Shown piece by piece: positions 1 to 57,964 of a DNA stretch of 57,964 bases. Under the pieces are notes generated by a model. It did no database searches. It was not told the DNA's origin and saw only the letters and a program-made list of their open reading frames with translations. Within the stretch, counting starts at the first letter, position 1. Each line of letters starts with the position of its first letter. The stretch comes from Rhodopila globiformis (lineage in GTDB: Bacteria > Pseudomonadota > Alphaproteobacteria > Acetobacterales > Acetobacteraceae). The position numbers were made by a program, and so were the translations under genes. The stretch is from positions 1 to 57,964 of the forward strand of contig NZ_NHRY01000258.1 of NCBI RefSeq assembly GCF_002937115.1. Direction: 5' to 3'.

Positions 1-2
1 CC

Positions 3-176
3 AATCGCCGCTCGCCGCGGACCTACGACCGCGACCTCTACAAGGCGCGCCATCTGATCGAAAATTTCTTCGCCAGGCTCAAGCAGTTCCGTGCCATCGC
101 AACCCGCTATGACAAGACTGCCCGCAACTTCCTCGCCGCGGTCCACCTCGCCGCCGCCGTCGTTTGGCTTAATTGA
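3..176 (+). CDS. IS5-family transposase, C-terminal end (partial)
   Basis: This frame is open from the left edge of the window and encodes the last 57 residues of a DDE transposase. The visible part contains the typical IS5-family ending: a YDRDLYKARHLIENFF stretch holding the catalytic Glu region, then RLKQFRAIATRYDKTARNFL and a hydrophobic tail. The stop codon at 174-176 is followed within about 10 bases by TGACGACACGCCCTA, which resembles the terminal inverted repeat of IS427-type IS5 elements, so the element probably ends near 187. The rest of the element lies outside the window. The next reading frame begins immediately, which suggests that the element inserted into or directly in front of that gene. 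Confidence 0.8.
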   Translation, partial: NRRSPRTYDRDLYKARHLIENFFARLKQFRAIATRYDKTARNFLAAVHLAAAVVWLN

Positions 177-1210
177 CGACACGCCCTAATGCCGCGCAGT
201 TCGGCCTGCTGATGCTGGGATGCGCAATCGTCGCGTGGCGGCACCGGGACCTGATGCGCAGCGCGGCATGGCCGTCCCTGATGATCGCGGTGGTGCTTCC
301 GGCCTGTCTGCTGCTGGGCTGGAGCAGCTACACAGCCAGCCAGATACCGGGCGGCGAGTACCACATCATGCCGCTGGCGGCGTGGCGATGGAGCCTGCTG
401 CCGCAGATCTTGCACAGTATTTTCCGCATCATGGTCGCGAAGACCGGCCTGTTCGCGCTGATCGTCTTCATAGGCATCCGCGCCGTGCTGGCTTTGTGCG
501 CCCGGGACACCCTGGCGCCGTCGGCCCGTGGAGTCGCGATAGTCGCGGCCGTCGTTTCGGCCGGGATGATCGGCTTCCTGACCTTCACCTATCTTGCGGC
601 CAGTTTCTCGGCTGAAGAAGCCGTGGCCGCGGCCTCGTTCTGGCGCTACCTGGGGGAGGCCGGCCCGGCCGTCATGGTCGCCGTGCTCGCGGTCCTGCCG
701 CTGGGATGGCTGAAGCGGATGCCGCCCAGGCCGACCGCCGCGGTCCTGCTGGGCGTGACGCTGATGCTGGCGCTGGCGACCGTCAGGCTGTATCGGACGG
801 ACCTTACGTCTCCTGTGCCGTGGTTGCATGCGGTGGCACGGTCGGTCGATGTGCAGGTGCCACCCTCCGCCTCGCTGACGCTGCTCGACATGACCGGCGA
901 CGGATTTCCCGTGCTGATTCAGAACTACGACCTGGCGCTGTCGGCCCGCGCCCCTGGCCTGCCGCCCCGGACAGTAAGCAGGCAAGCCGATGTCACGGGC
1001 ATATCGGGTGCGAAAGCCGCACAGCTCCGTTTCGACGACGCCGACTACGTATGGCTTTCCGAAGGGAATGCGGACGCGACATCCTTGTTCGGCACGGCGC
1101 TGCACCGGAAGTGCAGCTACCTGCTGCGGCACGAGGCCAGGCGCTTCAACACCGTGGCACGCTGGCCCATCGGCTACACCTGGTCGCTGGGAGATGGACG
1201 GCTTGGCTAG
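173..1210 (+). CDS. multi-spanning membrane protein, probably 5'-truncated by the IS5 insertion
   Basis: The open frame of 345 codons starts at a TTG that overlaps the transposase stop, with no convincing ribosome binding site, so this is more likely the 3' part of a longer gene than an intact one. The first 205 residues or so hold about six hydrophobic segments. The last 140 form a soluble, probably periplasmic domain with the stretch DMTGDGFPVLIQNYD and a C-terminal YVWLSEGN region. I do not recognise a family. The architecture of membrane segments followed by a soluble tail resembles polysaccharide-export or GT39-type membrane proteins, and an acyltransferase-3 gene follows, but this is only context. 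A pair of hairpins lies directly downstream. Confidence 0.55.
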   Translation: MTTRPNAAQFGLLMLGCAIVAWRHRDLMRSAAWPSLMIAVVLPACLLLGWSSYTASQIPGGEYHIMPLAAWRWSLLPQILHSIFRIMVAKTGLFALIVFIGIRAVLALCARDTLAPSARGVAIVAAVVSAGMIGFLTFTYLAASFSAEEAVAAASFWRYLGEAGPAVMVAVLAVLPLGWLKRMPPRPTAAVLLGVTLMLALATVRLYRTDLTSPVPWLHAVARSVDVQVPPSASLTLLDMTGDGFPVLIQNYDLALSARAPGLPPRTVSRQADVTGISGAKAAQLRFDDADYVWLSEGNADATSLFGTALHRKCSYLLRHEARRFNTVARWPIGYTWSLGDGRLG

Positions 1211-1266
1211 AGCAATATCGGCCTGACTGGAAATCGCGGAGCGATTTCAGGCCGATGAAATTGCTC
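1210..1266. terminator. long imperfect hairpin downstream of the truncated membrane gene
   Basis: Three nested complementary blocks form one long stem: GAGCAAT (1210-1216) with ATTGCTC (1260-1266), ATCGGCCT (1217-1224) with AGGCCGAT (1249-1256), and GAAATCGC (1230-1237) with GCGATTTC (1241-1248). It starts at the last base of the upstream stop codon, so it can act as a transcription end or mRNA 3' stabiliser. There is no clear T-run. Confidence 0.5.
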
Positions 1267-1282
1267 GTGAAATTATGAGCTG

Positions 1283-1311
1283 GAGCGTTTCCAGTCAGGC
1301 TGAAAACGCTC
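1283..1311. repeat. second hairpin, sharing a 12-bp inverted repeat with the first
   Basis: GAGCGTTT (1283-1290) pairs with AAACGCTC (1304-1311). Inside it, TTTCCAGTCAGG (1288-1299) is the exact reverse complement of CCTGACTGGAAA (1222-1233) in the preceding hairpin, so the two can also pair with each other. This is seen directly; a terminator or repeat-element role is inference. Confidence 0.45.
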
Positions 1312-1613
1312 TAGCCGCAAGGCTGTGACTGAACCGCTGCCGGGCTGCGGAGCGCGGGTCCCTGCCGGGCACTGCTTGTAACGCAAGCGTGGAACAGTTA
1401 GGAGCACGTCAGGCCGATTCGCGCAGCTCGCCCCCACCTCCCGTGGCAGACCACTTCGGATGGCAGCCGATGACCGTGAGGGAGGCGTAAAGCCGGAAGG
1501 CGGCTCCGTGCCGCCGGCCTCGGCCGATGGCTCGAGGTCCTGAGTCCCTGCTGTAGCAAGGCTCGGCCGATCCGGACCTGCCCGTCCAAGGGCGTCATGC
1601 AATGGGGGGTCTT
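1312..1613. other. gene-free stretch before the acyltransferase
   Basis: About 300 bases with no supported gene. A small GC hairpin (GGCGGC-TCCGT-GCCGCC near 1500-1516) is visible, but I could not match the region to a known riboswitch or RNA family. It probably carries the promoter and leader of the acyltransferase gene. Confidence 0.4.
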
Positions 1614-2864
1614 ATGCCGGACGACATAGGGGCGCTTTCCCGCCTGTTCACCTGGTTCGTTGACAGCCCCTTGATGGTGGTCGTGCTGTTCGCCGTGGCG
1701 ATCGCCACCGCGACACTGCTGCTGCGACGCCTGCCGCCAATCCGTCGTGTCCTGGCCGCGGTTGAATCAGGCCGCCACACCAGTATCGACGGATTGCGCG
1801 GCTTCCTGGGAATCGGTGTCTTCATCCACCACACCGTGATCACCTGGTTCTACCTGCACGGCCACGGCTGGACGCTGCCGCCGTCGCGCCTTGTCGTGCA
1901 TCTCGGCCAGACCAGCGTGGCGCTGTTCTTCATGATCACGGCATTCCTGTTCTGGAGCCGCGTGCTGTCGCGGGGAAGCGGCCTCAACTGGGCGGAGTTC
2001 TTCATCTCCAGGCTTTGCCGGCTGTATCCGGCCTACCTGGTCATGCTGGCGCTGCTCGTCGCCGTGGCGTGGGGGTTCGCGTCGCAGCAGCAGCAGGCGA
2101 ACGGCAACTTCTGGCCGTCGCTGGCAAGCTGGCTGGTGTTCACCATGTTCGGCACGCTGAATCTGAACGGCCTGCCAGACACCGGGGAGGCTGTCGCCTG
2201 GGTGACCTGGAGCTTGCCATACGAATGGCTGTTCTACCTGGTCCTGCCGGCACTGGCCTTCGTGGCCGGGCGCGCGCGCAAGCCCGTCGCCGCGGCGGCT
2301 TCGGCGGCGGCGGTCATCGCACTCTTCCTGTCGTTCTATTGGTTCGGCGTGCTTGACCCGTTCAACCCGAAGATCCTGCTGTCCTTCCTCGGCGGCATCG
2401 CCGCCGCGCACTGGGTGCGCAACCAGGCGCTGAAGGACATCGGAAACCGGCGCAGCGCCGGATACGTTGCGATTGCCGCCCTACTCACCGTCGTCCTGTT
2501 CATGCCAACTGCCTATGCCTGGAAGTCCACATTGGGCCTGACGGTGTTCTTCGTGGTCATCGCGTCAGGACACGACCTGTGGGGCCTGCTTCGCCGGCCC
2601 GGGTTGCTGTGGCTTGGGGATATCAGCTACTCGATCTACCTGCTGCACGGCGCCCTGCTCTGGACCGTGTTCCGGCACGTGCTGCCGCACACTCTTGCCA
2701 GCAGCGCACCGGTCTATATCGGCGTGAGCCTGGTCAACGCCATCGTGCTGGTCCTGGTCGCCTCGATCGTGTTCCTGGCGGTGGAACGGCCGGCTATCCT
2801 GGCGGGCAAGCGCTGGCAACAGCGCCTGGGCCGTTCCGCCGTCCCGGTCGGGGCCAGCCCGTGA
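1614..2864 (+). CDS. acyltransferase-3 family membrane protein
   Basis: A protein of about 416 residues with ten or so hydrophobic segments, of the acyltransferase-3 (OafA/NodX/ExoZ-like) superfamily. These enzymes move acetyl or other acyl groups onto polysaccharides, lipid A or other envelope glycans in the inner membrane. The family hallmark is near the N-terminus: SIDGLRGFLGIGVFIHH, with the Arg and paired His expected for the active site. A later segment, LWLGDISYSIYLLHGALLW, is the typical distal signature. The ATG at 1614 was chosen over the one at 1602 because a G-rich binding site (1604-1609) precedes it. The substrate cannot be read from the sequence. The location beside a disrupted membrane gene and an IS end hints at a surface-polysaccharide locus that has been eroded. 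Confidence 0.85.
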   Translation: MPDDIGALSRLFTWFVDSPLMVVVLFAVAIATATLLLRRLPPIRRVLAAVESGRHTSIDGLRGFLGIGVFIHHTVITWFYLHGHGWTLPPSRLVVHLGQTSVALFFMITAFLFWSRVLSRGSGLNWAEFFISRLCRLYPAYLVMLALLVAVAWGFASQQQQANGNFWPSLASWLVFTMFGTLNLNGLPDTGEAVAWVTWSLPYEWLFYLVLPALAFVAGRARKPVAAAASAAAVIALFLSFYWFGVLDPFNPKILLSFLGGIAAAHWVRNQALKDIGNRRSAGYVAIAALLTVVLFMPTAYAWKSTLGLTVFFVVIASGHDLWGLLRRPGLLWLGDISYSIYLLHGALLWTVFRHVLPHTLASSAPVYIGVSLVNAIVLVLVASIVFLAVERPAILAGKRWQQRLGRSAVPVGASP

Positions 2865-2881
2865 CAGCCGCCGGAGGTCGC

Positions 2882-3193
2882 CTACTTCACCGTCTGGATG
2901 ACCTCGAACCCCTCGAACTCCGGATGTCCGGCATACAGCGGCTTGTTGTTGCCGGCGTCGCGGTGCGCCATGCGGAAGGCCTCGGACTTCGTCCACGCCT
3001 GGAACGCCGCCCGGTCCTTCCAGATCGAGTGCGACGAATACAGCACATGATCCTCCTTCGCCGGCCCGCGCAGCAGGTGGAACGACATGAAGCCCGGCAC
3101 GCCGCGCAGGAATGTATCGCGTGAGGTCCAGACCTCCTCGAATGCGGCTTCGGCGCCGGGCAGGACCTTGAAGCGATTCATCGCAATGAACAT
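2882..3193 (-). CDS. antibiotic biosynthesis monooxygenase-fold protein, IsdG/HmoB-like
   Basis: A 103-residue protein of the ABM (dimeric alpha-beta barrel) fold. It carries what looks like the Asn-Trp-His triad of the non-canonical heme oxygenases IsdG/IsdI: Asn6 in FIAMNRF, Trp67 in AFQAWTKS and His77 in EAFRMAH, with the Trp-to-His spacing of ten residues found in IsdG. On that basis heme degradation in the cytoplasm is a reasonable guess. Other ABM proteins with similar sequence are of unknown function, and no heme uptake gene is nearby. The gene is divergent from the MFS transporter gene across 96 bases, which must hold both promoters. Family assignment is firm; the activity is inferred. 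Confidence 0.85.
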   Translation of the reverse strand: MFIAMNRFKVLPGAEAAFEEVWTSRDTFLRGVPGFMSFHLLRGPAKEDHVLYSSHSIWKDRAAFQAWTKSEAFRMAHRDAGNNKPLYAGHPEFEGFEVIQTVK

Positions 3194-3289
3194 GGGCCGG
3201 TTCCTCGTTGTTCGGTATCAGGAAGCTGGGGTCGCTTCATGCTATCACAAGCCGACTGACTCGAAAGACCGCCGCCTCGAAGGAACCCA

Positions 3290-4591
3290 ATGGCCGCATC
3301 GTCGCTGCATCTTATCCGTTCCCGGCGCCTCTGGCCGCTGACGCTGGCGCAGTCCTGTGGCGCGCTGAACGACAACCTGGTGAAGAACGCCATGATCGTG
3401 CTGGCGATCTTCCGCCTGGGCATCGGCGGCACCGGCCTGTCGGCCCTGGCGGGGGCGCTGTTCATCGCGCCGTACATCCTACTGTCCGCCACCGCCGGGA
3501 AGCTGGCCGACCGGTTCGCCAAGCCGCGGCTGGTGGTGGTCTATAAAGTGGCCGAGGTGCTGCTGACGGCCGCCGCCGCCGGCGCCTTCCTGTTCGCCAG
3601 CGTCCCCGCCCTGCTCGCCGTCCTGGTCGGCCTGGGTGTCCAGGCGGCGCTGTTCGGGCCGGTGAAGTACGGCGTGCTGCCGGAATACCTGGCCGAGGAC
3701 GAACTGCTCGCCGGCAACGGCATCATCGAGGCCACGACCTTCCTGTCCATCGTCTGCGGCACGGTCGCGGGCGGCGGGCTGATCCTGCTCGGCCCCGGCC
3801 CGGCCGTCGTCGGCGTCACCGGCGTGGGCCTGGCGCTGCTCGGCCTGCTCGGCGCGCTGCGCATGCCGGATGCGCCGCCAGCGGACCCGGCGCTCGACCT
3901 GGGCCTGAACCTGGCCGCCGAGACCTGGCGCGTGGTCCGGGCGGCCGCCGCGATCCGGCCGATATGGCTGTCGGTGCTGGCGCTGTCCTGGTTCTGGACC
4001 ATGGGCGCCACACTGCTGACCGAGTTCCCGATCGTCGCCCGCGACACCATGCATGCCGAGGGCAGCGTGCTGACCCTGTTGCTGGCGGTGTTCGCCATCG
4101 GCGTCGGCGTCGGCTCCATCGGCTGCGCGCGGCTGCTGCACGGGCAGGTTTCCGCCCGGCTGACGCCGTTCGCCGCGCTGGGGATCTCGCTGTTCTGCCT
4201 GGATTTCGCCTGGGCCGCGACCGCCGCGCACGGGCTGACGACCGCCGGAGCGGTGCTGGCCGCGCCGGCCGGATGGCGCATGCTGCTCGACCTGACCCTG
4301 CTGGCGATGTGCGGCGGTGTCTATTCCGTGCCGCTCTACGCCATCATCCAGGAGGCGGCGGCGCCGGCGCAGCGCTCGCGCATGATCGCCGCCAACAACA
4401 TCATGAACGCGCTGTTCATGGTCGCCGGGTCCGCCGCCGCGGCGGCCCTGGCCGCGGCAGGACTGGACGCGCCCGCGGTGCTGCGCGTGGCGGCGGCGGT
4501 CAACCTGGCGGCGGCCGGATGGATCTTCGCGGCGCTGCGGAACCGGGGCTTCAGCCTACCCGCCAAACCGCTCGCGCCCGAACCCAAGTAA
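3290..4591 (+). CDS. MFS transporter, lysophospholipid transporter LplT-like
   Basis: A 433-residue, 12-segment major facilitator. Two features point to the LplT branch, which flips lysophospholipids across the inner membrane: NDNLVKNA near residue 27 (LplT proteins have a similar FNDN motif) and LFGPVKYGVLPEYL at 121-134. In many bacteria LplT is coupled to or fused with the acyltransferase/acyl-ACP synthetase Aas, which re-acylates the imported lysolipid. No Aas is present here, so its partner is elsewhere or the substrate differs. The start is supported by AAGGA just upstream of the ATG at 3290. The 3' end overlaps the end of the convergent HAD gene by 36 bases. Confidence 0.8.
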   Translation: MAASSLHLIRSRRLWPLTLAQSCGALNDNLVKNAMIVLAIFRLGIGGTGLSALAGALFIAPYILLSATAGKLADRFAKPRLVVVYKVAEVLLTAAAAGAFLFASVPALLAVLVGLGVQAALFGPVKYGVLPEYLAEDELLAGNGIIEATTFLSIVCGTVAGGGLILLGPGPAVVGVTGVGLALLGLLGALRMPDAPPADPALDLGLNLAAETWRVVRAAAAIRPIWLSVLALSWFWTMGATLLTEFPIVARDTMHAEGSVLTLLLAVFAIGVGVGSIGCARLLHGQVSARLTPFAALGISLFCLDFAWAATAAHGLTTAGAVLAAPAGWRMLLDLTLLAMCGGVYSVPLYAIIQEAAAPAQRSRMIAANNIMNALFMVAGSAAAAALAAAGLDAPAVLRVAAAVNLAAAGWIFAALRNRGFSLPAKPLAPEPK

Positions 4592-5218
4592 GTCACCGAT
4601 GGCGTCGATGCTGATGTCGGCCGGACGGTGGCGGCGAACTTCCTCGCGATCCAGCGCATAGTGTCCCTGGCGCGGGAACACCGTGGTGACGCGCTCGCCC
4701 CAGCTTTGCTTCAGGGACTCCAGGATGCGCAGCTTGTCGTCGATCATGACGTAGCGGCGGGCCGGGTACAGGCGCTCGACGTCGTCCAGCACCTGCTCCT
4801 TATGGATATAGATCAGGACATGGTCGTCGAACGCCTGCCACAGGCCGGACCGCTCGACCTTGCGCGGCTGGAACACCGCGTCGCCGTCCGACAGGATCAC
4901 CGGCAAGCCCCAGGCGGCCACATGCCGCACCGCCTCCAACGCCCGCGGATACAGCCGATCGGCGAACGGGTAGTCGGCCAGCCAGTTGGCGATGCGCAGC
5001 ACCTTGGGATTGTGCAGGAACTCCAGGCGGTAGCGCTGCAGCGCCCCCAGGTAATCGGCATAGCCGAGTTCGCGGCGAAGGTCCTCGAACAGCTTCCAGT
5101 AGCAGTCGTGGGCTTCCTGGCCGTATTCGGCCGTCAGGTGCGCGCCCAGGTCGTGCTGGACATGGTCGTTGTCCAGCAAGGTGTTGTCGACGTCGAACAG
5201 AAAGACGATGTCGTGCAT
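4556..5218 (-). CDS. HAD-family hydrolase
   Basis: A 220-residue haloacid dehalogenase-type phosphatase. Motif I is FDVDNTLLDND with the nucleophile Asp9 and general acid Asp11. Motif II is probably the ILSDGD segment, the conserved Lys is in the PRKVERSG region, and motif III is YVMIDDK. A helical cap domain occupies roughly residues 20-95. Such proteins hydrolyse small phosphorylated metabolites, and the substrate cannot be inferred. It lies 7 bases upstream of lpxK on the same strand, so it may be co-transcribed as the first gene of a run leading away from the lipid A genes only if read-through occurs from them: the direction is lpxK then HAD. It overlaps the convergent MFS gene by 36 bases. 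Confidence 0.85.
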   Translation of the reverse strand: MHDIVFLFDVDNTLLDNDHVQHDLGAHLTAEYGQEAHDCYWKLFEDLRRELGYADYLGALQRYRLEFLHNPKVLRIANWLADYPFADRLYPRALEAVRHVAAWGLPVILSDGDAVFQPRKVERSGLWQAFDDHVLIYIHKEQVLDDVERLYPARRYVMIDDKLRILESLKQSWGERVTTVFPRQGHYALDREEVRRHRPADISIDAIGDLLGFGRERFGG

Positions 5219-5225
5219 ACCCCAG

Positions 5226-6212
5226 TTAAAGCGAACCGGGCGGCCGTGGCCTCATCACACTATCGAGGCACTGCTCGATCCGGTCCGCATTTTCCCATAC
5301 GAGACCGACACAAATGACGGTGACGCGGGCGCGGAACTCCGGCGGCAGGCGCACTGCGTCCTTGGGCGTTGTCACCAGCCTCGCGTCCAGCGCCGCCGCC
5401 GCACGTTCCAGTGCCGCGAGGTCGCCTGCCGTGTAGGGATGATGGTCCGGGAACGGCCGGGCCGCCGTGACCACGGCGCCGGCCTGCCGCAGGGGGGCGA
5501 AGAATTTGTCCGGGATGGCGATGCCGGCAAACGCCAGGACCCGCTGCCCGGCCAGGACGCCAATCGCCGTATCCTGCCGCAGATCGGCCCGCAGCACCGG
5601 CAGGTGGGGCGGCAGCCGGGCCAGTGCGCCGGTGGCGTCGGCGCCGATGAGCACCACCGCCTGGCAGCGGGCAGCCGCGGCGGCAATTGGCTCGCGCAGC
5701 GGCCCCGCCGGCAGCACCCGGCCGTTGCCGAAGCCGGTGCGGCCGTCAATCACCAGGATCGAGAAGGTTTTCGCCAGGGTCGGGTTCTGCAGCCCGTCAT
5801 CCATCAGCAGCACCTGCGCGCCCGCCGCCACCGCTTCCCGGGCGCTTGCCGCCCTGTCGGCGCCAATCCAGGTCGGGGCGGCCGCGGCCAACAACAGAGC
5901 CTCATCGCCGACGCGGGCGGCCGGATCATCCGCCGCCACGCGATGCACGCCGCGCGAATCCCCACCATAGCCGCGCAGCAGCACATGCACGGTATGGCCG
6001 CGATCGGCCAGGCGGCGGGCGAGGTCCAGCACCAGCGTCGTCTTGCCGGCGCCACCGACGGTGACGTTGCCGCAGCAGATCACCGGCACCGGCGCCTGCC
6101 ACCCGGGCCGCGCCACCCGGCGCGCGGTCATGGCCGCGCCGACGGAAGACAGCGGCGACAGCAGCCGGGCCAGCAGACCATCGCGTGACCAGAAGGCGGG
6201 CGCGCCGGGCAT
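5226..6212 (-). CDS. lpxK: tetraacyldisaccharide 4'-kinase
   Basis: A 328-residue LpxK, the inner-membrane kinase that phosphorylates the 4' position of the tetraacyldisaccharide to give lipid IVA, the sixth step of lipid A synthesis. The P-loop is unmistakable at residues 48-59 (GNVTVGGAGKTT). The downstream LLRGYGG and LLMDDGLQNPTL motifs are family signatures; the latter contains the Walker B Asp pair. The C-terminal LVTTPKDAVRLP segment is also typical. It starts 3 bases after the waaA stop codon on the same strand, so the two are almost certainly translated from one message. That places Kdo transfer and lipid IVA formation under joint control. Confidence 0.96.
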   Translation of the reverse strand: MPGAPAFWSRDGLLARLLSPLSSVGAAMTARRVARPGWQAPVPVICCGNVTVGGAGKTTLVLDLARRLADRGHTVHVLLRGYGGDSRGVHRVAADDPAARVGDEALLLAAAAPTWIGADRAASAREAVAAGAQVLLMDDGLQNPTLAKTFSILVIDGRTGFGNGRVLPAGPLREPIAAAAARCQAVVLIGADATGALARLPPHLPVLRADLRQDTAIGVLAGQRVLAFAGIAIPDKFFAPLRQAGAVVTAARPFPDHHPYTAGDLAALERAAAALDARLVTTPKDAVRLPPEFRARVTVICVGLVWENADRIEQCLDSVMRPRPPGSL

Positions 6213-6215
6213 CGT

Positions 6216-7493
6216 TCAGGCCAGGGGCACGTGCGACGGCAGCAGCGACAGCAACGTCTCCGCCGTCTGTTTCGGCAGTTCGGCGTGGCGGCGCGCCGAG
6301 GCGGCGGCCCGTTCGCCAAGCTGCCTGCGCAGCGCCGGGTTGTCCAGCATGCCGGCGACAAAGCCCGCCAGGCCGTCGGCATCCGCGACCTCCACCAGCC
6401 CGCCGGCCTGCCGCAGCAGGGCGACGTGCGCCGTGAAGTTGCCGGTATGGGGACCAACCGCGATGGCGCAGCCCAGCCGCGCCGGTTCCAGCAGATTCTG
6501 GCCGCCGCCCGGCGCGATCAGGCTGCGGCCGACGAACGCGATGGGCGCGACGCGGTACCACAAGCCCAACTCACCCATCGTGTCGGCAATCCAGATGCCC
6601 TGGTGCGGCAGTCCGTCGCCGGCGCTCCGGCGCGGCGCGTTCAGCTCGGCCGCCAGCGCGGCGCCGCGGTCCGGATGGCGCGGCGCGATGATGGTCAGCA
6701 ACCCCGGATGCGTCGCGGCGACCCGCGTGTGAACGGCGGCAACGAGCACCTCCTCCCCCGGATGGGTGCTGGCCGCCAGCCACACCGGCCGATCGGCCAG
6801 CTCGATGGTAAGGCGGGCGAGCTCCTGCGGATCCGCGGGCAGGTCCGGGGCGGCGAATTTCAGGTCGCCCGGCGCCTCGACGCTCCGGGCGCCGAGGAGC
6901 CGCAGCCGCCCGGCATCCTGTTCCCCGCGCGCCTGGATGCGGTCGAAGGCGCCCAGCAGGTGGCGGGCCAGGCCGGGGAACCGGCGCCAGCGGGTGAAGC
7001 TGTGGTCGGACATGCGGGCGTTCACCAGCATCAGCGGGATGCGGCGCGCCCGGCAGGCGGCAAGCTGGTTCGGCCACAGCTCACTTTCCACGAAGCACGC
7101 CACGTCCGGCCGCCAGTGCGACAGGAAGCGATCGACCCAGACGGGGACATCGAGCGGCGCGAAGCGGTGCAGCACATGGCCGTCCAGCCCCAGCTCCGGA
7201 AGGCGCTGCGCCAGCAGGGCCTGTGAGGTCGCGGTGCCGGTGCTCAGCAGCACGGTCGCCCGGCCGCGCAGCGCCGCCAGCACCGGCAGGATGGACATCG
7301 TCTCGCCGACGCTGGCGGCGTGCATCCAGATCAGCGGGCCGGGCGGCCGCGGCGTCGGATCGATGCCGCGGCGTTCGGGGAGGCGGGCCGCGACCTCAAG
7401 CCCCCTGGCGGCGCGGCGGCTCAGGTTCAGCCGCAGGGCCGGAGCCAACAGCGTCGCGGCGACCGCCCAGCCGGCGCGGACGGCGCCGATCAT
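6216..7493 (-). CDS. waaA: 3-deoxy-D-manno-octulosonic acid (Kdo) transferase
   Basis: A GT30 family Kdo transferase of 425 residues (also called kdtA), a membrane-anchored enzyme that adds Kdo from CMP-Kdo to lipid IVA. An N-terminal hydrophobic anchor is followed by HAASVGE, whose Glu (residue 64 with this start) is the expected catalytic base. ESELWPN, IWIADTMGELGLWY and GGGQNLLEPA are the usual nucleotide-sugar and acceptor motifs. The ATG at 7493 was chosen over a GTG at 7502 because it forms an ATGA overlap with the stop of the upstream acyltransferase gene, the hallmark of translational coupling. Whether it transfers one or two Kdo residues cannot be told from sequence. Confidence 0.95.
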   Translation of the reverse strand: MIGAVRAGWAVAATLLAPALRLNLSRRAARGLEVAARLPERRGIDPTPRPPGPLIWMHAASVGETMSILPVLAALRGRATVLLSTGTATSQALLAQRLPELGLDGHVLHRFAPLDVPVWVDRFLSHWRPDVACFVESELWPNQLAACRARRIPLMLVNARMSDHSFTRWRRFPGLARHLLGAFDRIQARGEQDAGRLRLLGARSVEAPGDLKFAAPDLPADPQELARLTIELADRPVWLAASTHPGEEVLVAAVHTRVAATHPGLLTIIAPRHPDRGAALAAELNAPRRSAGDGLPHQGIWIADTMGELGLWYRVAPIAFVGRSLIAPGGGQNLLEPARLGCAIAVGPHTGNFTAHVALLRQAGGLVEVADADGLAGFVAGMLDNPALRRQLGERAAASARRHAELPKQTAETLLSLLPSHVPLA

Positions 7494-8164
7494 GCCGGAC
7501 ACAGCGCATCCGCCTGGTCCGCAACCTGGTTGAGCGCCGCGGTGATGGCAGGGACGGCGGCCTGCCAGTCGTCGCGGCTGACGAAAATCGCCGGACCGCA
7601 GACGAGGACGCCGCGGCCGAACGGCAGCGGCAGCGCCATCCGGTCCCAGGTGCGGAGCTGGATGCGCCGGCTGGTGCGGGCGGCGCAGGGCAGCACCGGC
7701 ACGCCCGCCAGGGCCGCGAGCTGGGCGACGCCGGGGGCAGCCTGGCGGCGCGGTCCGCGCGGCCCATCCGGCGTGATGCCGATCTGGCCGCCCCTGGCGA
7801 GTGCCAAGGCCAGGCTGCGGAGCCCGGCCGCGCCGCCGCGGGACGTGGAGCCGAAGATTGGCTCGATGCCGAAGCGCCGCACCACCGTGCCGATGAACCG
7901 CCCGTCCCGGTGGTGGCTGACCAGGGTGTAGATCGGAGTCGGGCGATACAGCGGCAGGGTGCGGGCGATCAGCACCAGCTTCGAAATCAGCGGCAGGAAT
8001 TCGTGCCAGAAGGCGAACACGGCCGGCGTGCCGGCGCCGTAGTGGTCAAAATGCTCCCGGCCATGCACCGTCCAGCGCGTCGTGCGCAGGGCGATCGCAA
8101 GGTACAAGCCAAGGACTCTCGCCAGCAGGGCCTGGACCTGTGACGTGCGCAGCAGGGACTTCAT
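7490..8164 (-). CDS. DUF374 lysophospholipid acyltransferase-family protein
   Basis: A 224-residue protein of the DUF374 branch of the PlsC/LPLAT acyltransferases. The active-site block is AFWHEFLPL (the His of the HX4D-type motif), and a second conserved block is ITPDGPRGPRR, the substrate-binding PDGPRGP signature of DUF374. One hydrophobic segment near the N-terminus may anchor it to the inner membrane. In many alphaproteobacteria this gene directly precedes waaA and lpxK, which suggests a role in acylating lipid A or a related precursor. No activity is proven for the family as far as I know. Its stop codon overlaps the waaA start in an ATGA arrangement. Confidence 0.88.
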   Translation of the reverse strand: MKSLLRTSQVQALLARVLGLYLAIALRTTRWTVHGREHFDHYGAGTPAVFAFWHEFLPLISKLVLIARTLPLYRPTPIYTLVSHHRDGRFIGTVVRRFGIEPIFGSTSRGGAAGLRSLALALARGGQIGITPDGPRGPRRQAAPGVAQLAALAGVPVLPCAARTSRRIQLRTWDRMALPLPFGRGVLVCGPAIFVSRDDWQAAVPAITAALNQVADQADALCPA

Positions 8165-8278
8165 TAGCCCGCGGGTAGCACGCAGGGGGATGTTGCGGAA
8201 GTGTGGTGACGAGGAATTCCCAAGCGGAAATCTCGTTTGTCATGAATTCAGCGGATGTCCGCCCGGCCCGGCGCGATG

Positions 8279-9154
8279 CTACGCCAGGGCGCGTCCGGCA
8301 AGCCGTTCCAGCACGCGCAGGGGCGATTGCTCGGGATCCAGCATCGATTGCACCGGCACATGGAAGGTCTGCTCCAGCATCATGTGTCCCGACAGCGCGG
8401 CGTGCGATACCTGATCGGTGAAGCATAGCCAGGTCGATCCGGGCGAAAACGTCCGGGCGGTGTAGGATGCCTGCCGCTGGTAGTCGGCATCGAGCTTCAT
8501 CCGGTCGTGCAGGGCCAGCATCATCTGGTCATAAGCGGATTGCACGCCCTTGGTCAGGCCCAGAAGCGCATACAGCCGGGCGCGCAGCGGGGCCGGAGAC
8601 GGCAGCGCCGGCAGGAAACCCGCCGCAACGCTCTCGAAGGGTTCGCCGATGCGCCACGCACGGGCGGCGCTCGCCTGCGGCAGGACCGTGAACAGCCGCA
8701 GGATGCGGGCGCCGCCGATCGGCCGGGAAGGGAAGGCGTCCACGTGCAGCCGGCGGTCGTCATGCCGGGGCGAATAGGCCCGGCCGGCGATTTCGGCCGG
8801 CCGGAAGCTCGTCCGGCCGGCCCAGAGCGTATCGGCATAGGGAATCAGCAGCCCACGCAGCATCGATTCGGCCGACCGGGCGAAGCGGGCCAGCATGGCG
8901 GCCAGAAGCGCGGGATGTTCGGCCGAACCGCTGACGCGACCGGAGGCCGGGTCGAAGCTGATGTTCTTCCGGCTGTTGTCCAGCAGGGCCGGCGACAGCA
9001 GGACGGCTTCCTCGGGCAAGGTTGTGAACGCAAGACCGGTCAGGCAGACGACCCGGCCGGCTTCCAGCGCGGCAACCGCATGGCGGCCGAGGTCAGGGTC
9101 AAAGGGACCATTCCAATCTGCAATCGGCAGTGAAACAACGATGTCGCCCGACAT
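8279..9154 (-). CDS. kdoO: candidate Kdo hydroxylase, Fe(II)/2-oxoglutarate-dependent (KdoO-like)
   Basis: A protein of about 291 residues that I match from memory to the Kdo hydroxylase family (KdoO of Burkholderia and Yersinia), which converts the terminal Kdo of LPS to D-glycero-D-talo-oct-2-ulosonic acid (Ko). The key stretch is RRLHVDAFPSRPIGG, with a His-x-Asp iron-binding pair. A later SHAALSGHMMLEQTF supplies the likely distal His. The frame is open further upstream to a GTG at 9244. The ATG at 9154 was preferred because the sequence after it (DIVVSLPIADW) reads like a protein N-terminus, but the start is uncertain. It lies 114 bases upstream of the DUF374-waaA-lpxK run on the same strand, which fits a role in modifying the inner core. 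Confidence 0.75.
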   Translation of the reverse strand: MSGDIVVSLPIADWNGPFDPDLGRHAVAALEAGRVVCLTGLAFTTLPEEAVLLSPALLDNSRKNISFDPASGRVSGSAEHPALLAAMLARFARSAESMLRGLLIPYADTLWAGRTSFRPAEIAGRAYSPRHDDRRLHVDAFPSRPIGGARILRLFTVLPQASAARAWRIGEPFESVAAGFLPALPSPAPLRARLYALLGLTKGVQSAYDQMMLALHDRMKLDADYQRQASYTARTFSPGSTWLCFTDQVSHAALSGHMMLEQTFHVPVQSMLDPEQSPLRVLERLAGRALA

Positions 9155-9442
9155 GGTTCGCTCGCATGTGATTCCGGTGGTTGACCAGGCTGGCCAATCC
9201 GGAAGCATGGAGATCCCGGCGCTAGGCGGCTTGATAAATGTCACTTGGCCGGTATTCGACTGATGAAGTGCTTGCGACCTCTACCGGGTCGGGGAGAGAA
9301 TGCCGAGACAAGGCATTGCGAGCGCTCCCGGCCGGATCGGCGTTCGCCAGGGGCAATTTGCATGTCCGGATAGGGACTCTGGCGGGGCAGGGTGTTCGCC
9401 TCCCTCGCCCGGGCCGGGACACGCCCAGCCATGGCGGGACGG
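9155..9442. other. gene-free stretch upstream of the Kdo hydroxylase gene
   Basis: No supported gene. It holds the presumed kdoO promoter and a small stem AATGCC/GGCATT near 9299-9316, and it runs into the palindromic repeat at 9443. Confidence 0.4.
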
Positions 9443-9620
9443 TATAGCAGACCGCAGGTAAGTTGGGACGTAGAGGCGGCCCGTCTTCTTCGTCATGGCC
9501 CGGCGCGTCCGGGCCACCTGTTCCAGCACGCGTGCCGCGACACGTGGCCCGGACGCGCCGGGCCATGATGAGGAGGGGGCGCCGTCGCCCTGTCTCAACC
9601 GACCTGCGGGTTTGCTGTAG
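9443..9620. repeat. nested palindromic repeat element, family 1 copy A
   Basis: A 178-bp MITE-like unit. The outer ends are TATAGCAGACCGCAGGT and its approximate complement ending TTTGCTGTAG. The inner core is a perfect 24-bp inverted repeat (9494-9517 with 9544-9567) around the loop CTGTTCCAGCACGCGTGCC. It shares this architecture with the copies at 14550 and 37950. The arms read CGCG where copy B reads CTTG, a compensated change present in both arms. Confidence 0.8.
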
Positions 9621-9645
9621 TCTTATCCTGGTACCGTCGCAGCGT

Positions 9646-10728
9646 TCAGCCCATCAGCGGCACCAGATGCGACAGGAACGTCTCGGCACAAGCTCGCCAC
9701 GAATACCGCTCGGCATGCACCCGGCAGGCCCGCCGATCGGCGGTCAGGGCATCGAGGGCGGCGGCCCGCAGGTCGGCATTGACCGAGCCGATCTTGCCCT
9801 CGGCGTCGGCCAGCACGTCCTTCGGCCCGGTTACCGGAAAGGCGGCGACAGGCGTGCCACAGGCCAGCGACTCCAGCAGCACCAGGCCGAACGTGTCGGT
9901 CAGGCTGGGGAAGACGAAGACGTCGGCCCCGGCATAGGCGCGCGCCAGCGGCTCGCCGTGGCGCGGGCCGGTAAACGTGACGTTCGGATACTCCCGCCGC
10001 AGCGAGGACAGCTGCGGGCCGCCGCCGACGACAACCTTCGAGCCGGGCAGGTCGAGGTCGAGGAAGGCGCCGATGTTCTTCTCCACCGCCACCCGGCCGA
10101 CATAGATGAAGATCGGCCGCGGCAGGTCCCACTCCTCGCGCGGGAACGGCTTGAACAGGTCCAGGTCCACGCCGCGCGACCAGGACCGGATGTTCTGGAA
10201 CCCCCGCGAGGCCAGCTCATCGCGCAGCGACTGCGTCGCGACCATGGTACCCTGGCTCGCGCCGTGGAAGCGCCGCATCCAGGCATAGATCGGCCGCACC
10301 GGCAGCCGGGTGCGGGCGTTGATGTATTCGGCAAACCGCGTGTGGAACGCCGTGGTGAAGGCAAAGCCGGTGCGCTTCGCCCAGCTTCGCGCCGCCAGGC
10401 CGAGCGGGCCCTCGGTCGCGATGTGCAGCGCGTCCGGCCTGAAATCCTCGATCATCCGCACCAGCCGCCGCCGCGGCAGCAGCGACAGTGCGATGTCCGG
10501 ATAGGTCGGGCACGGCATGGTGCGGAACCGGTCGGGACCGATGATCTCGACGACATGGCCCATTGCCCGCAGCTCGTCCGCCACCGTGGTCAGGGTACGG
10601 ACGACGCCGTTGACCTGGGGCTTCCAGGCGTCGGTGACAATCAGGATGCGGTGGGAGGGTGCTGGCGGCAGCACGTCGATGACGCCCGCGAGGTCCACAA
10701 GGGGAAGAGAGTCAGGCAGTTGCGGCAA
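9646..10728 (-). CDS. GT4 glycosyltransferase, candidate diacylglycerol glycosyltransferase (Agt-like)
   Basis: A 360-residue GT-B fold glycosyltransferase of family GT4. The N-terminal domain opens with ILIVTDAWKPQVNGVVRT, the acceptor-side glycine-rich loop. The C-terminal domain contains IYVGRVAVEKN and the donor-site motif DTFGLVLLE (Glu-x7-Glu type). The reading frame begins at a TTG (10728) that overlaps the end of the preceding phosphoesterase gene by 17 bases, so translation is probably coupled. In several Alphaproteobacteria a GT4 gene next to a PlcP-type phospholipase C makes monoglycosyl-diacylglycerols that replace phospholipids under phosphate limitation. By that context I infer this role. 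A mannosyl- or sulfoquinovosyl-transferase of the same family cannot be excluded. Confidence 0.82.
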   Translation of the reverse strand: MPQLPDSLPLVDLAGVIDVLPPAPSHRILIVTDAWKPQVNGVVRTLTTVADELRAMGHVVEIIGPDRFRTMPCPTYPDIALSLLPRRRLVRMIEDFRPDALHIATEGPLGLAARSWAKRTGFAFTTAFHTRFAEYINARTRLPVRPIYAWMRRFHGASQGTMVATQSLRDELASRGFQNIRSWSRGVDLDLFKPFPREEWDLPRPIFIYVGRVAVEKNIGAFLDLDLPGSKVVVGGGPQLSSLRREYPNVTFTGPRHGEPLARAYAGADVFVFPSLTDTFGLVLLESLACGTPVAAFPVTGPKDVLADAEGKIGSVNADLRAAALDALTADRRACRVHAERYSWRACAETFLSHLVPLMG

Positions 10729-11530
10729 CCTTGTTCAAGCGCGGCTGGAAGAAGGAGAGCCGGTTGAGCGCCGCCCAGTCGATCAGCTCCAGGCGGCCGT
10801 CGTGGTGCTCCACCAGCGCGGTGCAGCTTTCCACCCAGTCGCCGTCGTTCAGGTAGAGGATGCCCTGGACCTCGCGCATTTCGGCGTGATGGATGTGGCC
10901 GCAGACCACGCCGTCGAAGCCGCGGCGGCGGGCTTCCGCGGCCAGGGCGACCTCGAACCGGTCGATCGCCTTGACCGCTTCCTTTACCTGGCGCTTCAGC
11001 CAGGCTGACAGCGACCAGTAGGGATAGCCGAGGCGAAGACGGACCACGTTGAACCAGCGGTTGAAGCTCAGCGCCACGGTGTAGGCCCAGTCGCCGAGCA
11101 GGGCCAGGAACCTGGCATAGCGCACGACATTGTCGAACTCGTCGCCATGCATCACCAGCAGGCGCTTGCCGTCGGCGGTGGTGTGCTCGGAGTCGCGGCT
11201 CATTTTGATGCCGCAGATTTCCAGCCCGAACGGCAGCCAGGTGCGGAACATCTCGTCGTGGTTGCCGGGGATGTAGGTCACGTTGGTGCCGGAACGGGCG
11301 AGGCGCACGATCTGCTTCAGCACGTCGTCGTGGCTCTTGTCCCAGTACCAGGACTTGCGCAGCCGCCAGCCGTCGATGATGTCGCCGACAAGAAACAAAT
11401 GCTGGCAGCTCGACCTGCGCAGGAAATCCGCCAGGAACTCACTGCGGCAGCCACGGGTACCCAGGTGCGTATCGGAAATAAAAATCGCTCGATACGCGGG
11501 TGGCAAACTGATCTGCGACATGGCGTTCAT
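10712..11530 (-). CDS. plcP: calcineurin-like metallophosphoesterase, candidate phospholipase C PlcP
   Basis: A 272-residue binuclear metal phosphoesterase. All metal motifs are present: Asp20-Thr-His22 (ISDTHLG), GD at 49-50 with DGW, GNHDE at 89-93, a VMHGDEFD block and GHIHHAEM. It would usually be labelled UDP-2,3-diacylglucosamine diphosphatase (LpxH-like). The WRLRKSWYW and GDWVESCTALVEH blocks match, from memory, the Sinorhizobium PlcP type, which removes the phospho-head group of phosphatidylcholine or -ethanolamine to give diacylglycerol. The overlapping glycosyltransferase gene and the nearby diacylglycerol-kinase gene support PlcP over LpxH. A candidate Pho box lies 113-130 bases upstream of its start. 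The lpxH alternative remains possible but is less likely in an alphaproteobacterium, where LpxI usually serves. Confidence 0.8.
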   Translation of the reverse strand: MNAMSQISLPPAYRAIFISDTHLGTRGCRSEFLADFLRRSSCQHLFLVGDIIDGWRLRKSWYWDKSHDDVLKQIVRLARSGTNVTYIPGNHDEMFRTWLPFGLEICGIKMSRDSEHTTADGKRLLVMHGDEFDNVVRYARFLALLGDWAYTVALSFNRWFNVVRLRLGYPYWSLSAWLKRQVKEAVKAIDRFEVALAAEARRRGFDGVVCGHIHHAEMREVQGILYLNDGDWVESCTALVEHHDGRLELIDWAALNRLSFFQPRLNKVAATA

Positions 11531-11642
11531 TCGAAGGTGCCCATTCCCGCGCTATCATTTCCGGCTCAGCACATATGCTTCGACTCCTGCCATCCGCACG
11601 TGAAGGTTTAATGACGCGAGTGTTCTTTACCGCAATACATGA

Positions 11643-11660
11643 ATGTAACTTGAATGTCAT
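11643..11660 (+). promoter_or_regulatory. candidate Pho box between plcP and the lipid kinase gene
   Basis: ATGTAAC (11643-11649) and ATGTCAT (11654-11660) are 7-base direct repeats spaced 11 bases apart. Each matches the PhoB half-site CTGT(C/A)A(T/C) at six of seven positions. The orientation favours the plus-strand gene, though it lies within the divergent region and could serve both. No clear -10 box was seen at the expected distance. Confidence 0.5.
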
Positions 11661-11782
11661 AGCACTGCCACGACAACAACATGACGGCGTGCCATGCGGT
11701 AGTCTTTTCACCGCTCGTTTATTGGCGGATTCCACCGGTTCACTGCACCTTCCCCGCACCACACCTGGCACCGGCGTCGAGG

Positions 11783-12652
11783 ATGATCGTTATATTCAAC
11801 CCGGCCGCCGGCCGCCGGCGGGCGTACCTGCTCTGGCGCGTCCTCGACGTGCTGGCCGCCAACGGCGTGCGGCTCGACATTGCCGAGACGCATCGCGCCG
11901 GCCATGCCGAGGCGCTGGCGCGCGAGGCGGCGCGGCGCGGTGAGCCGATGGTGGTGGCCGCCGGCGGCGACGGGACGATCGCCGAGGTGGCGAACGGGTT
12001 GATGGGAACCACTGCCCGGCTTGGCGTCATTCCGCTGGGCACCGCCAACGTGCTGGCGCATGAGCTTGGCCTGCCGTTTGCCCCCCGGTCGGTCGCCGCC
12101 GCGCTGGCCTTCGGCCGCACCTGCACCCTGTGGCCCGGCCAGGCCAATGGCGCCGACGGGACCCGGCTGTTCGTGCAGATGCTGGGCGTCGGCTTCGATG
12201 CCCAGGTGGTGCACAACCTGCCGTTCACGCTGAAGAAGGTGCTCGGCAAGGGCGCCTATGTGCTGCAATCGCTGCGGGAGATGCCGCGCTACCCTTTTCC
12301 GTCGATCCGCATGCGGATCGATGACATCGAGACCGAGGCCGCGAGCGTCATCATCAGCAAGGGCCGGCTGTACGGCGGCAGCTTTCATGTCGCTGCGGAT
12401 GCGGTGCCCGGCGAGCCCGGGTTCTCCGTCGTGCTGTTCGAGCATGCCGGCCCGGCCGCCGCGATGATGTATGGCGCCGCGCTGCCGCTCAACCTGCTTG
12501 GGCGGGCGCCGGGGGTGCGGCACGTGCGGGCGTGCCAGATCGAATTCCTGCAGAACGTTGCCGTGCCGGCACAGGCGGATGGCGATCGTGCGGGATACGC
12601 GCCGCTGTCCGTCTGCGATGCGCCGGCGCCGATCCAGGTGGTGGTGGGGTAG
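11783..12652 (+). CDS. diacylglycerol kinase-family lipid kinase
   Basis: A 289-residue protein of the DgkB/YegS lipid kinase family. The catalytic domain shows IVIFNPAAGRRRAY at the N-terminus, the nucleotide-binding GGDGTIAEVANG block near residue 60, and LGTANVLAHEL, the order typical of the family. Such kinases phosphorylate diacylglycerol (or a related lipid) to phosphatidic acid, returning it to phospholipid synthesis. The ATG at 11783 places the NPAAG motif right at the start as in relatives; an upstream ATG at 11681 would add 34 residues of unlikely sequence. It is divergent from the PlcP/GT4 pair and shares the intergenic region with the candidate Pho box. It may counterbalance PlcP by consuming the diacylglycerol it releases. 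Confidence 0.88.
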   Translation: MIVIFNPAAGRRRAYLLWRVLDVLAANGVRLDIAETHRAGHAEALAREAARRGEPMVVAAGGDGTIAEVANGLMGTTARLGVIPLGTANVLAHELGLPFAPRSVAAALAFGRTCTLWPGQANGADGTRLFVQMLGVGFDAQVVHNLPFTLKKVLGKGAYVLQSLREMPRYPFPSIRMRIDDIETEAASVIISKGRLYGGSFHVAADAVPGEPGFSVVLFEHAGPAAAMMYGAALPLNLLGRAPGVRHVRACQIEFLQNVAVPAQADGDRAGYAPLSVCDAPAPIQVVVG

Positions 12653-12869
12653 AACGATCCCGTGCCAGGTGGGCATGCGCGATCATGTTGCACAGGTAAA
12701 TTCAGCGGTAAGAGATCGCTTCGCCGCGCCGCCAGCCTGATACGACTCCAGCCGGCATCCAGGTGCCGTACAGCGATTCCGGCACCGTCATGATAGCGAC
12801 TGGCAGGCCCTCGCCCCGGCATTGAACAGCCGGCGGCGGGTGGCCGGCCCAACCAAGGGAGCTGCCCCC

Positions 12870-13841
12870 ATGGACCACCACCACCCGCACAGCCCCATCA
12901 CCCCGCTGCCGGCGCACCGCCGGGTGGGACTCGCGCTGGGCAGCGGATCGGCGCGCGGGCTCGCCCATATCGGCGTCCTGGGCGCGCTGGAGGAAGCCGG
13001 CATAGCCGTGGACGCGATCGCCGGCTCCAGCATCGGCGCGCTGATCGGCGCGATCCATGCCGCCGGGCGGCTGGACGGGTTGAAGGCGTTCTTCCGCTCG
13101 CTCGACTGGCTCGGCATGATGCGCTTCGTCGACGTGGTGCTGCCGAAGTCCGGCCTGATCGACGGCGCCCGCATCAGCGCCCTGGTGCGCGAACACGTTG
13201 CCGCCCGGAGCATCGAGGCACTGCCAACGCCGTTCGCCGCGGTGGCAACCGACCTGGGCAGCGGCGAGCGGGTCGTGCTGCGCAGTGGCGACGTCATCGA
13301 TGCGGTGCGCGCCAGCATCTCCGTCCCGGGCATTTTCACGCCGGTGCGCTACGGCAGCCGCATCCTGGTCGATGGTGGCGTCGTCGATCCGGTGCCGGTT
13401 GCGGCAGCGCGGGCACTAGGACCGGCGTTCGTGATCGCAGTGGACCTCAACCATGGCGTCGTCGCGCACCGGGCCGCACCGCGACGGCCGGCCCACAAGA
13501 CGGCGGCTGCCAGTTCCGCCATCGCCGCCTGGGCGCGCAGTATCCGCCAGGCGACGGTGGACCTGCCGGCCAGGCCGAGGAACAGCGAGACGCCGGCGAC
13601 CGCGCAGCTTGCCCGCTGGTCGGGGGCGGAGGGACCGCTGCCGAACATCTTCGACGTCCTGCTTACCTCCATCAACGTCATGGAAACCCGCATTACCGAG
13701 AGCCAGTTGGCCATCGATCCTCCGGACCTGCTGATCCGCCCGCCGCTGGCGCACATCGGCCTGCTCGACTTCGCCCGCGCCGAGGAGATCGTCGAGATCG
13801 GCTACGAGGCGGCACGTGGCCAGGTCGCCGCGGTACGGTAG
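12870..13841 (+). CDS. patatin-like phospholipase family protein
   Basis: A 323-residue patatin-type serine hydrolase with a Ser-Asp dyad. The oxyanion loop is LALGSGSARGLAHIG, the nucleophile is Ser54 within GSSIG, and the Asp is in ILVDGGVVDP (Asp168). This is the RssA/NTE-like arrangement found in cytosolic or membrane-associated lysophospholipases. A His-rich start (MDHHHPH) precedes the domain. The ATG at 12870 has AAGGGAG eight bases upstream; the frame is open further up without a better site. It lies just downstream of the lipid kinase on the same strand, about 220 bases apart, and fits a cluster concerned with membrane lipid turnover, although co-transcription is not shown. Confidence 0.9.
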   Translation: MDHHHPHSPITPLPAHRRVGLALGSGSARGLAHIGVLGALEEAGIAVDAIAGSSIGALIGAIHAAGRLDGLKAFFRSLDWLGMMRFVDVVLPKSGLIDGARISALVREHVAARSIEALPTPFAAVATDLGSGERVVLRSGDVIDAVRASISVPGIFTPVRYGSRILVDGGVVDPVPVAAARALGPAFVIAVDLNHGVVAHRAAPRRPAHKTAAASSAIAAWARSIRQATVDLPARPRNSETPATAQLARWSGAEGPLPNIFDVLLTSINVMETRITESQLAIDPPDLLIRPPLAHIGLLDFARAEEIVEIGYEAARGQVAAVR

Positions 13842-14032
13842 GCAGGGGAGCGGTCCAGCGGCTGCGCGCAGGCTGCGGAACGTTGCCTTGATCCGCGCCT
13901 TCATCACCGCGTTGCAGGCGCGGTGCGTCACGTCATGTTGCTCGGTGGCGATACCCGCGTGCCGGCTTTTTCCGGTCGCGTGCCCTACCAGATAACCGGC
14001 CTCGGATGACGTCCGGGCAGAGGAGGACGATC

Positions 14033-14308
14033 ATGAGGACACTGCATCGCGCTATCGGCGGCCGGACGGCTGCCGCCATGCTCCGTATGGTTGCCTTGGC
14101 CTTCGCCGCCGCGATCCTGGCATGCTCAGGGGCAATGCCGGCACGCGCGCACGGTGGCGGCGGCCATGCGGGGGGTGCCGCCGGTTATGGCGCCGGTCCG
14201 GGATGGGCCGGGGCCGCGACAGCCGGCGGGGCGTGGAAAAGCGGGTACGGGAAGACGCATCAGCAAAATGGACATGCCACGCGACGGCAAGGACTCGAGG
14301 CGAAATAA
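14033..14308 (+). CDS. small secreted Gly/Ala/His-rich protein, hypothetical
   Basis: A 91-residue protein with a strong AGGAGGA binding site seven bases before the ATG. The first 39 residues or so form a classic signal peptide: a basic start, a hydrophobic core (MVALAFAAAILACSGA) and an ARA cleavage site. The mature part begins HGGGGHAGG and is rich in Gly, Ala and Trp/Tyr, ending with a basic tail. I know no family. The His-Gly start of the mature chain could bind metal, but that is a guess. Its 3' end runs into a dispersed repeat zone. Confidence 0.6.
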   Translation: MRTLHRAIGGRTAAAMLRMVALAFAAAILACSGAMPARAHGGGGHAGGAAGYGAGPGWAGAATAGGAWKSGYGKTHQQNGHATRRQGLEAK

Positions 14309-14549
14309 CCGATCTGCCGGAGCGCGCACCGGCGGCCCCTCCGCGTCAGGGTGGGCGCAGGTCCTTGGGCGTTAAAATAGCGGCAGTCGTTGCTTTCTCG
14401 TCATGCCGGGCGCAGGCCCGGCATCCACGCCTGGCGGTGCTGAAGCCAAGGAAAGGCGTGGATGGCGGCCCCTGCGGCCGCCATGACGACAGACCGCCTG
14501 TGCCCCTATGTTAACGCCTGTAGGGCGGAGACCCAGCGAACGAGGTGCG
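14309..14549. other. repeat-rich intergenic region
   Basis: No gene. It opens just inside the end of the small secreted gene with AGGCGAAATAACCGATCTGC, nearly repeated at 50957, then carries a family-2 palindrome (14399-14488) and leads into the family-1 element at 14550. Confidence 0.5.
14399..14488. repeat. palindromic repeat, family 2 copy 1
   Basis: Two hairpins flank a central inverted repeat. CGTCATGCCGGG...CCCGGCAT forms the left hairpin, CCACGCC and GGCGTGG pair across the middle, and GGCGGCC...GGCCGCC leads into CATGACG. The same plan occurs at 36580 and 38377. Confidence 0.65.
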
Positions 14550-14725
14550 CTACAGCAGACCGCAGGTTAGTTGGGACGCAGACGGCCTGTCTTCATCGTC
14601 ATGGCCCGGCTTGTCCGGGCCACCTATTCCAGCACGTGTGCCGCGACAGGTGGCCCGGACAAGCCGGGCCATGACGCGTGAGGTGCGCCGTCGCCGTGTC
14701 TCAACCAACCTGCGGTCTGCTGTAG
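14550..14725. repeat. nested palindromic repeat element, family 1 copy B
   Basis: The cleanest copy, 176 bp. The outer ends CTACAGCAGACCGCAGGTT and AACCTGCGGTCTGCTGTAG are exact complements. The inner arms (14598-14625 with 14648-14675) are a perfect 28-bp inverted repeat. The right end lies three bases from the stop codon of the TIGR02302 gene, so it may act as its transcription terminator. Confidence 0.85.
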
Positions 14726-14728
14726 CGG

Positions 14729-17242
14729 TCAGAACTGCTTCAGCAGGCGGTCGATATAATCAAGTTCCTGCCGGGGCCGCTGCTGATCCGCTTCGCGGCG
14801 GCGCAGTTCCTGTTGGATCGCCTGGGTGCGCTGCCGCTCCCGCTCCTCCGGCACCGTCACGTCGGCGTTGTCGGAAGCCAGTCCCTGGTTGTAGCGCCCG
14901 AGCGGATCACGACCGCCCTGATCGGCACGGTCCGGCGAGCCGGGCTGCGGTCCTGCACCCTGGCCGTCGCCATTCTGATCGTCCGGCATCATCATGCCCA
15001 TGGTGCCTTCGGACCCGTCCTCGCCTTCTTCGCCCTCGCCGGACTGCGAGCCCTGCTGCTTCGCCATGGCCTGGGCCATTTCCCGGCCGCCCTTCTGCAA
15101 AGCGGCGATGGCCTGCTGCTGCGACTGCTGCGCGCCCTGGTCGTTCCCCTGGTTCAGCTGCGACTGCGCCTGGCGCATTGCCTGGTCGGCTTCACCCAGT
15201 CCCTGCGACGCTTCGCCGGTCTGGTCGCTGAACTCCTGCATCAGCTCGCCCAGGGCGCGGCGCAGCGCCTTCTGCACGCGACTGTCGGCCTCCCGCTGTG
15301 CCGCCGGGTCGCCCGGCTGCGGCGCGGCGGGGTTCTGCTCGGCCCGCTGCTGCGCGTGATCGAGCAACTTGCCCTCGCGGCCGATCATGTCCTGCACGGC
15401 GCTCTGCTGGCGACGGCCCTTCTGCCGCCGGCCGTTGGCCTGCCTGTGGCCGCCCTGGGTGCGGGCGTTGCGCAACTGGTCCAGCATCTTCTCGAGCTGC
15501 GCCATCTCCTGCTGCGCGTCGGCCATGCGGCCTTCCTTCGCCGCCTGCTCGGCCTGCTGCGCCAGCCGCTCCATATCGCGGTTGGACAGTTGCATCGCCT
15601 TGGGATCGAACGGCATCACGTCATTGTTGCGCTGGGCTTCCTGCATCAGGGCGCGCATGTGGCGCTCGATCGCCTGGCGCAGTTCCTCCAGCCGCTTGGC
15701 CAGTTCCTTGCGGTTGGCATCCGTCGGCTGCTGCTGCGCCTTGTTCATCGCATCGCGCGCGGCCTGCCTGGCCTCTTCCAGTTCGCGGGCACTCTGCTCC
15801 GTCTGGCCTTCCTCCATGTGCAGGGCCAGTTCCCACATCATGCCCTGTGCCTCGGGCACCGCCGAGGCGGCATTGTTGCGCACCAGCTCGTAGTAGATCG
15901 CGCTGAGATTGAGGAAGGCGCCGATGTCGCCGTGGAACGCATCCGGCTCCTGCATCAGCCCGTCCAGCGCCGCCAGCGCCTCGGTGCGATCGTCCGGGTG
16001 CTGGCTGAGACTCTTGCGCGCCGCGATCAGCAACTGCGCGATCGGGTTGTGGAACGGACGCTCGCCCAGTTCGAACGTCGCGTCGGCGCTGGTGCCGATC
16101 TGGCCGGGTCCGTCACGCGCGACCAGGTGGCCGACCACCGGCAGGCCGGCCCAGGGATTCGCGGTCAGGTCCGGCTGGCTGACGCCGTGCGCTTTCTTCG
16201 GCGAGCCGCCCGGCAGCGGGATCGGCACCACCAGCGGCGGCGCGTCCGGCCGGTCGCGCAGCCGCAGCTCGGCCTGGAGCGTGCTGACGCCGTAATCATC
16301 CGAGACCTGCCAGGGCAGGCGGGTCTGCTGCCCCGACCGCGTGCGGCCGGGCCGGCTGCCCCACGATACTTCCGGCGGCTGGTCCGCCACCACCGTCAGG
16401 TTCCAGGCTGCTAGCCTGCTGCCGCCACGGGTGACGACCAGCTTGCCACCCCGGGTCAGGTCCCACTCGGTCTGGAAGCTGTTGTGGTCCAGCGCGTTGA
16501 ACGGTTCCGAGCGGTCGTTCAACGTCAGGGTGGGCGTCAGGCTGCCGCCGGAGACGTTGATCGTCAGCCGCGAGCCGGCGGGCACCGACACGGCGCCACT
16601 CTCGGCCTTGAGGAAAATCGGCGCCACGCGGGTATAGGCCGGCGGCGTGATCCAGGCCTGCAGCTCGGTCGCCGGGACGCCCGGCGCCATCGGCATCGAC
16701 GGCACGACCGCCGCATAAAGACGCGCCGGCGCATCGAAATTGGCAATGACCAGGGCGGCCAGCACCGACAGCAGCAGGCCATAGCGCAGGGCGCGCGGAT
16801 CGCGGCGGGCGAGCCCCGGGCGCGGCAGCCCGACATGCAACTGGCCGATCTGCGCCAGGGCACGGGTGGCATGGGCCTTCCAGAGGGCGAGGCCGACGGG
16901 GTCGGTGACGGCGGGCGTGTCCGTCAGCACCGACAGCGGCCGGTGCATCAGGCCGGACTGCCCCTCCAGCCGCCGATCGGCGGCGCGGTCGTCGGGGACG
17001 GTGATGCCGCGCAGGCCGCGGACCAGCAGGCCGAGGAAGACAACCAGGAACAGCGCCAGCACGATCAGGTGCAGCCAGCCCGGCAGCAGCGGCGGCAGGC
17101 CGAGCAGCGCAAGGCACAGGAACACGCCGGCAACGGCGGCGGGCGGCCACAGCGCGGGCCAGAGCACCTCGAACAGCAGGGCCGCGCGGGCCAGAAACCG
17201 GCGGCCAGCGAGGCGCCGGAGCAGGGGCGCCGGATCGGTCAT
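14729..17242 (-). CDS. TIGR02302/DUF4175 family membrane protein
   Basis: An 837-residue protein of the DUF4175 (TIGR02302) family, found in alphaproteobacteria and usually next to lysA as here. The first 55 residues or so contain two hydrophobic segments, and a third follows near residue 160. The middle is a beta-rich periplasmic-type region. The last 350 residues are helical, extremely rich in Gln, Glu and Ala, and predicted to form coiled coil and disordered segments (MAQAMAKQQ, then an acidic Gly-rich stretch). The function is unknown. The ATG at 17242 overlaps the lysA stop as ATGA, so it is translationally coupled to lysA; an upstream in-frame start at 17266 is less likely. Its end abuts a palindromic element. 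Confidence 0.88.
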   Translation of the reverse strand: MTDPAPLLRRLAGRRFLARAALLFEVLWPALWPPAAVAGVFLCLALLGLPPLLPGWLHLIVLALFLVVFLGLLVRGLRGITVPDDRAADRRLEGQSGLMHRPLSVLTDTPAVTDPVGLALWKAHATRALAQIGQLHVGLPRPGLARRDPRALRYGLLLSVLAALVIANFDAPARLYAAVVPSMPMAPGVPATELQAWITPPAYTRVAPIFLKAESGAVSVPAGSRLTINVSGGSLTPTLTLNDRSEPFNALDHNSFQTEWDLTRGGKLVVTRGGSRLAAWNLTVVADQPPEVSWGSRPGRTRSGQQTRLPWQVSDDYGVSTLQAELRLRDRPDAPPLVVPIPLPGGSPKKAHGVSQPDLTANPWAGLPVVGHLVARDGPGQIGTSADATFELGERPFHNPIAQLLIAARKSLSQHPDDRTEALAALDGLMQEPDAFHGDIGAFLNLSAIYYELVRNNAASAVPEAQGMMWELALHMEEGQTEQSARELEEARQAARDAMNKAQQQPTDANRKELAKRLEELRQAIERHMRALMQEAQRNNDVMPFDPKAMQLSNRDMERLAQQAEQAAKEGRMADAQQEMAQLEKMLDQLRNARTQGGHRQANGRRQKGRRQQSAVQDMIGREGKLLDHAQQRAEQNPAAPQPGDPAAQREADSRVQKALRRALGELMQEFSDQTGEASQGLGEADQAMRQAQSQLNQGNDQGAQQSQQQAIAALQKGGREMAQAMAKQQGSQSGEGEEGEDGSEGTMGMMMPDDQNGDGQGAGPQPGSPDRADQGGRDPLGRYNQGLASDNADVTVPEERERQRTQAIQQELRRREADQQRPRQELDYIDRLLKQF

Positions 17243-18567
17243 GCGGGCAGTCGCTCCCTTTCCCACAGTGCTTCCATCGGCTGCCGGTCGCGGATCACCG
17301 ACCAGCGCGCGTCGTCCACCCAGGCCTCGGCCGCCAGCGGCCGGGCATTGTAGGTCGAGCTCATCACGACACCATACGCACCGGCATCCAGAATCGCCAC
17401 GTGCGCGTTCGGCGCCAAGGGTGGCAGCCGCCGGCTTCGCGCGAACGTGTCTCCGCTTTCACAGACCGGACCGACGACCGTAACCGGGCCCACAGGCGTG
17501 ACGGCATCGACCGGCGACAGCGGGACGATGCCGTGCCAGGCGTCGTACATCGCCGGCCGCACCAGATCGTTCATTGCCGCGTCCAGCACGACGAACGGCT
17601 CATGCCGGGTCTGCTTGACCAGCACGACCGAGGCCAGCAGCACGCCGGCGGGGCCGACGAGCCAGCGTCCCGGCTCCATGATCAGGCGGACGTCGAGCCC
17701 GCCGAACGCGCCCTTCATGGCGGCGGCGAGGCCGGCGGGGGAGGATGTCGGTTCGTTGCGGTAGCCGATGCCGAGGCCGCCGCCGCAATCGACCGTGCCG
17801 ACGCGCAGGCCGTGTTCCCGCAGCGCCTCGACCAGGGCGGCAATGCGGGCGAAGGCGTCGCGGTAGGGCGCGAGGTCCAGGATCTGGCTGCCGATATGCG
17901 TCGCCAGGCCAACCGGCTCGACGCCCGGCAGGGACGCGGCGCGGGCGTACAACGCGACGGCGTCGGCGTAGGGGATGCCGAACTTGTCGGTGGCGCGGCC
18001 GGTGGCGATCTTGTCGTTGGTGCCGGCATCGACATCCGGATTCACCCGCAGGGCAACGCGGGCGGTGTGGCCGAGGGCGCCGGCGAGGGCAGAGAGCATC
18101 TCCAGTTCCTCGGTGCTTTCGACGTTGATCTGGCCGATGTCCTCGGACAGCGCGAGGCGCATCTCCTGCTCCGACTTGCCGACGCCGGAATAGACGATGG
18201 CGCTGGCGGGGATGCCGGCGCGGCGGGCTTTCAGCAGTTCGCCGCCGCTGACGACGTCGGCGCCGGCGCCCTCGGCCGCGAACTGGGCCAGGACGGCGCG
18301 GCTGTCGTTGGCCTTGACCGCGTAGTGCACCTGCATGTCGAGACCGGCCTCGGCCATCGCGGTGGCCAGAGCGCGATAGCGGCACCGCATGGTGGCGGCG
18401 GAATAGACCCAGGTCGGGGTGCCGACGACGTCGGCGATGGCGGCGAGCGGGACGCCGTCCAGCAGCAGGCCAGCCTGCGCGTCATGCTTCAGCCAGGGGC
18501 GGGCGGTGATCAGCTCCTGGATGGAGGGATCGGTCGCGGGGTCGTTCGGAGAGGACGGAGCAGCCAT
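17239..18567 (-). CDS. lysA: diaminopimelate decarboxylase
   Basis: A 442-residue fold-III PLP enzyme that decarboxylates meso-diaminopimelate to L-lysine, the last step of lysine synthesis. The PLP lysine is Lys85 in VHYAVKAND. The glycine-rich phosphate loop is DCGGGLGIGYR. The CESGDTFA motif supplies the Cys that contributes to the partner active site across the dimer. EPGRWLVGPAG and AYGVVMSSTYN are further family signatures. The protein is slightly longer than usual through an N-terminal extension of about 30 residues. It is coupled to the TIGR02302 gene by an ATGA overlap. No regulatory leader was recognised. Confidence 0.96.
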   Translation of the reverse strand: MAAPSSPNDPATDPSIQELITARPWLKHDAQAGLLLDGVPLAAIADVVGTPTWVYSAATMRCRYRALATAMAEAGLDMQVHYAVKANDSRAVLAQFAAEGAGADVVSGGELLKARRAGIPASAIVYSGVGKSEQEMRLALSEDIGQINVESTEELEMLSALAGALGHTARVALRVNPDVDAGTNDKIATGRATDKFGIPYADAVALYARAASLPGVEPVGLATHIGSQILDLAPYRDAFARIAALVEALREHGLRVGTVDCGGGLGIGYRNEPTSSPAGLAAAMKGAFGGLDVRLIMEPGRWLVGPAGVLLASVVLVKQTRHEPFVVLDAAMNDLVRPAMYDAWHGIVPLSPVDAVTPVGPVTVVGPVCESGDTFARSRRLPPLAPNAHVAILDAGAYGVVMSSTYNARPLAAEAWVDDARWSVIRDRQPMEALWERERLPA

Positions 18568-18913
18568 CGGGACAGCCTAACGCGGATAGGGAACGGCAGG
18601 AAAGGAAAGTCGCCAGTGCCGAAGCTGAAAGTTGGCCTGCTTGGCGGCATCGGGCGGAAGTCCTTCCGAAAGCGCGGTTTTCTACAAAGTCGGCCGGACG
18701 ATGTCGATCACAACCGGCGCGCTGTCGGGCCGCACCTGACGCATGCGATTGCCGCGGGCGACGGCCCATTGGCCTGGCCACATAAGGCCGTGATCCGGAA
18801 GCCGCGACGGAACGGATCATGGACCAGGGCTTTCTTGCGTGACAGTCATGGCCAGATCTGTGCCGCGCTGTCGCGGACAGGCCTGACGCATGGCGCCGGC
18901 CCAGCGAGGACCC
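18568..18913. other. intergenic region between lysA and gcd
   Basis: About 345 bases of divergent upstream sequence for lysA and gcd, with no supported gene. I saw no clear operator or riboswitch. Confidence 0.4.
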
Positions 18914-21298
18914 ATGCCGACTGCAAAGCGACCAAGCCTTGTTGTCCTGATGACCGCCATTGTTGTCGTCCTGATCGGGCTCTGCCTGGCTGCCGGAGGC
19001 GGCTGGCTGATCGCCCTGGGCGGCTCGCCCTACTACATCTGCACCGGCATTGCGCTGATTCTGACCGGTATTCTGCTGTTTCGTGCGCGGGCCGCTGCGC
19101 TGTGGGTGTATACGGTGATCCTGCTCGGCACCCTGCTGTGGGCGATCTGGGAAGCCGGCGTGGACTTCTGGCCGCTGGTGCCGCGCGGGGACGTGCTGGT
19201 GCTGATTGGCATCTGGCTGTTGACGCCGTGGGTCAGCCGCAGGCTGTATGGCGGCTCGCTGGCGCCGCGCATGGCCCTGCTGGGCACGCTGATCCTGTCA
19301 TTCGCGGTGCTGGGCGCGTCGCTGGCCCGCTCGCCGCATGACAAGGACGGCACCCTGGCCATGACCAACGCGCCGGCGGGCGGGACGGAGCCTTTGGCCT
19401 CGCAGCCGAAGGGCGACTGGCAGGCGTATGGCGGCTCGGGCTTCGGCGACCGGTATGCGCCGCTCGATCAGATCACCCCGGCGAATGTCGGCCGGCTGAA
19501 GGTCGCCTGGACGTTCCGCACCGGCGACATGCGCGGCCCGAACGATCCGGTTGAAACCACCATGGAGGTGACGCCGATCAAGGCGAACCACATGGTCTAC
19601 CTGTGCTCGCCGCACCAGATCGTGTTCGCGCTGGATGCCGGCACCGGGACGCTGAAGTGGAAGTTCGATCCGCATGTCCAGGACAGCCCGGCCTTCCAGC
19701 ACCTGACATGCCGCGGGGTTTCCTATCATGAAACGAAGCCCGGCGCGGTGACCGCCTCCGGCCAGCCGGCGCCGCAGGATTGCCCGCGGCGCATTTTCCT
19801 GGGCACCAACACCGGCGGCCTGTACGCGCTGAACGCCGATACCGGCGCGCCGTGCGAGAGCTTCGGGACACACGGGCGGGTCGATCTGAATGTCAACATG
19901 CCCTATGCCGAGCCGGGCTTCTACGAGGTCACATCGCCGCCCGTGGCGGCCGAGAAGATTTTGATCGTCGGCGGCTCGGTGATCGACAACTGGTCGACGA
20001 AGGAGCCATCGGGGGTGATCCGCGGCTACGACGTCTATACCGGCGCGCTGGTCTGGGCGTGGGATGCCGGCAACCCGAACCACAACGAGATCCCGAAGGA
20101 AGGACAAACCTATACGCCGGCGTCGCCGAATTCCTGGTCCGTTTCATCGGCCGACGAGAAGCTCGGACTGGTCTACGTGCCGCTTGGCGAGCCGGACCCC
20201 GACGAGTGGGGCGGCGACCGCTCGGCGCAGCAGGAGCAGTTCGACAGTTCCCTGGTCGCGCTCGAGATCGCCACCGGCAAGCTGCGGTGGATGTTCCAGA
20301 ACGTGCATCATGACCTGTGGGACATGGATTTTCCCTCGCAGCCGAGCCTGGTCGACGTCAACACGGCGCAGGGCATGGTGCCGGCCGTCTATATCCCGGC
20401 CAAGACGGGCAATATCTTCGTGCTCGACCGCCGCGACGGCAAGCTGATCGTGCCGGCGCCGGAAAAGCCGGTGCCGCAGGGGGCGGCGCCGGGTGATCAT
20501 TTGTCGCCGACGCAACCATTTTCCGAGCTGAGCTTCCGTCCGCGCGCGCCGCTGGACGGCGCCATGATGTGGGGCACGACGCCGTTCGACCAGTTGGCCT
20601 GCCGCATCGAATTCCACCGGCTGCGTTACCAGGGCCCGTTCACGCCGCCCTCGACGCAGGGAACGCTGGTCTATCCCGGCAACCTGGGCATGTTCGAATG
20701 GGGCGGCGTGGCGGTCGATCCGGTGCGGCAGATTATTGTTGCCAATCCGATGTCGGTGCCGTTCGTATCGACGTTGATCCCGCGGGGCCGGAAGAATCCC
20801 TCAATCCCACCGGCGTCGATGAAGCCCGGGCAGGAGGAGGGCACGCAGCCGATGTTCGGCACGCCGTTCGGCGTGACGCTGAACGCCTTCATGTCGCCCA
20901 TCGGCGTTCCGTGCATGCAGCCGCCCTGGGGTTTCATCGCCGGGCTGGACCTGAAGACCAACAAGATCGTCTGGCAGCATCCGGTCGGCACGACCCGCGA
21001 CAGCTCGCCGCTGCCGGTGGCGATGAGGATCGGCATGCCGATGCTGGGCGGGCCGATGGTGACCGCGGGCGGCGTGGCGTTCCTGACCTCGACTGCCGAT
21101 TACTTCATCCGTGCGTTCGATGTCGGGTCCGGGCGGCAGCTTTGGGAGGATCGACTTCCGGCCGGTGGGCAGTCCACGCCGATGACGTATTCCGAAGGCG
21201 GACGGCAGTTTGTCGTGACTGCCGATGGCGGCCATGGCTCGTTCGGCACGAAGCTGGGGGACTACATCATTGCCTATGCGCTGCCGCAGGGGAAATGA
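18914..21298 (+). CDS. gcd: membrane-bound PQQ-dependent glucose dehydrogenase
   Basis: A 794-residue quinoprotein that oxidises glucose (and similar aldoses) to the lactone in the periplasm and passes electrons to ubiquinone. The N-terminal 130 residues contain five hydrophobic segments, the membrane anchor with its quinone site. The rest is the eight-bladed propeller, beginning DWQAYGGSGFGDRYAPLDQI and carrying the repeated tryptophan-docking motifs (for example GKLRWMFQ, NKIVWQHP). The length is that of E. coli Gcd (796). The ATG at 18914 follows GAGGA closely; an ATG at 18890 has no binding site. It converges with the oprB gene, with a palindrome between them. Strains of this type need PQQ, whose synthesis genes are not in the window. 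Confidence 0.95.
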   Translation: MPTAKRPSLVVLMTAIVVVLIGLCLAAGGGWLIALGGSPYYICTGIALILTGILLFRARAAALWVYTVILLGTLLWAIWEAGVDFWPLVPRGDVLVLIGIWLLTPWVSRRLYGGSLAPRMALLGTLILSFAVLGASLARSPHDKDGTLAMTNAPAGGTEPLASQPKGDWQAYGGSGFGDRYAPLDQITPANVGRLKVAWTFRTGDMRGPNDPVETTMEVTPIKANHMVYLCSPHQIVFALDAGTGTLKWKFDPHVQDSPAFQHLTCRGVSYHETKPGAVTASGQPAPQDCPRRIFLGTNTGGLYALNADTGAPCESFGTHGRVDLNVNMPYAEPGFYEVTSPPVAAEKILIVGGSVIDNWSTKEPSGVIRGYDVYTGALVWAWDAGNPNHNEIPKEGQTYTPASPNSWSVSSADEKLGLVYVPLGEPDPDEWGGDRSAQQEQFDSSLVALEIATGKLRWMFQNVHHDLWDMDFPSQPSLVDVNTAQGMVPAVYIPAKTGNIFVLDRRDGKLIVPAPEKPVPQGAAPGDHLSPTQPFSELSFRPRAPLDGAMMWGTTPFDQLACRIEFHRLRYQGPFTPPSTQGTLVYPGNLGMFEWGGVAVDPVRQIIVANPMSVPFVSTLIPRGRKNPSIPPASMKPGQEEGTQPMFGTPFGVTLNAFMSPIGVPCMQPPWGFIAGLDLKTNKIVWQHPVGTTRDSSPLPVAMRIGMPMLGGPMVTAGGVAFLTSTADYFIRAFDVGSGRQLWEDRLPAGGQSTPMTYSEGGRQFVVTADGGHGSFGTKLGDYIIAYALPQGK

Positions 21299-21320
21299 CC
21301 GGCAGCGGGCCACTGCCCCT

Positions 21321-21353
21321 CCGTCATAGCCGGGCGTGTCCCGGCCATGACGG
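21321..21353. terminator. hairpin between convergent gcd and oprB (family 3 repeat)
   Basis: CCGTCATAGCCGGG pairs with CCCGGCCATGACGG around CGTGT, with one mismatch. It sits between two convergent stop codons, where a bidirectional terminator is expected. The same sequence is part of a larger palindrome in the rpoB-rpoC gap. Confidence 0.6.
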
Positions 21354-21399
21354 TAGAGAGACGACCGGCGCCGGCGAGACCGTATTTTCATGGTAGCAG

Positions 21400-22803
21400 T
21401 CAGAACTCGATATGTGACCTGAAGCCGAGAACCACGGCGTTCGGGATATTGCCCTGTCCATTGGGCCGGATGACGTACTGGAAGTCCGGCATGAGGCTGA
21501 CACCTTGGGTGACCTGGATCTGATAGTTGGCCTCGAGGATCACCTCGCCGGTCTGGACACCGGTGGCCCCGTTCGCCAGCGGCAGCCCGTAGAATTCGTC
21601 GATCTGCTGCACATCGGTCAGCCGGTCGCTGACCCTTAGAAAGGAAACCATCCCGGCCAGCGTGTCCCTGGGCCGGGCGGACCAGAAGCCGCGATCGATG
21701 ACGCCGCCGAACACCTCGTCGCCGTACACGAAGGTGGCAGCAGGACTGTCGTGCGCAACGCCGGTCAGCAGGATCAATCCGTCCTTGTCGCCCGGGCCGT
21801 TGCGCCGGATCATCTGGTCCGCCAGCGCCCAGAACTGCAGCCGCCCCTGCTGGGATGACTGCCCTGTCCCGCCTGACGCTCCCGCGGTGGCGAACGGACT
21901 CCACACCGGGTAGCTCGAGCTGTCGAACCCGAGGCCGAGCTTGTAGTGTCCCGGAAGGCTATCGCTGCCGAACTTCGGCTCCCACGCCACTTCCGCCGGC
22001 ACCTCCACGCCGGTGTCGCCCGAACCGCTCAAGAGCCAGCCGGAGCGGAACCCGGCGCCGACGCCGTAGAGATTCTGGTTCACCTGATAGATGCCGAACA
22101 TCAGGTAGGTATCCTGTGTCGGCCGCACGCGGGCGCGGCCGCCCCACGTCGCATCCGGCCAGGCGGTCAGGCCGCCCGGCTGCCCCACCAGAGCCTTCGG
22201 GTTGCCGCAAATGTTAAGGTTCATGAAACTGCAGTTCAGCGGCGAGGCGGAAAAGTCGTTGCCGGTCGGCATGCGGCCGACCGCTATGTCGATGGTGTTG
22301 TTACGCAACGACAGCTCGCCGTACATGTACACCATGTGCGCGACCACATTGCCGCCGGCACCGTAAATTTCCTGCACCTGCGTCAGGTCGTCGCCGATAT
22401 TGCTGCTGAGATTCGCGCCATAGCGCCCCACAATGGCGGTGTGGGTGGTGAAGCCTTGCAATCCCGCCAGCTTGTCCCAGTCGATATCCACCTGGAGCCC
22501 GACCTGGCCGGCATTGGTCGCTGACTGCTTCAGGCCGCCGGCGACGTTGCCGGCAAATTCGTTGGTGTTGTCGAGCAGGACGTCGATGCCGTACTGGCCG
22601 AGATAGGTGCGCAGTCCGCCCCAGTCACCGAACAGGTGCTCCACACCCGGCGTCATCGGCGGCTGCGGAGGCAGCGCCGCCAGGTTCTCGCTGGGCGTGA
22701 TCTTGGGTGTCGGATTGACCGCCTGGGCAAACGTTGCGGCAGACAGGCAGAGCAGGCCGCCAGTGAGGGTGGCAAACCCAAGAACGAGCGTTCCTGTTCT
22801 CAT
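21400..22803 (-). CDS. carbohydrate-selective porin, OprB family
   Basis: A 467-residue outer-membrane porin. A signal peptide of about 27 residues (hydrophobic core LVLGFATLTGGLLCLSAA, then TFAQA) leads the protein. The mature part opens with a Pro-rich linker and then HLFGDWGGLRTYLGQYGI, a signature of the OprB family, followed by alternating beta strands and a C-terminal phenylalanine (SHIEF) typical of BAM substrates. OprB-type porins admit glucose and other sugars. Pairing with the convergent glucose dehydrogenase fits periplasmic sugar oxidation. No strong binding site is visible before the ATG, and a small open frame ends 17 bases upstream. Confidence 0.92.
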   Translation of the reverse strand: MRTGTLVLGFATLTGGLLCLSAATFAQAVNPTPKITPSENLAALPPQPPMTPGVEHLFGDWGGLRTYLGQYGIDVLLDNTNEFAGNVAGGLKQSATNAGQVGLQVDIDWDKLAGLQGFTTHTAIVGRYGANLSSNIGDDLTQVQEIYGAGGNVVAHMVYMYGELSLRNNTIDIAVGRMPTGNDFSASPLNCSFMNLNICGNPKALVGQPGGLTAWPDATWGGRARVRPTQDTYLMFGIYQVNQNLYGVGAGFRSGWLLSGSGDTGVEVPAEVAWEPKFGSDSLPGHYKLGLGFDSSSYPVWSPFATAGASGGTGQSSQQGRLQFWALADQMIRRNGPGDKDGLILLTGVAHDSPAATFVYGDEVFGGVIDRGFWSARPRDTLAGMVSFLRVSDRLTDVQQIDEFYGLPLANGATGVQTGEVILEANYQIQVTQGVSLMPDFQYVIRPNGQGNIPNAVVLGFRSHIEF

Positions 22804-22819
22804 TGTCTTATAAGAACGT

Positions 22820-23062
22820 TCATGCGGTGCCCGGCGTTGCTGTTGTCATTCGGAAGCGGCACTGTCCTGCTGCCGGTTTCACGGCTGCGGAATGGACGCG
22901 CCCGATCAGGCTGTGCCGTGCAGAAGGTTCCACCCAGGACGGCTTGCGGCCAGCCGGCCGCGCAGTTGTCGCCGCCTCGTTGCGATGCGTGGCGTGGGTG
23001 CCGACACCGCTGCGCTGGCTTTGCAGGCGGTCGCCGTCGACGTTACGCGGATTCTTGCTCAT
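22820..23062 (-). CDS. small basic ORF upstream of oprB, hypothetical
   Basis: An 80-codon open frame with a near-perfect GGAGGA site nine bases before its ATG, which is the main reason to list it. The product is hydrophilic, rich in Arg, Ala, Ser and Thr, with no membrane segment or motif I recognise (it begins MSKNPRNVDGDRLQSQ). It ends 17 bases before the porin start on the same strand, so it could be a co-translated leader. It may equally be chance, because GC-rich DNA has many open frames. Confidence 0.35.
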   Translation of the reverse strand: MSKNPRNVDGDRLQSQRSGVGTHATHRNEAATTARPAGRKPSWVEPSARHSLIGRVHSAAVKPAAGQCRFRMTTATPGTA

Positions 23063-23400
23063 GGCCCGGTTCCTCCGATTCTTTGTCGTCCGCAAACGTC
23101 ACAGTCGCTGCCGTGTTGCGTGAGGCAGGATTCGAGAGCAGGTGATGATCAGACAACAATGGCTGAAGCACGCGTCATCAAACGCTCAATGGTGCAAGGC
23201 ATCTGCGAGGTGCTGTCGTCCTGGCCATGATCCGGCGTCAGGCCGGATGGTAGCGACTGCCCGTGCCAATGCAGCCCGGCCATCGGTCCAGGCTCTGAGG
23301 CCGGCCGATACAACCTCGCTGCGGGAGGTCGGGTTCGACAGCGGGAAGATCGGCGGGCGGCCGGTATGCCGCGCCATCGCCTGCACTCCCGCTTCGATCA
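23063..23400. other. gene-free stretch downstream of rpoC
   Basis: No supported gene. The RNA-polymerase operon reads toward this region and ends at the hairpin at 23490-23526. Nothing else was recognised except the short tandem repeat next to it. Confidence 0.4.
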
Positions 23401-23452
23401 GCGTGCGCCTGCTGCGCGGGGATGCAGCGTGCGCCTGCTGCGCGGGGATGCC
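23401..23452. repeat. 26-bp tandem duplication
   Basis: The unit GCGTGCGCCTGCTGCGCGGG plus GATGCA occurs twice head to tail (23401-23426, 23427-23452), differing only at the last base. It lies between the rpoC terminator and the porin gene and shows no coding role. Confidence 0.75.
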
Positions 23453-23489
23453 GGCGCCCGCGGCCGTGGTGGCTCCGAGCACCGCAACA

Positions 23490-23526
23490 GAAAGGGCTGG
23501 TGACCTCTCGATCACCAGCCCCTTTC
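23490..23526 (-). terminator. rho-independent terminator after rpoC
   Basis: On the plus strand GAAAGGGCTGGTGA (23490-23503) pairs with TCACCAGCCCCTTTC (23512-23526), with one bulged C. Read on the minus strand this stem lies 24 bases past the rpoC stop and is followed by a short T-rich TTTCTGTT tract. Confidence 0.8.
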
Positions 23527-23550
23527 CGCTTCCCAGTGGAACCAGGCGGA

Positions 23551-27705
<4,155 letters not shown>

Positions 27706-27952
27706 ACGTCTGACACCCTTCTGCACAGGGGTTCATCAAGTCGGACAGCACAACGCAATAATCCGTCCGGGCCGCCGTCCCTTCCGCCACGGCCAGGCGT
27801 GTCCCCATACGCGCCGCCATAGAGGGACGGGGACAGGTCCATTGCCTCTCCGTCATGGCCGGGCGTGTCCCGGCCATCTGCGCTTCGACGGTTGGGGGGT
27901 GGATGGCCGGGACACGCCCGGCCATGACGGTTTGGTACAACGCGTTGCTCAA
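27706..27952. other. rpoB-rpoC intergenic region
   Basis: Between the rpoB stop and the chosen rpoC start there are 247 bases without a gene. Most of it is the family-3 palindrome (27851-27929). A related, weaker palindromic stretch (GGCCAGGCGTGTCCCC and neighbours, 27790-27840) lies on the rpoC side. Confidence 0.6.
27851..27929. repeat. perfect 27-bp inverted repeat in the rpoB-rpoC gap, family 3
   Basis: The arms at 27851-27877 and 27903-27929 are exact complements (beginning CGTCATGGCCGGGCGTGTCC), separated by 25 bases. Each arm is itself a hairpin of the type seen between gcd and oprB. In rpoBC mRNA it would fold into a very stable structure. Confidence 0.85.
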
Positions 27953-32128
<4,176 letters not shown>

Positions 32129-32230
32129 CGATGATCCACCCTACCGTTAACCTGCCGAACCGCTAAATTGGGTGTCGGTGCCGCTCGCGCCAGAACCTGG
32201 GCACAACAACCCACCCGCCGAAACAGGAAC

Positions 32231-32300
32231 GCGGGCGGAAATCGGCTGATTTCCACCCGCCCCCGATACAAAGGCCGTTGGCGTCTCGGCGGAGACGCCA
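32231..32300 (-). promoter_or_regulatory. two hairpins between rplL and rpoB, probable attenuator/processing site
   Basis: TGGCGTCTC (32279-32287) pairs with GAGACGCCA (32292-32300). GCGGGCGGAAATC (32231-32243) pairs with GATTTCCACCCGC (32248-32260) with one mismatch. In many bacteria the rplL-rpoB gap holds an attenuator and an RNase III site that lower polymerase expression relative to L7/L12. These hairpins are in the right place. Confidence 0.6.
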
Positions 32301-32328
32301 GGCCGAAGCAAAGCTAGTGAGGGAAGCG

Positions 32329-32709
32329 TTACTTCACCTCCACGGTCGCGCCTGCCTCTTCCAGCATCTTCTTGATCTTCGCCACCTCGTCCTTGCCCAC
32401 GCCTTCCTTCACGGTCTTCGGCGCGGCCTCGACCAGATCCTTGGCTTCCTTCAGGCCAAGGCCGGTGATGGTGCGGATTTCCTTGATGACGTTGATCTTC
32501 TTGTCACCCGACTTTGCCAGGATGACAGTGAATTCCGTCTGCTCTTCAGCCGGCGCGGCTGCCGCGGCACCCGCAACCGGGGCGGCCGCAACTGCCACCG
32601 GCGCGGCAGCGGACACGCCCCACTTCTCCTCGAGCATCTTCGAGAGCTCGGCAGCCTCGAGGACGGTCAGGGCTGACAGTTCGTCAACCAGCTTCTGTAG
32701 ATCGGCCAT
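32329..32709 (-). CDS. rplL: 50S ribosomal protein L7/L12
   Basis: A 126-residue stalk protein that recruits translation factors to the ribosome. The N-terminal dimerisation helices ([20 protein letters not shown]) are followed by an Ala/Pro-rich hinge near residues 37-53 and the C-terminal factor-binding domain, with the conserved [20 protein letters not shown] and [14 protein letters not shown]. Length and motifs are fully typical. It is 120 bases downstream of rplJ on the same strand. Confidence 0.97.
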
Positions 32710-32829
32710 ATCGTGTGTTCCTTATCTAGACTTTGGTTGGTTCCATGCAAGCGGCATCAGCCGGCTTGCACCCAGATGCGTGCGTTGGCTGCCATGTGAT
32801 CACGAATTTGTGATAACATGGCTTGCGTG

Positions 32830-33360
32830 TTACGCGGCTTCAGCCTCGGCTTCATCCTTCCTGGCATAGGCCCCGAAGACCCGAGCGAGTTGTCCAGCCG
32901 GTGCCTGCAGCACGCCGGCGATCCGGGTGGCGGGGGTGGAAATCATCCCCACCAGCCTGGCGCGCAGCTGATCCAGGCTCGGCAGTTCGGCGAGCGCCTT
33001 GATCCCATCCGCATTCAGCGCCTGGGTTCCGAGCGCGCCACCGACAATGACGAACTTCTCATTGGTCTTGGCGAACTCGACAGCGGTCTTCGCCACGGCC
33101 ACCGGGTCAACCGACCACGCCAGCGCGGTCGGTCCCTTCAGCAATGGCTTGATGCTGTCGAACTGGGTCCCATCCAGAGCGAGGTTGGTCAGCCGGTTCT
33201 TCGCGACTTTGTAGGTCGACCCCGAGGCCCGCATCTTGCGGCGCAGATCCGTCACCTCGGCAACCGTCAGGCCCGCGTTGCGGGTGACGACGACCATCGA
33301 GGTAGCGGACAGTGCCTGATTGAGCCCGGCGACGAACTCGCGCTTCTCCGTACGGTCCAC
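32830..33360 (-). CDS. rplJ: 50S ribosomal protein L10
   Basis: A 176-residue L10, the stalk base that carries the L7/L12 dimers. It begins [14 protein letters not shown] at a GTG codon preceded by GGAGA, and the length matches the family; the same frame is open 53 codons upstream but this stretch is the leader, not protein. [20 protein letters not shown] and [20 protein letters not shown] are family motifs, and the C-terminal helix that binds L7/L12 ([20 protein letters not shown]) is present. L10 usually represses its own operon by binding the long leader upstream. Confidence 0.96.
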
Positions 33361-33640
33361 GTTTCGTCTCCGTTCGACCCGCCATTCCGCACACGGCGGC
33401 ATGGAGGGCCAGGTTGCCCTTGGACGAGGTCCCCGGGACAAGCCCTGGGATTCGTCCGGTTCGCCTGTCCTGGAACCACCAAAGACCCGCAGGGGACAGG
33501 CCCCTGGGCTATCTGGCACCCCATCTCCCGCGCGCGGACGATCGGTCCATTAAACCTCCACCCTGGCAAGCCGGGGCGGCGGTACGAGCGGTCTTGGACA
33601 GGTTCGGAAAGGTTAAGCCCCCGGCATTGATCCAGGGGCG
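33361..33640 (-). promoter_or_regulatory. probable L10 leader (rplJL autoregulatory region)
   Basis: About 280 bases before rplJ have no gene but contain several strong complementary stretches, such as CCAGGGGCCTGTCCCCTG and CCCAGGGCTTGTCCCGGG read on the minus strand. A structured leader that binds L10(L7/L12)4 is expected at this position. I did not fold it or identify the kink-turn, so the assignment rests on position. Confidence 0.45.
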
Positions 33641-33655
33641 GGCACCTTTCCTGCG

Positions 33656-33680
33656 CGCCGGCCTTCGTTGAAGACCGGCG
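33656..33680 (-). promoter_or_regulatory. hairpin between rplA and the rplJ leader
   Basis: CGCCGGCCTTC (33656-33666) pairs with GAAGACCGGCG (33670-33680) around a three-base loop, with one G-T type mismatch. It lies nine bases past the rplA stop and has no T-run, so it may be a processing or pausing site rather than a full terminator. Confidence 0.5.
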
Positions 33681-33688
33681 TATCCGGT

Positions 33689-34381
33689 TCAGACGCCGAG
33701 CGAACTCACGTCGACCCGGACGCCGGGCCCCATGGTCGAGCTGATCGACACCTTCTGTACATAAGTCCCCTTGGCGCCGGTGGGCTTCGCCTTCTGCACC
33801 GCGTCGGCCAGGGCGCGGGCGTTCTCCAGCAGCTTGTCCTCCTCGAAGGAGACCTTGCCGATGCCGGCGTGGATGATGCCCGCCTTCTCGGCGCGGAACT
33901 CCACCTGGCCGGCCTTGGCCGCGGAGACCGCGCCCTTGACGTCCATCGTCACCGTGCCGAGGCGCGGGTTGGGCATCAGGCCGCGCGGGCCAAGCACCTT
34001 ACCCAGCCGCCCAACCACGCCCATCATGTCCGGGGTGGCGATGCAGCGGTCGAAGTTGATCTCGCCGGCCTGCACCTTCTCGGCCAGGTCCTCGGCGCCC
34101 ACCACGTCGGCGCCGGCGGCCTGCGCTTCGTCGGCCTTGGCGGCGCGCGCGAACACGGCGACGCGCACGGTCTTGCCGGTGCCGTTCGGCAGGCTGGTCA
34201 GGCCGCGCACCATCTGGTCGGCGTGGCGCGGGTCGATGCCGAGGTTCATCGACATCTCGACCGTCTCGTCGAACTTCGTCTTCGAAACCGACTTGATCAG
34301 CTTGATGGCGTCGGCGAGTGTGTACGACTTGCTCTTGTCAACCGCGGCGCGGGCAGCGTTCAGGCGCTTGTTCTTGGCCAT
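33689..34381 (-). CDS. rplA: 50S ribosomal protein L1
   Basis: A 230-residue L1, the mobile stalk protein near the ribosomal E site and a translational repressor of its own operon. Domain I begins [20 protein letters not shown]. The RNA-binding signatures VDVSSLGV at the end and the [15 protein letters not shown] stretch are typical, and length is normal. It follows rplK by four bases on the same strand. Confidence 0.97.
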
Positions 34382-34385
34382 GGGA

Positions 34386-34820
34386 TCAGCCCTCCACCAC
34401 AGTCAGGCCCATCGAGCGCGCCGAACCGGTCAGCATGCGGACCGCGGCGTCGACGTCGTTGGCGTTCATGTCCTTCATCTTGATCTCGGCGATCTCGCGC
34501 AACTGCGAGGTCGTGATCCGGCCCACCGCGGCGCCCTTGCCGACATTGGTGCTGCCCTTGGTGATCCCGGCCGCCTTCTTCAGGAAGTAGGTGTTCGGCG
34601 GGGTCTTGGTGATGAAGGTGAAGGTGCGGTCCGCATAGGCAGTGATCACCACCGGGATCGGCATGCCCGGTTCCATGTTCTGGGTGAAGGCGTTGAATTC
34701 CTTTACGAAAGCCATGATGTTCAGGCCGCGCTGGCCGAGCGCCGGGCCGACCGGCGGCGACGGATTGGCCTTGCCGGCCGGAATTTGCAGCTTGATGTAG
34801 CCGACGATTTTCTTTGCCAT
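34386..34820 (-). CDS. rplK: 50S ribosomal protein L11
   Basis: A 144-residue L11 of the GTPase-associated centre. It begins [20 protein letters not shown]; the Pro-rich [15 protein letters not shown] segment is the N-terminal signature (thiostrepton region), and the RNA-binding C-terminal domain ends [14 protein letters not shown]. The frame is open far upstream, but the ATG at 34820 with AGGGAT before it is the family start. It is the first gene of the six-gene minus-strand block. nusG and secE, which normally precede it, are not adjacent. Confidence 0.97.
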
Positions 34821-34829
34821 GCTATCCCT

Positions 34830-34849
34830 GGTCCTTGTTCCAAGGGACC
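34830..34849 (-). promoter_or_regulatory. hairpin just upstream of rplK
   Basis: GGTCCTTG pairs with CAAGGGACC around TTC, ending about 10 bases before the rplK start codon. It is where L1 binds the rplK leader in other bacteria; an L1 site is possible but unproven. Confidence 0.35.
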
Positions 34850-34915
34850 GCGGTGCTCGCGACGCCAGCCGTCCGCGCGGACGGCGGAAATCTCCCGCGT
34901 TCCAAAAGAGGCGCG

Positions 34916-34944
34916 CATATAGGGGCCGGCGTTCACCCTGTCCA
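34916..34944 (-). promoter_or_regulatory. sigma-70-type promoter for rplK
   Basis: On the minus strand TGGACA (-35, five of six) is followed after exactly 17 bases by TATATG (-10, four of six). The start would lie about 90 bases before rplK. It explains why the block can be expressed without an upstream nusG. Confidence 0.55.
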
Positions 34945-35212
34945 GCGGAATCTTTGGTTGCCGGCGGCACGACGTCTGCATAACGAGCAGGCGGGATTGG
35001 CGCCATCGAGGCAACGGATGGTTGCAGGCTGCCAGCTCCGGCTGCCACATCCGGGTCAGCCGTTTCGCTGTTGATTTGTCTGCTTCAGTGGGCGCATAGT
35101 GTTTGGCAGCGGAATAATCGCGGTCCATGCATTTTGTGCAGTGCAGGATTGACGAATGTTGCCGACTCGCCAGTATGGCCGGGGGGTTGGGCCGTCATCG
35201 GAATTACATTGC
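34945..35212. other. intergenic region between rplK promoter and the next gene
   Basis: No gene, tRNA or repeat was recognised. The upstream region of the plus-strand membrane protein must lie here. Confidence 0.4.
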
Positions 35213-35668
35213 ATGACCACTTTACCGAGCCGTATTTTTCTGGGTTGTGTCGCCGGCGCGATCGCCGTCCTGGTGTTCCACCAGACCACCTTGCAGATCT
35301 TCTTCTGGCTAGGGCTGGCGCCGCAGGCGGCCTTCCGGGTTGCCCATGTGCCGCCTTTCCATGCGCCGATGATTCTCAGCATCACATTCTGGGGCGCCGT
35401 GTACGGCGGCCTGTTCGGCTGGGCGACGGCACGGCTGAAAGGGCCGTTGTGGCTTTACGGGTTTGTCGCGGGCTTCTGCATGCTGGTGCTGACCTGTTTC
35501 GTGATCAAGCCGCTCTCGGGACTGCCCATCGCCTTTGGCTGGCACAAGCTGGCGATGCTGCGGGCATTTGCCGCCAGTGAGATGTGGGGCGTCGGCGTCG
35601 GCCTGATCCTGCCCCTCCTGCTGCCACGCCGGCTGAGCGGCTGGCCGCAACATCGCCTTGCAGGCTGA
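35213..35668 (+). CDS. small multi-pass membrane protein, hypothetical
   Basis: A 151-residue protein with four or so hydrophobic segments: an N-terminal FLGCVAGAIAVLVF, then segments near residues 55-75, 85-105 and 125-140. It begins MTTLPSRIFL; the frame is open 19 codons further but that part looks non-coding. The TFWGAVYGGLFGWATARL region is Gly-rich. I know no function. It is followed after 68 bases by a secreted lipase-like protein on the same strand. Confidence 0.7.
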   Translation: MTTLPSRIFLGCVAGAIAVLVFHQTTLQIFFWLGLAPQAAFRVAHVPPFHAPMILSITFWGAVYGGLFGWATARLKGPLWLYGFVAGFCMLVLTCFVIKPLSGLPIAFGWHKLAMLRAFAASEMWGVGVGLILPLLLPRRLSGWPQHRLAG

Positions 35669-35736
35669 CGCCGAAAGAGAGTGTATTCCGCGCCGCGCGG
35701 CCGATGGCCGTGGCGAGCAAAGGAAACACAGACTCC

Positions 35737-36528
35737 ATGTCGATCCGGCTTCCGGTCCTGTTGCGAGCGGCCACCGTCTGGCTGCTGATCCTGTCGTTGC
35801 AGACTCCCGCCCCGGCCCACGTCCGCACCATCCTGGCGGCGACACCCATTGGCCGGATGGACCTGCCGTGGTGGCGGGCGCGGCATGAGGCCAAGCTGCG
35901 TGAGATCGCCCGGGCCAAGCCCGAGCTGATTTTCCTGGGCGACTCCATCACCGAGAACTGGGAGAAGTCCGGTCCGCCCGCGTGGCGGGACTTCGCCAGG
36001 ACCTGGAAGCGCTTCTACGGCGACCGCAACGCCGTCAACCTGGGCTTTATTGGCGATACCACCGCCAGCCTGCTCTGGCGCATCCGCAACGGTGAGGTTG
36101 CCCACATCTCCCCGAAGGTCGCCGTGGTGCTGATCGGCGCCAACAACCTTGGCAAGGTGCACTGGTCGGCCGAGGATACGGTCGCGGGCATCGACGCCAT
36201 CATCGACGAACTGCATAAGCGCCTGCCGGCGACGAAGATCCTGCTGCTGGCGATGCTACCGTCGGAACGCTCGGCCTGGATCACCAGGACCACGGCGGAG
36301 GTCAACCACATGCTGGCGGCGAAGTACCAGGAGTCGCCGTCGGTGACCTACCTCGATCTGTCGGCGCTGTTCCTGCGCGACGGCGTGGTGAACCGTGATC
36401 TGTACTACGATCCGAAGCTGACGCCCCCGGACCCGCCGTTGCATCCGACCGCCCAGGGCATGACAATGCTGGCCAAGGCGATGGAACCAGTGCTGGCCAC
36501 GATGCTGAACGACCGGCCGCATACGTAG
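35737..36528 (+). CDS. secreted SGNH/GDSL-family hydrolase
   Basis: A 263-residue esterase/lipase-fold protein resembling the platelet-activating-factor acetylhydrolase subunit type. A signal peptide (LLRAATVWLLILSLQ, then TPAPAHV) directs it to the periplasm or outside. All four SGNH blocks are visible: the nucleophile Ser in FLGDSITENW, Gly in NLGFIGDTT, Asn in VLIGANN, and Asp/His in DPPLHPTAQG. The substrate may be an acylated sugar or lipid. The start at 35737 is chosen for the signal peptide; the binding site AAAGGA is rather distant and an ATG at 35704 is possible. Confidence 0.88.
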   Translation: MSIRLPVLLRAATVWLLILSLQTPAPAHVRTILAATPIGRMDLPWWRARHEAKLREIARAKPELIFLGDSITENWEKSGPPAWRDFARTWKRFYGDRNAVNLGFIGDTTASLLWRIRNGEVAHISPKVAVVLIGANNLGKVHWSAEDTVAGIDAIIDELHKRLPATKILLLAMLPSERSAWITRTTAEVNHMLAAKYQESPSVTYLDLSALFLRDGVVNRDLYYDPKLTPPDPPLHPTAQGMTMLAKAMEPVLATMLNDRPHT

Positions 36529-36579
36529 GGGCGGCCAGGAAATTACCGCATCATTGGGTGTGGGGCACCGGTCTCTCCG

Positions 36580-36667
36580 CGTCATGGTCCGCGAAGGCGG
36601 ACCGCCCACGCCTTGCGGTGCTGATCGCGGCAAAGGCGTGGATGGCGGGCCCGCGCCCACCATGACG
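36580..36667. repeat. palindromic repeat, family 2 copy 2
   Basis: Left hairpin GGTCCGCGAAGGCGGACC, central CCACGCCTT...AAAGGCGTGG pairing around GCGGTGCTGATCGCGGC, right hairpin GGCGGGCCCGCGCCC, bounded by CGTCATG and CATGACG. It separates the SGNH gene from the DUF1330 gene. Confidence 0.7.
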
Positions 36668-36750
36668 TTAAGGGGCCGGTGCCGCGGTTATTCGCGGACG
36701 GACCCATGGATGTGTGGGCCGCCGCAGAACGCAGAGGGGGAAACCACAGC

Positions 36751-37056
36751 ATGCCAAAAGGGTATTGGATCGCGCGGGTCGATGTCTCCGATCCGGTGGG
36801 CTACCAGGAGTACGTCGCCGCCAACGCGACTGCCTTCCGCAAGTACGATGCCCGCTTCGTCGTCCGTGGCGGCCGGTCCGAGGCGCCCGAGGGCACGCCC
36901 CGGTCGCGCAACGTCGTCCTGGAGTTCAAGGACTACGACACGGCGCTGGCCTGCTACCGCTCTCCGGAATACGCCGCGGCGCGGACCTTGCGGGAAGGGC
37001 GGTCGGTGGCGGACCTGCTGATCATCGAGGGGTATGACGGACCGCAGCCGGGTTAG
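36751..37056 (+). CDS. DUF1330 domain protein
   Basis: A 101-residue protein of the DUF1330 family, an alpha-beta barrel fold related to ABM-type proteins. The opening PKGYWIARVDVSDPVGYQEY is the family signature, and RNVVLEFKDYDTALACY and SPEYAAARTLRE complete it. The family has no established function. The start at 36751 is preceded by GAGGGGG at some distance; 24 upstream codons are open but do not look coding. It lies just after a palindromic repeat and stands alone. Confidence 0.9.
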   Translation: MPKGYWIARVDVSDPVGYQEYVAANATAFRKYDARFVVRGGRSEAPEGTPRSRNVVLEFKDYDTALACYRSPEYAAARTLREGRSVADLLIIEGYDGPQPG

Positions 37057-37279
37057 GCGCCGGCCTCTTCACGAACCGTTCAGAACACGCGGTGCCGTGT
37101 CGTCGCCCGGCCGGCCGCGGGACCTGGCGCCGCGTGCTCGCAGCCGGAAAAAGCACCGGCGGAACAGGATGATGATCGCCGCCCACCTGGCCGGCGGGAC
37201 GCCATGCGCCGCGCCGAAGATGCGGTTTGTCACTGTATGACCTTACGGCTATGGTCGGATTTCAACCAGGGGCTGCCAG

Positions 37280-37837
37280 ATGGGGTCGGTTACACGGGTC
37301 GCCGTCACGGTGACGTTCTTAAGAATGGACCGGGCGCCGAAGGACCCTGCACCGTCGCTTCCGCCTGGCGTGCAGGTCGTGCGCGTGGAAACGCCGACCG
37401 TCGGGTTTTACCGCTACCTGTATAATACCGTTGGAAACGACTACCTGTGGTGGCTGCGGCGCACCACCTCGGACGAGGATCTGGCGTACCTGCTGCGGCA
37501 TCGCGCGGTGACGATCTTCGTGCTGTACGCCAAGGGCGAACCGGCTGGGTTCTTCGAGCTGGATGCCCGCACCTGGACCGACATCAACCTGAGCTACTTT
37601 GGCCTGATGCCGCATGCGATCGGCACCGGCATCGGCCATGCGTTCCTGCGCCGCGCGGTCGACGAGGTGTGGCAGGCCGGGGCGAAGGGGATGACGGTGA
37701 ATACCTGCACGGCCGATCATCCGCGGGCTTTGCCGACCTATTTGCGGGCGGGATTTCATGTGATCCGGCGGGCGAAGGAACTGTGGAACATCCCGGATAG
37801 CCTGAATATGCCGATCCCGCCAGCGCTGCGGGTATGA
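37280..37837 (+). CDS. GNAT-family N-acetyltransferase
   Basis: A 185-residue acetyltransferase of the GCN5-related fold. The acetyl-CoA pyrophosphate loop is AIGTGIGHAFLRRAVDEVW, close to the R/Q-x-x-G-x-G/A consensus, and the following NTCTADHPRALPTYLRAGF is the usual strand-5/helix-4 segment. A substrate cannot be inferred. The ATG at 37280 has AGGGG seven bases upstream; an ATG 15 codons later is possible. Confidence 0.87.
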   Translation: MGSVTRVAVTVTFLRMDRAPKDPAPSLPPGVQVVRVETPTVGFYRYLYNTVGNDYLWWLRRTTSDEDLAYLLRHRAVTIFVLYAKGEPAGFFELDARTWTDINLSYFGLMPHAIGTGIGHAFLRRAVDEVWQAGAKGMTVNTCTADHPRALPTYLRAGFHVIRRAKELWNIPDSLNMPIPPALRV

Positions 37838-37949
37838 TCGTGCGCCGGGTGACAGCGACGTAGCGAGCCGGGTTCATTGCGGATCACGCAGAAGCACGCA
37901 TGATGATTGCGCTGGTGTCATGGCCGGGCGTGTCCGCATAGGCGCTAAC
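37838..37949. other. flank of a repeat cluster
   Basis: No gene. It contains TGTCATGGCCGGGCGTGTCC (37916-37935), the left half of a family-3 palindrome whose right half (CGCCCGGCCATGACG) reappears at 38479-38493. Confidence 0.5.
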
Positions 37950-38347
37950 CTACAGCAGACCGCGGGTTGGTTGAGACACGGCGACGGCGCACCTCACTCG
38001 TCATGGCCCGGCTTGTCCCTACGGGATGCACACATCTCGGAAACGGTCCGCCGCTGCGTTTCCCTTTCGTCATGGCCCGGCTTGTCCGGGCCACCTATTC
38101 CAGCACGTGTGCCGCGACAGGTGGCCCGGACGAGCCGGGCCATGACGATGGGGGAACGCTCTTGGCGCCCAGGCAAGCACTTGATTTTACGGTCATTTCC
38201 GACTCGTTTCCAGGATGTGTGCATTGCGTAGGGCTCGTCCGGGCCACCTATTCCAGCACGTGTGCCGCGACAGGTGGCCCGGACAAGCCGGGCCATGACG
38301 ATGAAGACAGGCCGTCTGCGTCCCAACTAACCTGCGGTCTGCTGTAG
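37950..38347. repeat. nested palindromic repeat element, family 1 copy C (expanded)
   Basis: The ends CTACAGCAGACCGCGGGTT and AACCTGCGGTCTGCTGTAG match copy B in reverse orientation, but the interior is 398 bp. It holds two family-1 cores (38069-38146 and about 38234-38300) and a further inverted pair, 38017-38044 with 38206-38233 (GGATGCACACATC and GATGTGTGCAT). It is thus a palindrome inside a palindrome inside a palindrome. Confidence 0.8.
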
Positions 38348-38376
38348 TGCGGCATGAGGCACAGTCGTTCCCACCA

Positions 38377-38465
38377 CGTCATGGTGGGCGGGGGCCCACC
38401 ATCCACGCCTTTTGCTGCGATCAGCACCGTAAGGCGTGGATGGCGGCCCTGCGGCCGCCATGACG
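38377..38465. repeat. palindromic repeat, family 2 copy 3
   Basis: Hairpin GGTGGGCGGGGGCCCACC, central CCACGCCTT with AAGGCGTGG around TTGCTGCGATCAGCACCGT, hairpin GGCGGCCCTGCGGCCGCC, bounded by CGTCATG and CATGACG. The central part is the reverse complement of that in copy 2. Confidence 0.7.
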
Positions 38466-38553
38466 AGGGGGCGGGGTACCGCGCCCGGCCATGACGATAG
38501 AGAGACGGCCTTGCTTCGCCAGTCCGCTTATCCCGAGCGGCAATACCTCGCCC

Positions 38554-40347
38554 TCAGTGGTTGTTCCGGCTCTCCCCCCGCGTCTCGATGACATTCAGGA
38601 ACAGCGTCGCCGGCTCCAGGCAGGCGCCGCTGCCCAGTTGCCCGACCATCGACCGGTAGATCTCCTCCCACGGCGTCATGCTGTTCAGCTTCGGCGCCTG
38701 CCATGCCGCTTTCCGCGCCTCCAGCTCGCCTTCCGGCAGCAGCACGTCGACGCTGCGGCGATTGAGATCGATCCTGATCCGGTCCCCGGTCTTCAGGATC
38801 GCCAGGCCGCCGCCGACCGCCGCCTCCGGCGAAACGTTCAGGATCGACGGTGAGCCTGACGTCCCCGACTGCCGCCCGTCCCCCATTGTCGGCAAGGCGC
38901 TGATCCCGCGCTTCAGCAGCGCTGCCGGCGGCTGCATGTTCACCACCTCGGCACTGCCGGGATAGCCGACGGGGCCGCAGTTGCGGATGATCAGCACCGA
39001 CTGCTCCTCGACGCCCAGGCCGGGATCCTCGATACGGTGGTGGTAGTCCTCGGGCCCGTCGAACACGATCGCCTTGCCTTCGAACACGTTCGGCCGCTCC
39101 GGGTTGGACAGGAACCGCTCCCGGAATTCCTTGTCGATGACGCTGGTCTTCATCACCGCGCTGTCGAACAGGTTGCCCGACATCACCACGTAGCCGGCCG
39201 CCGGCATCAGCGGCGCGTCATAGGCGCGGATCACCTCGCGATCGCCGTCCGGCACCTCCGCCAGGTTCTCCGCCAGCGTGCGGCCGGTGACCGTCATGAC
39301 GTCACCGTGCAGCTTGCCGGCGGCCAGCAGTTCCTTCATCACCGCGGGCACGCCGCCTGCGCGATGGAACTTCTCGCCCAGGAACCGGCCGGCGGGCTGC
39401 AGGTCGACCAGCAGCGGGATCTCCGGCCCCAGGCGCTGCCAGTCGTCCAGCGTATGCTCCACCCCCATGTGCCGGGCGGTGGCGATCATGTGGATCGGGC
39501 AGTTCGACGAGGCGCCCAATGCCGCCGCCGCGACGACTGCGTTCTCGAACGCCTGCTTCGTCATGATATCGGACGGGCGCAGGTTCTCGTGCACCATGCC
39601 GACGATGCGCTTGCCGGTCTCGTACGCCATCCAGCCTCGCTCCCGGTACGGCGCCGGGATGGCGGCGCAACCGGGCAGCGACATGCCCAATGCCTCGGCC
39701 AGCGCGTTCATCGACGTCGCCGTGCCCATGGTGTTGCAGTGCCCGGCCGACGGCGCCGACGACGACACCATCTTCATGAACTGCTCGTAGTCGATCTTGC
39801 CCTCGGCGTAGAGCTTGCGTCCCTCCCAGACAATGGTGCCGGAGCCGGACAGGCGGCCCTGCCACCAGCCGTCCAGCATCGGACCGCCCGACAGCACGAT
39901 GGCGGGGATGTTCACCGTCGCCGCGCCCATCAGGCAGGCCGGCGTTGTCTTGTCGCAGCCGGTGGTCAGCACCACGCCATCCAGCGGATAGCCGTGCAGC
40001 ACCTCCACCAGCCCCAGGTACGCCAGGTTGCGGTCCAGTGCCGCGGTCGGCCGCTTGCCGGTTTCCTGGATCGGGTGCATCGGGAATTCCAGCGGCACGC
40101 CGCCGGCGTCACGGATGCCGTCGCGGATGCGGCTGGCGAGTTCCAGGTGATGCCGGTTGCACGGCGACAGGTCCGACCCGGTCTGCGCGATGCCGATGAT
40201 CGGCTTGCCGCCGCGCAGTTCCTCGGGCGTGATGCCGTAGTTCATATAGCGCTCGAGATACAGCGCGGTCATCGCCGGATCGGTCGGATCATCGAACCAC
40301 CGGCGGGATCTGAGGCGCTTGTCGCCGCTGCCGTTGTGACTGGCCAT
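38554..40347 (-). CDS. IlvD/Edd-family dehydratase, probable sugar-acid (pentonate/hexonate) dehydratase
   Basis: A 597-residue iron-sulfur dehydratase of the IlvD/Edd family. Cluster-binding cysteines lie in [14 protein letters not shown] and [10 protein letters not shown], and there is a further Cys in the [14 protein letters not shown] region. [20 protein letters not shown] is the C-terminal signature. The extended C-terminal tail ([13 protein letters not shown]) and the [20 protein letters not shown] opening resemble L-arabonate or D-xylonate dehydratases more than dihydroxy-acid dehydratase, so a role in oxidative pentose or aldonate breakdown is inferred. This would fit the presence of a membrane aldose dehydrogenase elsewhere in the window. 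The ATG at 40347 has a perfect AGGAGGA nearby; 41 open codons upstream are rejected. No transporter or aldolase genes flank it. Confidence 0.85.
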
Positions 40348-40531
40348 GGTTGCTTCCTCCTGATGGCGCGAACACTGTGCGGGTGGCCGGGCCGGGTCAA
40401 GCGGCCCATCCGGGCGTTGCCGATTGGCGGTGGAACATGCCAGGGGAACATGACCGAGTCGTAACCGCAAATGGCTTGCCGCCTGCCTAATTTCCGGGCA
40501 TCACCAACAGGATGATGGGCGCCTACGCCGC

Positions 40532-41014
40532 ATGAACCCTCTCGCCTGGCTGATCAGCCTTGTCCTGCCCGCCTGCGGCTTTCCTGCGGCGGAAGGGTTG
40601 CCCACGCCACCGGTGATGGACGTCGCGCACATCGTCCGTCCCGCTACGCCGAACACCGCCCTGGCGGCACCTGCCGGGTTCACCCCGGCGCCCGACATCG
40701 TGACCCCGGTCTATCACGTGCCAGCCGATCGGCTGTTCGCTTTGGTGCGGGAAGTGGCGGCGGACCAGCCCAGGACCTACCAGGCCGCGCTGTATCCCGA
40801 GCAGCGCCAGGCGCACTACGTTGCCCGCAGCGCGGTGTTCAATTTTCCCGATCTTGTCATGGTCCAGGTCCGCGCCGACTCCCCCGGCTCCAGCGACCTG
40901 ATACTCTATTCCCGTAGTGTCTATGGCCGAGGCGACCTTGGCGTGAACCGCAAGCGCGCTGAAACCTGGCTCGACGCCCTGGACAAGAAACTCCCCCCTT
41001 CCAGCGAGAGATAA
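40532..41014 (+). CDS. DUF1499 lipoprotein
   Basis: A 160-residue protein with a lipoprotein signal peptide: the hydrophobic stretch LAWLISLVLPACG ends in a lipobox (LPAC), with the lipidated Cys at 15. The rest is a DUF1499 domain (PADRLFALVREVAADQPRTY and YSRSVYGRGDLGVNRKRAE are the typical blocks). The function of DUF1499 is unknown. It is the first of four plus-strand genes separated by 7, 4 and 26 bases, so it is probably co-transcribed with the peptide transporter and the peptidase. Confidence 0.85.
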   Translation: MNPLAWLISLVLPACGFPAAEGLPTPPVMDVAHIVRPATPNTALAAPAGFTPAPDIVTPVYHVPADRLFALVREVAADQPRTYQAALYPEQRQAHYVARSAVFNFPDLVMVQVRADSPGSSDLILYSRSVYGRGDLGVNRKRAETWLDALDKKLPPSSER

Positions 41015-41021
41015 CCCGTTT

Positions 41022-42797
41022 ATGCGAGGTCTCGGTCCCTTTCTGAAAGACGCCTGGCGTCTCACCCGCCCCTATTTCATGACGTCCGAGGAGAAGTGGT
41101 CCGCGCGCGGGCTGCTGGCGGTGATCATTGCCATGAACCTCACGATCGTCGGGGTCAGCGTGATCCTGAGCTACTGGCGGCGCGAGTTCTACAACGCCTT
41201 GCAGGTGAAGGACGCGGCCGCGTTCCTGCAACTGCTGTTCGTCTATCGCTCGACCCCCAGCGGCCTGATGCCGGGCTTCTGCGAACTGGCGGGCGTCTAC
41301 ATCATCCTGGCGGTGTACTCAGTCTACCTGAACCAGTTGCTGCAGATCCGCTGGCGCCGCTGGATGACGCGGGAGTTCCTGGCGGAATGGTTGGCTGACC
41401 GCGCCTATTACCACATCAGCCTGACCGTCGATCGCGCTGCCATCGGTACCGACAACCCCGACCAGCGTATCTCCGAGGACCTGCGCGACTTCACCGACAC
41501 CACCCTGTCGCTCAGCCTGGGCCTGCTGTCGAACATCGTCTCGCTGTTCAGCTTCGTCGTCATCCTGTGGACCCTGTCCGGCCCGGTCGAGCTGTTCGGT
41601 GTCCACATCCCGGGCTACATGGTCTGGGTCGCCCTTGCCTATGCCGTGGTCGGCACCTGGCTGACCCACCTCGTCGGCCGCCCGCTGGCGCTGCTGAGCT
41701 TCCGGCAGCAGCGGGTGGAGGCGGATTTCCGCTACGCCCTGGTGCGCGTGCGCGAGAACATGGAAGGCATCGCGCTGTACCGCGGCGAGCATGAGGAAAG
41801 CGTCACCCTGCGCGAGCGCTTCGGCGCGGTCGTCGCCAACTGGCGACAGATCATGACGCGGACCAAGCTGCTGAACTCGCTGACCAACGGCTATAACCAG
41901 GTCGCCATCGTCTTCCCGGTGGTGGTCGCGGCGCCGCGCTATTTCTCTGGCGCTCTGCAGCTGGGTGGCCTGATGCAGACCGTCGGCGCCTTCGGCTCGG
42001 TGCAGGGGTCGATGTCGTGGTTTGTCGACTCGTACGCGTCGCTGGCGCAGTGGCGCGCCATCATCGAACGTCTGGCGACATTCGACCGGGCTATTGTCAG
42101 GGCGCGGGCGGAGGCCACCGGCGGCTTCACTGTCACCCAGGCGCCGGCCGGCACGGTGCGCATCCGCGACGTCAGCATGAACCTGCCCGACGGCACCAAA
42201 CTGCTGGAGGGCGCGGACCTGACGCTGACCGCAGGCCACTCCATCGTCATCACCGGCCGTACCGGGACCGGCAAGTCGACGCTGTTCCGGGTGCTGGCCG
42301 GCATCTGGCCGTTCGGCAAGGGCCTGGTGCAGATCCCGCCCAACTCGTTCTTCCTGCCGCAACGGCCGTACATCCCATTGGGCACGCTGCGCCACGTGGT
42401 CACCTATCCCAACCCGGTCGAGGCCTTCAGCGCCGAACAGTTGGCCCAGGCCCTGACCGATGCCGGCCTGCCGCACCTGGTGGACCGGCTGGAGCATGAC
42501 GACAACTGGCCGGCCCGCCTGTCGGGCGGCGAGCAGCAGCGGGTCGCCCTCGCCCGCGCTCTGCTGGCGAAGCCGGACTGGATCTTCATGGACGAGGCCA
42601 CCGCCAGCCTGGACCCCGACGCCGAGGCGGAGCTCTATCGCGTACTGAAGCAGCGCCTGCCGAACGCGACGCTGATCTCCATTGCGCACCGCCCGTCGGT
42701 GGCCGCGTTCCACAAGGAGCGGCTGAACTTCCAGCGCGAGCGGGGCAAGCCGGGCGTGCTGGTGACGCAGACCGTGGAACCGGCTGTGGGGGACTGA
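41022..42797 (+). CDS. SbmA/BacA-type ABC transporter, fused permease and ATPase
   Basis: A 591-residue half transporter of the ABC_membrane_2 (SbmA/BacA/BclA/YddA) type with its own ATPase domain. The membrane part (residues 1-360) has about six segments and the family motif YYHISLTVDRAAIGTDNPDQRISED. The ATPase shows Walker A at 412-420 (GRTGTGKST), signature LSGGEQQR at 500-507, and Walker B WIFMDEA with Asp524 and Glu525. Fused transporters of this kind are known to import peptides (BclA of rhizobia, Rv1819c) and sometimes bleomycin or vitamin B12. The substrate here is inferred to be peptide because an oligopeptidase gene begins four bases after it. Confidence 0.9.
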   Translation: MRGLGPFLKDAWRLTRPYFMTSEEKWSARGLLAVIIAMNLTIVGVSVILSYWRREFYNALQVKDAAAFLQLLFVYRSTPSGLMPGFCELAGVYIILAVYSVYLNQLLQIRWRRWMTREFLAEWLADRAYYHISLTVDRAAIGTDNPDQRISEDLRDFTDTTLSLSLGLLSNIVSLFSFVVILWTLSGPVELFGVHIPGYMVWVALAYAVVGTWLTHLVGRPLALLSFRQQRVEADFRYALVRVRENMEGIALYRGEHEESVTLRERFGAVVANWRQIMTRTKLLNSLTNGYNQVAIVFPVVVAAPRYFSGALQLGGLMQTVGAFGSVQGSMSWFVDSYASLAQWRAIIERLATFDRAIVRARAEATGGFTVTQAPAGTVRIRDVSMNLPDGTKLLEGADLTLTAGHSIVITGRTGTGKSTLFRVLAGIWPFGKGLVQIPPNSFFLPQRPYIPLGTLRHVVTYPNPVEAFSAEQLAQALTDAGLPHLVDRLEHDDNWPARLSGGEQQRVALARALLAKPDWIFMDEATASLDPDAEAELYRVLKQRLPNATLISIAHRPSVAAFHKERLNFQRERGKPGVLVTQTVEPAVGD

Positions 42798-42801
42798 GGC
42801 A

Positions 42802-44478
42802 ATGGACGCGCTGCACTTTTCCGACATCAGCGAGCCGAAGCCGACGAAGGCGGGGCTGGCCGAGGCCTATGCCGGCATCAATGCCGCGCTCGACCGCGGC
42901 GACCGGACCGCCGCGCTGGCGGACTGGGACAGGCTGCGGCGCCACTACGACACCTGGTCGGCTTTGGTGCATCTGCGCTTCGCCCAGGACACCACGGACG
43001 CGACCGCCAAGGCGGATCGCGACTATGCCGACTCCCTGGCGCCCGAGGCGGCGGAGTTCGAGATCGCCCTGAAGCGCCGCCTGCTGGCTGATGCGGACCA
43101 GCCGGGGCTGGCGGCGATCGCCGGCGCGCATGCGCTGCGGCTGTGGGAGACGGATGTCACAACCTTCGATCCGGCGATCAAGCCGGACCTGGAGGAGGAG
43201 GCCCGTCTCGGCGCCCGCTACACTGAATTGCTGGCCTCGGCGGAGCTGCATTTCGCCGGCCAGACGCTGAACCTGGCCGGCATCGGGCCGCATCTGGAGG
43301 ATCCGGACCGGCAGACCCGCTACCAGGCCGAGACCGTGCGCTGGGGCTTCTTCGAGGCCAACGCCGCCGAACTGGACGACCTGTACGACCAGTTGGTGCG
43401 CCTGCGGCACGGGATGGCTCGCAAGCTGGGCCTGCCGACGTTCACGCCGCTCGGCTACCGCCTGCTGCGCCGGGTCGATTACGGTCCCGATGACGTCGCC
43501 CGCTACCGCGAGCAGGTCGTGCAGCACGTGGTGCCGCTCGTCGGCCGCCTGCTGGAGGCGCGGCGCGCGACCAACGGCTGGGACCGGCTGCGCTTCTGGG
43601 ACGAGGCACTGATCGACCCCGCCGGCAACCCGAAGCCCATCGGCGACCACGACGTGCTGGTTGAGCAGGCGCAGGCAATGTTCGACGGCATGGACCCGCG
43701 GCTGGCCGGATTCTACCGGATCATGCGGCAAGGCGATTTCATGGACCTGCGCAACCGTCCCGGCAAGGCCGGCGGCGGCTTCTGCACCTCGTTCCCGTCG
43801 GTGGGCGTGCCCTACATCTTCGCCAACTTCAACGGCACCAACGCCGACATCGGCGTGTTTACGCACGAAATGGGCCACGCCTTCCAGAACTGGGAAAGCC
43901 GCGAGCAACCCGGCGTCGATTATCTCTGGCCGACGATGGAGGCGGCGGAGATCCACTCCATGAGCCTGGAATTCCTCACCTTCCCCGGCATCGGCCGGTT
44001 GGTGGGCGAGGACGCGGCGGACCGGTTCCGGCGCATGCACCTGATTGGCGCGCTGAGCTTCCTGCCGTACGGAGTCTGCGTCGATCACTTCCAGCACGAG
44101 GTGTATGCCAACCCCGACGCCTCGCCGGCCGAGCGGCATGCGATGTGGCAGCGGCTGGAGAAGCTCTACATGCCGTGGTCGGACTACGGCGACATCGCGT
44201 TTCTGCGGAAGGGCGGGCGTTGGCAGGCGAAGCCGCATATCTACGGCTCGCCATTCTACTACATCGACTACACGCTGGCGCAGTGCTGCGCGATGCAGTT
44301 CTGGGTGAAATCACGGCACGACTACCCGGCGGCACTGGAAACCTACGTGAAGTTGTGCGGCCGCGGCGGGTCGGCGCCGTTCCAGGATCTTGTCCGCTCG
44401 GCCGGACTGGTTTCACCTTTCGCCGAGGGTGCCCTCGCCGATGTGGTGCGGGAGGCCGAGGCGGTACTGGGCCTGTAG
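42802..44478 (+). CDS. M3-family oligoendopeptidase
   Basis: A 558-residue zinc metallopeptidase of family M3, probably cytoplasmic since it lacks a signal peptide. The zinc motif is HEMGH at 355-359, and the third ligand is Glu383 in EAAEIHSMSLEF. The N-terminal helical half (residues 1-200) is the part that limits substrates to short peptides. PHIYGSPFYYIDYTLAQCCA near the end is the usual distal M3 motif. Oligoendopeptidase F-type enzymes cleave peptides of about 5-20 residues. Placed four bases after a peptide-type importer and 26 before an amidase, it probably digests the imported peptides. Codon use is like the neighbours. Confidence 0.92.
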   Translation: MDALHFSDISEPKPTKAGLAEAYAGINAALDRGDRTAALADWDRLRRHYDTWSALVHLRFAQDTTDATAKADRDYADSLAPEAAEFEIALKRRLLADADQPGLAAIAGAHALRLWETDVTTFDPAIKPDLEEEARLGARYTELLASAELHFAGQTLNLAGIGPHLEDPDRQTRYQAETVRWGFFEANAAELDDLYDQLVRLRHGMARKLGLPTFTPLGYRLLRRVDYGPDDVARYREQVVQHVVPLVGRLLEARRATNGWDRLRFWDEALIDPAGNPKPIGDHDVLVEQAQAMFDGMDPRLAGFYRIMRQGDFMDLRNRPGKAGGGFCTSFPSVGVPYIFANFNGTNADIGVFTHEMGHAFQNWESREQPGVDYLWPTMEAAEIHSMSLEFLTFPGIGRLVGEDAADRFRRMHLIGALSFLPYGVCVDHFQHEVYANPDASPAERHAMWQRLEKLYMPWSDYGDIAFLRKGGRWQAKPHIYGSPFYYIDYTLAQCCAMQFWVKSRHDYPAALETYVKLCGRGGSAPFQDLVRSAGLVSPFAEGALADVVREAEAVLGL

Positions 44479-44504
44479 CCGCCCCTACGGAAAGGACGGT
44501 TGCC

Positions 44505-45941
44505 ATGGACCCCACGTTTCTGCCTGCCACTGCCCTGTCCGACCTGGTTCGCCGCCGCAAGCTGGGCGCGCTGGAACTGCTGGACCATTACATCGCCCGG
44601 GTCGAGCGGCTGGACGGCCGCATCAACGCCGTCGTGGTGCGCGACTTCGAGCGCGCCCGGACCCGTGCCCGCGCGCTGGACTCGCAGGCGGACAAGTCGG
44701 CGCCGCTGTTCGGCGTGCCGATGACGGTGAAGGAGAGCTTCGACGTCGCCGGCCTGCCCTCGACCCGCGGCCATGAGGAGCTGAAATCCCGGCTGGCTGG
44801 CATGTCCACCATTGCGGTGCGGCGGCTGGAGGCGGCGGGCGCGGTGATAGTCGGCAAGACCAACGTGCCGGTCGATCTGGCCGACTGGCAGAGCTACAAC
44901 CCGGTGTACGGCACGACGTCGAACCCGTGGAATGTGGACCACACGCCAGGCGGTTCCTCCGGCGGTTCGGCTGCGGCGCTGGCCGCCGGGCTGACCGCGC
45001 TGGAGATTGGCAGTGACATCGGCGGCTCGATCCGCGTGCCGGCGCATTTCTGCGGCGTGTTCGGACACAAGCCGACCCACGCCCTGGTGCCGAACTATGG
45101 CGATCCGGCGCTGAGTTCCGCCGCCGGCACCGATATCGCCGTGTCCGGCCCGATGGCACGCTCGGCGTCGGACCTGGCGGTGGCGCTGGATGTGCTGGCC
45201 GGCCCCGATCCGGACGAGAGCGGGCTGACGCTGACCCTGCCGGCACCGCGCTTCACCGGGCTGAAGGACCTGCGCGTGGCGGTCTGGGCGGAGCAACCCG
45301 GCCAGGCGACGGACGCCGAGACGGTGGTGGCGCTGCATGCCCTGGCCGACGGGCTGGAGCGGGAAGGGGTGACCATCAGTCGCACGGCGCGTCCGCCATT
45401 CGATCCCACCGAAGCCTACAACCTGTATCTGCGCCTGCTGGATGCGGCCTGGAGCATCCGGGTCCCGGACGACGTCATCGCGAAGCGGCGCAAGCTTTGC
45501 GCGACCCTGCCGGATTCCGCCAACAGCGCCGATGACATCATGCTGCGGACCGTCGGCATCGAGCATCGCGCCTGGCTCGCGCTGAACGAGCGGCGCTGCC
45601 AGTGGCGCCGGGCCTGGACGGCGTTCTTCAGGGACTGGGATGTGCTGCTGTGCCCGGCGCTGGGCTGCGCGGCGCTGCCGCACCGGCAGGACGGCAACAC
45701 CTGGGAGCGGCGGATCACCATCGAGGGGCAGGAGATCGCTTACAACGACCTGCTGTTCTGGCCGGGGCTGACCGCCGGCTACCATCTGCCGGGGACGGTC
45801 GCGCCGATGGGGTTCACCAAGGCGGGCCTGCCGCTGGGGGTGCAGATCGCCGGGCCGATCCATGGCGACCGGACGACGATTGCGGTGGCGGCGCTGCTGG
45901 AACAGGCGTGGATGGGGTTCAGGCCGCCGCCAGGCTGGTGA
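44505..45941 (+). CDS. amidase (amidase-signature family)
   Basis: A 478-residue amidase-signature enzyme with a Ser-cisSer-Lys triad. The Lys is residue 76 (PMTVKES), the cis-Ser lies in GGSSGGSAAA (151-152), and the nucleophile is Ser175 in IGSDIGGSIRVPA. Amidase-signature enzymes hydrolyse carboxamides, from glutamine in GatA to small amides. GatA itself is unlikely because gatB/gatC are absent and the C-terminus differs. The start at 44505 has AAAGGA upstream and follows the peptidase by 26 bases. It probably finishes the peptide/amide degradation unit, releasing ammonia. Confidence 0.9.
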   Translation: MDPTFLPATALSDLVRRRKLGALELLDHYIARVERLDGRINAVVVRDFERARTRARALDSQADKSAPLFGVPMTVKESFDVAGLPSTRGHEELKSRLAGMSTIAVRRLEAAGAVIVGKTNVPVDLADWQSYNPVYGTTSNPWNVDHTPGGSSGGSAAALAAGLTALEIGSDIGGSIRVPAHFCGVFGHKPTHALVPNYGDPALSSAAGTDIAVSGPMARSASDLAVALDVLAGPDPDESGLTLTLPAPRFTGLKDLRVAVWAEQPGQATDAETVVALHALADGLEREGVTISRTARPPFDPTEAYNLYLRLLDAAWSIRVPDDVIAKRRKLCATLPDSANSADDIMLRTVGIEHRAWLALNERRCQWRRAWTAFFRDWDVLLCPALGCAALPHRQDGNTWERRITIEGQEIAYNDLLFWPGLTAGYHLPGTVAPMGFTKAGLPLGVQIAGPIHGDRTTIAVAALLEQAWMGFRPPPGW

Positions 45942-46087
45942 AGCATTCTGTCGTGGTGTGCCGCTGTTTGGTGACCTTCACATGTGTCGACAGGGAAATA
46001 CCGGCGGCGGGTAGCCCGAACCATCATTTCAACGGCTGACACGCCGATCGGCGCCGTAACCTGGATCACAGTGTGTATGTGTGCCGC

Positions 46088-46136
46088 ACTTTATCATTGT
46101 AGCATTGCCTGTGATATGACATTATATGTGATGTGA
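46088..46136 (+). promoter_or_regulatory. AT-rich promoter/operator region of the toxin-antitoxin pair
   Basis: A patch markedly more AT-rich than its surroundings directly precedes the toxin start. GTGATATGA (46111-46119) and GTGATGTGA (46128-46136) are near-identical direct repeats 17 bases apart, a plausible operator for the RHH antitoxin. No convincing ribosome site precedes the GTG, so a leaderless or very short-leader mRNA is possible. Confidence 0.3.
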
Positions 46137-46555
46137 GATGCGTGCTTGATACCAATGTCGTCGTTGCCGCCATGCACAGTCCGGCCGGAGCTTCCGCCGA
46201 GCTGCTGCGTATGACTCGCCGCGGCGAGATCACGCCTCTGGCCAATGTCGCACTTGCCCTGGAGTATGAAGCGACCTGTCAAATGGCCGAGCACATTCTG
46301 GCAGCCGGTATCGACCGCCATGATGCCAATGTCTTCATCGACGCTGTGCTGGCGATGGTTGAACCGGTCGAGACGCATTTCTTGTGGCGGCCGCAACTTC
46401 GCGACCCGGGCGACGAGCTTGTTCTCGAAGCCGCGGTCAATGGCCGGGCTACCGCGATCGTTACATTCAACCAGCGAGACTTCGGCGAAGTCCCTGCTCG
46501 ATTTGGTATTGAGGTGCTGGCGCCCGCTGAAGCAATGCGAAGGATAAAGCTATGA
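46133..46555 (+). CDS. PIN-domain toxin of a type II toxin-antitoxin system
   Basis: A 140-residue PIN-domain protein, a predicted magnesium-dependent RNase of the VapC-like 'putative toxin component' kind. It begins MRCVLDTNVVVAAM at a GTG codon, with Asp6 the first metal ligand. Others are expected in LRDPGDELVLEAA and in TFNQRDF. The antitoxin gene overlaps its end as ATGA, so the order is toxin first, the reverse of most VapBC pairs. Its upstream region is AT-rich with direct repeats. Confidence 0.88.
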   Translation: MRCVLDTNVVVAAMHSPAGASAELLRMTRRGEITPLANVALALEYEATCQMAEHILAAGIDRHDANVFIDAVLAMVEPVETHFLWRPQLRDPGDELVLEAAVNGRATAIVTFNQRDFGEVPARFGIEVLAPAEAMRRIKL

Positions 46556-46800
46556 AAAACTCAAGCACCTATCCATTGCGCCTGCCACGTTCGGTCAAGG
46601 CCGAGGTTGAAAGGCGCGCGAAGGCCGACGGGATCAGTGTCAATCAGTTCGTGGCCACGGCGGTTGCCGAAAAGCTGGCGGCCATGGATACGGCACGCTT
46701 CTTCGCCGAGCGCCGGGAGCGTGCCGACATGGCGGCGTTCGATCGGCTGATGGAGCGCAGGGGCGGCGAACCGCCACGGCCTGGCGACACGATCTGCTGA
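46552..46800 (+). CDS. ribbon-helix-helix-type antitoxin
   Basis: An 82-residue partner of the PIN toxin. Residues 1-45 look like a ribbon-helix-helix DNA-binding domain: YPLRLPRSVKAEVERRAKAD is the strand plus first helix, and ISVNQFVATAVAEKLAAM the second helix. The C-terminal acidic and basic half (ARFFAERRERADMAAFDRLM) would wrap the toxin. It overlaps the toxin gene by four bases, giving coupled translation, and probably represses the pair through the upstream repeats. Confidence 0.82.
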   Translation: MKNSSTYPLRLPRSVKAEVERRAKADGISVNQFVATAVAEKLAAMDTARFFAERRERADMAAFDRLMERRGGEPPRPGDTIC

Positions 46801-46859
46801 CGCACGTTCCGCTGGCGCACCTGCAACTGCGCTGGTTTCGGCGTGGCTGCGTGAAGCAA

Positions 46860-47013
46860 TACGACAAAGGTTCTGTTGAAGCGGTCGGATGTCGGCCTGG
46901 ATCGCCGCCAGCCTCCGCCACGCCGGCAGCCCCGATCCGGGTTGTGTCAGCCAGCGCCGTGCGGTGGCGAGGTCATCGCGCGCCGGAGGGGCGTGGATCA
47001 GCCGGCGCGACAC
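46860..47013 (-). pseudogene. ParE/RelE-type toxin remnant
   Basis: From a GTG at 47013 the minus strand reads SRRLIHAPPARDDLATARRW, then LTQPGSGLPAWRRLAAIQAD. This is the N-terminal half of a ParE-like plasmid-stabilisation toxin, whose W-x-x-QPGSG motif is typical. The expected C-terminal half (HPGVREL and RVFGPGQ regions) is missing, and the frame continues as meaningless sequence into the antitoxin gene of the PIN pair. It follows the decayed antitoxin in the proper order. Confidence 0.55.
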
Positions 47014-47022
47014 GCCACCCGA

Positions 47023-47225
47023 TCAACGATGGCGCGTGGGCGGCGGCGGCAGTTCGTGATCGGTGCCAATGCTGTCGATCCACGCATCGATGTCGTCAGC
47101 ATCGACATAAAGTCCGGCAGCGATCGAAGCCCGCGCCTTGGTGATGCCTCGGCTTCCCCGGCAAGGCGCGATTGCCGCTCGGCCTCGGTCTCGACGTGTT
47201 CGGGAAGAGGGGCAGGCTCGGTCAT
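47023..47225 (-). pseudogene. ParD/CopG-type antitoxin remnant with a frameshift
   Basis: The minus strand opens at an ATG (47225) with MTEPAPLPEHVETEAERQSR and LAGEAEA. A one-base loss near residue 26 then puts the rest in another frame: ITKARASIAAGLYVDADDID, then AWIDSIGTDHELPPPPTRHR and a stop at 47023. Both pieces fit one antitoxin of about 67 residues. The stop lies ten bases before the start of the toxin remnant. A sequencing error at the frameshift is the alternative explanation. Confidence 0.6.
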
Positions 47226-47322
47226 AGGCCGACTATAGGCCCTCACTGGCCGGGCGCGGAAAGGGCGACGACAGGCTGGCCGAACGGGGTCCCGTCGGCC
47301 TGATCGCCCGCTCCGCTGCCGC
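47226..47322. other. short gap before cysK
   Basis: No gene. It holds the upstream region of the decayed antitoxin and the 3' flank of cysK. Confidence 0.4.
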
Positions 47323-48300
47323 CTACAGCCCCTCAAACAGCACCGTCGAGATATACCGCTCGGCAAACGACGGGATGATCACGACGATCCGCTTGCCGGC
47401 GTAGTCCGGCCGCTTCCCCACCTGCAGCGCCGCGGTCAGTGCCGCACCGGCGGAGATACCGGCCGGGATACCCTCGGTCCGCGCCAACCGGCGCGAGGCC
47501 GCCAGGGTTTCCTCGTTGCCGACCTGGATGATCTCGTCGATTTCCTCGGTGTCCAGCACCTCCGGGATGAAGCCGGCACCGATGCCCTGGATCGGGTGAG
47601 GCCCCGGCTTGCCGCCGGACAGCACCGCACTGGCGGTCGGCTCCACCGCGATCATCTTCAGCCCCAGCCGCCGCGGCTTCAGCGCCTTGGCCACGCCGGT
47701 CAGCGTGCCGCCGGTGCCGATGCCGGAGATGACGGCATCCACCTCGCCCCTGGTGTCGTACCAGATTTCCTCGGCGGTGGTCTTCGCGTGGATCTCCGGG
47801 TTGGCCGGGCTGCCGAACTGGTTGGCCATGACCGCGCCGGGCGTGTCCGCCAGGATCTCCTTCGCCCGCGCCACGGCGCCGTTCATGCCCTTGTCGCGCG
47901 GCGTCAGCTCCAGGTCGGCGCCGAGATAGGCGAGGATCTTGCGCCGCTCGAGCGACACCGACTCCGGCATGGTCAGGATCAGCCGGTAGCCGCGCGCCGC
48001 CGCCACGAATGCCAGGCCGATGCCGGTGTTGCCGGAAGTCGGCTCGACGATCGTGCCGCCGGGCTTTAGTTGGCCGGATTCCTCCAGCGCCAGGATCATG
48101 TTGACGCCGATGCGGTCCTTCACGCTGCTCAGCGGGTTGAAGAACTCCAGCTTCAGCACGACGTCGGCGGTGATGCCCTCCTCGGCCAGGATCTTCGGAA
48201 TGCGCACCAGCGGCGTGTTGCCGATGGTTTCGGCAATGCTGTCATAAATCCGACCGCGCAATGGGCGATCGAAGACGAGGGGCTTGTGTTCAGTTGCCAT
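47323..48300 (-). CDS. cysK: cysteine synthase A (O-acetylserine sulfhydrylase)
   Basis: A 325-residue PLP enzyme that forms L-cysteine from O-acetylserine and sulfide. The PLP lysine is in FFNPLSSVKDRIG, and the substrate-binding loop is PTSGNTGIGLAF. The PLP phosphate site is GIGTGGTLTG, and GISAGAAL holds the Ser that binds the pyridine nitrogen. The start MATEHKP has AAAGGT upstream; the 84 open codons before it are not typical. The N-terminal extension before RIYDSIAETIGNTPLVRI is somewhat long. The closest alternative, cystathionine beta-synthase-like, lacks support because no CBS domain follows. Confidence 0.95.
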   Translation of the reverse strand: MATEHKPLVFDRPLRGRIYDSIAETIGNTPLVRIPKILAEEGITADVVLKLEFFNPLSSVKDRIGVNMILALEESGQLKPGGTIVEPTSGNTGIGLAFVAAARGYRLILTMPESVSLERRKILAYLGADLELTPRDKGMNGAVARAKEILADTPGAVMANQFGSPANPEIHAKTTAEEIWYDTRGEVDAVISGIGTGGTLTGVAKALKPRRLGLKMIAVEPTASAVLSGGKPGPHPIQGIGAGFIPEVLDTEEIDEIIQVGNEETLAASRRLARTEGIPAGISAGAALTAALQVGKRPDYAGKRIVVIIPSFAERYISTVLFEGL

Positions 48301-48686
48301 GGCGATGACCTTTTCGTGGCAGGAGCATCCCGCTCCGCGGCGTGTATCGGCGTATAGAAGGCAAAATTTTTCTCGTCTGGCAAGACACACGGGTTTGTGG
48401 GGAAATCTTTTTCCAAGGTGGCCCGATCCTGGAATTTTCATTGCATATGCAGGGAATGCGCAGCATCCCTCTGCTTGTCCCGCCCTGGCACGGCCAACGG
48501 GATGCGCATCAACCCACGCGACGTGATGGGCTTCCCGGCTGCCGAACCACAACCTAATTGGAACGTCATGACCACTTTAACCGCCAGTGGCGCCGCCTGT
48601 CGCATCTTCCCTGTCAACCGGATCGTGATGCCCGGCGATTGGCGCCGAAGCGTCCCCCGTCCCGCCACCGCGAGGGCCTGACCGCA
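48301..48686. other. divergent intergenic region between cysK and the MFS gene
   Basis: No gene. An AT-richer part at 48360-48440 probably contains promoters for both genes. A small palindrome GGGAATGCGCAGCATCCC (48453-48470) is present. No known riboswitch was recognised. Confidence 0.4.
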
Positions 48687-49955
48687 ATGCCGCAGCGGCA
48701 GCCGGCGATCGGGTTCGTCCTGATCAGCCTGGTCATCGACGCCCTGAGCTTTGGCCTCGTGGTGCCGATCGTGCCTTCGCTGGTGCTGGAACTGTCGGGG
48801 CAGGGCGCGTCCGGCGCCGCGCTCTGGGTCGGCCTGATGCTGGCGGGCTTCGCCATCATGCAGTTCGCCTGCGCCCCGATCCTGGGGGGACTCAGCGACC
48901 GGTTCGGCCGTCGCCCAGTCCTGTTGCTGTCGCTGGCCGGGGTCGGCATCAATTACCTGCTGCTGGCATGGGCGCCATCGCTGGCCTGGCTGTTCCTCGG
49001 GCGACTGATCGCCGGCGCCACGGCCGCGAGTGCCGCCACCGCCTCGGCCTACATTGCCGACGTAACGCCGCCGCAGCAGCGCGCCGGCCGGTTCGGGCTG
49101 ATCGGCGCCATGTTCGGCATCGGCTTCATCCTCGGCCCGGCGCTGGGCGGCGTGCTGGGCGCATATGGCCTGCGGCTGCCGTTCATCGTCTCGGCGGTGC
49201 TGGCCGGCTGCAATGTCCTCTACGGCTTGTTCGTGCTGCCGGAGAGCCTGCCGCCGGAGCGTCGGCGGGCCTTCGACTGGCGGCGGGCCAATCCGCTTGG
49301 CTCCCTGCGCGTGGTGATGGGCAGCCGCGACCTGGCCCGCCTGACCATCGCCTGGGGCTGCACCTGGTTCGCAATGGGTGCGCTGCAGACCACCTTCGTG
49401 CTGGCCAACCAGGTCCGCTTCGGCTGGGACACGCAGGACAATGGCCTGGCGCTGGCACTCGCCGGCGTGGGATCCGCGGTGATGCAGGGGCTGGTGGTGC
49501 GCCGCCTGATTCCCGTCCTGGGCGAGCGCCGGGCCGCCCTGATCGGCACCTCGCTGACGACTTGCGCTTATCTGCTGATCGCGCTCGCGCCCGTCGGCTG
49601 GGTCGTGCTGCTGGGCATCGTCGTGCAGGCCGGCGGCTCGATCACCAATCCGGCCGTGCAGGGCCTGGTTTCCGCCTCGGTCCCGGCCGATCGGCAGGGA
49701 GAGACGCAGGGGGCGCTGTCGTCGATACAGGGGCTGATGGCGATCGTCTCGCCGCTGGTGGCCAGCACGGTGTTCGCGCATTTCACCGGCTCGTCGGCGC
49801 TGATCATGCTTCCGGGCGCGCCGTTCGTGGTGTCGGCCCTGGCCTATTGCCTCGCCTTCTGGACGGTGACAGGCATCCGGCCGCCGGCGGCACTGGCGCG
49901 CCCGGGGAGCGGCACTGCACTGCTGCCTGGTGCCAAGGGGGCAGGCGGAGACTGA
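48687..49955 (+). CDS. MFS transporter, TetA/multidrug-efflux-like (DHA1 type)
   Basis: A 422-residue, 12-segment drug:proton antiporter-type protein. LGGLSDRFGRRPVLLLSLAG is motif A between segments 2 and 3, FLGRLIAGATAAS is motif B, and GPALGGVLG motif C, as expected in the TetA/Bcr-type DHA1 group. The similarity to tetracycline efflux pumps is general and does not show resistance: no TetR regulator lies nearby, and relatives export many compounds. The ATG at 48687 follows GAGGG; an open stretch of 43 codons upstream is rejected. Confidence 0.88.
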   Translation: MPQRQPAIGFVLISLVIDALSFGLVVPIVPSLVLELSGQGASGAALWVGLMLAGFAIMQFACAPILGGLSDRFGRRPVLLLSLAGVGINYLLLAWAPSLAWLFLGRLIAGATAASAATASAYIADVTPPQQRAGRFGLIGAMFGIGFILGPALGGVLGAYGLRLPFIVSAVLAGCNVLYGLFVLPESLPPERRRAFDWRRANPLGSLRVVMGSRDLARLTIAWGCTWFAMGALQTTFVLANQVRFGWDTQDNGLALALAGVGSAVMQGLVVRRLIPVLGERRAALIGTSLTTCAYLLIALAPVGWVVLLGIVVQAGGSITNPAVQGLVSASVPADRQGETQGALSSIQGLMAIVSPLVASTVFAHFTGSSALIMLPGAPFVVSALAYCLAFWTVTGIRPPAALARPGSGTALLPGAKGAGGD

Positions 49956-50252
49956 CGGGACTGCGGCCGCCGAAGCGGTAGCCCCGGCCGCCGCCCGGCG
50001 GTATTTCCGGGCGGAGACAGCGGCCCAGCCGGATCAGGCCTGCGAACGGGGGCCGGACGCGGCAGACGGTCCTGGGGGAGGATCCGACGGAAGCCGCAAT
50101 TCATGGTGATTGCCTCGGCGCCCGGGTCGACGGCGGCTTCAGGCAATGCCGGCGGCAGCCCCCGGTTGCGGGCCTGTTCATGCCCGCATCTTGCCGCAAC
50201 CTCCTGGCCGGGGCGAGTATGCCGCCGGTTCCGACAACAGGGAGGAAATGCC

Positions 50253-50948
50253 GTGGCCGAACGCCCCTTCACCCAGGCCGATCTCGACGCTCTGGCGCAG
50301 TGGGACACACCCACCATCTGCAACGGGTTGGAAATCATTGTGCCGGAGCGGCGCGCCATCGGCTTCACCGTGGAGCCGATGTTTTGCATCGACCCGAAAG
50401 CCAAGCCGATCGTCGGCGTCGCCCGCGTCGGCATCATCCGCGCCAAGGAGCCGCCGCGCGGCAAGGTCGTGGACCGGGCTGACTGGTATGACTACGTCGC
50501 GCGGACCGATTTCCCCACCATCGCCATCATCCAGGACATCGACGACCGCATCGGCTACGGCGCCTACTGGGGCGAGGTGCAGTCCAACATCCACAAGGCG
50601 CTCGGCTGCCTGGGCTGCGTCACCAATGGCTCGTTCCGCGACATGGAGATGTGGGCGCCCGGCTTCCAGATGATCGGCGGCCGCGTCGGCCCGAGCCACG
50701 CGCACGTCCACATGGTGGACTTCGGCAGGCCGGTGAACATTTTCGGCATGCAGGTGGGCCACGACGACGTGATTCACGCCGACTACCACGGCGCGGTGGT
50801 GGTGCCGGCCGACGCGGTGCGCAAGCTGCCGGCGGCGATCGACCTGGTGTCGCGGCGCGAGAAGGTCATCCTGGATGTCTGCCGCGCCCCGGGTTTCACC
50901 CCGGCGAAACTGCGCGAGGCACTGAAGCGGGCGGGCGAGATCCATTGA
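50253..50948 (+). CDS. RraA-like protein (HMG/CHA aldolase-type fold)
   Basis: A 231-residue protein of the RraA/4-hydroxy-4-methyl-2-oxoglutarate aldolase superfamily. The start is a GTG at 50253 with a perfect GGAGGAA five bases before it. VTNGSFRDM contains the conserved Arg-Asp pair of the metal/pyruvate site in aldolase members. ADYHGAVVVPADAV is the second signature. RraA proper inhibits RNase E, but most homologues in alphaproteobacteria are aldolases or oxaloacetate decarboxylases. The substrate is unknown. A stem-loop (50998-51035) follows the gene. Confidence 0.85.
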   Translation: MAERPFTQADLDALAQWDTPTICNGLEIIVPERRAIGFTVEPMFCIDPKAKPIVGVARVGIIRAKEPPRGKVVDRADWYDYVARTDFPTIAIIQDIDDRIGYGAYWGEVQSNIHKALGCLGCVTNGSFRDMEMWAPGFQMIGGRVGPSHAHVHMVDFGRPVNIFGMQVGHDDVIHADYHGAVVVPADAVRKLPAAIDLVSRREKVILDVCRAPGFTPAKLREALKRAGEIH

Positions 50949-50997
50949 GAGCTTTGAGGCGAAATAATTGATCCGCCGGAGTCGGCGCACTGTTCTC

Positions 50998-51035
50998 TCC
51001 CCGTCATGGCGACCGCAGCACCGCCATGACGGGGA
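50998..51035 (+). terminator. hairpin downstream of the RraA-like gene
   Basis: TCCCCGTCATGGCG pairs exactly with CGCCATGACGGGGA around ACCGCAGCAC. It contains the GTCATGGC core shared with the dispersed palindromes. It lacks a T-run but is well placed as the transcription end. Confidence 0.6.
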
Positions 51036-51982
51036 GCAGCCGCGCCGCCTGTGCCCGGATTTCAGAGCCTGTTTGACTGAATTCCTCTTGTGGAAGCGGC
51101 CGATGATTTGAACGCCGGCGGCAAGGACAGGCTATGTCTGCGTTTCGGCTGATTGAGGGTCATTGGCGGCGGGCGTGCGGGTGGATCGTCCTGACATGTA
51201 ACCACAGAGGAAAGCCGAGGGTCGCGGAGGGCCACAGGGAAGACGTTTGGGCGCTAAGCGCGAAGCGCATGACAACCGGCACCGCCGCACCATGAGTCGC
51301 CCGGCATCGCCACACGGGTGGACCGGCGACGCTACCCGCCACGACGGCAACACCGCACCAGCCTGCGCGACATCCCCCTGACGCTCCGCGGCCCTCCAAG
51401 GCCCTCCGTTATTCTCCGTGCGAACAGAAATACGCCATCAACCGCGCTGTCCCCACCAGAGACGCACCATCCCCGACCACGGCCAAGCCGGACCAGGAAG
51501 GCCACAACCGCGGTGCCAGTTTCCAGCCAGACAGCAAGCCCTCCGGAACTCAAAGCCCAATTCGATCAAACAGGCTCTCAACGCCGCTGGGGCCTGCGCC
51601 CACCATGACGGTCGAAGCGTCGATGCGACAATCGGAGCGGCTGTTTTGCTCCAAACCATTTGCATGCGATCGGGGTGACCGGAGTCGCGAAGCGCGCCGT
51701 AAGGTGACAGTCGCGTCCCGGCGGCGCGCCGGCATGCCGAAACCGATCACATCTTGTTACACACGGCTGTAGCTCCCCCTCCAAGGCTGACGGCCGAACG
51801 TGAACGGATCTGGCTCTGGACGCGCATCGCCTTCATCGAACTGACACACTCGCAACCGGCCAAAATGCCACGGTGTTGCCATCAGTCTGCGGAACATATG
51901 TTGCCGATCGTTGGCCTGCCCATGTAACGCAATGCATCAAAAGCTTCAAAAGCAATGGGTTGTGGCGTTACAGGAGGCAACA
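51036..51982. other. long gene-free region before lpxC
   Basis: Almost a kilobase with no supported gene. Sequences around 51195-51245 (ACCACAGAGG...GGGTCGCGGAGGGCC) and 51372-51420 (its approximate complement, CCGCGGCCCTCC...TCTCCGTG) look like decayed dispersed repeats. The remainder is unremarkable and presumably contains the lpxC promoter near 51850-51960. Confidence 0.45.
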
Positions 51983-52090
51983 ATGATTGACTCGGCGCCG
52001 GGAACGGAACCGGTTATCGAGCATTTTGGCACGGGGCATTTTCGCCACGATCATATGGAACGCAGCGGATGGACGGCTTCGTCAGACTGA
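51983..52090 (+). CDS. 35-codon upstream ORF overlapping lpxC, possible leader peptide
   Basis: ATG at 51983 follows CAGGAGGCAAC, the best ribosome site in the area. It encodes MIDSAPGTEPVIEHFGTGHF and 15 more residues, stopping at 52090, which is 22 bases inside lpxC in another frame. lpxC itself has no comparable site before its start at 52069, so ribosomes ending the small ORF may re-initiate. It could be translational coupling or a regulatory leader; chance is possible. Confidence 0.35.
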   Translation: MIDSAPGTEPVIEHFGTGHFRHDHMERSGWTASSD

Positions 52091-53019
52091 ACTTCGAGCA
52101 AACGACCGCACCAAGGTGGGAGCAGCGCACCTTGAAAGCCGCGATCGGTTGCGTCGGCGTCGGCGTGCACACCGGCCGGCGGGTGAACCTCACCTTCCGT
52201 CCCGCCGAGGCGGACCACGGTATCGTCTTCCGCCGCACCGACCTCGGCCGCGACATCGAGGCCCGGTTCGACAACGTCTGCGACACCCGCCTGTGCACCT
52301 CGGTCGCCGATCCCGGCATGCCCTCGGCGCGGATCGGCACGATCGAGCACGTGATGGCTGCCCTCGCCGGCGCCGGCATCGACAACGCGGTCGTCGAGAT
52401 CGACGGCCCGGAAGTGCCGATTCTCGACGGGTCTGCCGCACCGTTCCTGTTCCTGCTCGACTGCGCCGGGGTGCGGGAGCTTGACGCCTCCCGCCGTGTG
52501 ATCGAGGTCCGCAAGACCATCCGCGTGACCGCCGGTGACGCCTGGGCCGAACTGCGCCCGCTCGGCCCCGCCTTCCGCTCCGCCCAGCCGGTGCTGGAGA
52601 TGGATCTGTCGATCGACTTCGCCGCCTCCGCCATTGGCCGGCAATCCTGTTCGCTGCGGCTGACGCCGGAGAGCTTCCGCCACGAGTTGGCGTCCGCCCG
52701 CACCTTCGCCCAGGCCGAGGAGGTCGAGCAGCTTCGCGCCGCCGGCCTGGCCCGCGGCGGCAGCCTCGACAACGCCATTGTAGTGGATGGCGGGCGGGTC
52801 CTGAACATCGGCGGCCTGCGGATGGAAAGCGAATTTGCCAACCACAAGATGCTGGACGCCGTCGGCGATCTCGCCCTGGCAGGCGGCCCGCTGCACGGCC
52901 GGTTCGTTGCCCACCGCACCGGCCATGACCTGAACAACCGCCTGCTGAAGGCTTTGTTTGCCGACATCGGCGCCTGGCGTTCGATCACCACCGAGCCGCT
53001 GGTCTCGGTGGCGGCCTGA
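52069..53019 (+). CDS. lpxC: UDP-3-O-acyl-N-acetylglucosamine deacetylase
   Basis: A 316-residue LpxC, the zinc amidase that commits UDP-diacyl-glucosamine to lipid A synthesis. Zinc ligands are His94 (TIEHVMAAL), His259 and Asp263 (ANHKMLDAVGDL). The catalytic His is His286 in GHDLNN. The sequence begins with a short extension before QRTLKAAIGCVGVGVHTG, the usual opening. It is followed by bamD and recN as in many alphaproteobacteria, but ftsZ, which normally precedes it, is absent and replaced by a long gene-free stretch. An overlapping small ORF upstream may affect its translation. Confidence 0.97.
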   Translation: MDGFVRLNFEQTTAPRWEQRTLKAAIGCVGVGVHTGRRVNLTFRPAEADHGIVFRRTDLGRDIEARFDNVCDTRLCTSVADPGMPSARIGTIEHVMAALAGAGIDNAVVEIDGPEVPILDGSAAPFLFLLDCAGVRELDASRRVIEVRKTIRVTAGDAWAELRPLGPAFRSAQPVLEMDLSIDFAASAIGRQSCSLRLTPESFRHELASARTFAQAEEVEQLRAAGLARGGSLDNAIVVDGGRVLNIGGLRMESEFANHKMLDAVGDLALAGGPLHGRFVAHRTGHDLNNRLLKALFADIGAWRSITTEPLVSVAA

Positions 53020-53084
53020 TCGCGGCGGATTCGTTCCACCGCGCCTGTATGCGGGGCGGCGGGCGTCGTGATATAGGCACGGCA

Positions 53085-53951
53085 ATGACCAAGAGCTGCC
53101 CCATGACCTACCGCGCCGCCCGCGCCCTTGCCGCCTTCTCGCTTGCCCTGCTGCCGTTGCTGTCCGCCTGCAGCGGCTCGTCTGACGAGTCCGCCAAGCA
53201 GGGGCCGGTCCCTCCGGTCGAAACGCTGTACAACAACGGCGTCGATGCCCTGAACGCCCGCCGCTTCTCCACGGCCAACGACCAGTTCGCATCGCTGGAG
53301 CAGAATTATCCCTATTCCTCCTGGGCGGTGAACGCCCAGTTGATGTCGGCCTATACGTCGTACCTGCAGAACAAGTACACCGACGCCATCGGCACGCTGG
53401 ACCGCTTCATCCAGCTGCATCCGGCGCATCGCGATATCGCCTATGCCTACTACCTGCGGGCGCTCTGCTACTACGAGCAGATTGCCGACATCCAGCGCGA
53501 CCAGCGCGGCACCGAGCTGGCAATGAGCTCTCTGCGCGAGGTGGCGAACCGCTTCCCTGACAGCGCCTATGCACGCGATGCCAAGCTGAAGATCGACCTG
53601 TGCTTCGATCACCTCGCCGGCAAGGAGATGGAAATCGGCCGCTTCTACCAGAGGCAGCACCTCTACACGGCCGCCATCGGCCGCTTCCAGCGTGTCGTTG
53701 ACGATTACCAGACCACCAACCATGTTCCCGAGGCCCTGGCCCGGCTGACCGAGATCTACCTCGCCCTCGGCCTGAAGGACGAGGCGCGTAAGACAGCCGC
53801 GGTGCTTGGCTATAACTATCCGGGAAGCGTCTGGTATGACGACAGTTATACCCAACTTGTTGACGATGGTGTGGCAGGGCCCGGCGCCAAAATGCCCAAG
53901 CCAGTATCCAGCCCGGGTTTCTTCTCCCGCGCCTGGCATGCGGTGTTCTGA
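53085..53951 (+). CDS. bamD: outer membrane assembly lipoprotein BamD
   Basis: A 289-residue lipoprotein of the BAM complex, which inserts beta-barrel proteins such as the OprB porin in the outer membrane. The signal peptide ends in a lipobox, LLSAC, with the lipidated Cys at about 29. The mature part is made of TPR helices; ETLYNNGVDALNARRFSTA is the first repeat and YAYYLRALCYYEQI is characteristic of BamD/ComL. The start could be the ATG at 53085 or 53103, as neither has a strong ribosome site. The gene lies 65 bases after lpxC and 33 before recN on the same strand. Confidence 0.94.
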   Translation: MTKSCPMTYRAARALAAFSLALLPLLSACSGSSDESAKQGPVPPVETLYNNGVDALNARRFSTANDQFASLEQNYPYSSWAVNAQLMSAYTSYLQNKYTDAIGTLDRFIQLHPAHRDIAYAYYLRALCYYEQIADIQRDQRGTELAMSSLREVANRFPDSAYARDAKLKIDLCFDHLAGKEMEIGRFYQRQHLYTAAIGRFQRVVDDYQTTNHVPEALARLTEIYLALGLKDEARKTAAVLGYNYPGSVWYDDSYTQLVDDGVAGPGAKMPKPVSSPGFFSRAWHAVF

Positions 53952-53984
53952 GCGTCGCCCGGTCAACAGGCTGAGCCGCGCGGC

Positions 53985-55697
53985 ATGCTGACCGCGCTTT
54001 CGATCCGGGACGTCGTGCTGATCGAACGGCTCGACCTGAGCTTCGGCAGCGGGTTGACCGTGCTGACGGGCGAAACCGGCGCCGGCAAGTCCATCCTGCT
54101 CGACAGCCTGGGCCTGGCCATCGGTGCCCGCGCCGACGCCGGGCTGGTGCGGGCGGCGACCGAGCAAGCCTCGGTGACCGCGTGCTTCTCGCCGCCCGAG
54201 GATCACGCGGTGGAAGCTGTCCTGGATGAGCACGGGTTGCCTGTCGAGGACGAGATCGTGCTGCGCCGGATCGTCACCCGGGACGGCCGTTCCCGGGCGT
54301 TCGTGAACGATCATCCGGTTGGGGTGACGCTGCTGCGCCGCATCGGCACGCTGCTGGTCGAGGTGCAGGGGCAGCACGAGCAGATGAGCCTGGCCGATCC
54401 GGCCCGGCACGCCGGGCTGCTGGATGCGTTCGGCACGCCCGAGCCGCTGCGCCAGGGCGTCGCCGACGCCTGGCGCACCTGGCGCGATGCCCAGGCGAAG
54501 CTGGCGCAGGCGCGGGAGGCGATCGCCGCGGCGGAACGCGACGAGGAATGGCTGCGCCACGCCGTCGAGGAACTGGGCACCCTGGCGCCGCGGGTCGACG
54601 AGGAAGAGACCCTGGCGCGGGAACGCCAGCGCCTGCAGCAGAACGAACGCCGCGCCGAGGCCATCGCCGCCGCCCTTTCTGAGCTGACGCCGCGCGACCG
54701 CCGCAATGCCGGTCCCGCCGCGTCGCTGCGCGCCGCGACGCGGTCGCTGCAGCGCCTGGCGCCGCAGAACCAGCCGGAGGCGCCGAATCCGGCGGATCCG
54801 GCCCTGGCGGCGCTGGAACGGGCCGAGGAGGCGCTGGCCGAGGCGGAAACCCTGCTGACCCGGCTGGCCGCCGACGCCGACGTCGATCCGCGCCTGCTGG
54901 AGCAGTCCGAGGAGCGGCTGTTCGCCCTGCGCGCCGCCGCCCGCAAGCATGGAGTCGCCGTCGCCGAGTTGCCGGAACTGCTGGATACGCTGGCCGCCCG
55001 GCTGGCCGCGCTGGAAACCGGGGCAGCCGAGATCGCAGCGCTGGAACAGGCGGCGCAGGAGGCCAGGGTGGGTTACGTCGCCGCCGCCGAAAGGCTTTCG
55101 GCCGCGCGGACGGCCGCGGCGGGGCGGCTGGAAAAGGCCGTTGCGAAGGAGCTGCCGCCGCTGCGGCTGGACAAGGCGCGGTTTGTCGCCGAAGTCACCA
55201 GCTTGCCGGAGGGCTCCTGGGGGCCGTCCGGCATGGACCAGGTACGCTTCCTGATCGCCACCAATCCGGGGCAGGAGCCGGGGCCGCTGGCGCGGGTCGC
55301 CTCGGGCGGCGAGCTGTCGCGGCTGATGCTGGCGATGAAGGTGGTGCTGTCGGCCGGCTCGGCCGTGCCGACGCTGGTATTTGACGAGGTCGATTCCGGC
55401 ATCGGTGGCGCGACCGCCGCCGCGGTGGGGGAGCGTCTGGCGCGTGTGGCCGAGGGGGTTCAGGTGCTGGTGGTGACTCACAGCCCGCAGGTCGCGGCCC
55501 GCGGGGCGGCACACCTGCGCGTCGCCAAGCAGGCGGCGCGTAACCGCACCGCCACGCTGGTGGATCGCCTGAGCGCCGGTGAGCGGCGCGAGGAGATCGC
55601 CCGGATGCTGGCCGGCGAGACGATTTCGGATGCCGCCCGGGCGGCCGCGGATGACCTGCTGCGCGTGCAGCGCCCGCCGCAGGGGCTGCTGGTGTGA
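53985..55697 (+). CDS. recN: DNA repair protein RecN
   Basis: A 570-residue SMC-like ATPase for double-strand break repair. Walker A is GETGAGKS at 29-36, VQGQHEQM is the Q-loop-adjacent motif typical of RecN, and the C-terminal ASGGELSRLMLAMK signature is followed by VFDEVDSGIGG (Walker B). The middle (residues 155-370) is a short coiled coil rich in Ala, Glu and Arg. No LexA box was recognised upstream. ligA, the usual next gene, is not seen; an IS110 element follows. Confidence 0.96.
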   Translation: MLTALSIRDVVLIERLDLSFGSGLTVLTGETGAGKSILLDSLGLAIGARADAGLVRAATEQASVTACFSPPEDHAVEAVLDEHGLPVEDEIVLRRIVTRDGRSRAFVNDHPVGVTLLRRIGTLLVEVQGQHEQMSLADPARHAGLLDAFGTPEPLRQGVADAWRTWRDAQAKLAQAREAIAAAERDEEWLRHAVEELGTLAPRVDEEETLARERQRLQQNERRAEAIAAALSELTPRDRRNAGPAASLRAATRSLQRLAPQNQPEAPNPADPALAALERAEEALAEAETLLTRLAADADVDPRLLEQSEERLFALRAAARKHGVAVAELPELLDTLAARLAALETGAAEIAALEQAAQEARVGYVAAAERLSAARTAAAGRLEKAVAKELPPLRLDKARFVAEVTSLPEGSWGPSGMDQVRFLIATNPGQEPGPLARVASGGELSRLMLAMKVVLSAGSAVPTLVFDEVDSGIGGATAAAVGERLARVAEGVQVLVVTHSPQVAARGAAHLRVAKQAARNRTATLVDRLSAGERREEIARMLAGETISDAARAAADDLLRVQRPPQGLLV

Positions 55698-56040
55698 CAT
55701 TTGTTCCATTGCAGGATTGGGCAAGCTGCGGTGCCGGAAGACACCGCACCCCGGCAACCACGAACGGCGCGACCAGGCAGCGGGCACCTCAGCGCCGACT
55801 GATGCACGACCGGAGTGGTGATATGAGACGCGGCCGGGTCATCCCTGCAACCTTGGTACTACGGCGCGAGCGCGGTCAGCCCGAGGTGCTGTGTTCATGG
55901 GTTCGAAATCGCGATCGGCGTGGAGCAGAGGCAGCCTGTTTTCTAACGGGAAACTAACCCGGTGGTGGGGGGCGTGCTTGCCCCAGCCGCCGTCTTCGAC
56001 GGCCTGGGACTCCCCTGCCTGCGCGGACGTGGGGCATGAA
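55698..56040. other. region between recN and the IS110 transposase
   Basis: No supported gene. The right part probably belongs to the IS110 element (downstream of its transposase), with a short palindromic stretch GGGGGGCGTGCTTGCCCC near 55970-55985. The left part is plain 3' flank of recN. Confidence 0.4.
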
Positions 56041-57520
56041 CTATGCCGCCTCAGCGATGGGCCGGAGTTCCACCGCGAAGCCGAGCTTGGCCAACTGGCC
56101 GACCAGCTTCTTGGCTTTGGCCTCGGGCGGGCGGCGGTCGAAGTACTCGGCGCCGAGGTCTTGGTGTTCCGTGCCGTCTTTCAGCATGTGGTAGATGGCG
56201 GTGAGCATCGAGGCGGCCACGGCGCAGGCGGCCTTCTTCTTGCCGTGCCTGGCGCACAGCCGCCAGAACTGCGCCTTGTAGTACTTGCCTTTGGTGCGGC
56301 TGGCGGCCCGGGCACATTGCACCAGGATCACCTTGAGCCAGGGCGCCCCCTTGCGCAGCTTCGCGGACCGACGCTTGCCGGCGCTCTCGTTCTGGCCCGG
56401 GCAGAACCCGGCCCAGGACAGCAGGTGGCCGGCGGTCGGGAACCGGCTCATGTCGGTGCCGATTTCCGCCAGGATGATGGTGGCGGCCAGCTGGCCGACC
56501 CCCGGCACGGTGGTCAGCAGCAGGATCAGCGCCCGAAAGGCGGCCTGTCCGGCCACCTCCTTGTGGTCCATGTGCGCGACCACCGTGTCGATCTCGGCAT
56601 CGATGGTGGCGATCGCCTCGGCCACACGGTCGTGTTGGTCGAGATACAGCCGCAGCATGAAGCGGTGATGCTCGGTCACCCGGCCACGCAGCGCCTCGAC
56701 CAGCTCCGCGCGCGGTGTCTTGATCCGGCGGTCCGCCAGGGCGGCCAGCACCACGGGATTGGTCTCGCCGGCGATGATCGCCTCGACCATCCGCCGCCCG
56801 CTCACCCCCATGACGTCGCTGATCGCCGAATCGAGCTTGATGTTGGCCTCTTCCAGCGTCTTCTGCAGCCGCTGGCTGTGGCGGGTCTGCTCGCGGGTGA
56901 GCTGCGTGCGGGTGCGCAGCAGCGCACGCAGCTCCTGGAACTCTTGCGCCGGAACGAAGCTCGCCCGGATCAGGCCGCACGCCAGCAAGTCGGCAATCCA
57001 GGTGGTGTCGTTGACGTCGCTCTTGCGGCCGGGGACGGCTTTGATGTGCGCGGCATTCGCCACGATCAGCTCAAAGCCGCCATCGCTCAGGATGTTCCAG
57101 ACCGGCTTCCAGTAGACCCCGGTCGCCTCCATCGCCACATGGGTGCAGCCCTGCTCGGTCAACCAGGCCAGCAGGGCCTGCAAGCCGGTCGTCGAGGTCT
57201 CGAAGGTCCGACACGCCCGGGTGGTCTTGGCGCCGGCCATGATACGAACACAGGCGACGATGGTGGCCTTGTGCACGTCCAGACCGGCGCAACGCGGATA
57301 CAATACGTCCATGGCTTCTCCTCACGCATGTGCCGCCGGCGTGGGGGGCCTCAACAAAGACGAACTCTAACGGACGTGCTCCGGGGGCATCGCTGCCCCG
57401 TGGCTCCAGTGGGGGTGATCGAGGCTCCCCAGGTCCAACTATGGGACGGGCTCTGTGGCACCAAGGAAAGACCGACCTCTTTGCCGACGACCCCCGCAGT
57501 CTATCCTATGTCCGCCGCTC
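55960..57520 (-). mobile_element. IS110-family insertion sequence (ends approximate)
   Basis: A transposase gene flanked by non-coding sequence of the kind IS110 elements carry. Members lack long terminal inverted repeats, so the ends cannot be set from one copy; the coordinates given are estimates. The upstream non-coding part (57313 to about 57520) includes the hairpin GGGGGCATCGCTGCCCC. Confidence 0.5.
56041..57312 (-). CDS. IS110-family transposase (DEDD)
   Basis: A 423-residue IS110-type recombinase, apparently intact. The RuvC-like N-terminal domain shows the four acidic residues: Asp12 (GLDVHK), Glu62 (MEATGVYW), Asp99 and Asp102 (KSDVNDTTW). The C-terminal Tnp_20 domain contains TVPGVGQLAATIILAEIG and SWAGFCPGQNESAGKRR, with Ser310 the probable catalytic serine. 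A coiled-coil segment links the domains. IS110 enzymes use a bridge RNA encoded in the element's own non-coding flank. The element sits immediately after recN, where ligA would often be. Confidence 0.95.
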   Translation of the reverse strand: MDVLYPRCAGLDVHKATIVACVRIMAGAKTTRACRTFETSTTGLQALLAWLTEQGCTHVAMEATGVYWKPVWNILSDGGFELIVANAAHIKAVPGRKSDVNDTTWIADLLACGLIRASFVPAQEFQELRALLRTRTQLTREQTRHSQRLQKTLEEANIKLDSAISDVMGVSGRRMVEAIIAGETNPVVLAALADRRIKTPRAELVEALRGRVTEHHRFMLRLYLDQHDRVAEAIATIDAEIDTVVAHMDHKEVAGQAAFRALILLLTTVPGVGQLAATIILAEIGTDMSRFPTAGHLLSWAGFCPGQNESAGKRRSAKLRKGAPWLKVILVQCARAASRTKGKYYKAQFWRLCARHGKKKAACAVAASMLTAIYHMLKDGTEHQDLGAEYFDRRPPEAKAKKLVGQLAKLGFAVELRPIAEAA

Positions 57521-57760
57521 CGCCCGCCCGCAAGTTTCATGCAGGGCGGGTCGGCCGCGCCGGCCGGTGGCGAACTATGGCACAAAACGAAGACACAAGG
57601 GCCACGAAGACCGGACCTTGCTGGGGCATAGTCTTACTGTGTCATTTTCCCATTCACTGCCCGGGGCTGTTGCAGGCAGCACGGACACCTGGGCAGCGCG
57701 GCGACGAGCCGGACGGCAAGCTGGCGGCGGATGGAGGCAATCGAGTGCGGCACATGCCGC
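57313..57760. other. IS110 upstream flank and junction with an IS701 remnant
   Basis: No gene. The part nearest the transposase holds GC hairpins and is the candidate bridge-RNA region. The rest, to 57760, is undefined, with some AT-richer sequence near 57580-57660. Confidence 0.4.
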
Positions 57761-57964
57761 TCAGGCCGCACCGGCAGCGCCGCGGGGCTGGAAGCCTGCG
57801 GGTAACGCAGGTGTTTCGATCCGCCTGCGGATGAAGTGCCGCTGAGGGGGGAAAAGACAGCGCTCGGCGATCAGAAAGCCGTAGGCTGCGATGCACAGGC
57901 TGGCGTGATGATGAAAGCCGCGCCAGTTGCGGCCCTCGAAGTCGCCAAGACCGAGCTCCTGTTT
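57761..57964 (-). CDS. IS701-family transposase, C-terminal end (partial)
   Basis: The minus strand is open from the right edge of the window to a stop at 57761, giving the last 67 residues of an IS701-type transposase. QELGLGDFEGRNWRGFHHHA followed by LCIAAYGFLIAERC is the family's C-terminal signature, with the final catalytic Glu in the QELGL segment. The tail PALPAGFQPRGAAGAA is also common. The rest lies outside the window, so whether it is intact is unknown. Confidence 0.8.
   Translation of the reverse strand, partial: KQELGLGDFEGRNWRGFHHHASLCIAAYGFLIAERCLFPPQRHFIRRRIETPALPAGFQPRGAAGAA

Follow-up and report, generated by a model that had tools for sequence, protein, structure and literature searches.

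Gene content and neighbours of the locus

The locus lies in a 57,964-nt stretch of contig NZ_NHRY01000258.1 (assembly GCF_002937115.1) of Rhodopila globiformis (Acetobacteraceae), which was analysed as a whole and is called the window here. Translation of its open reading frames recovered all four ORFs of a preliminary description of this DNA. On the minus strand, a gene for a 272-AA plcP-type metallophosphoesterase (10712..11530) is followed by a GT4 glycosyltransferase gene in agt position (9646..10728), and on the plus strand a gene for a predicted 289-AA soluble lipid kinase, DagK (11783..12652), is followed by a patatin gene (12822-13841). The kinase gene had been described as facing the phosphoesterase-glycosyltransferase pair; its orientation is in fact divergent. 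A 17-base overlap of plcP with the GT4 gene, also reported earlier, exists if the GT4 starts at TTG 10728, but not with the in-frame GTG 10698, which would leave a 13-base gap. The open frame of the kinase opens at ATG 11681, 10 bases past a PHO-box-like repeat; the likely start, however, is ATG 11783, at which the domain match begins. No sigma-70-type promoter was found in a scan of 9100-12900.

Gene neighbours were compared in two sets of plcP regions. The family set comprised 80 regions from the 88 plcP-matching genomes among 120 family genomes searched. The class set (Alphaproteobacteria, mostly one region per family) comprised 80 regions from 78/118 matching genomes, and after five regions with a PlcP match below 170 bits were dropped, 75 were left. 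The named loci were the best 80 of 572. A GT4 gene lies directly downstream of plcP in 76/78 family and 69/74 class loci, which bears out the coupling of the two genes proposed before. The kinase gene is divergent from plcP in 56/77 family loci and in 37/73 loci from elsewhere in the class, and when family labels were tallied by hand, 29 of the 56 other alphaproteobacterial families sampled had a kinase next to plcP. The layout of the locus is also found in Acidocella aminolytica 101 (= DSM 11237) and Acidocella facilis ATCC 35904. A GT4 recurring in most loci and a kinase in about half of them are not to be expected from chance placement. At the same time, plcP occurs without a linked kinase in 21/77 family and 36/73 class loci, so that the kinase is not required. 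The patatin, previously counted as a member of the locus, was dropped, as no patatin match was seen in the 80 family and 75 class loci, covered for up to about 4 kb upstream (some for less).

Identity of the phosphoesterase and the GT4 enzyme

The phosphoesterase matches Metallophos with 46.2 bits (Pfam cut-off 21.5), and the metal-site blocks DTH, GD, GNHD, HGD and GHIH can be read from its translation. The WRLRKSWYW and GDWVESCTALVEH blocks, from which the preliminary description had argued for PlcP rather than LpxH, were both found in it. Like LpxH, the protein is a calcineurin-like phosphoesterase, and LpxH is its usual automatic name. If it were a divergent LpxH, i.e. a UDP-2,3-diacylglucosamine hydrolase, the locus would serve lipid A synthesis. 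Its best curated family names are indeed LpxH, the solved structures that match it are LpxH, and public records give its relatives that label. Further along the window, on the same strand, lie Kdo hydroxylase and DUF374 genes and ORFs that we take to be kdtA and lpxK, and a kdtA homologue occurs within 4.2 kb downstream in 16/67 family and 9/71 class loci.

Yet, the protein stays far under the cut-offs of both NCBIfam LpxH models (45.0 vs. 134 bits and 37.0 vs. 190.35 bits), and it has GNHD where E. coli LpxH has GNRD. It is 53% identical to an S. meliloti protein, and in a 105-row tree the two are held by one 94-row clade (support 98/94) with gamma-proteobacterial LpxH outside, in a tree that included 12 of the 80 family rows and in which the bootstrap was unsettled and a number of long branches are uncertain. 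Judging by its AHL-synthase and LuxR neighbours, the S. meliloti protein is probably SMc00171. SMc00171 has been named a phospholipase C (PMC3596328). Such a tree had been proposed in the preliminary description together with a search for lpxI, and clustering with true LpxH in a genome with no other UDP-diacylglucosamine hydrolase was to count against PlcP. The window protein lies apart from LpxH, and LpxI is present elsewhere in the genome (LpxI_C, 167.8 bits), as it is in 117/120 family genomes, vs. 88/120 for plcP. Because of the low model scores, the S. meliloti clade with LpxH outside and the LpxI of the genome, the phosphoesterase is, as judged by its sequence, PlcP-type rather than LpxH. 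On the same evidence, and that of LpxI in the family, we rejected the LpxH identity as highly improbable, and we regard the automatic LpxH name on plcP-type genes as misleading.

The GT4 protein contains Glyco_transf_4 and Glycos_transf_1 above the Pfam cut-off; no NCBIfam GT model attains its cut-off on it. A 45% identical GT4 following plcP was seen in a sole case, a SAR11-like genome of 1.4 Mb with 33% GC (L134). The enzyme would add a sugar to diacylglycerol (DAG) to form a glycolipid. Known PlcP-Agt remodelling systems include that of S. meliloti PlcP, the marine type-2 plcP-agt loci (PMC4796936) and those of Methylosinus trichosporium OB3b (PMC9239053) and P. aeruginosa (PA3219-PA3218; PMC8528852). 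The window resembles them in a PlcP-clade phosphoesterase followed by a GT4, with a PHO-box-like repeat toward plcP, but differs in that the upstream region is common to a divergent DAGK_cat kinase. Unlike that of the window, the S. meliloti plcP has neither GT4 nor kinase neighbours within 5 kb.

Relationships and substrate of the divergent kinase

The kinase matches PF00781 (DAGK_cat) with 98.9 bits and PF19279 (YegS_C) with 42.6 bits, both above the Pfam cut-off, and TIGR00147 with 119.2 bits (cut-off 118.65). It shares DAGK_cat, YegS_C and the GGDGT motif with DgkB and YegS, and its match to DgkB spans residues 3-275. It differs from them in adjoining plcP and in its C-terminal DGD, which is present in the window kinase and in 56/56 family and 34/36 class linked kinases, while YegS and DgkB have DGE. 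The C-terminal DGE is the proposed catalytic base of soluble lipid kinases. In a kinase tree built by a quick method, which sampled a quarter of the linked kinases of the family and 40 selected paralogues that are unlinked, all linked kinases (49/49) fell within one 63-row clade (SH-aLRT 98), which also takes in 14 unlinked rows. This tree and the divergent linkage in both sets support the earlier proposal that the kinase belongs with plcP and the GT4 gene.

Having DGD rather than DGE sets the kinase apart as a separate lineage, and YegS, which is said to act on phosphatidylglycerol, scores as well as DgkB on the window protein. The DAGK_cat family also extends to acylglycerol and sphingosine kinases, to which the window kinase has weak matches. 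The substrate could on these grounds be another lipid (a ceramide or sphingoid base, phosphatidylglycerol or the glycolipid made at this locus), in which case no DAG would be recycled. We consider this quite improbable: one neighbour is expected to produce DAG and the other to use it, and the match that spans the protein is to DgkB.

DgkA (PF01219) was found neither in this genome nor in the 120 family genomes, with 8/14 controls positive, and the window kinase is the sole DAGK_cat match in the R. globiformis genome. Likewise, the adjacent kinase is the only DAGK_cat in 41/64 genomes that have one. These counts also fit a kinase that is a separate housekeeping gene beside a genuine PlcP-Agt system, drawing DAG from other sources, e.g. 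head-group transfer to periplasmic glucans, and linked to plcP by a shared substrate without co-regulation. General recycling needs some kinase, and the linkage is broken in many genomes, with the 14 unlinked rows standing inside the kinase clade. We hold such a housekeeping role to be unlikely. No DAGK_cat match at all is found in 9/88 plcP-bearing family genomes, and therefore the kinase is not universally needed; the repeats facing dagK, described below, also speak against it.

PHO-box-like repeats and the proposed division of DAG

Between plcP and dagK, a PHO-box-like repeat with half-sites TGTAAC, TGTCAT and TGCCAC at 11-bp spacing points toward dagK (11644..11671, plus strand), and a non-canonical repeat, GTCAT-N6-TTCAC, points toward plcP (11600..11617, minus strand). 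A weak second candidate toward plcP (11670..11686, minus strand) has 2 mismatches to TGTCAT-N5-TGTCAY. The dagK-side half-sites resemble the box of the genome's own pstS-like gene, upstream of which TGTCAT-N5-TGTCAT was found with 0 mismatches. Boxes facing dagK occur in 30/58 linked family loci (mean of 1.0 in 20 shuffles), with 36 matches vs. 0.30 expected from flanks, both controls leaving the relatedness among loci in place. The exact plcP-facing form, a pattern chosen by comparing the same loci in which it was counted, occurs in 32/58 linked family loci, with a mean of 0.0 in 20 shuffles and 0 in 464 kb of flanks. The canonical PHO-box score alone failed to pick this conserved form, and the whole R. 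globiformis genome had no excess of exact plcP-side matches (3, and 3 for the reversed control). The repeats were weaker in class loci than in family loci. Of the 22 family loci that lack a linked kinase, 6 nevertheless carry a canonical-like box directed away from plcP (0.1 in shuffles), and such boxes are therefore not strictly tied to dagK.

Repeats that point both ways between the genes make it probable that the plcP and dagK sides are induced together by PhoB. With reasonable confidence, we infer a phosphate-starvation lipid-remodelling locus with DAG as the branch point and PhoB acting on both sides. PlcP would cut the phosphate-bearing head group off membrane phospholipids and leave DAG. 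By attaching a sugar or a sugar acid, the GT4 enzyme would convert DAG into a phosphate-free glycolipid; DagK would phosphorylate DAG to phosphatidic acid, which would go back into phospholipid synthesis. The dagK and plcP genes would be transcribed oppositely from a common region of about 250 bp, and PhoB would probably activate both sides via oppositely oriented PHO boxes, with the kinase made during remodelling. Its likely job would be to prevent DAG build-up, to return some of the released backbone to those phospholipids which the cell has to retain, and to allow faster recovery once phosphate is available again. The preliminary description had seen a reversible switch in the kinase. Its association with plcP-GT4 stands, but in place of opposite control the boxes toward both sides suggest joint induction, and this suggests that DAG is divided between glycolipid and phosphatidic acid rather than simply returned. 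More tentatively, many Alphaproteobacteria may possess a two-way PhoB-controlled promoter that drives DAG production and glycosylation in one direction and, in the other, the phosphorylation of DAG by a separate DGD-type kinase lineage replacing DgkA, the kinase setting the ratio.

PlcP-Agt remodelling is already known; what is new is the divergent kinase beside plcP. The word "kinase" is absent from the main texts of PMC4796936, PMC9239053, PMC8528852 and PMC9457565, and no report of a divergent plcP-agt/dagK locus was found in the literature searched. The preliminary description knew of no account of a reversible switch at such loci, but a DAG kinase acting with PlcP in the phosphate response is not entirely without precedent: both PlcP and DagK are PHO-dependent in Pseudomonas putida BIRD-1, according to the sections of PMC5082522 consulted. 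In these sections PlcP and a DAG kinase are likewise part of the low-phosphate response, but the data are proteomic, a divergent locus is not described, and the phoBR-mutant section names PlcP, not DagK.

In the papers on PlcP remodelling that we looked at, DAG is an intermediate en route to phosphate-free lipids. A kinase beside plcP (29/56 families) that is probably co-induced would mean that DAG gets divided, which offers a testable account of how needed phospholipids are kept during remodelling and how cells recover afterwards. If the two-way promoter reading is true, a starving cell would not simply discard phospholipid but trade it, turning some of the DAG into glycolipid and some into chosen phospholipids.

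Identity and setting of the phosphoesterase

All four open reading frames placed by the preliminary description were found at their positions in the window: the GT4 gene (9646-10728, minus strand), the phosphoesterase gene (10712-11530, minus strand), the kinase gene (plus strand, domain match from approximately 11780, ending at 12652) and the patatin gene (12822-13841, plus strand). Judged from its sequence, the phosphoesterase is PlcP and not LpxH, as had been proposed. Two NCBIfam LpxH models, with cut-offs of 134 and 190.35 bits, scored it at 45.0 and 37.0 bits, respectively. A 105-sequence tree placed the protein in a 94-sequence clade (support 98/94) with its S. meliloti homologue (53% identity); the LpxH proteins of E. 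coli, Proteus and Aeromonas fell outside on long branches. A divergent LpxH in a locus serving lipid A synthesis would fit the kdtA homologue lying within 4.2 kb downstream of plcP in 16 of 67 Acetobacteraceae loci (family loci) and 9 of 71 loci from elsewhere in Alphaproteobacteria (class loci). LpxH identity was rejected on the scores far under both cut-offs, the tree, and the presence of LpxI in the genome (GCF_002937115.1), a point that the preliminary description had raised; LpxI was also found in 117/120 family genomes. Matches to plcP occurred in 88/120 family genomes and, with weak and partial matches counted, in 118/289 genomes of the class-wide sample. Among the matches listed, the nearest named relatives of the PlcP protein came from five Rhodopila metagenome genomes (87-88% identity).

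Neighbouring genes of the S. meliloti gene encode an AHL synthase and a regulator of the LuxR type, and from these neighbours we take it to be probably SMc00171. In the part of PMC3596328 available, SMc00171, a phospholipase C, is given as a Pho regulon member.

A GT4 gene lies downstream of plcP, on the same strand, in 76/78 family and 69/74 class loci with enough sequence. This order matches the type-2 plcP-agt arrangement in the accessible part of PMC4796936, which also reports that the SAR11 enzyme produced mono-hexosyl and glucuronosyl diacylglycerol in E. coli; the likeness is one of gene order. Plasmid-borne plcP followed by a glycosyltransferase gene, with no kinase adjoining, was seen in Roseomonas mucosa (L122) and Sphingomonas (L124). 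On a Mitsuaria sp. 7 plasmid (L293), a plcP-type gene lies directly 5′ of ppk1 (polyphosphate kinase), followed by a Ppx/GppA gene. A more distant phosphoesterase (37% identity) on a Fuscovulum blasticum plasmid (L292) precedes a gene annotated as ceramide glucosyltransferase; a VTT-domain gene and a further glycosyltransferase gene come next.

Just past the 3′ end of the window's GT4 gene lies one of four copies of a 94-nt palindromic, REP-like intergenic repeat (9489-9582, 14595-14688, 38066-38159 and 38219-38312), with 74-88% similarity to the first copy. Farther downstream of GT4, also on the minus strand (5226-9244), are a Kdo hydroxylase gene (NCBIfam 370.1 against a cut-off of 300) and a DUF374 gene. 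Other open reading frames in that stretch resemble kdtA and lpxK.

The divergent kinase gene

The kinase gene, said earlier to face the plcP-GT4 pair, is in fact divergent from it. A DAGK_cat gene stood back to back with plcP in 56/77 family and 37/73 class loci, the latter covering 29 of the 56 families sampled (hand tally), and in 69/76 named close-relative loci among the matches listed. Every kinase match was divergent (56/56 and 37/37 where upstream sequence sufficed). Since plcP often lacks a linked kinase (21/77 family, 36/73 class loci), the kinase is an add-on that is not required. Adjacent matches were present in 64 of 88 plcP-bearing family genomes and were the only DAGK_cat match found in 41 of these; the same holds for the window's genome, where PF01219 (DgkA) gave no match. 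PF01219 matched 0/120 family genomes vs. 8/14 controls.

A tree built by a quick method placed all 49 linked kinases within one 63-sequence clade (SH-aLRT 98) together with 14 unlinked sequences, which are mixed at the C-terminal motif; 26 other paralogues fell outside. Linked kinases carry DGD at this motif (56/56 family, 34/36 class sequences), whereas YegS and DgkB have DGE; a DGE is also seen in the corresponding region of all 26 outside paralogues.

PHO-box-like repeats between plcP and dagK

Toward plcP, exact GTCAT-N6-TTCAY occurred in 32/58 linked family loci (mean 0.0 in 20 shuffles; 0 in 464 kb of their flanking DNA). Weighing against this signal, the pattern is non-canonical and was chosen from the very loci in which it is counted, and over the whole R. 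globiformis genome its exact matches were not above control. Toward dagK, TGTCAT-N5-TGTCAY with up to two mismatches occurred in 30/58 (shuffles 1.0), with 36 observed vs. 0.30 expected from flanks. The canonical form was weaker in kinase-bearing class loci (8/37 toward plcP and 12/37 toward dagK; shuffles 0.3 and 1.1). Also weighing against the reading, a canonical-like box lay on the far strand in 6/22 family loci without linked kinase. On the dagK side of the window, three half-sites with 11-bp spacing (11644-11671) resemble the sequence preceding the pstS-like gene of this genome, where a perfect box is present. In Acidocella aminolytica, the box that faces dagK is likewise perfect. In family loci L040-L110 (41 sequences), a GTAT preceded by a CG-rich block lies approximately 38-41 nt past the start of the plcP-facing repeat. 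It is partly conserved, at 60-75% per base, and may be a -10 element or another, second site.

Predicted division of diacylglycerol

No published description of the divergent plcP-agt|dagK locus was found, which is weak evidence of absence as subscription journals were mostly outside coverage; the word 'kinase' is absent from the main text of PMC4796936, PMC9239053, PMC8528852 and PMC9457565. In P. putida BIRD-1, PlcP and DagK are among the lipid-remodelling proteins enriched at low phosphate, according to the part of PMC5082522 available, which supports co-induction and makes a kinase in the remodelling set less new. The candidate PHO boxes pointing both ways suggest a joint rise of all three enzymes at low phosphate, so that the diacylglycerol yielded by PlcP would be divided, with GT4 converting it to glycolipid and DagK to phosphatidic acid.
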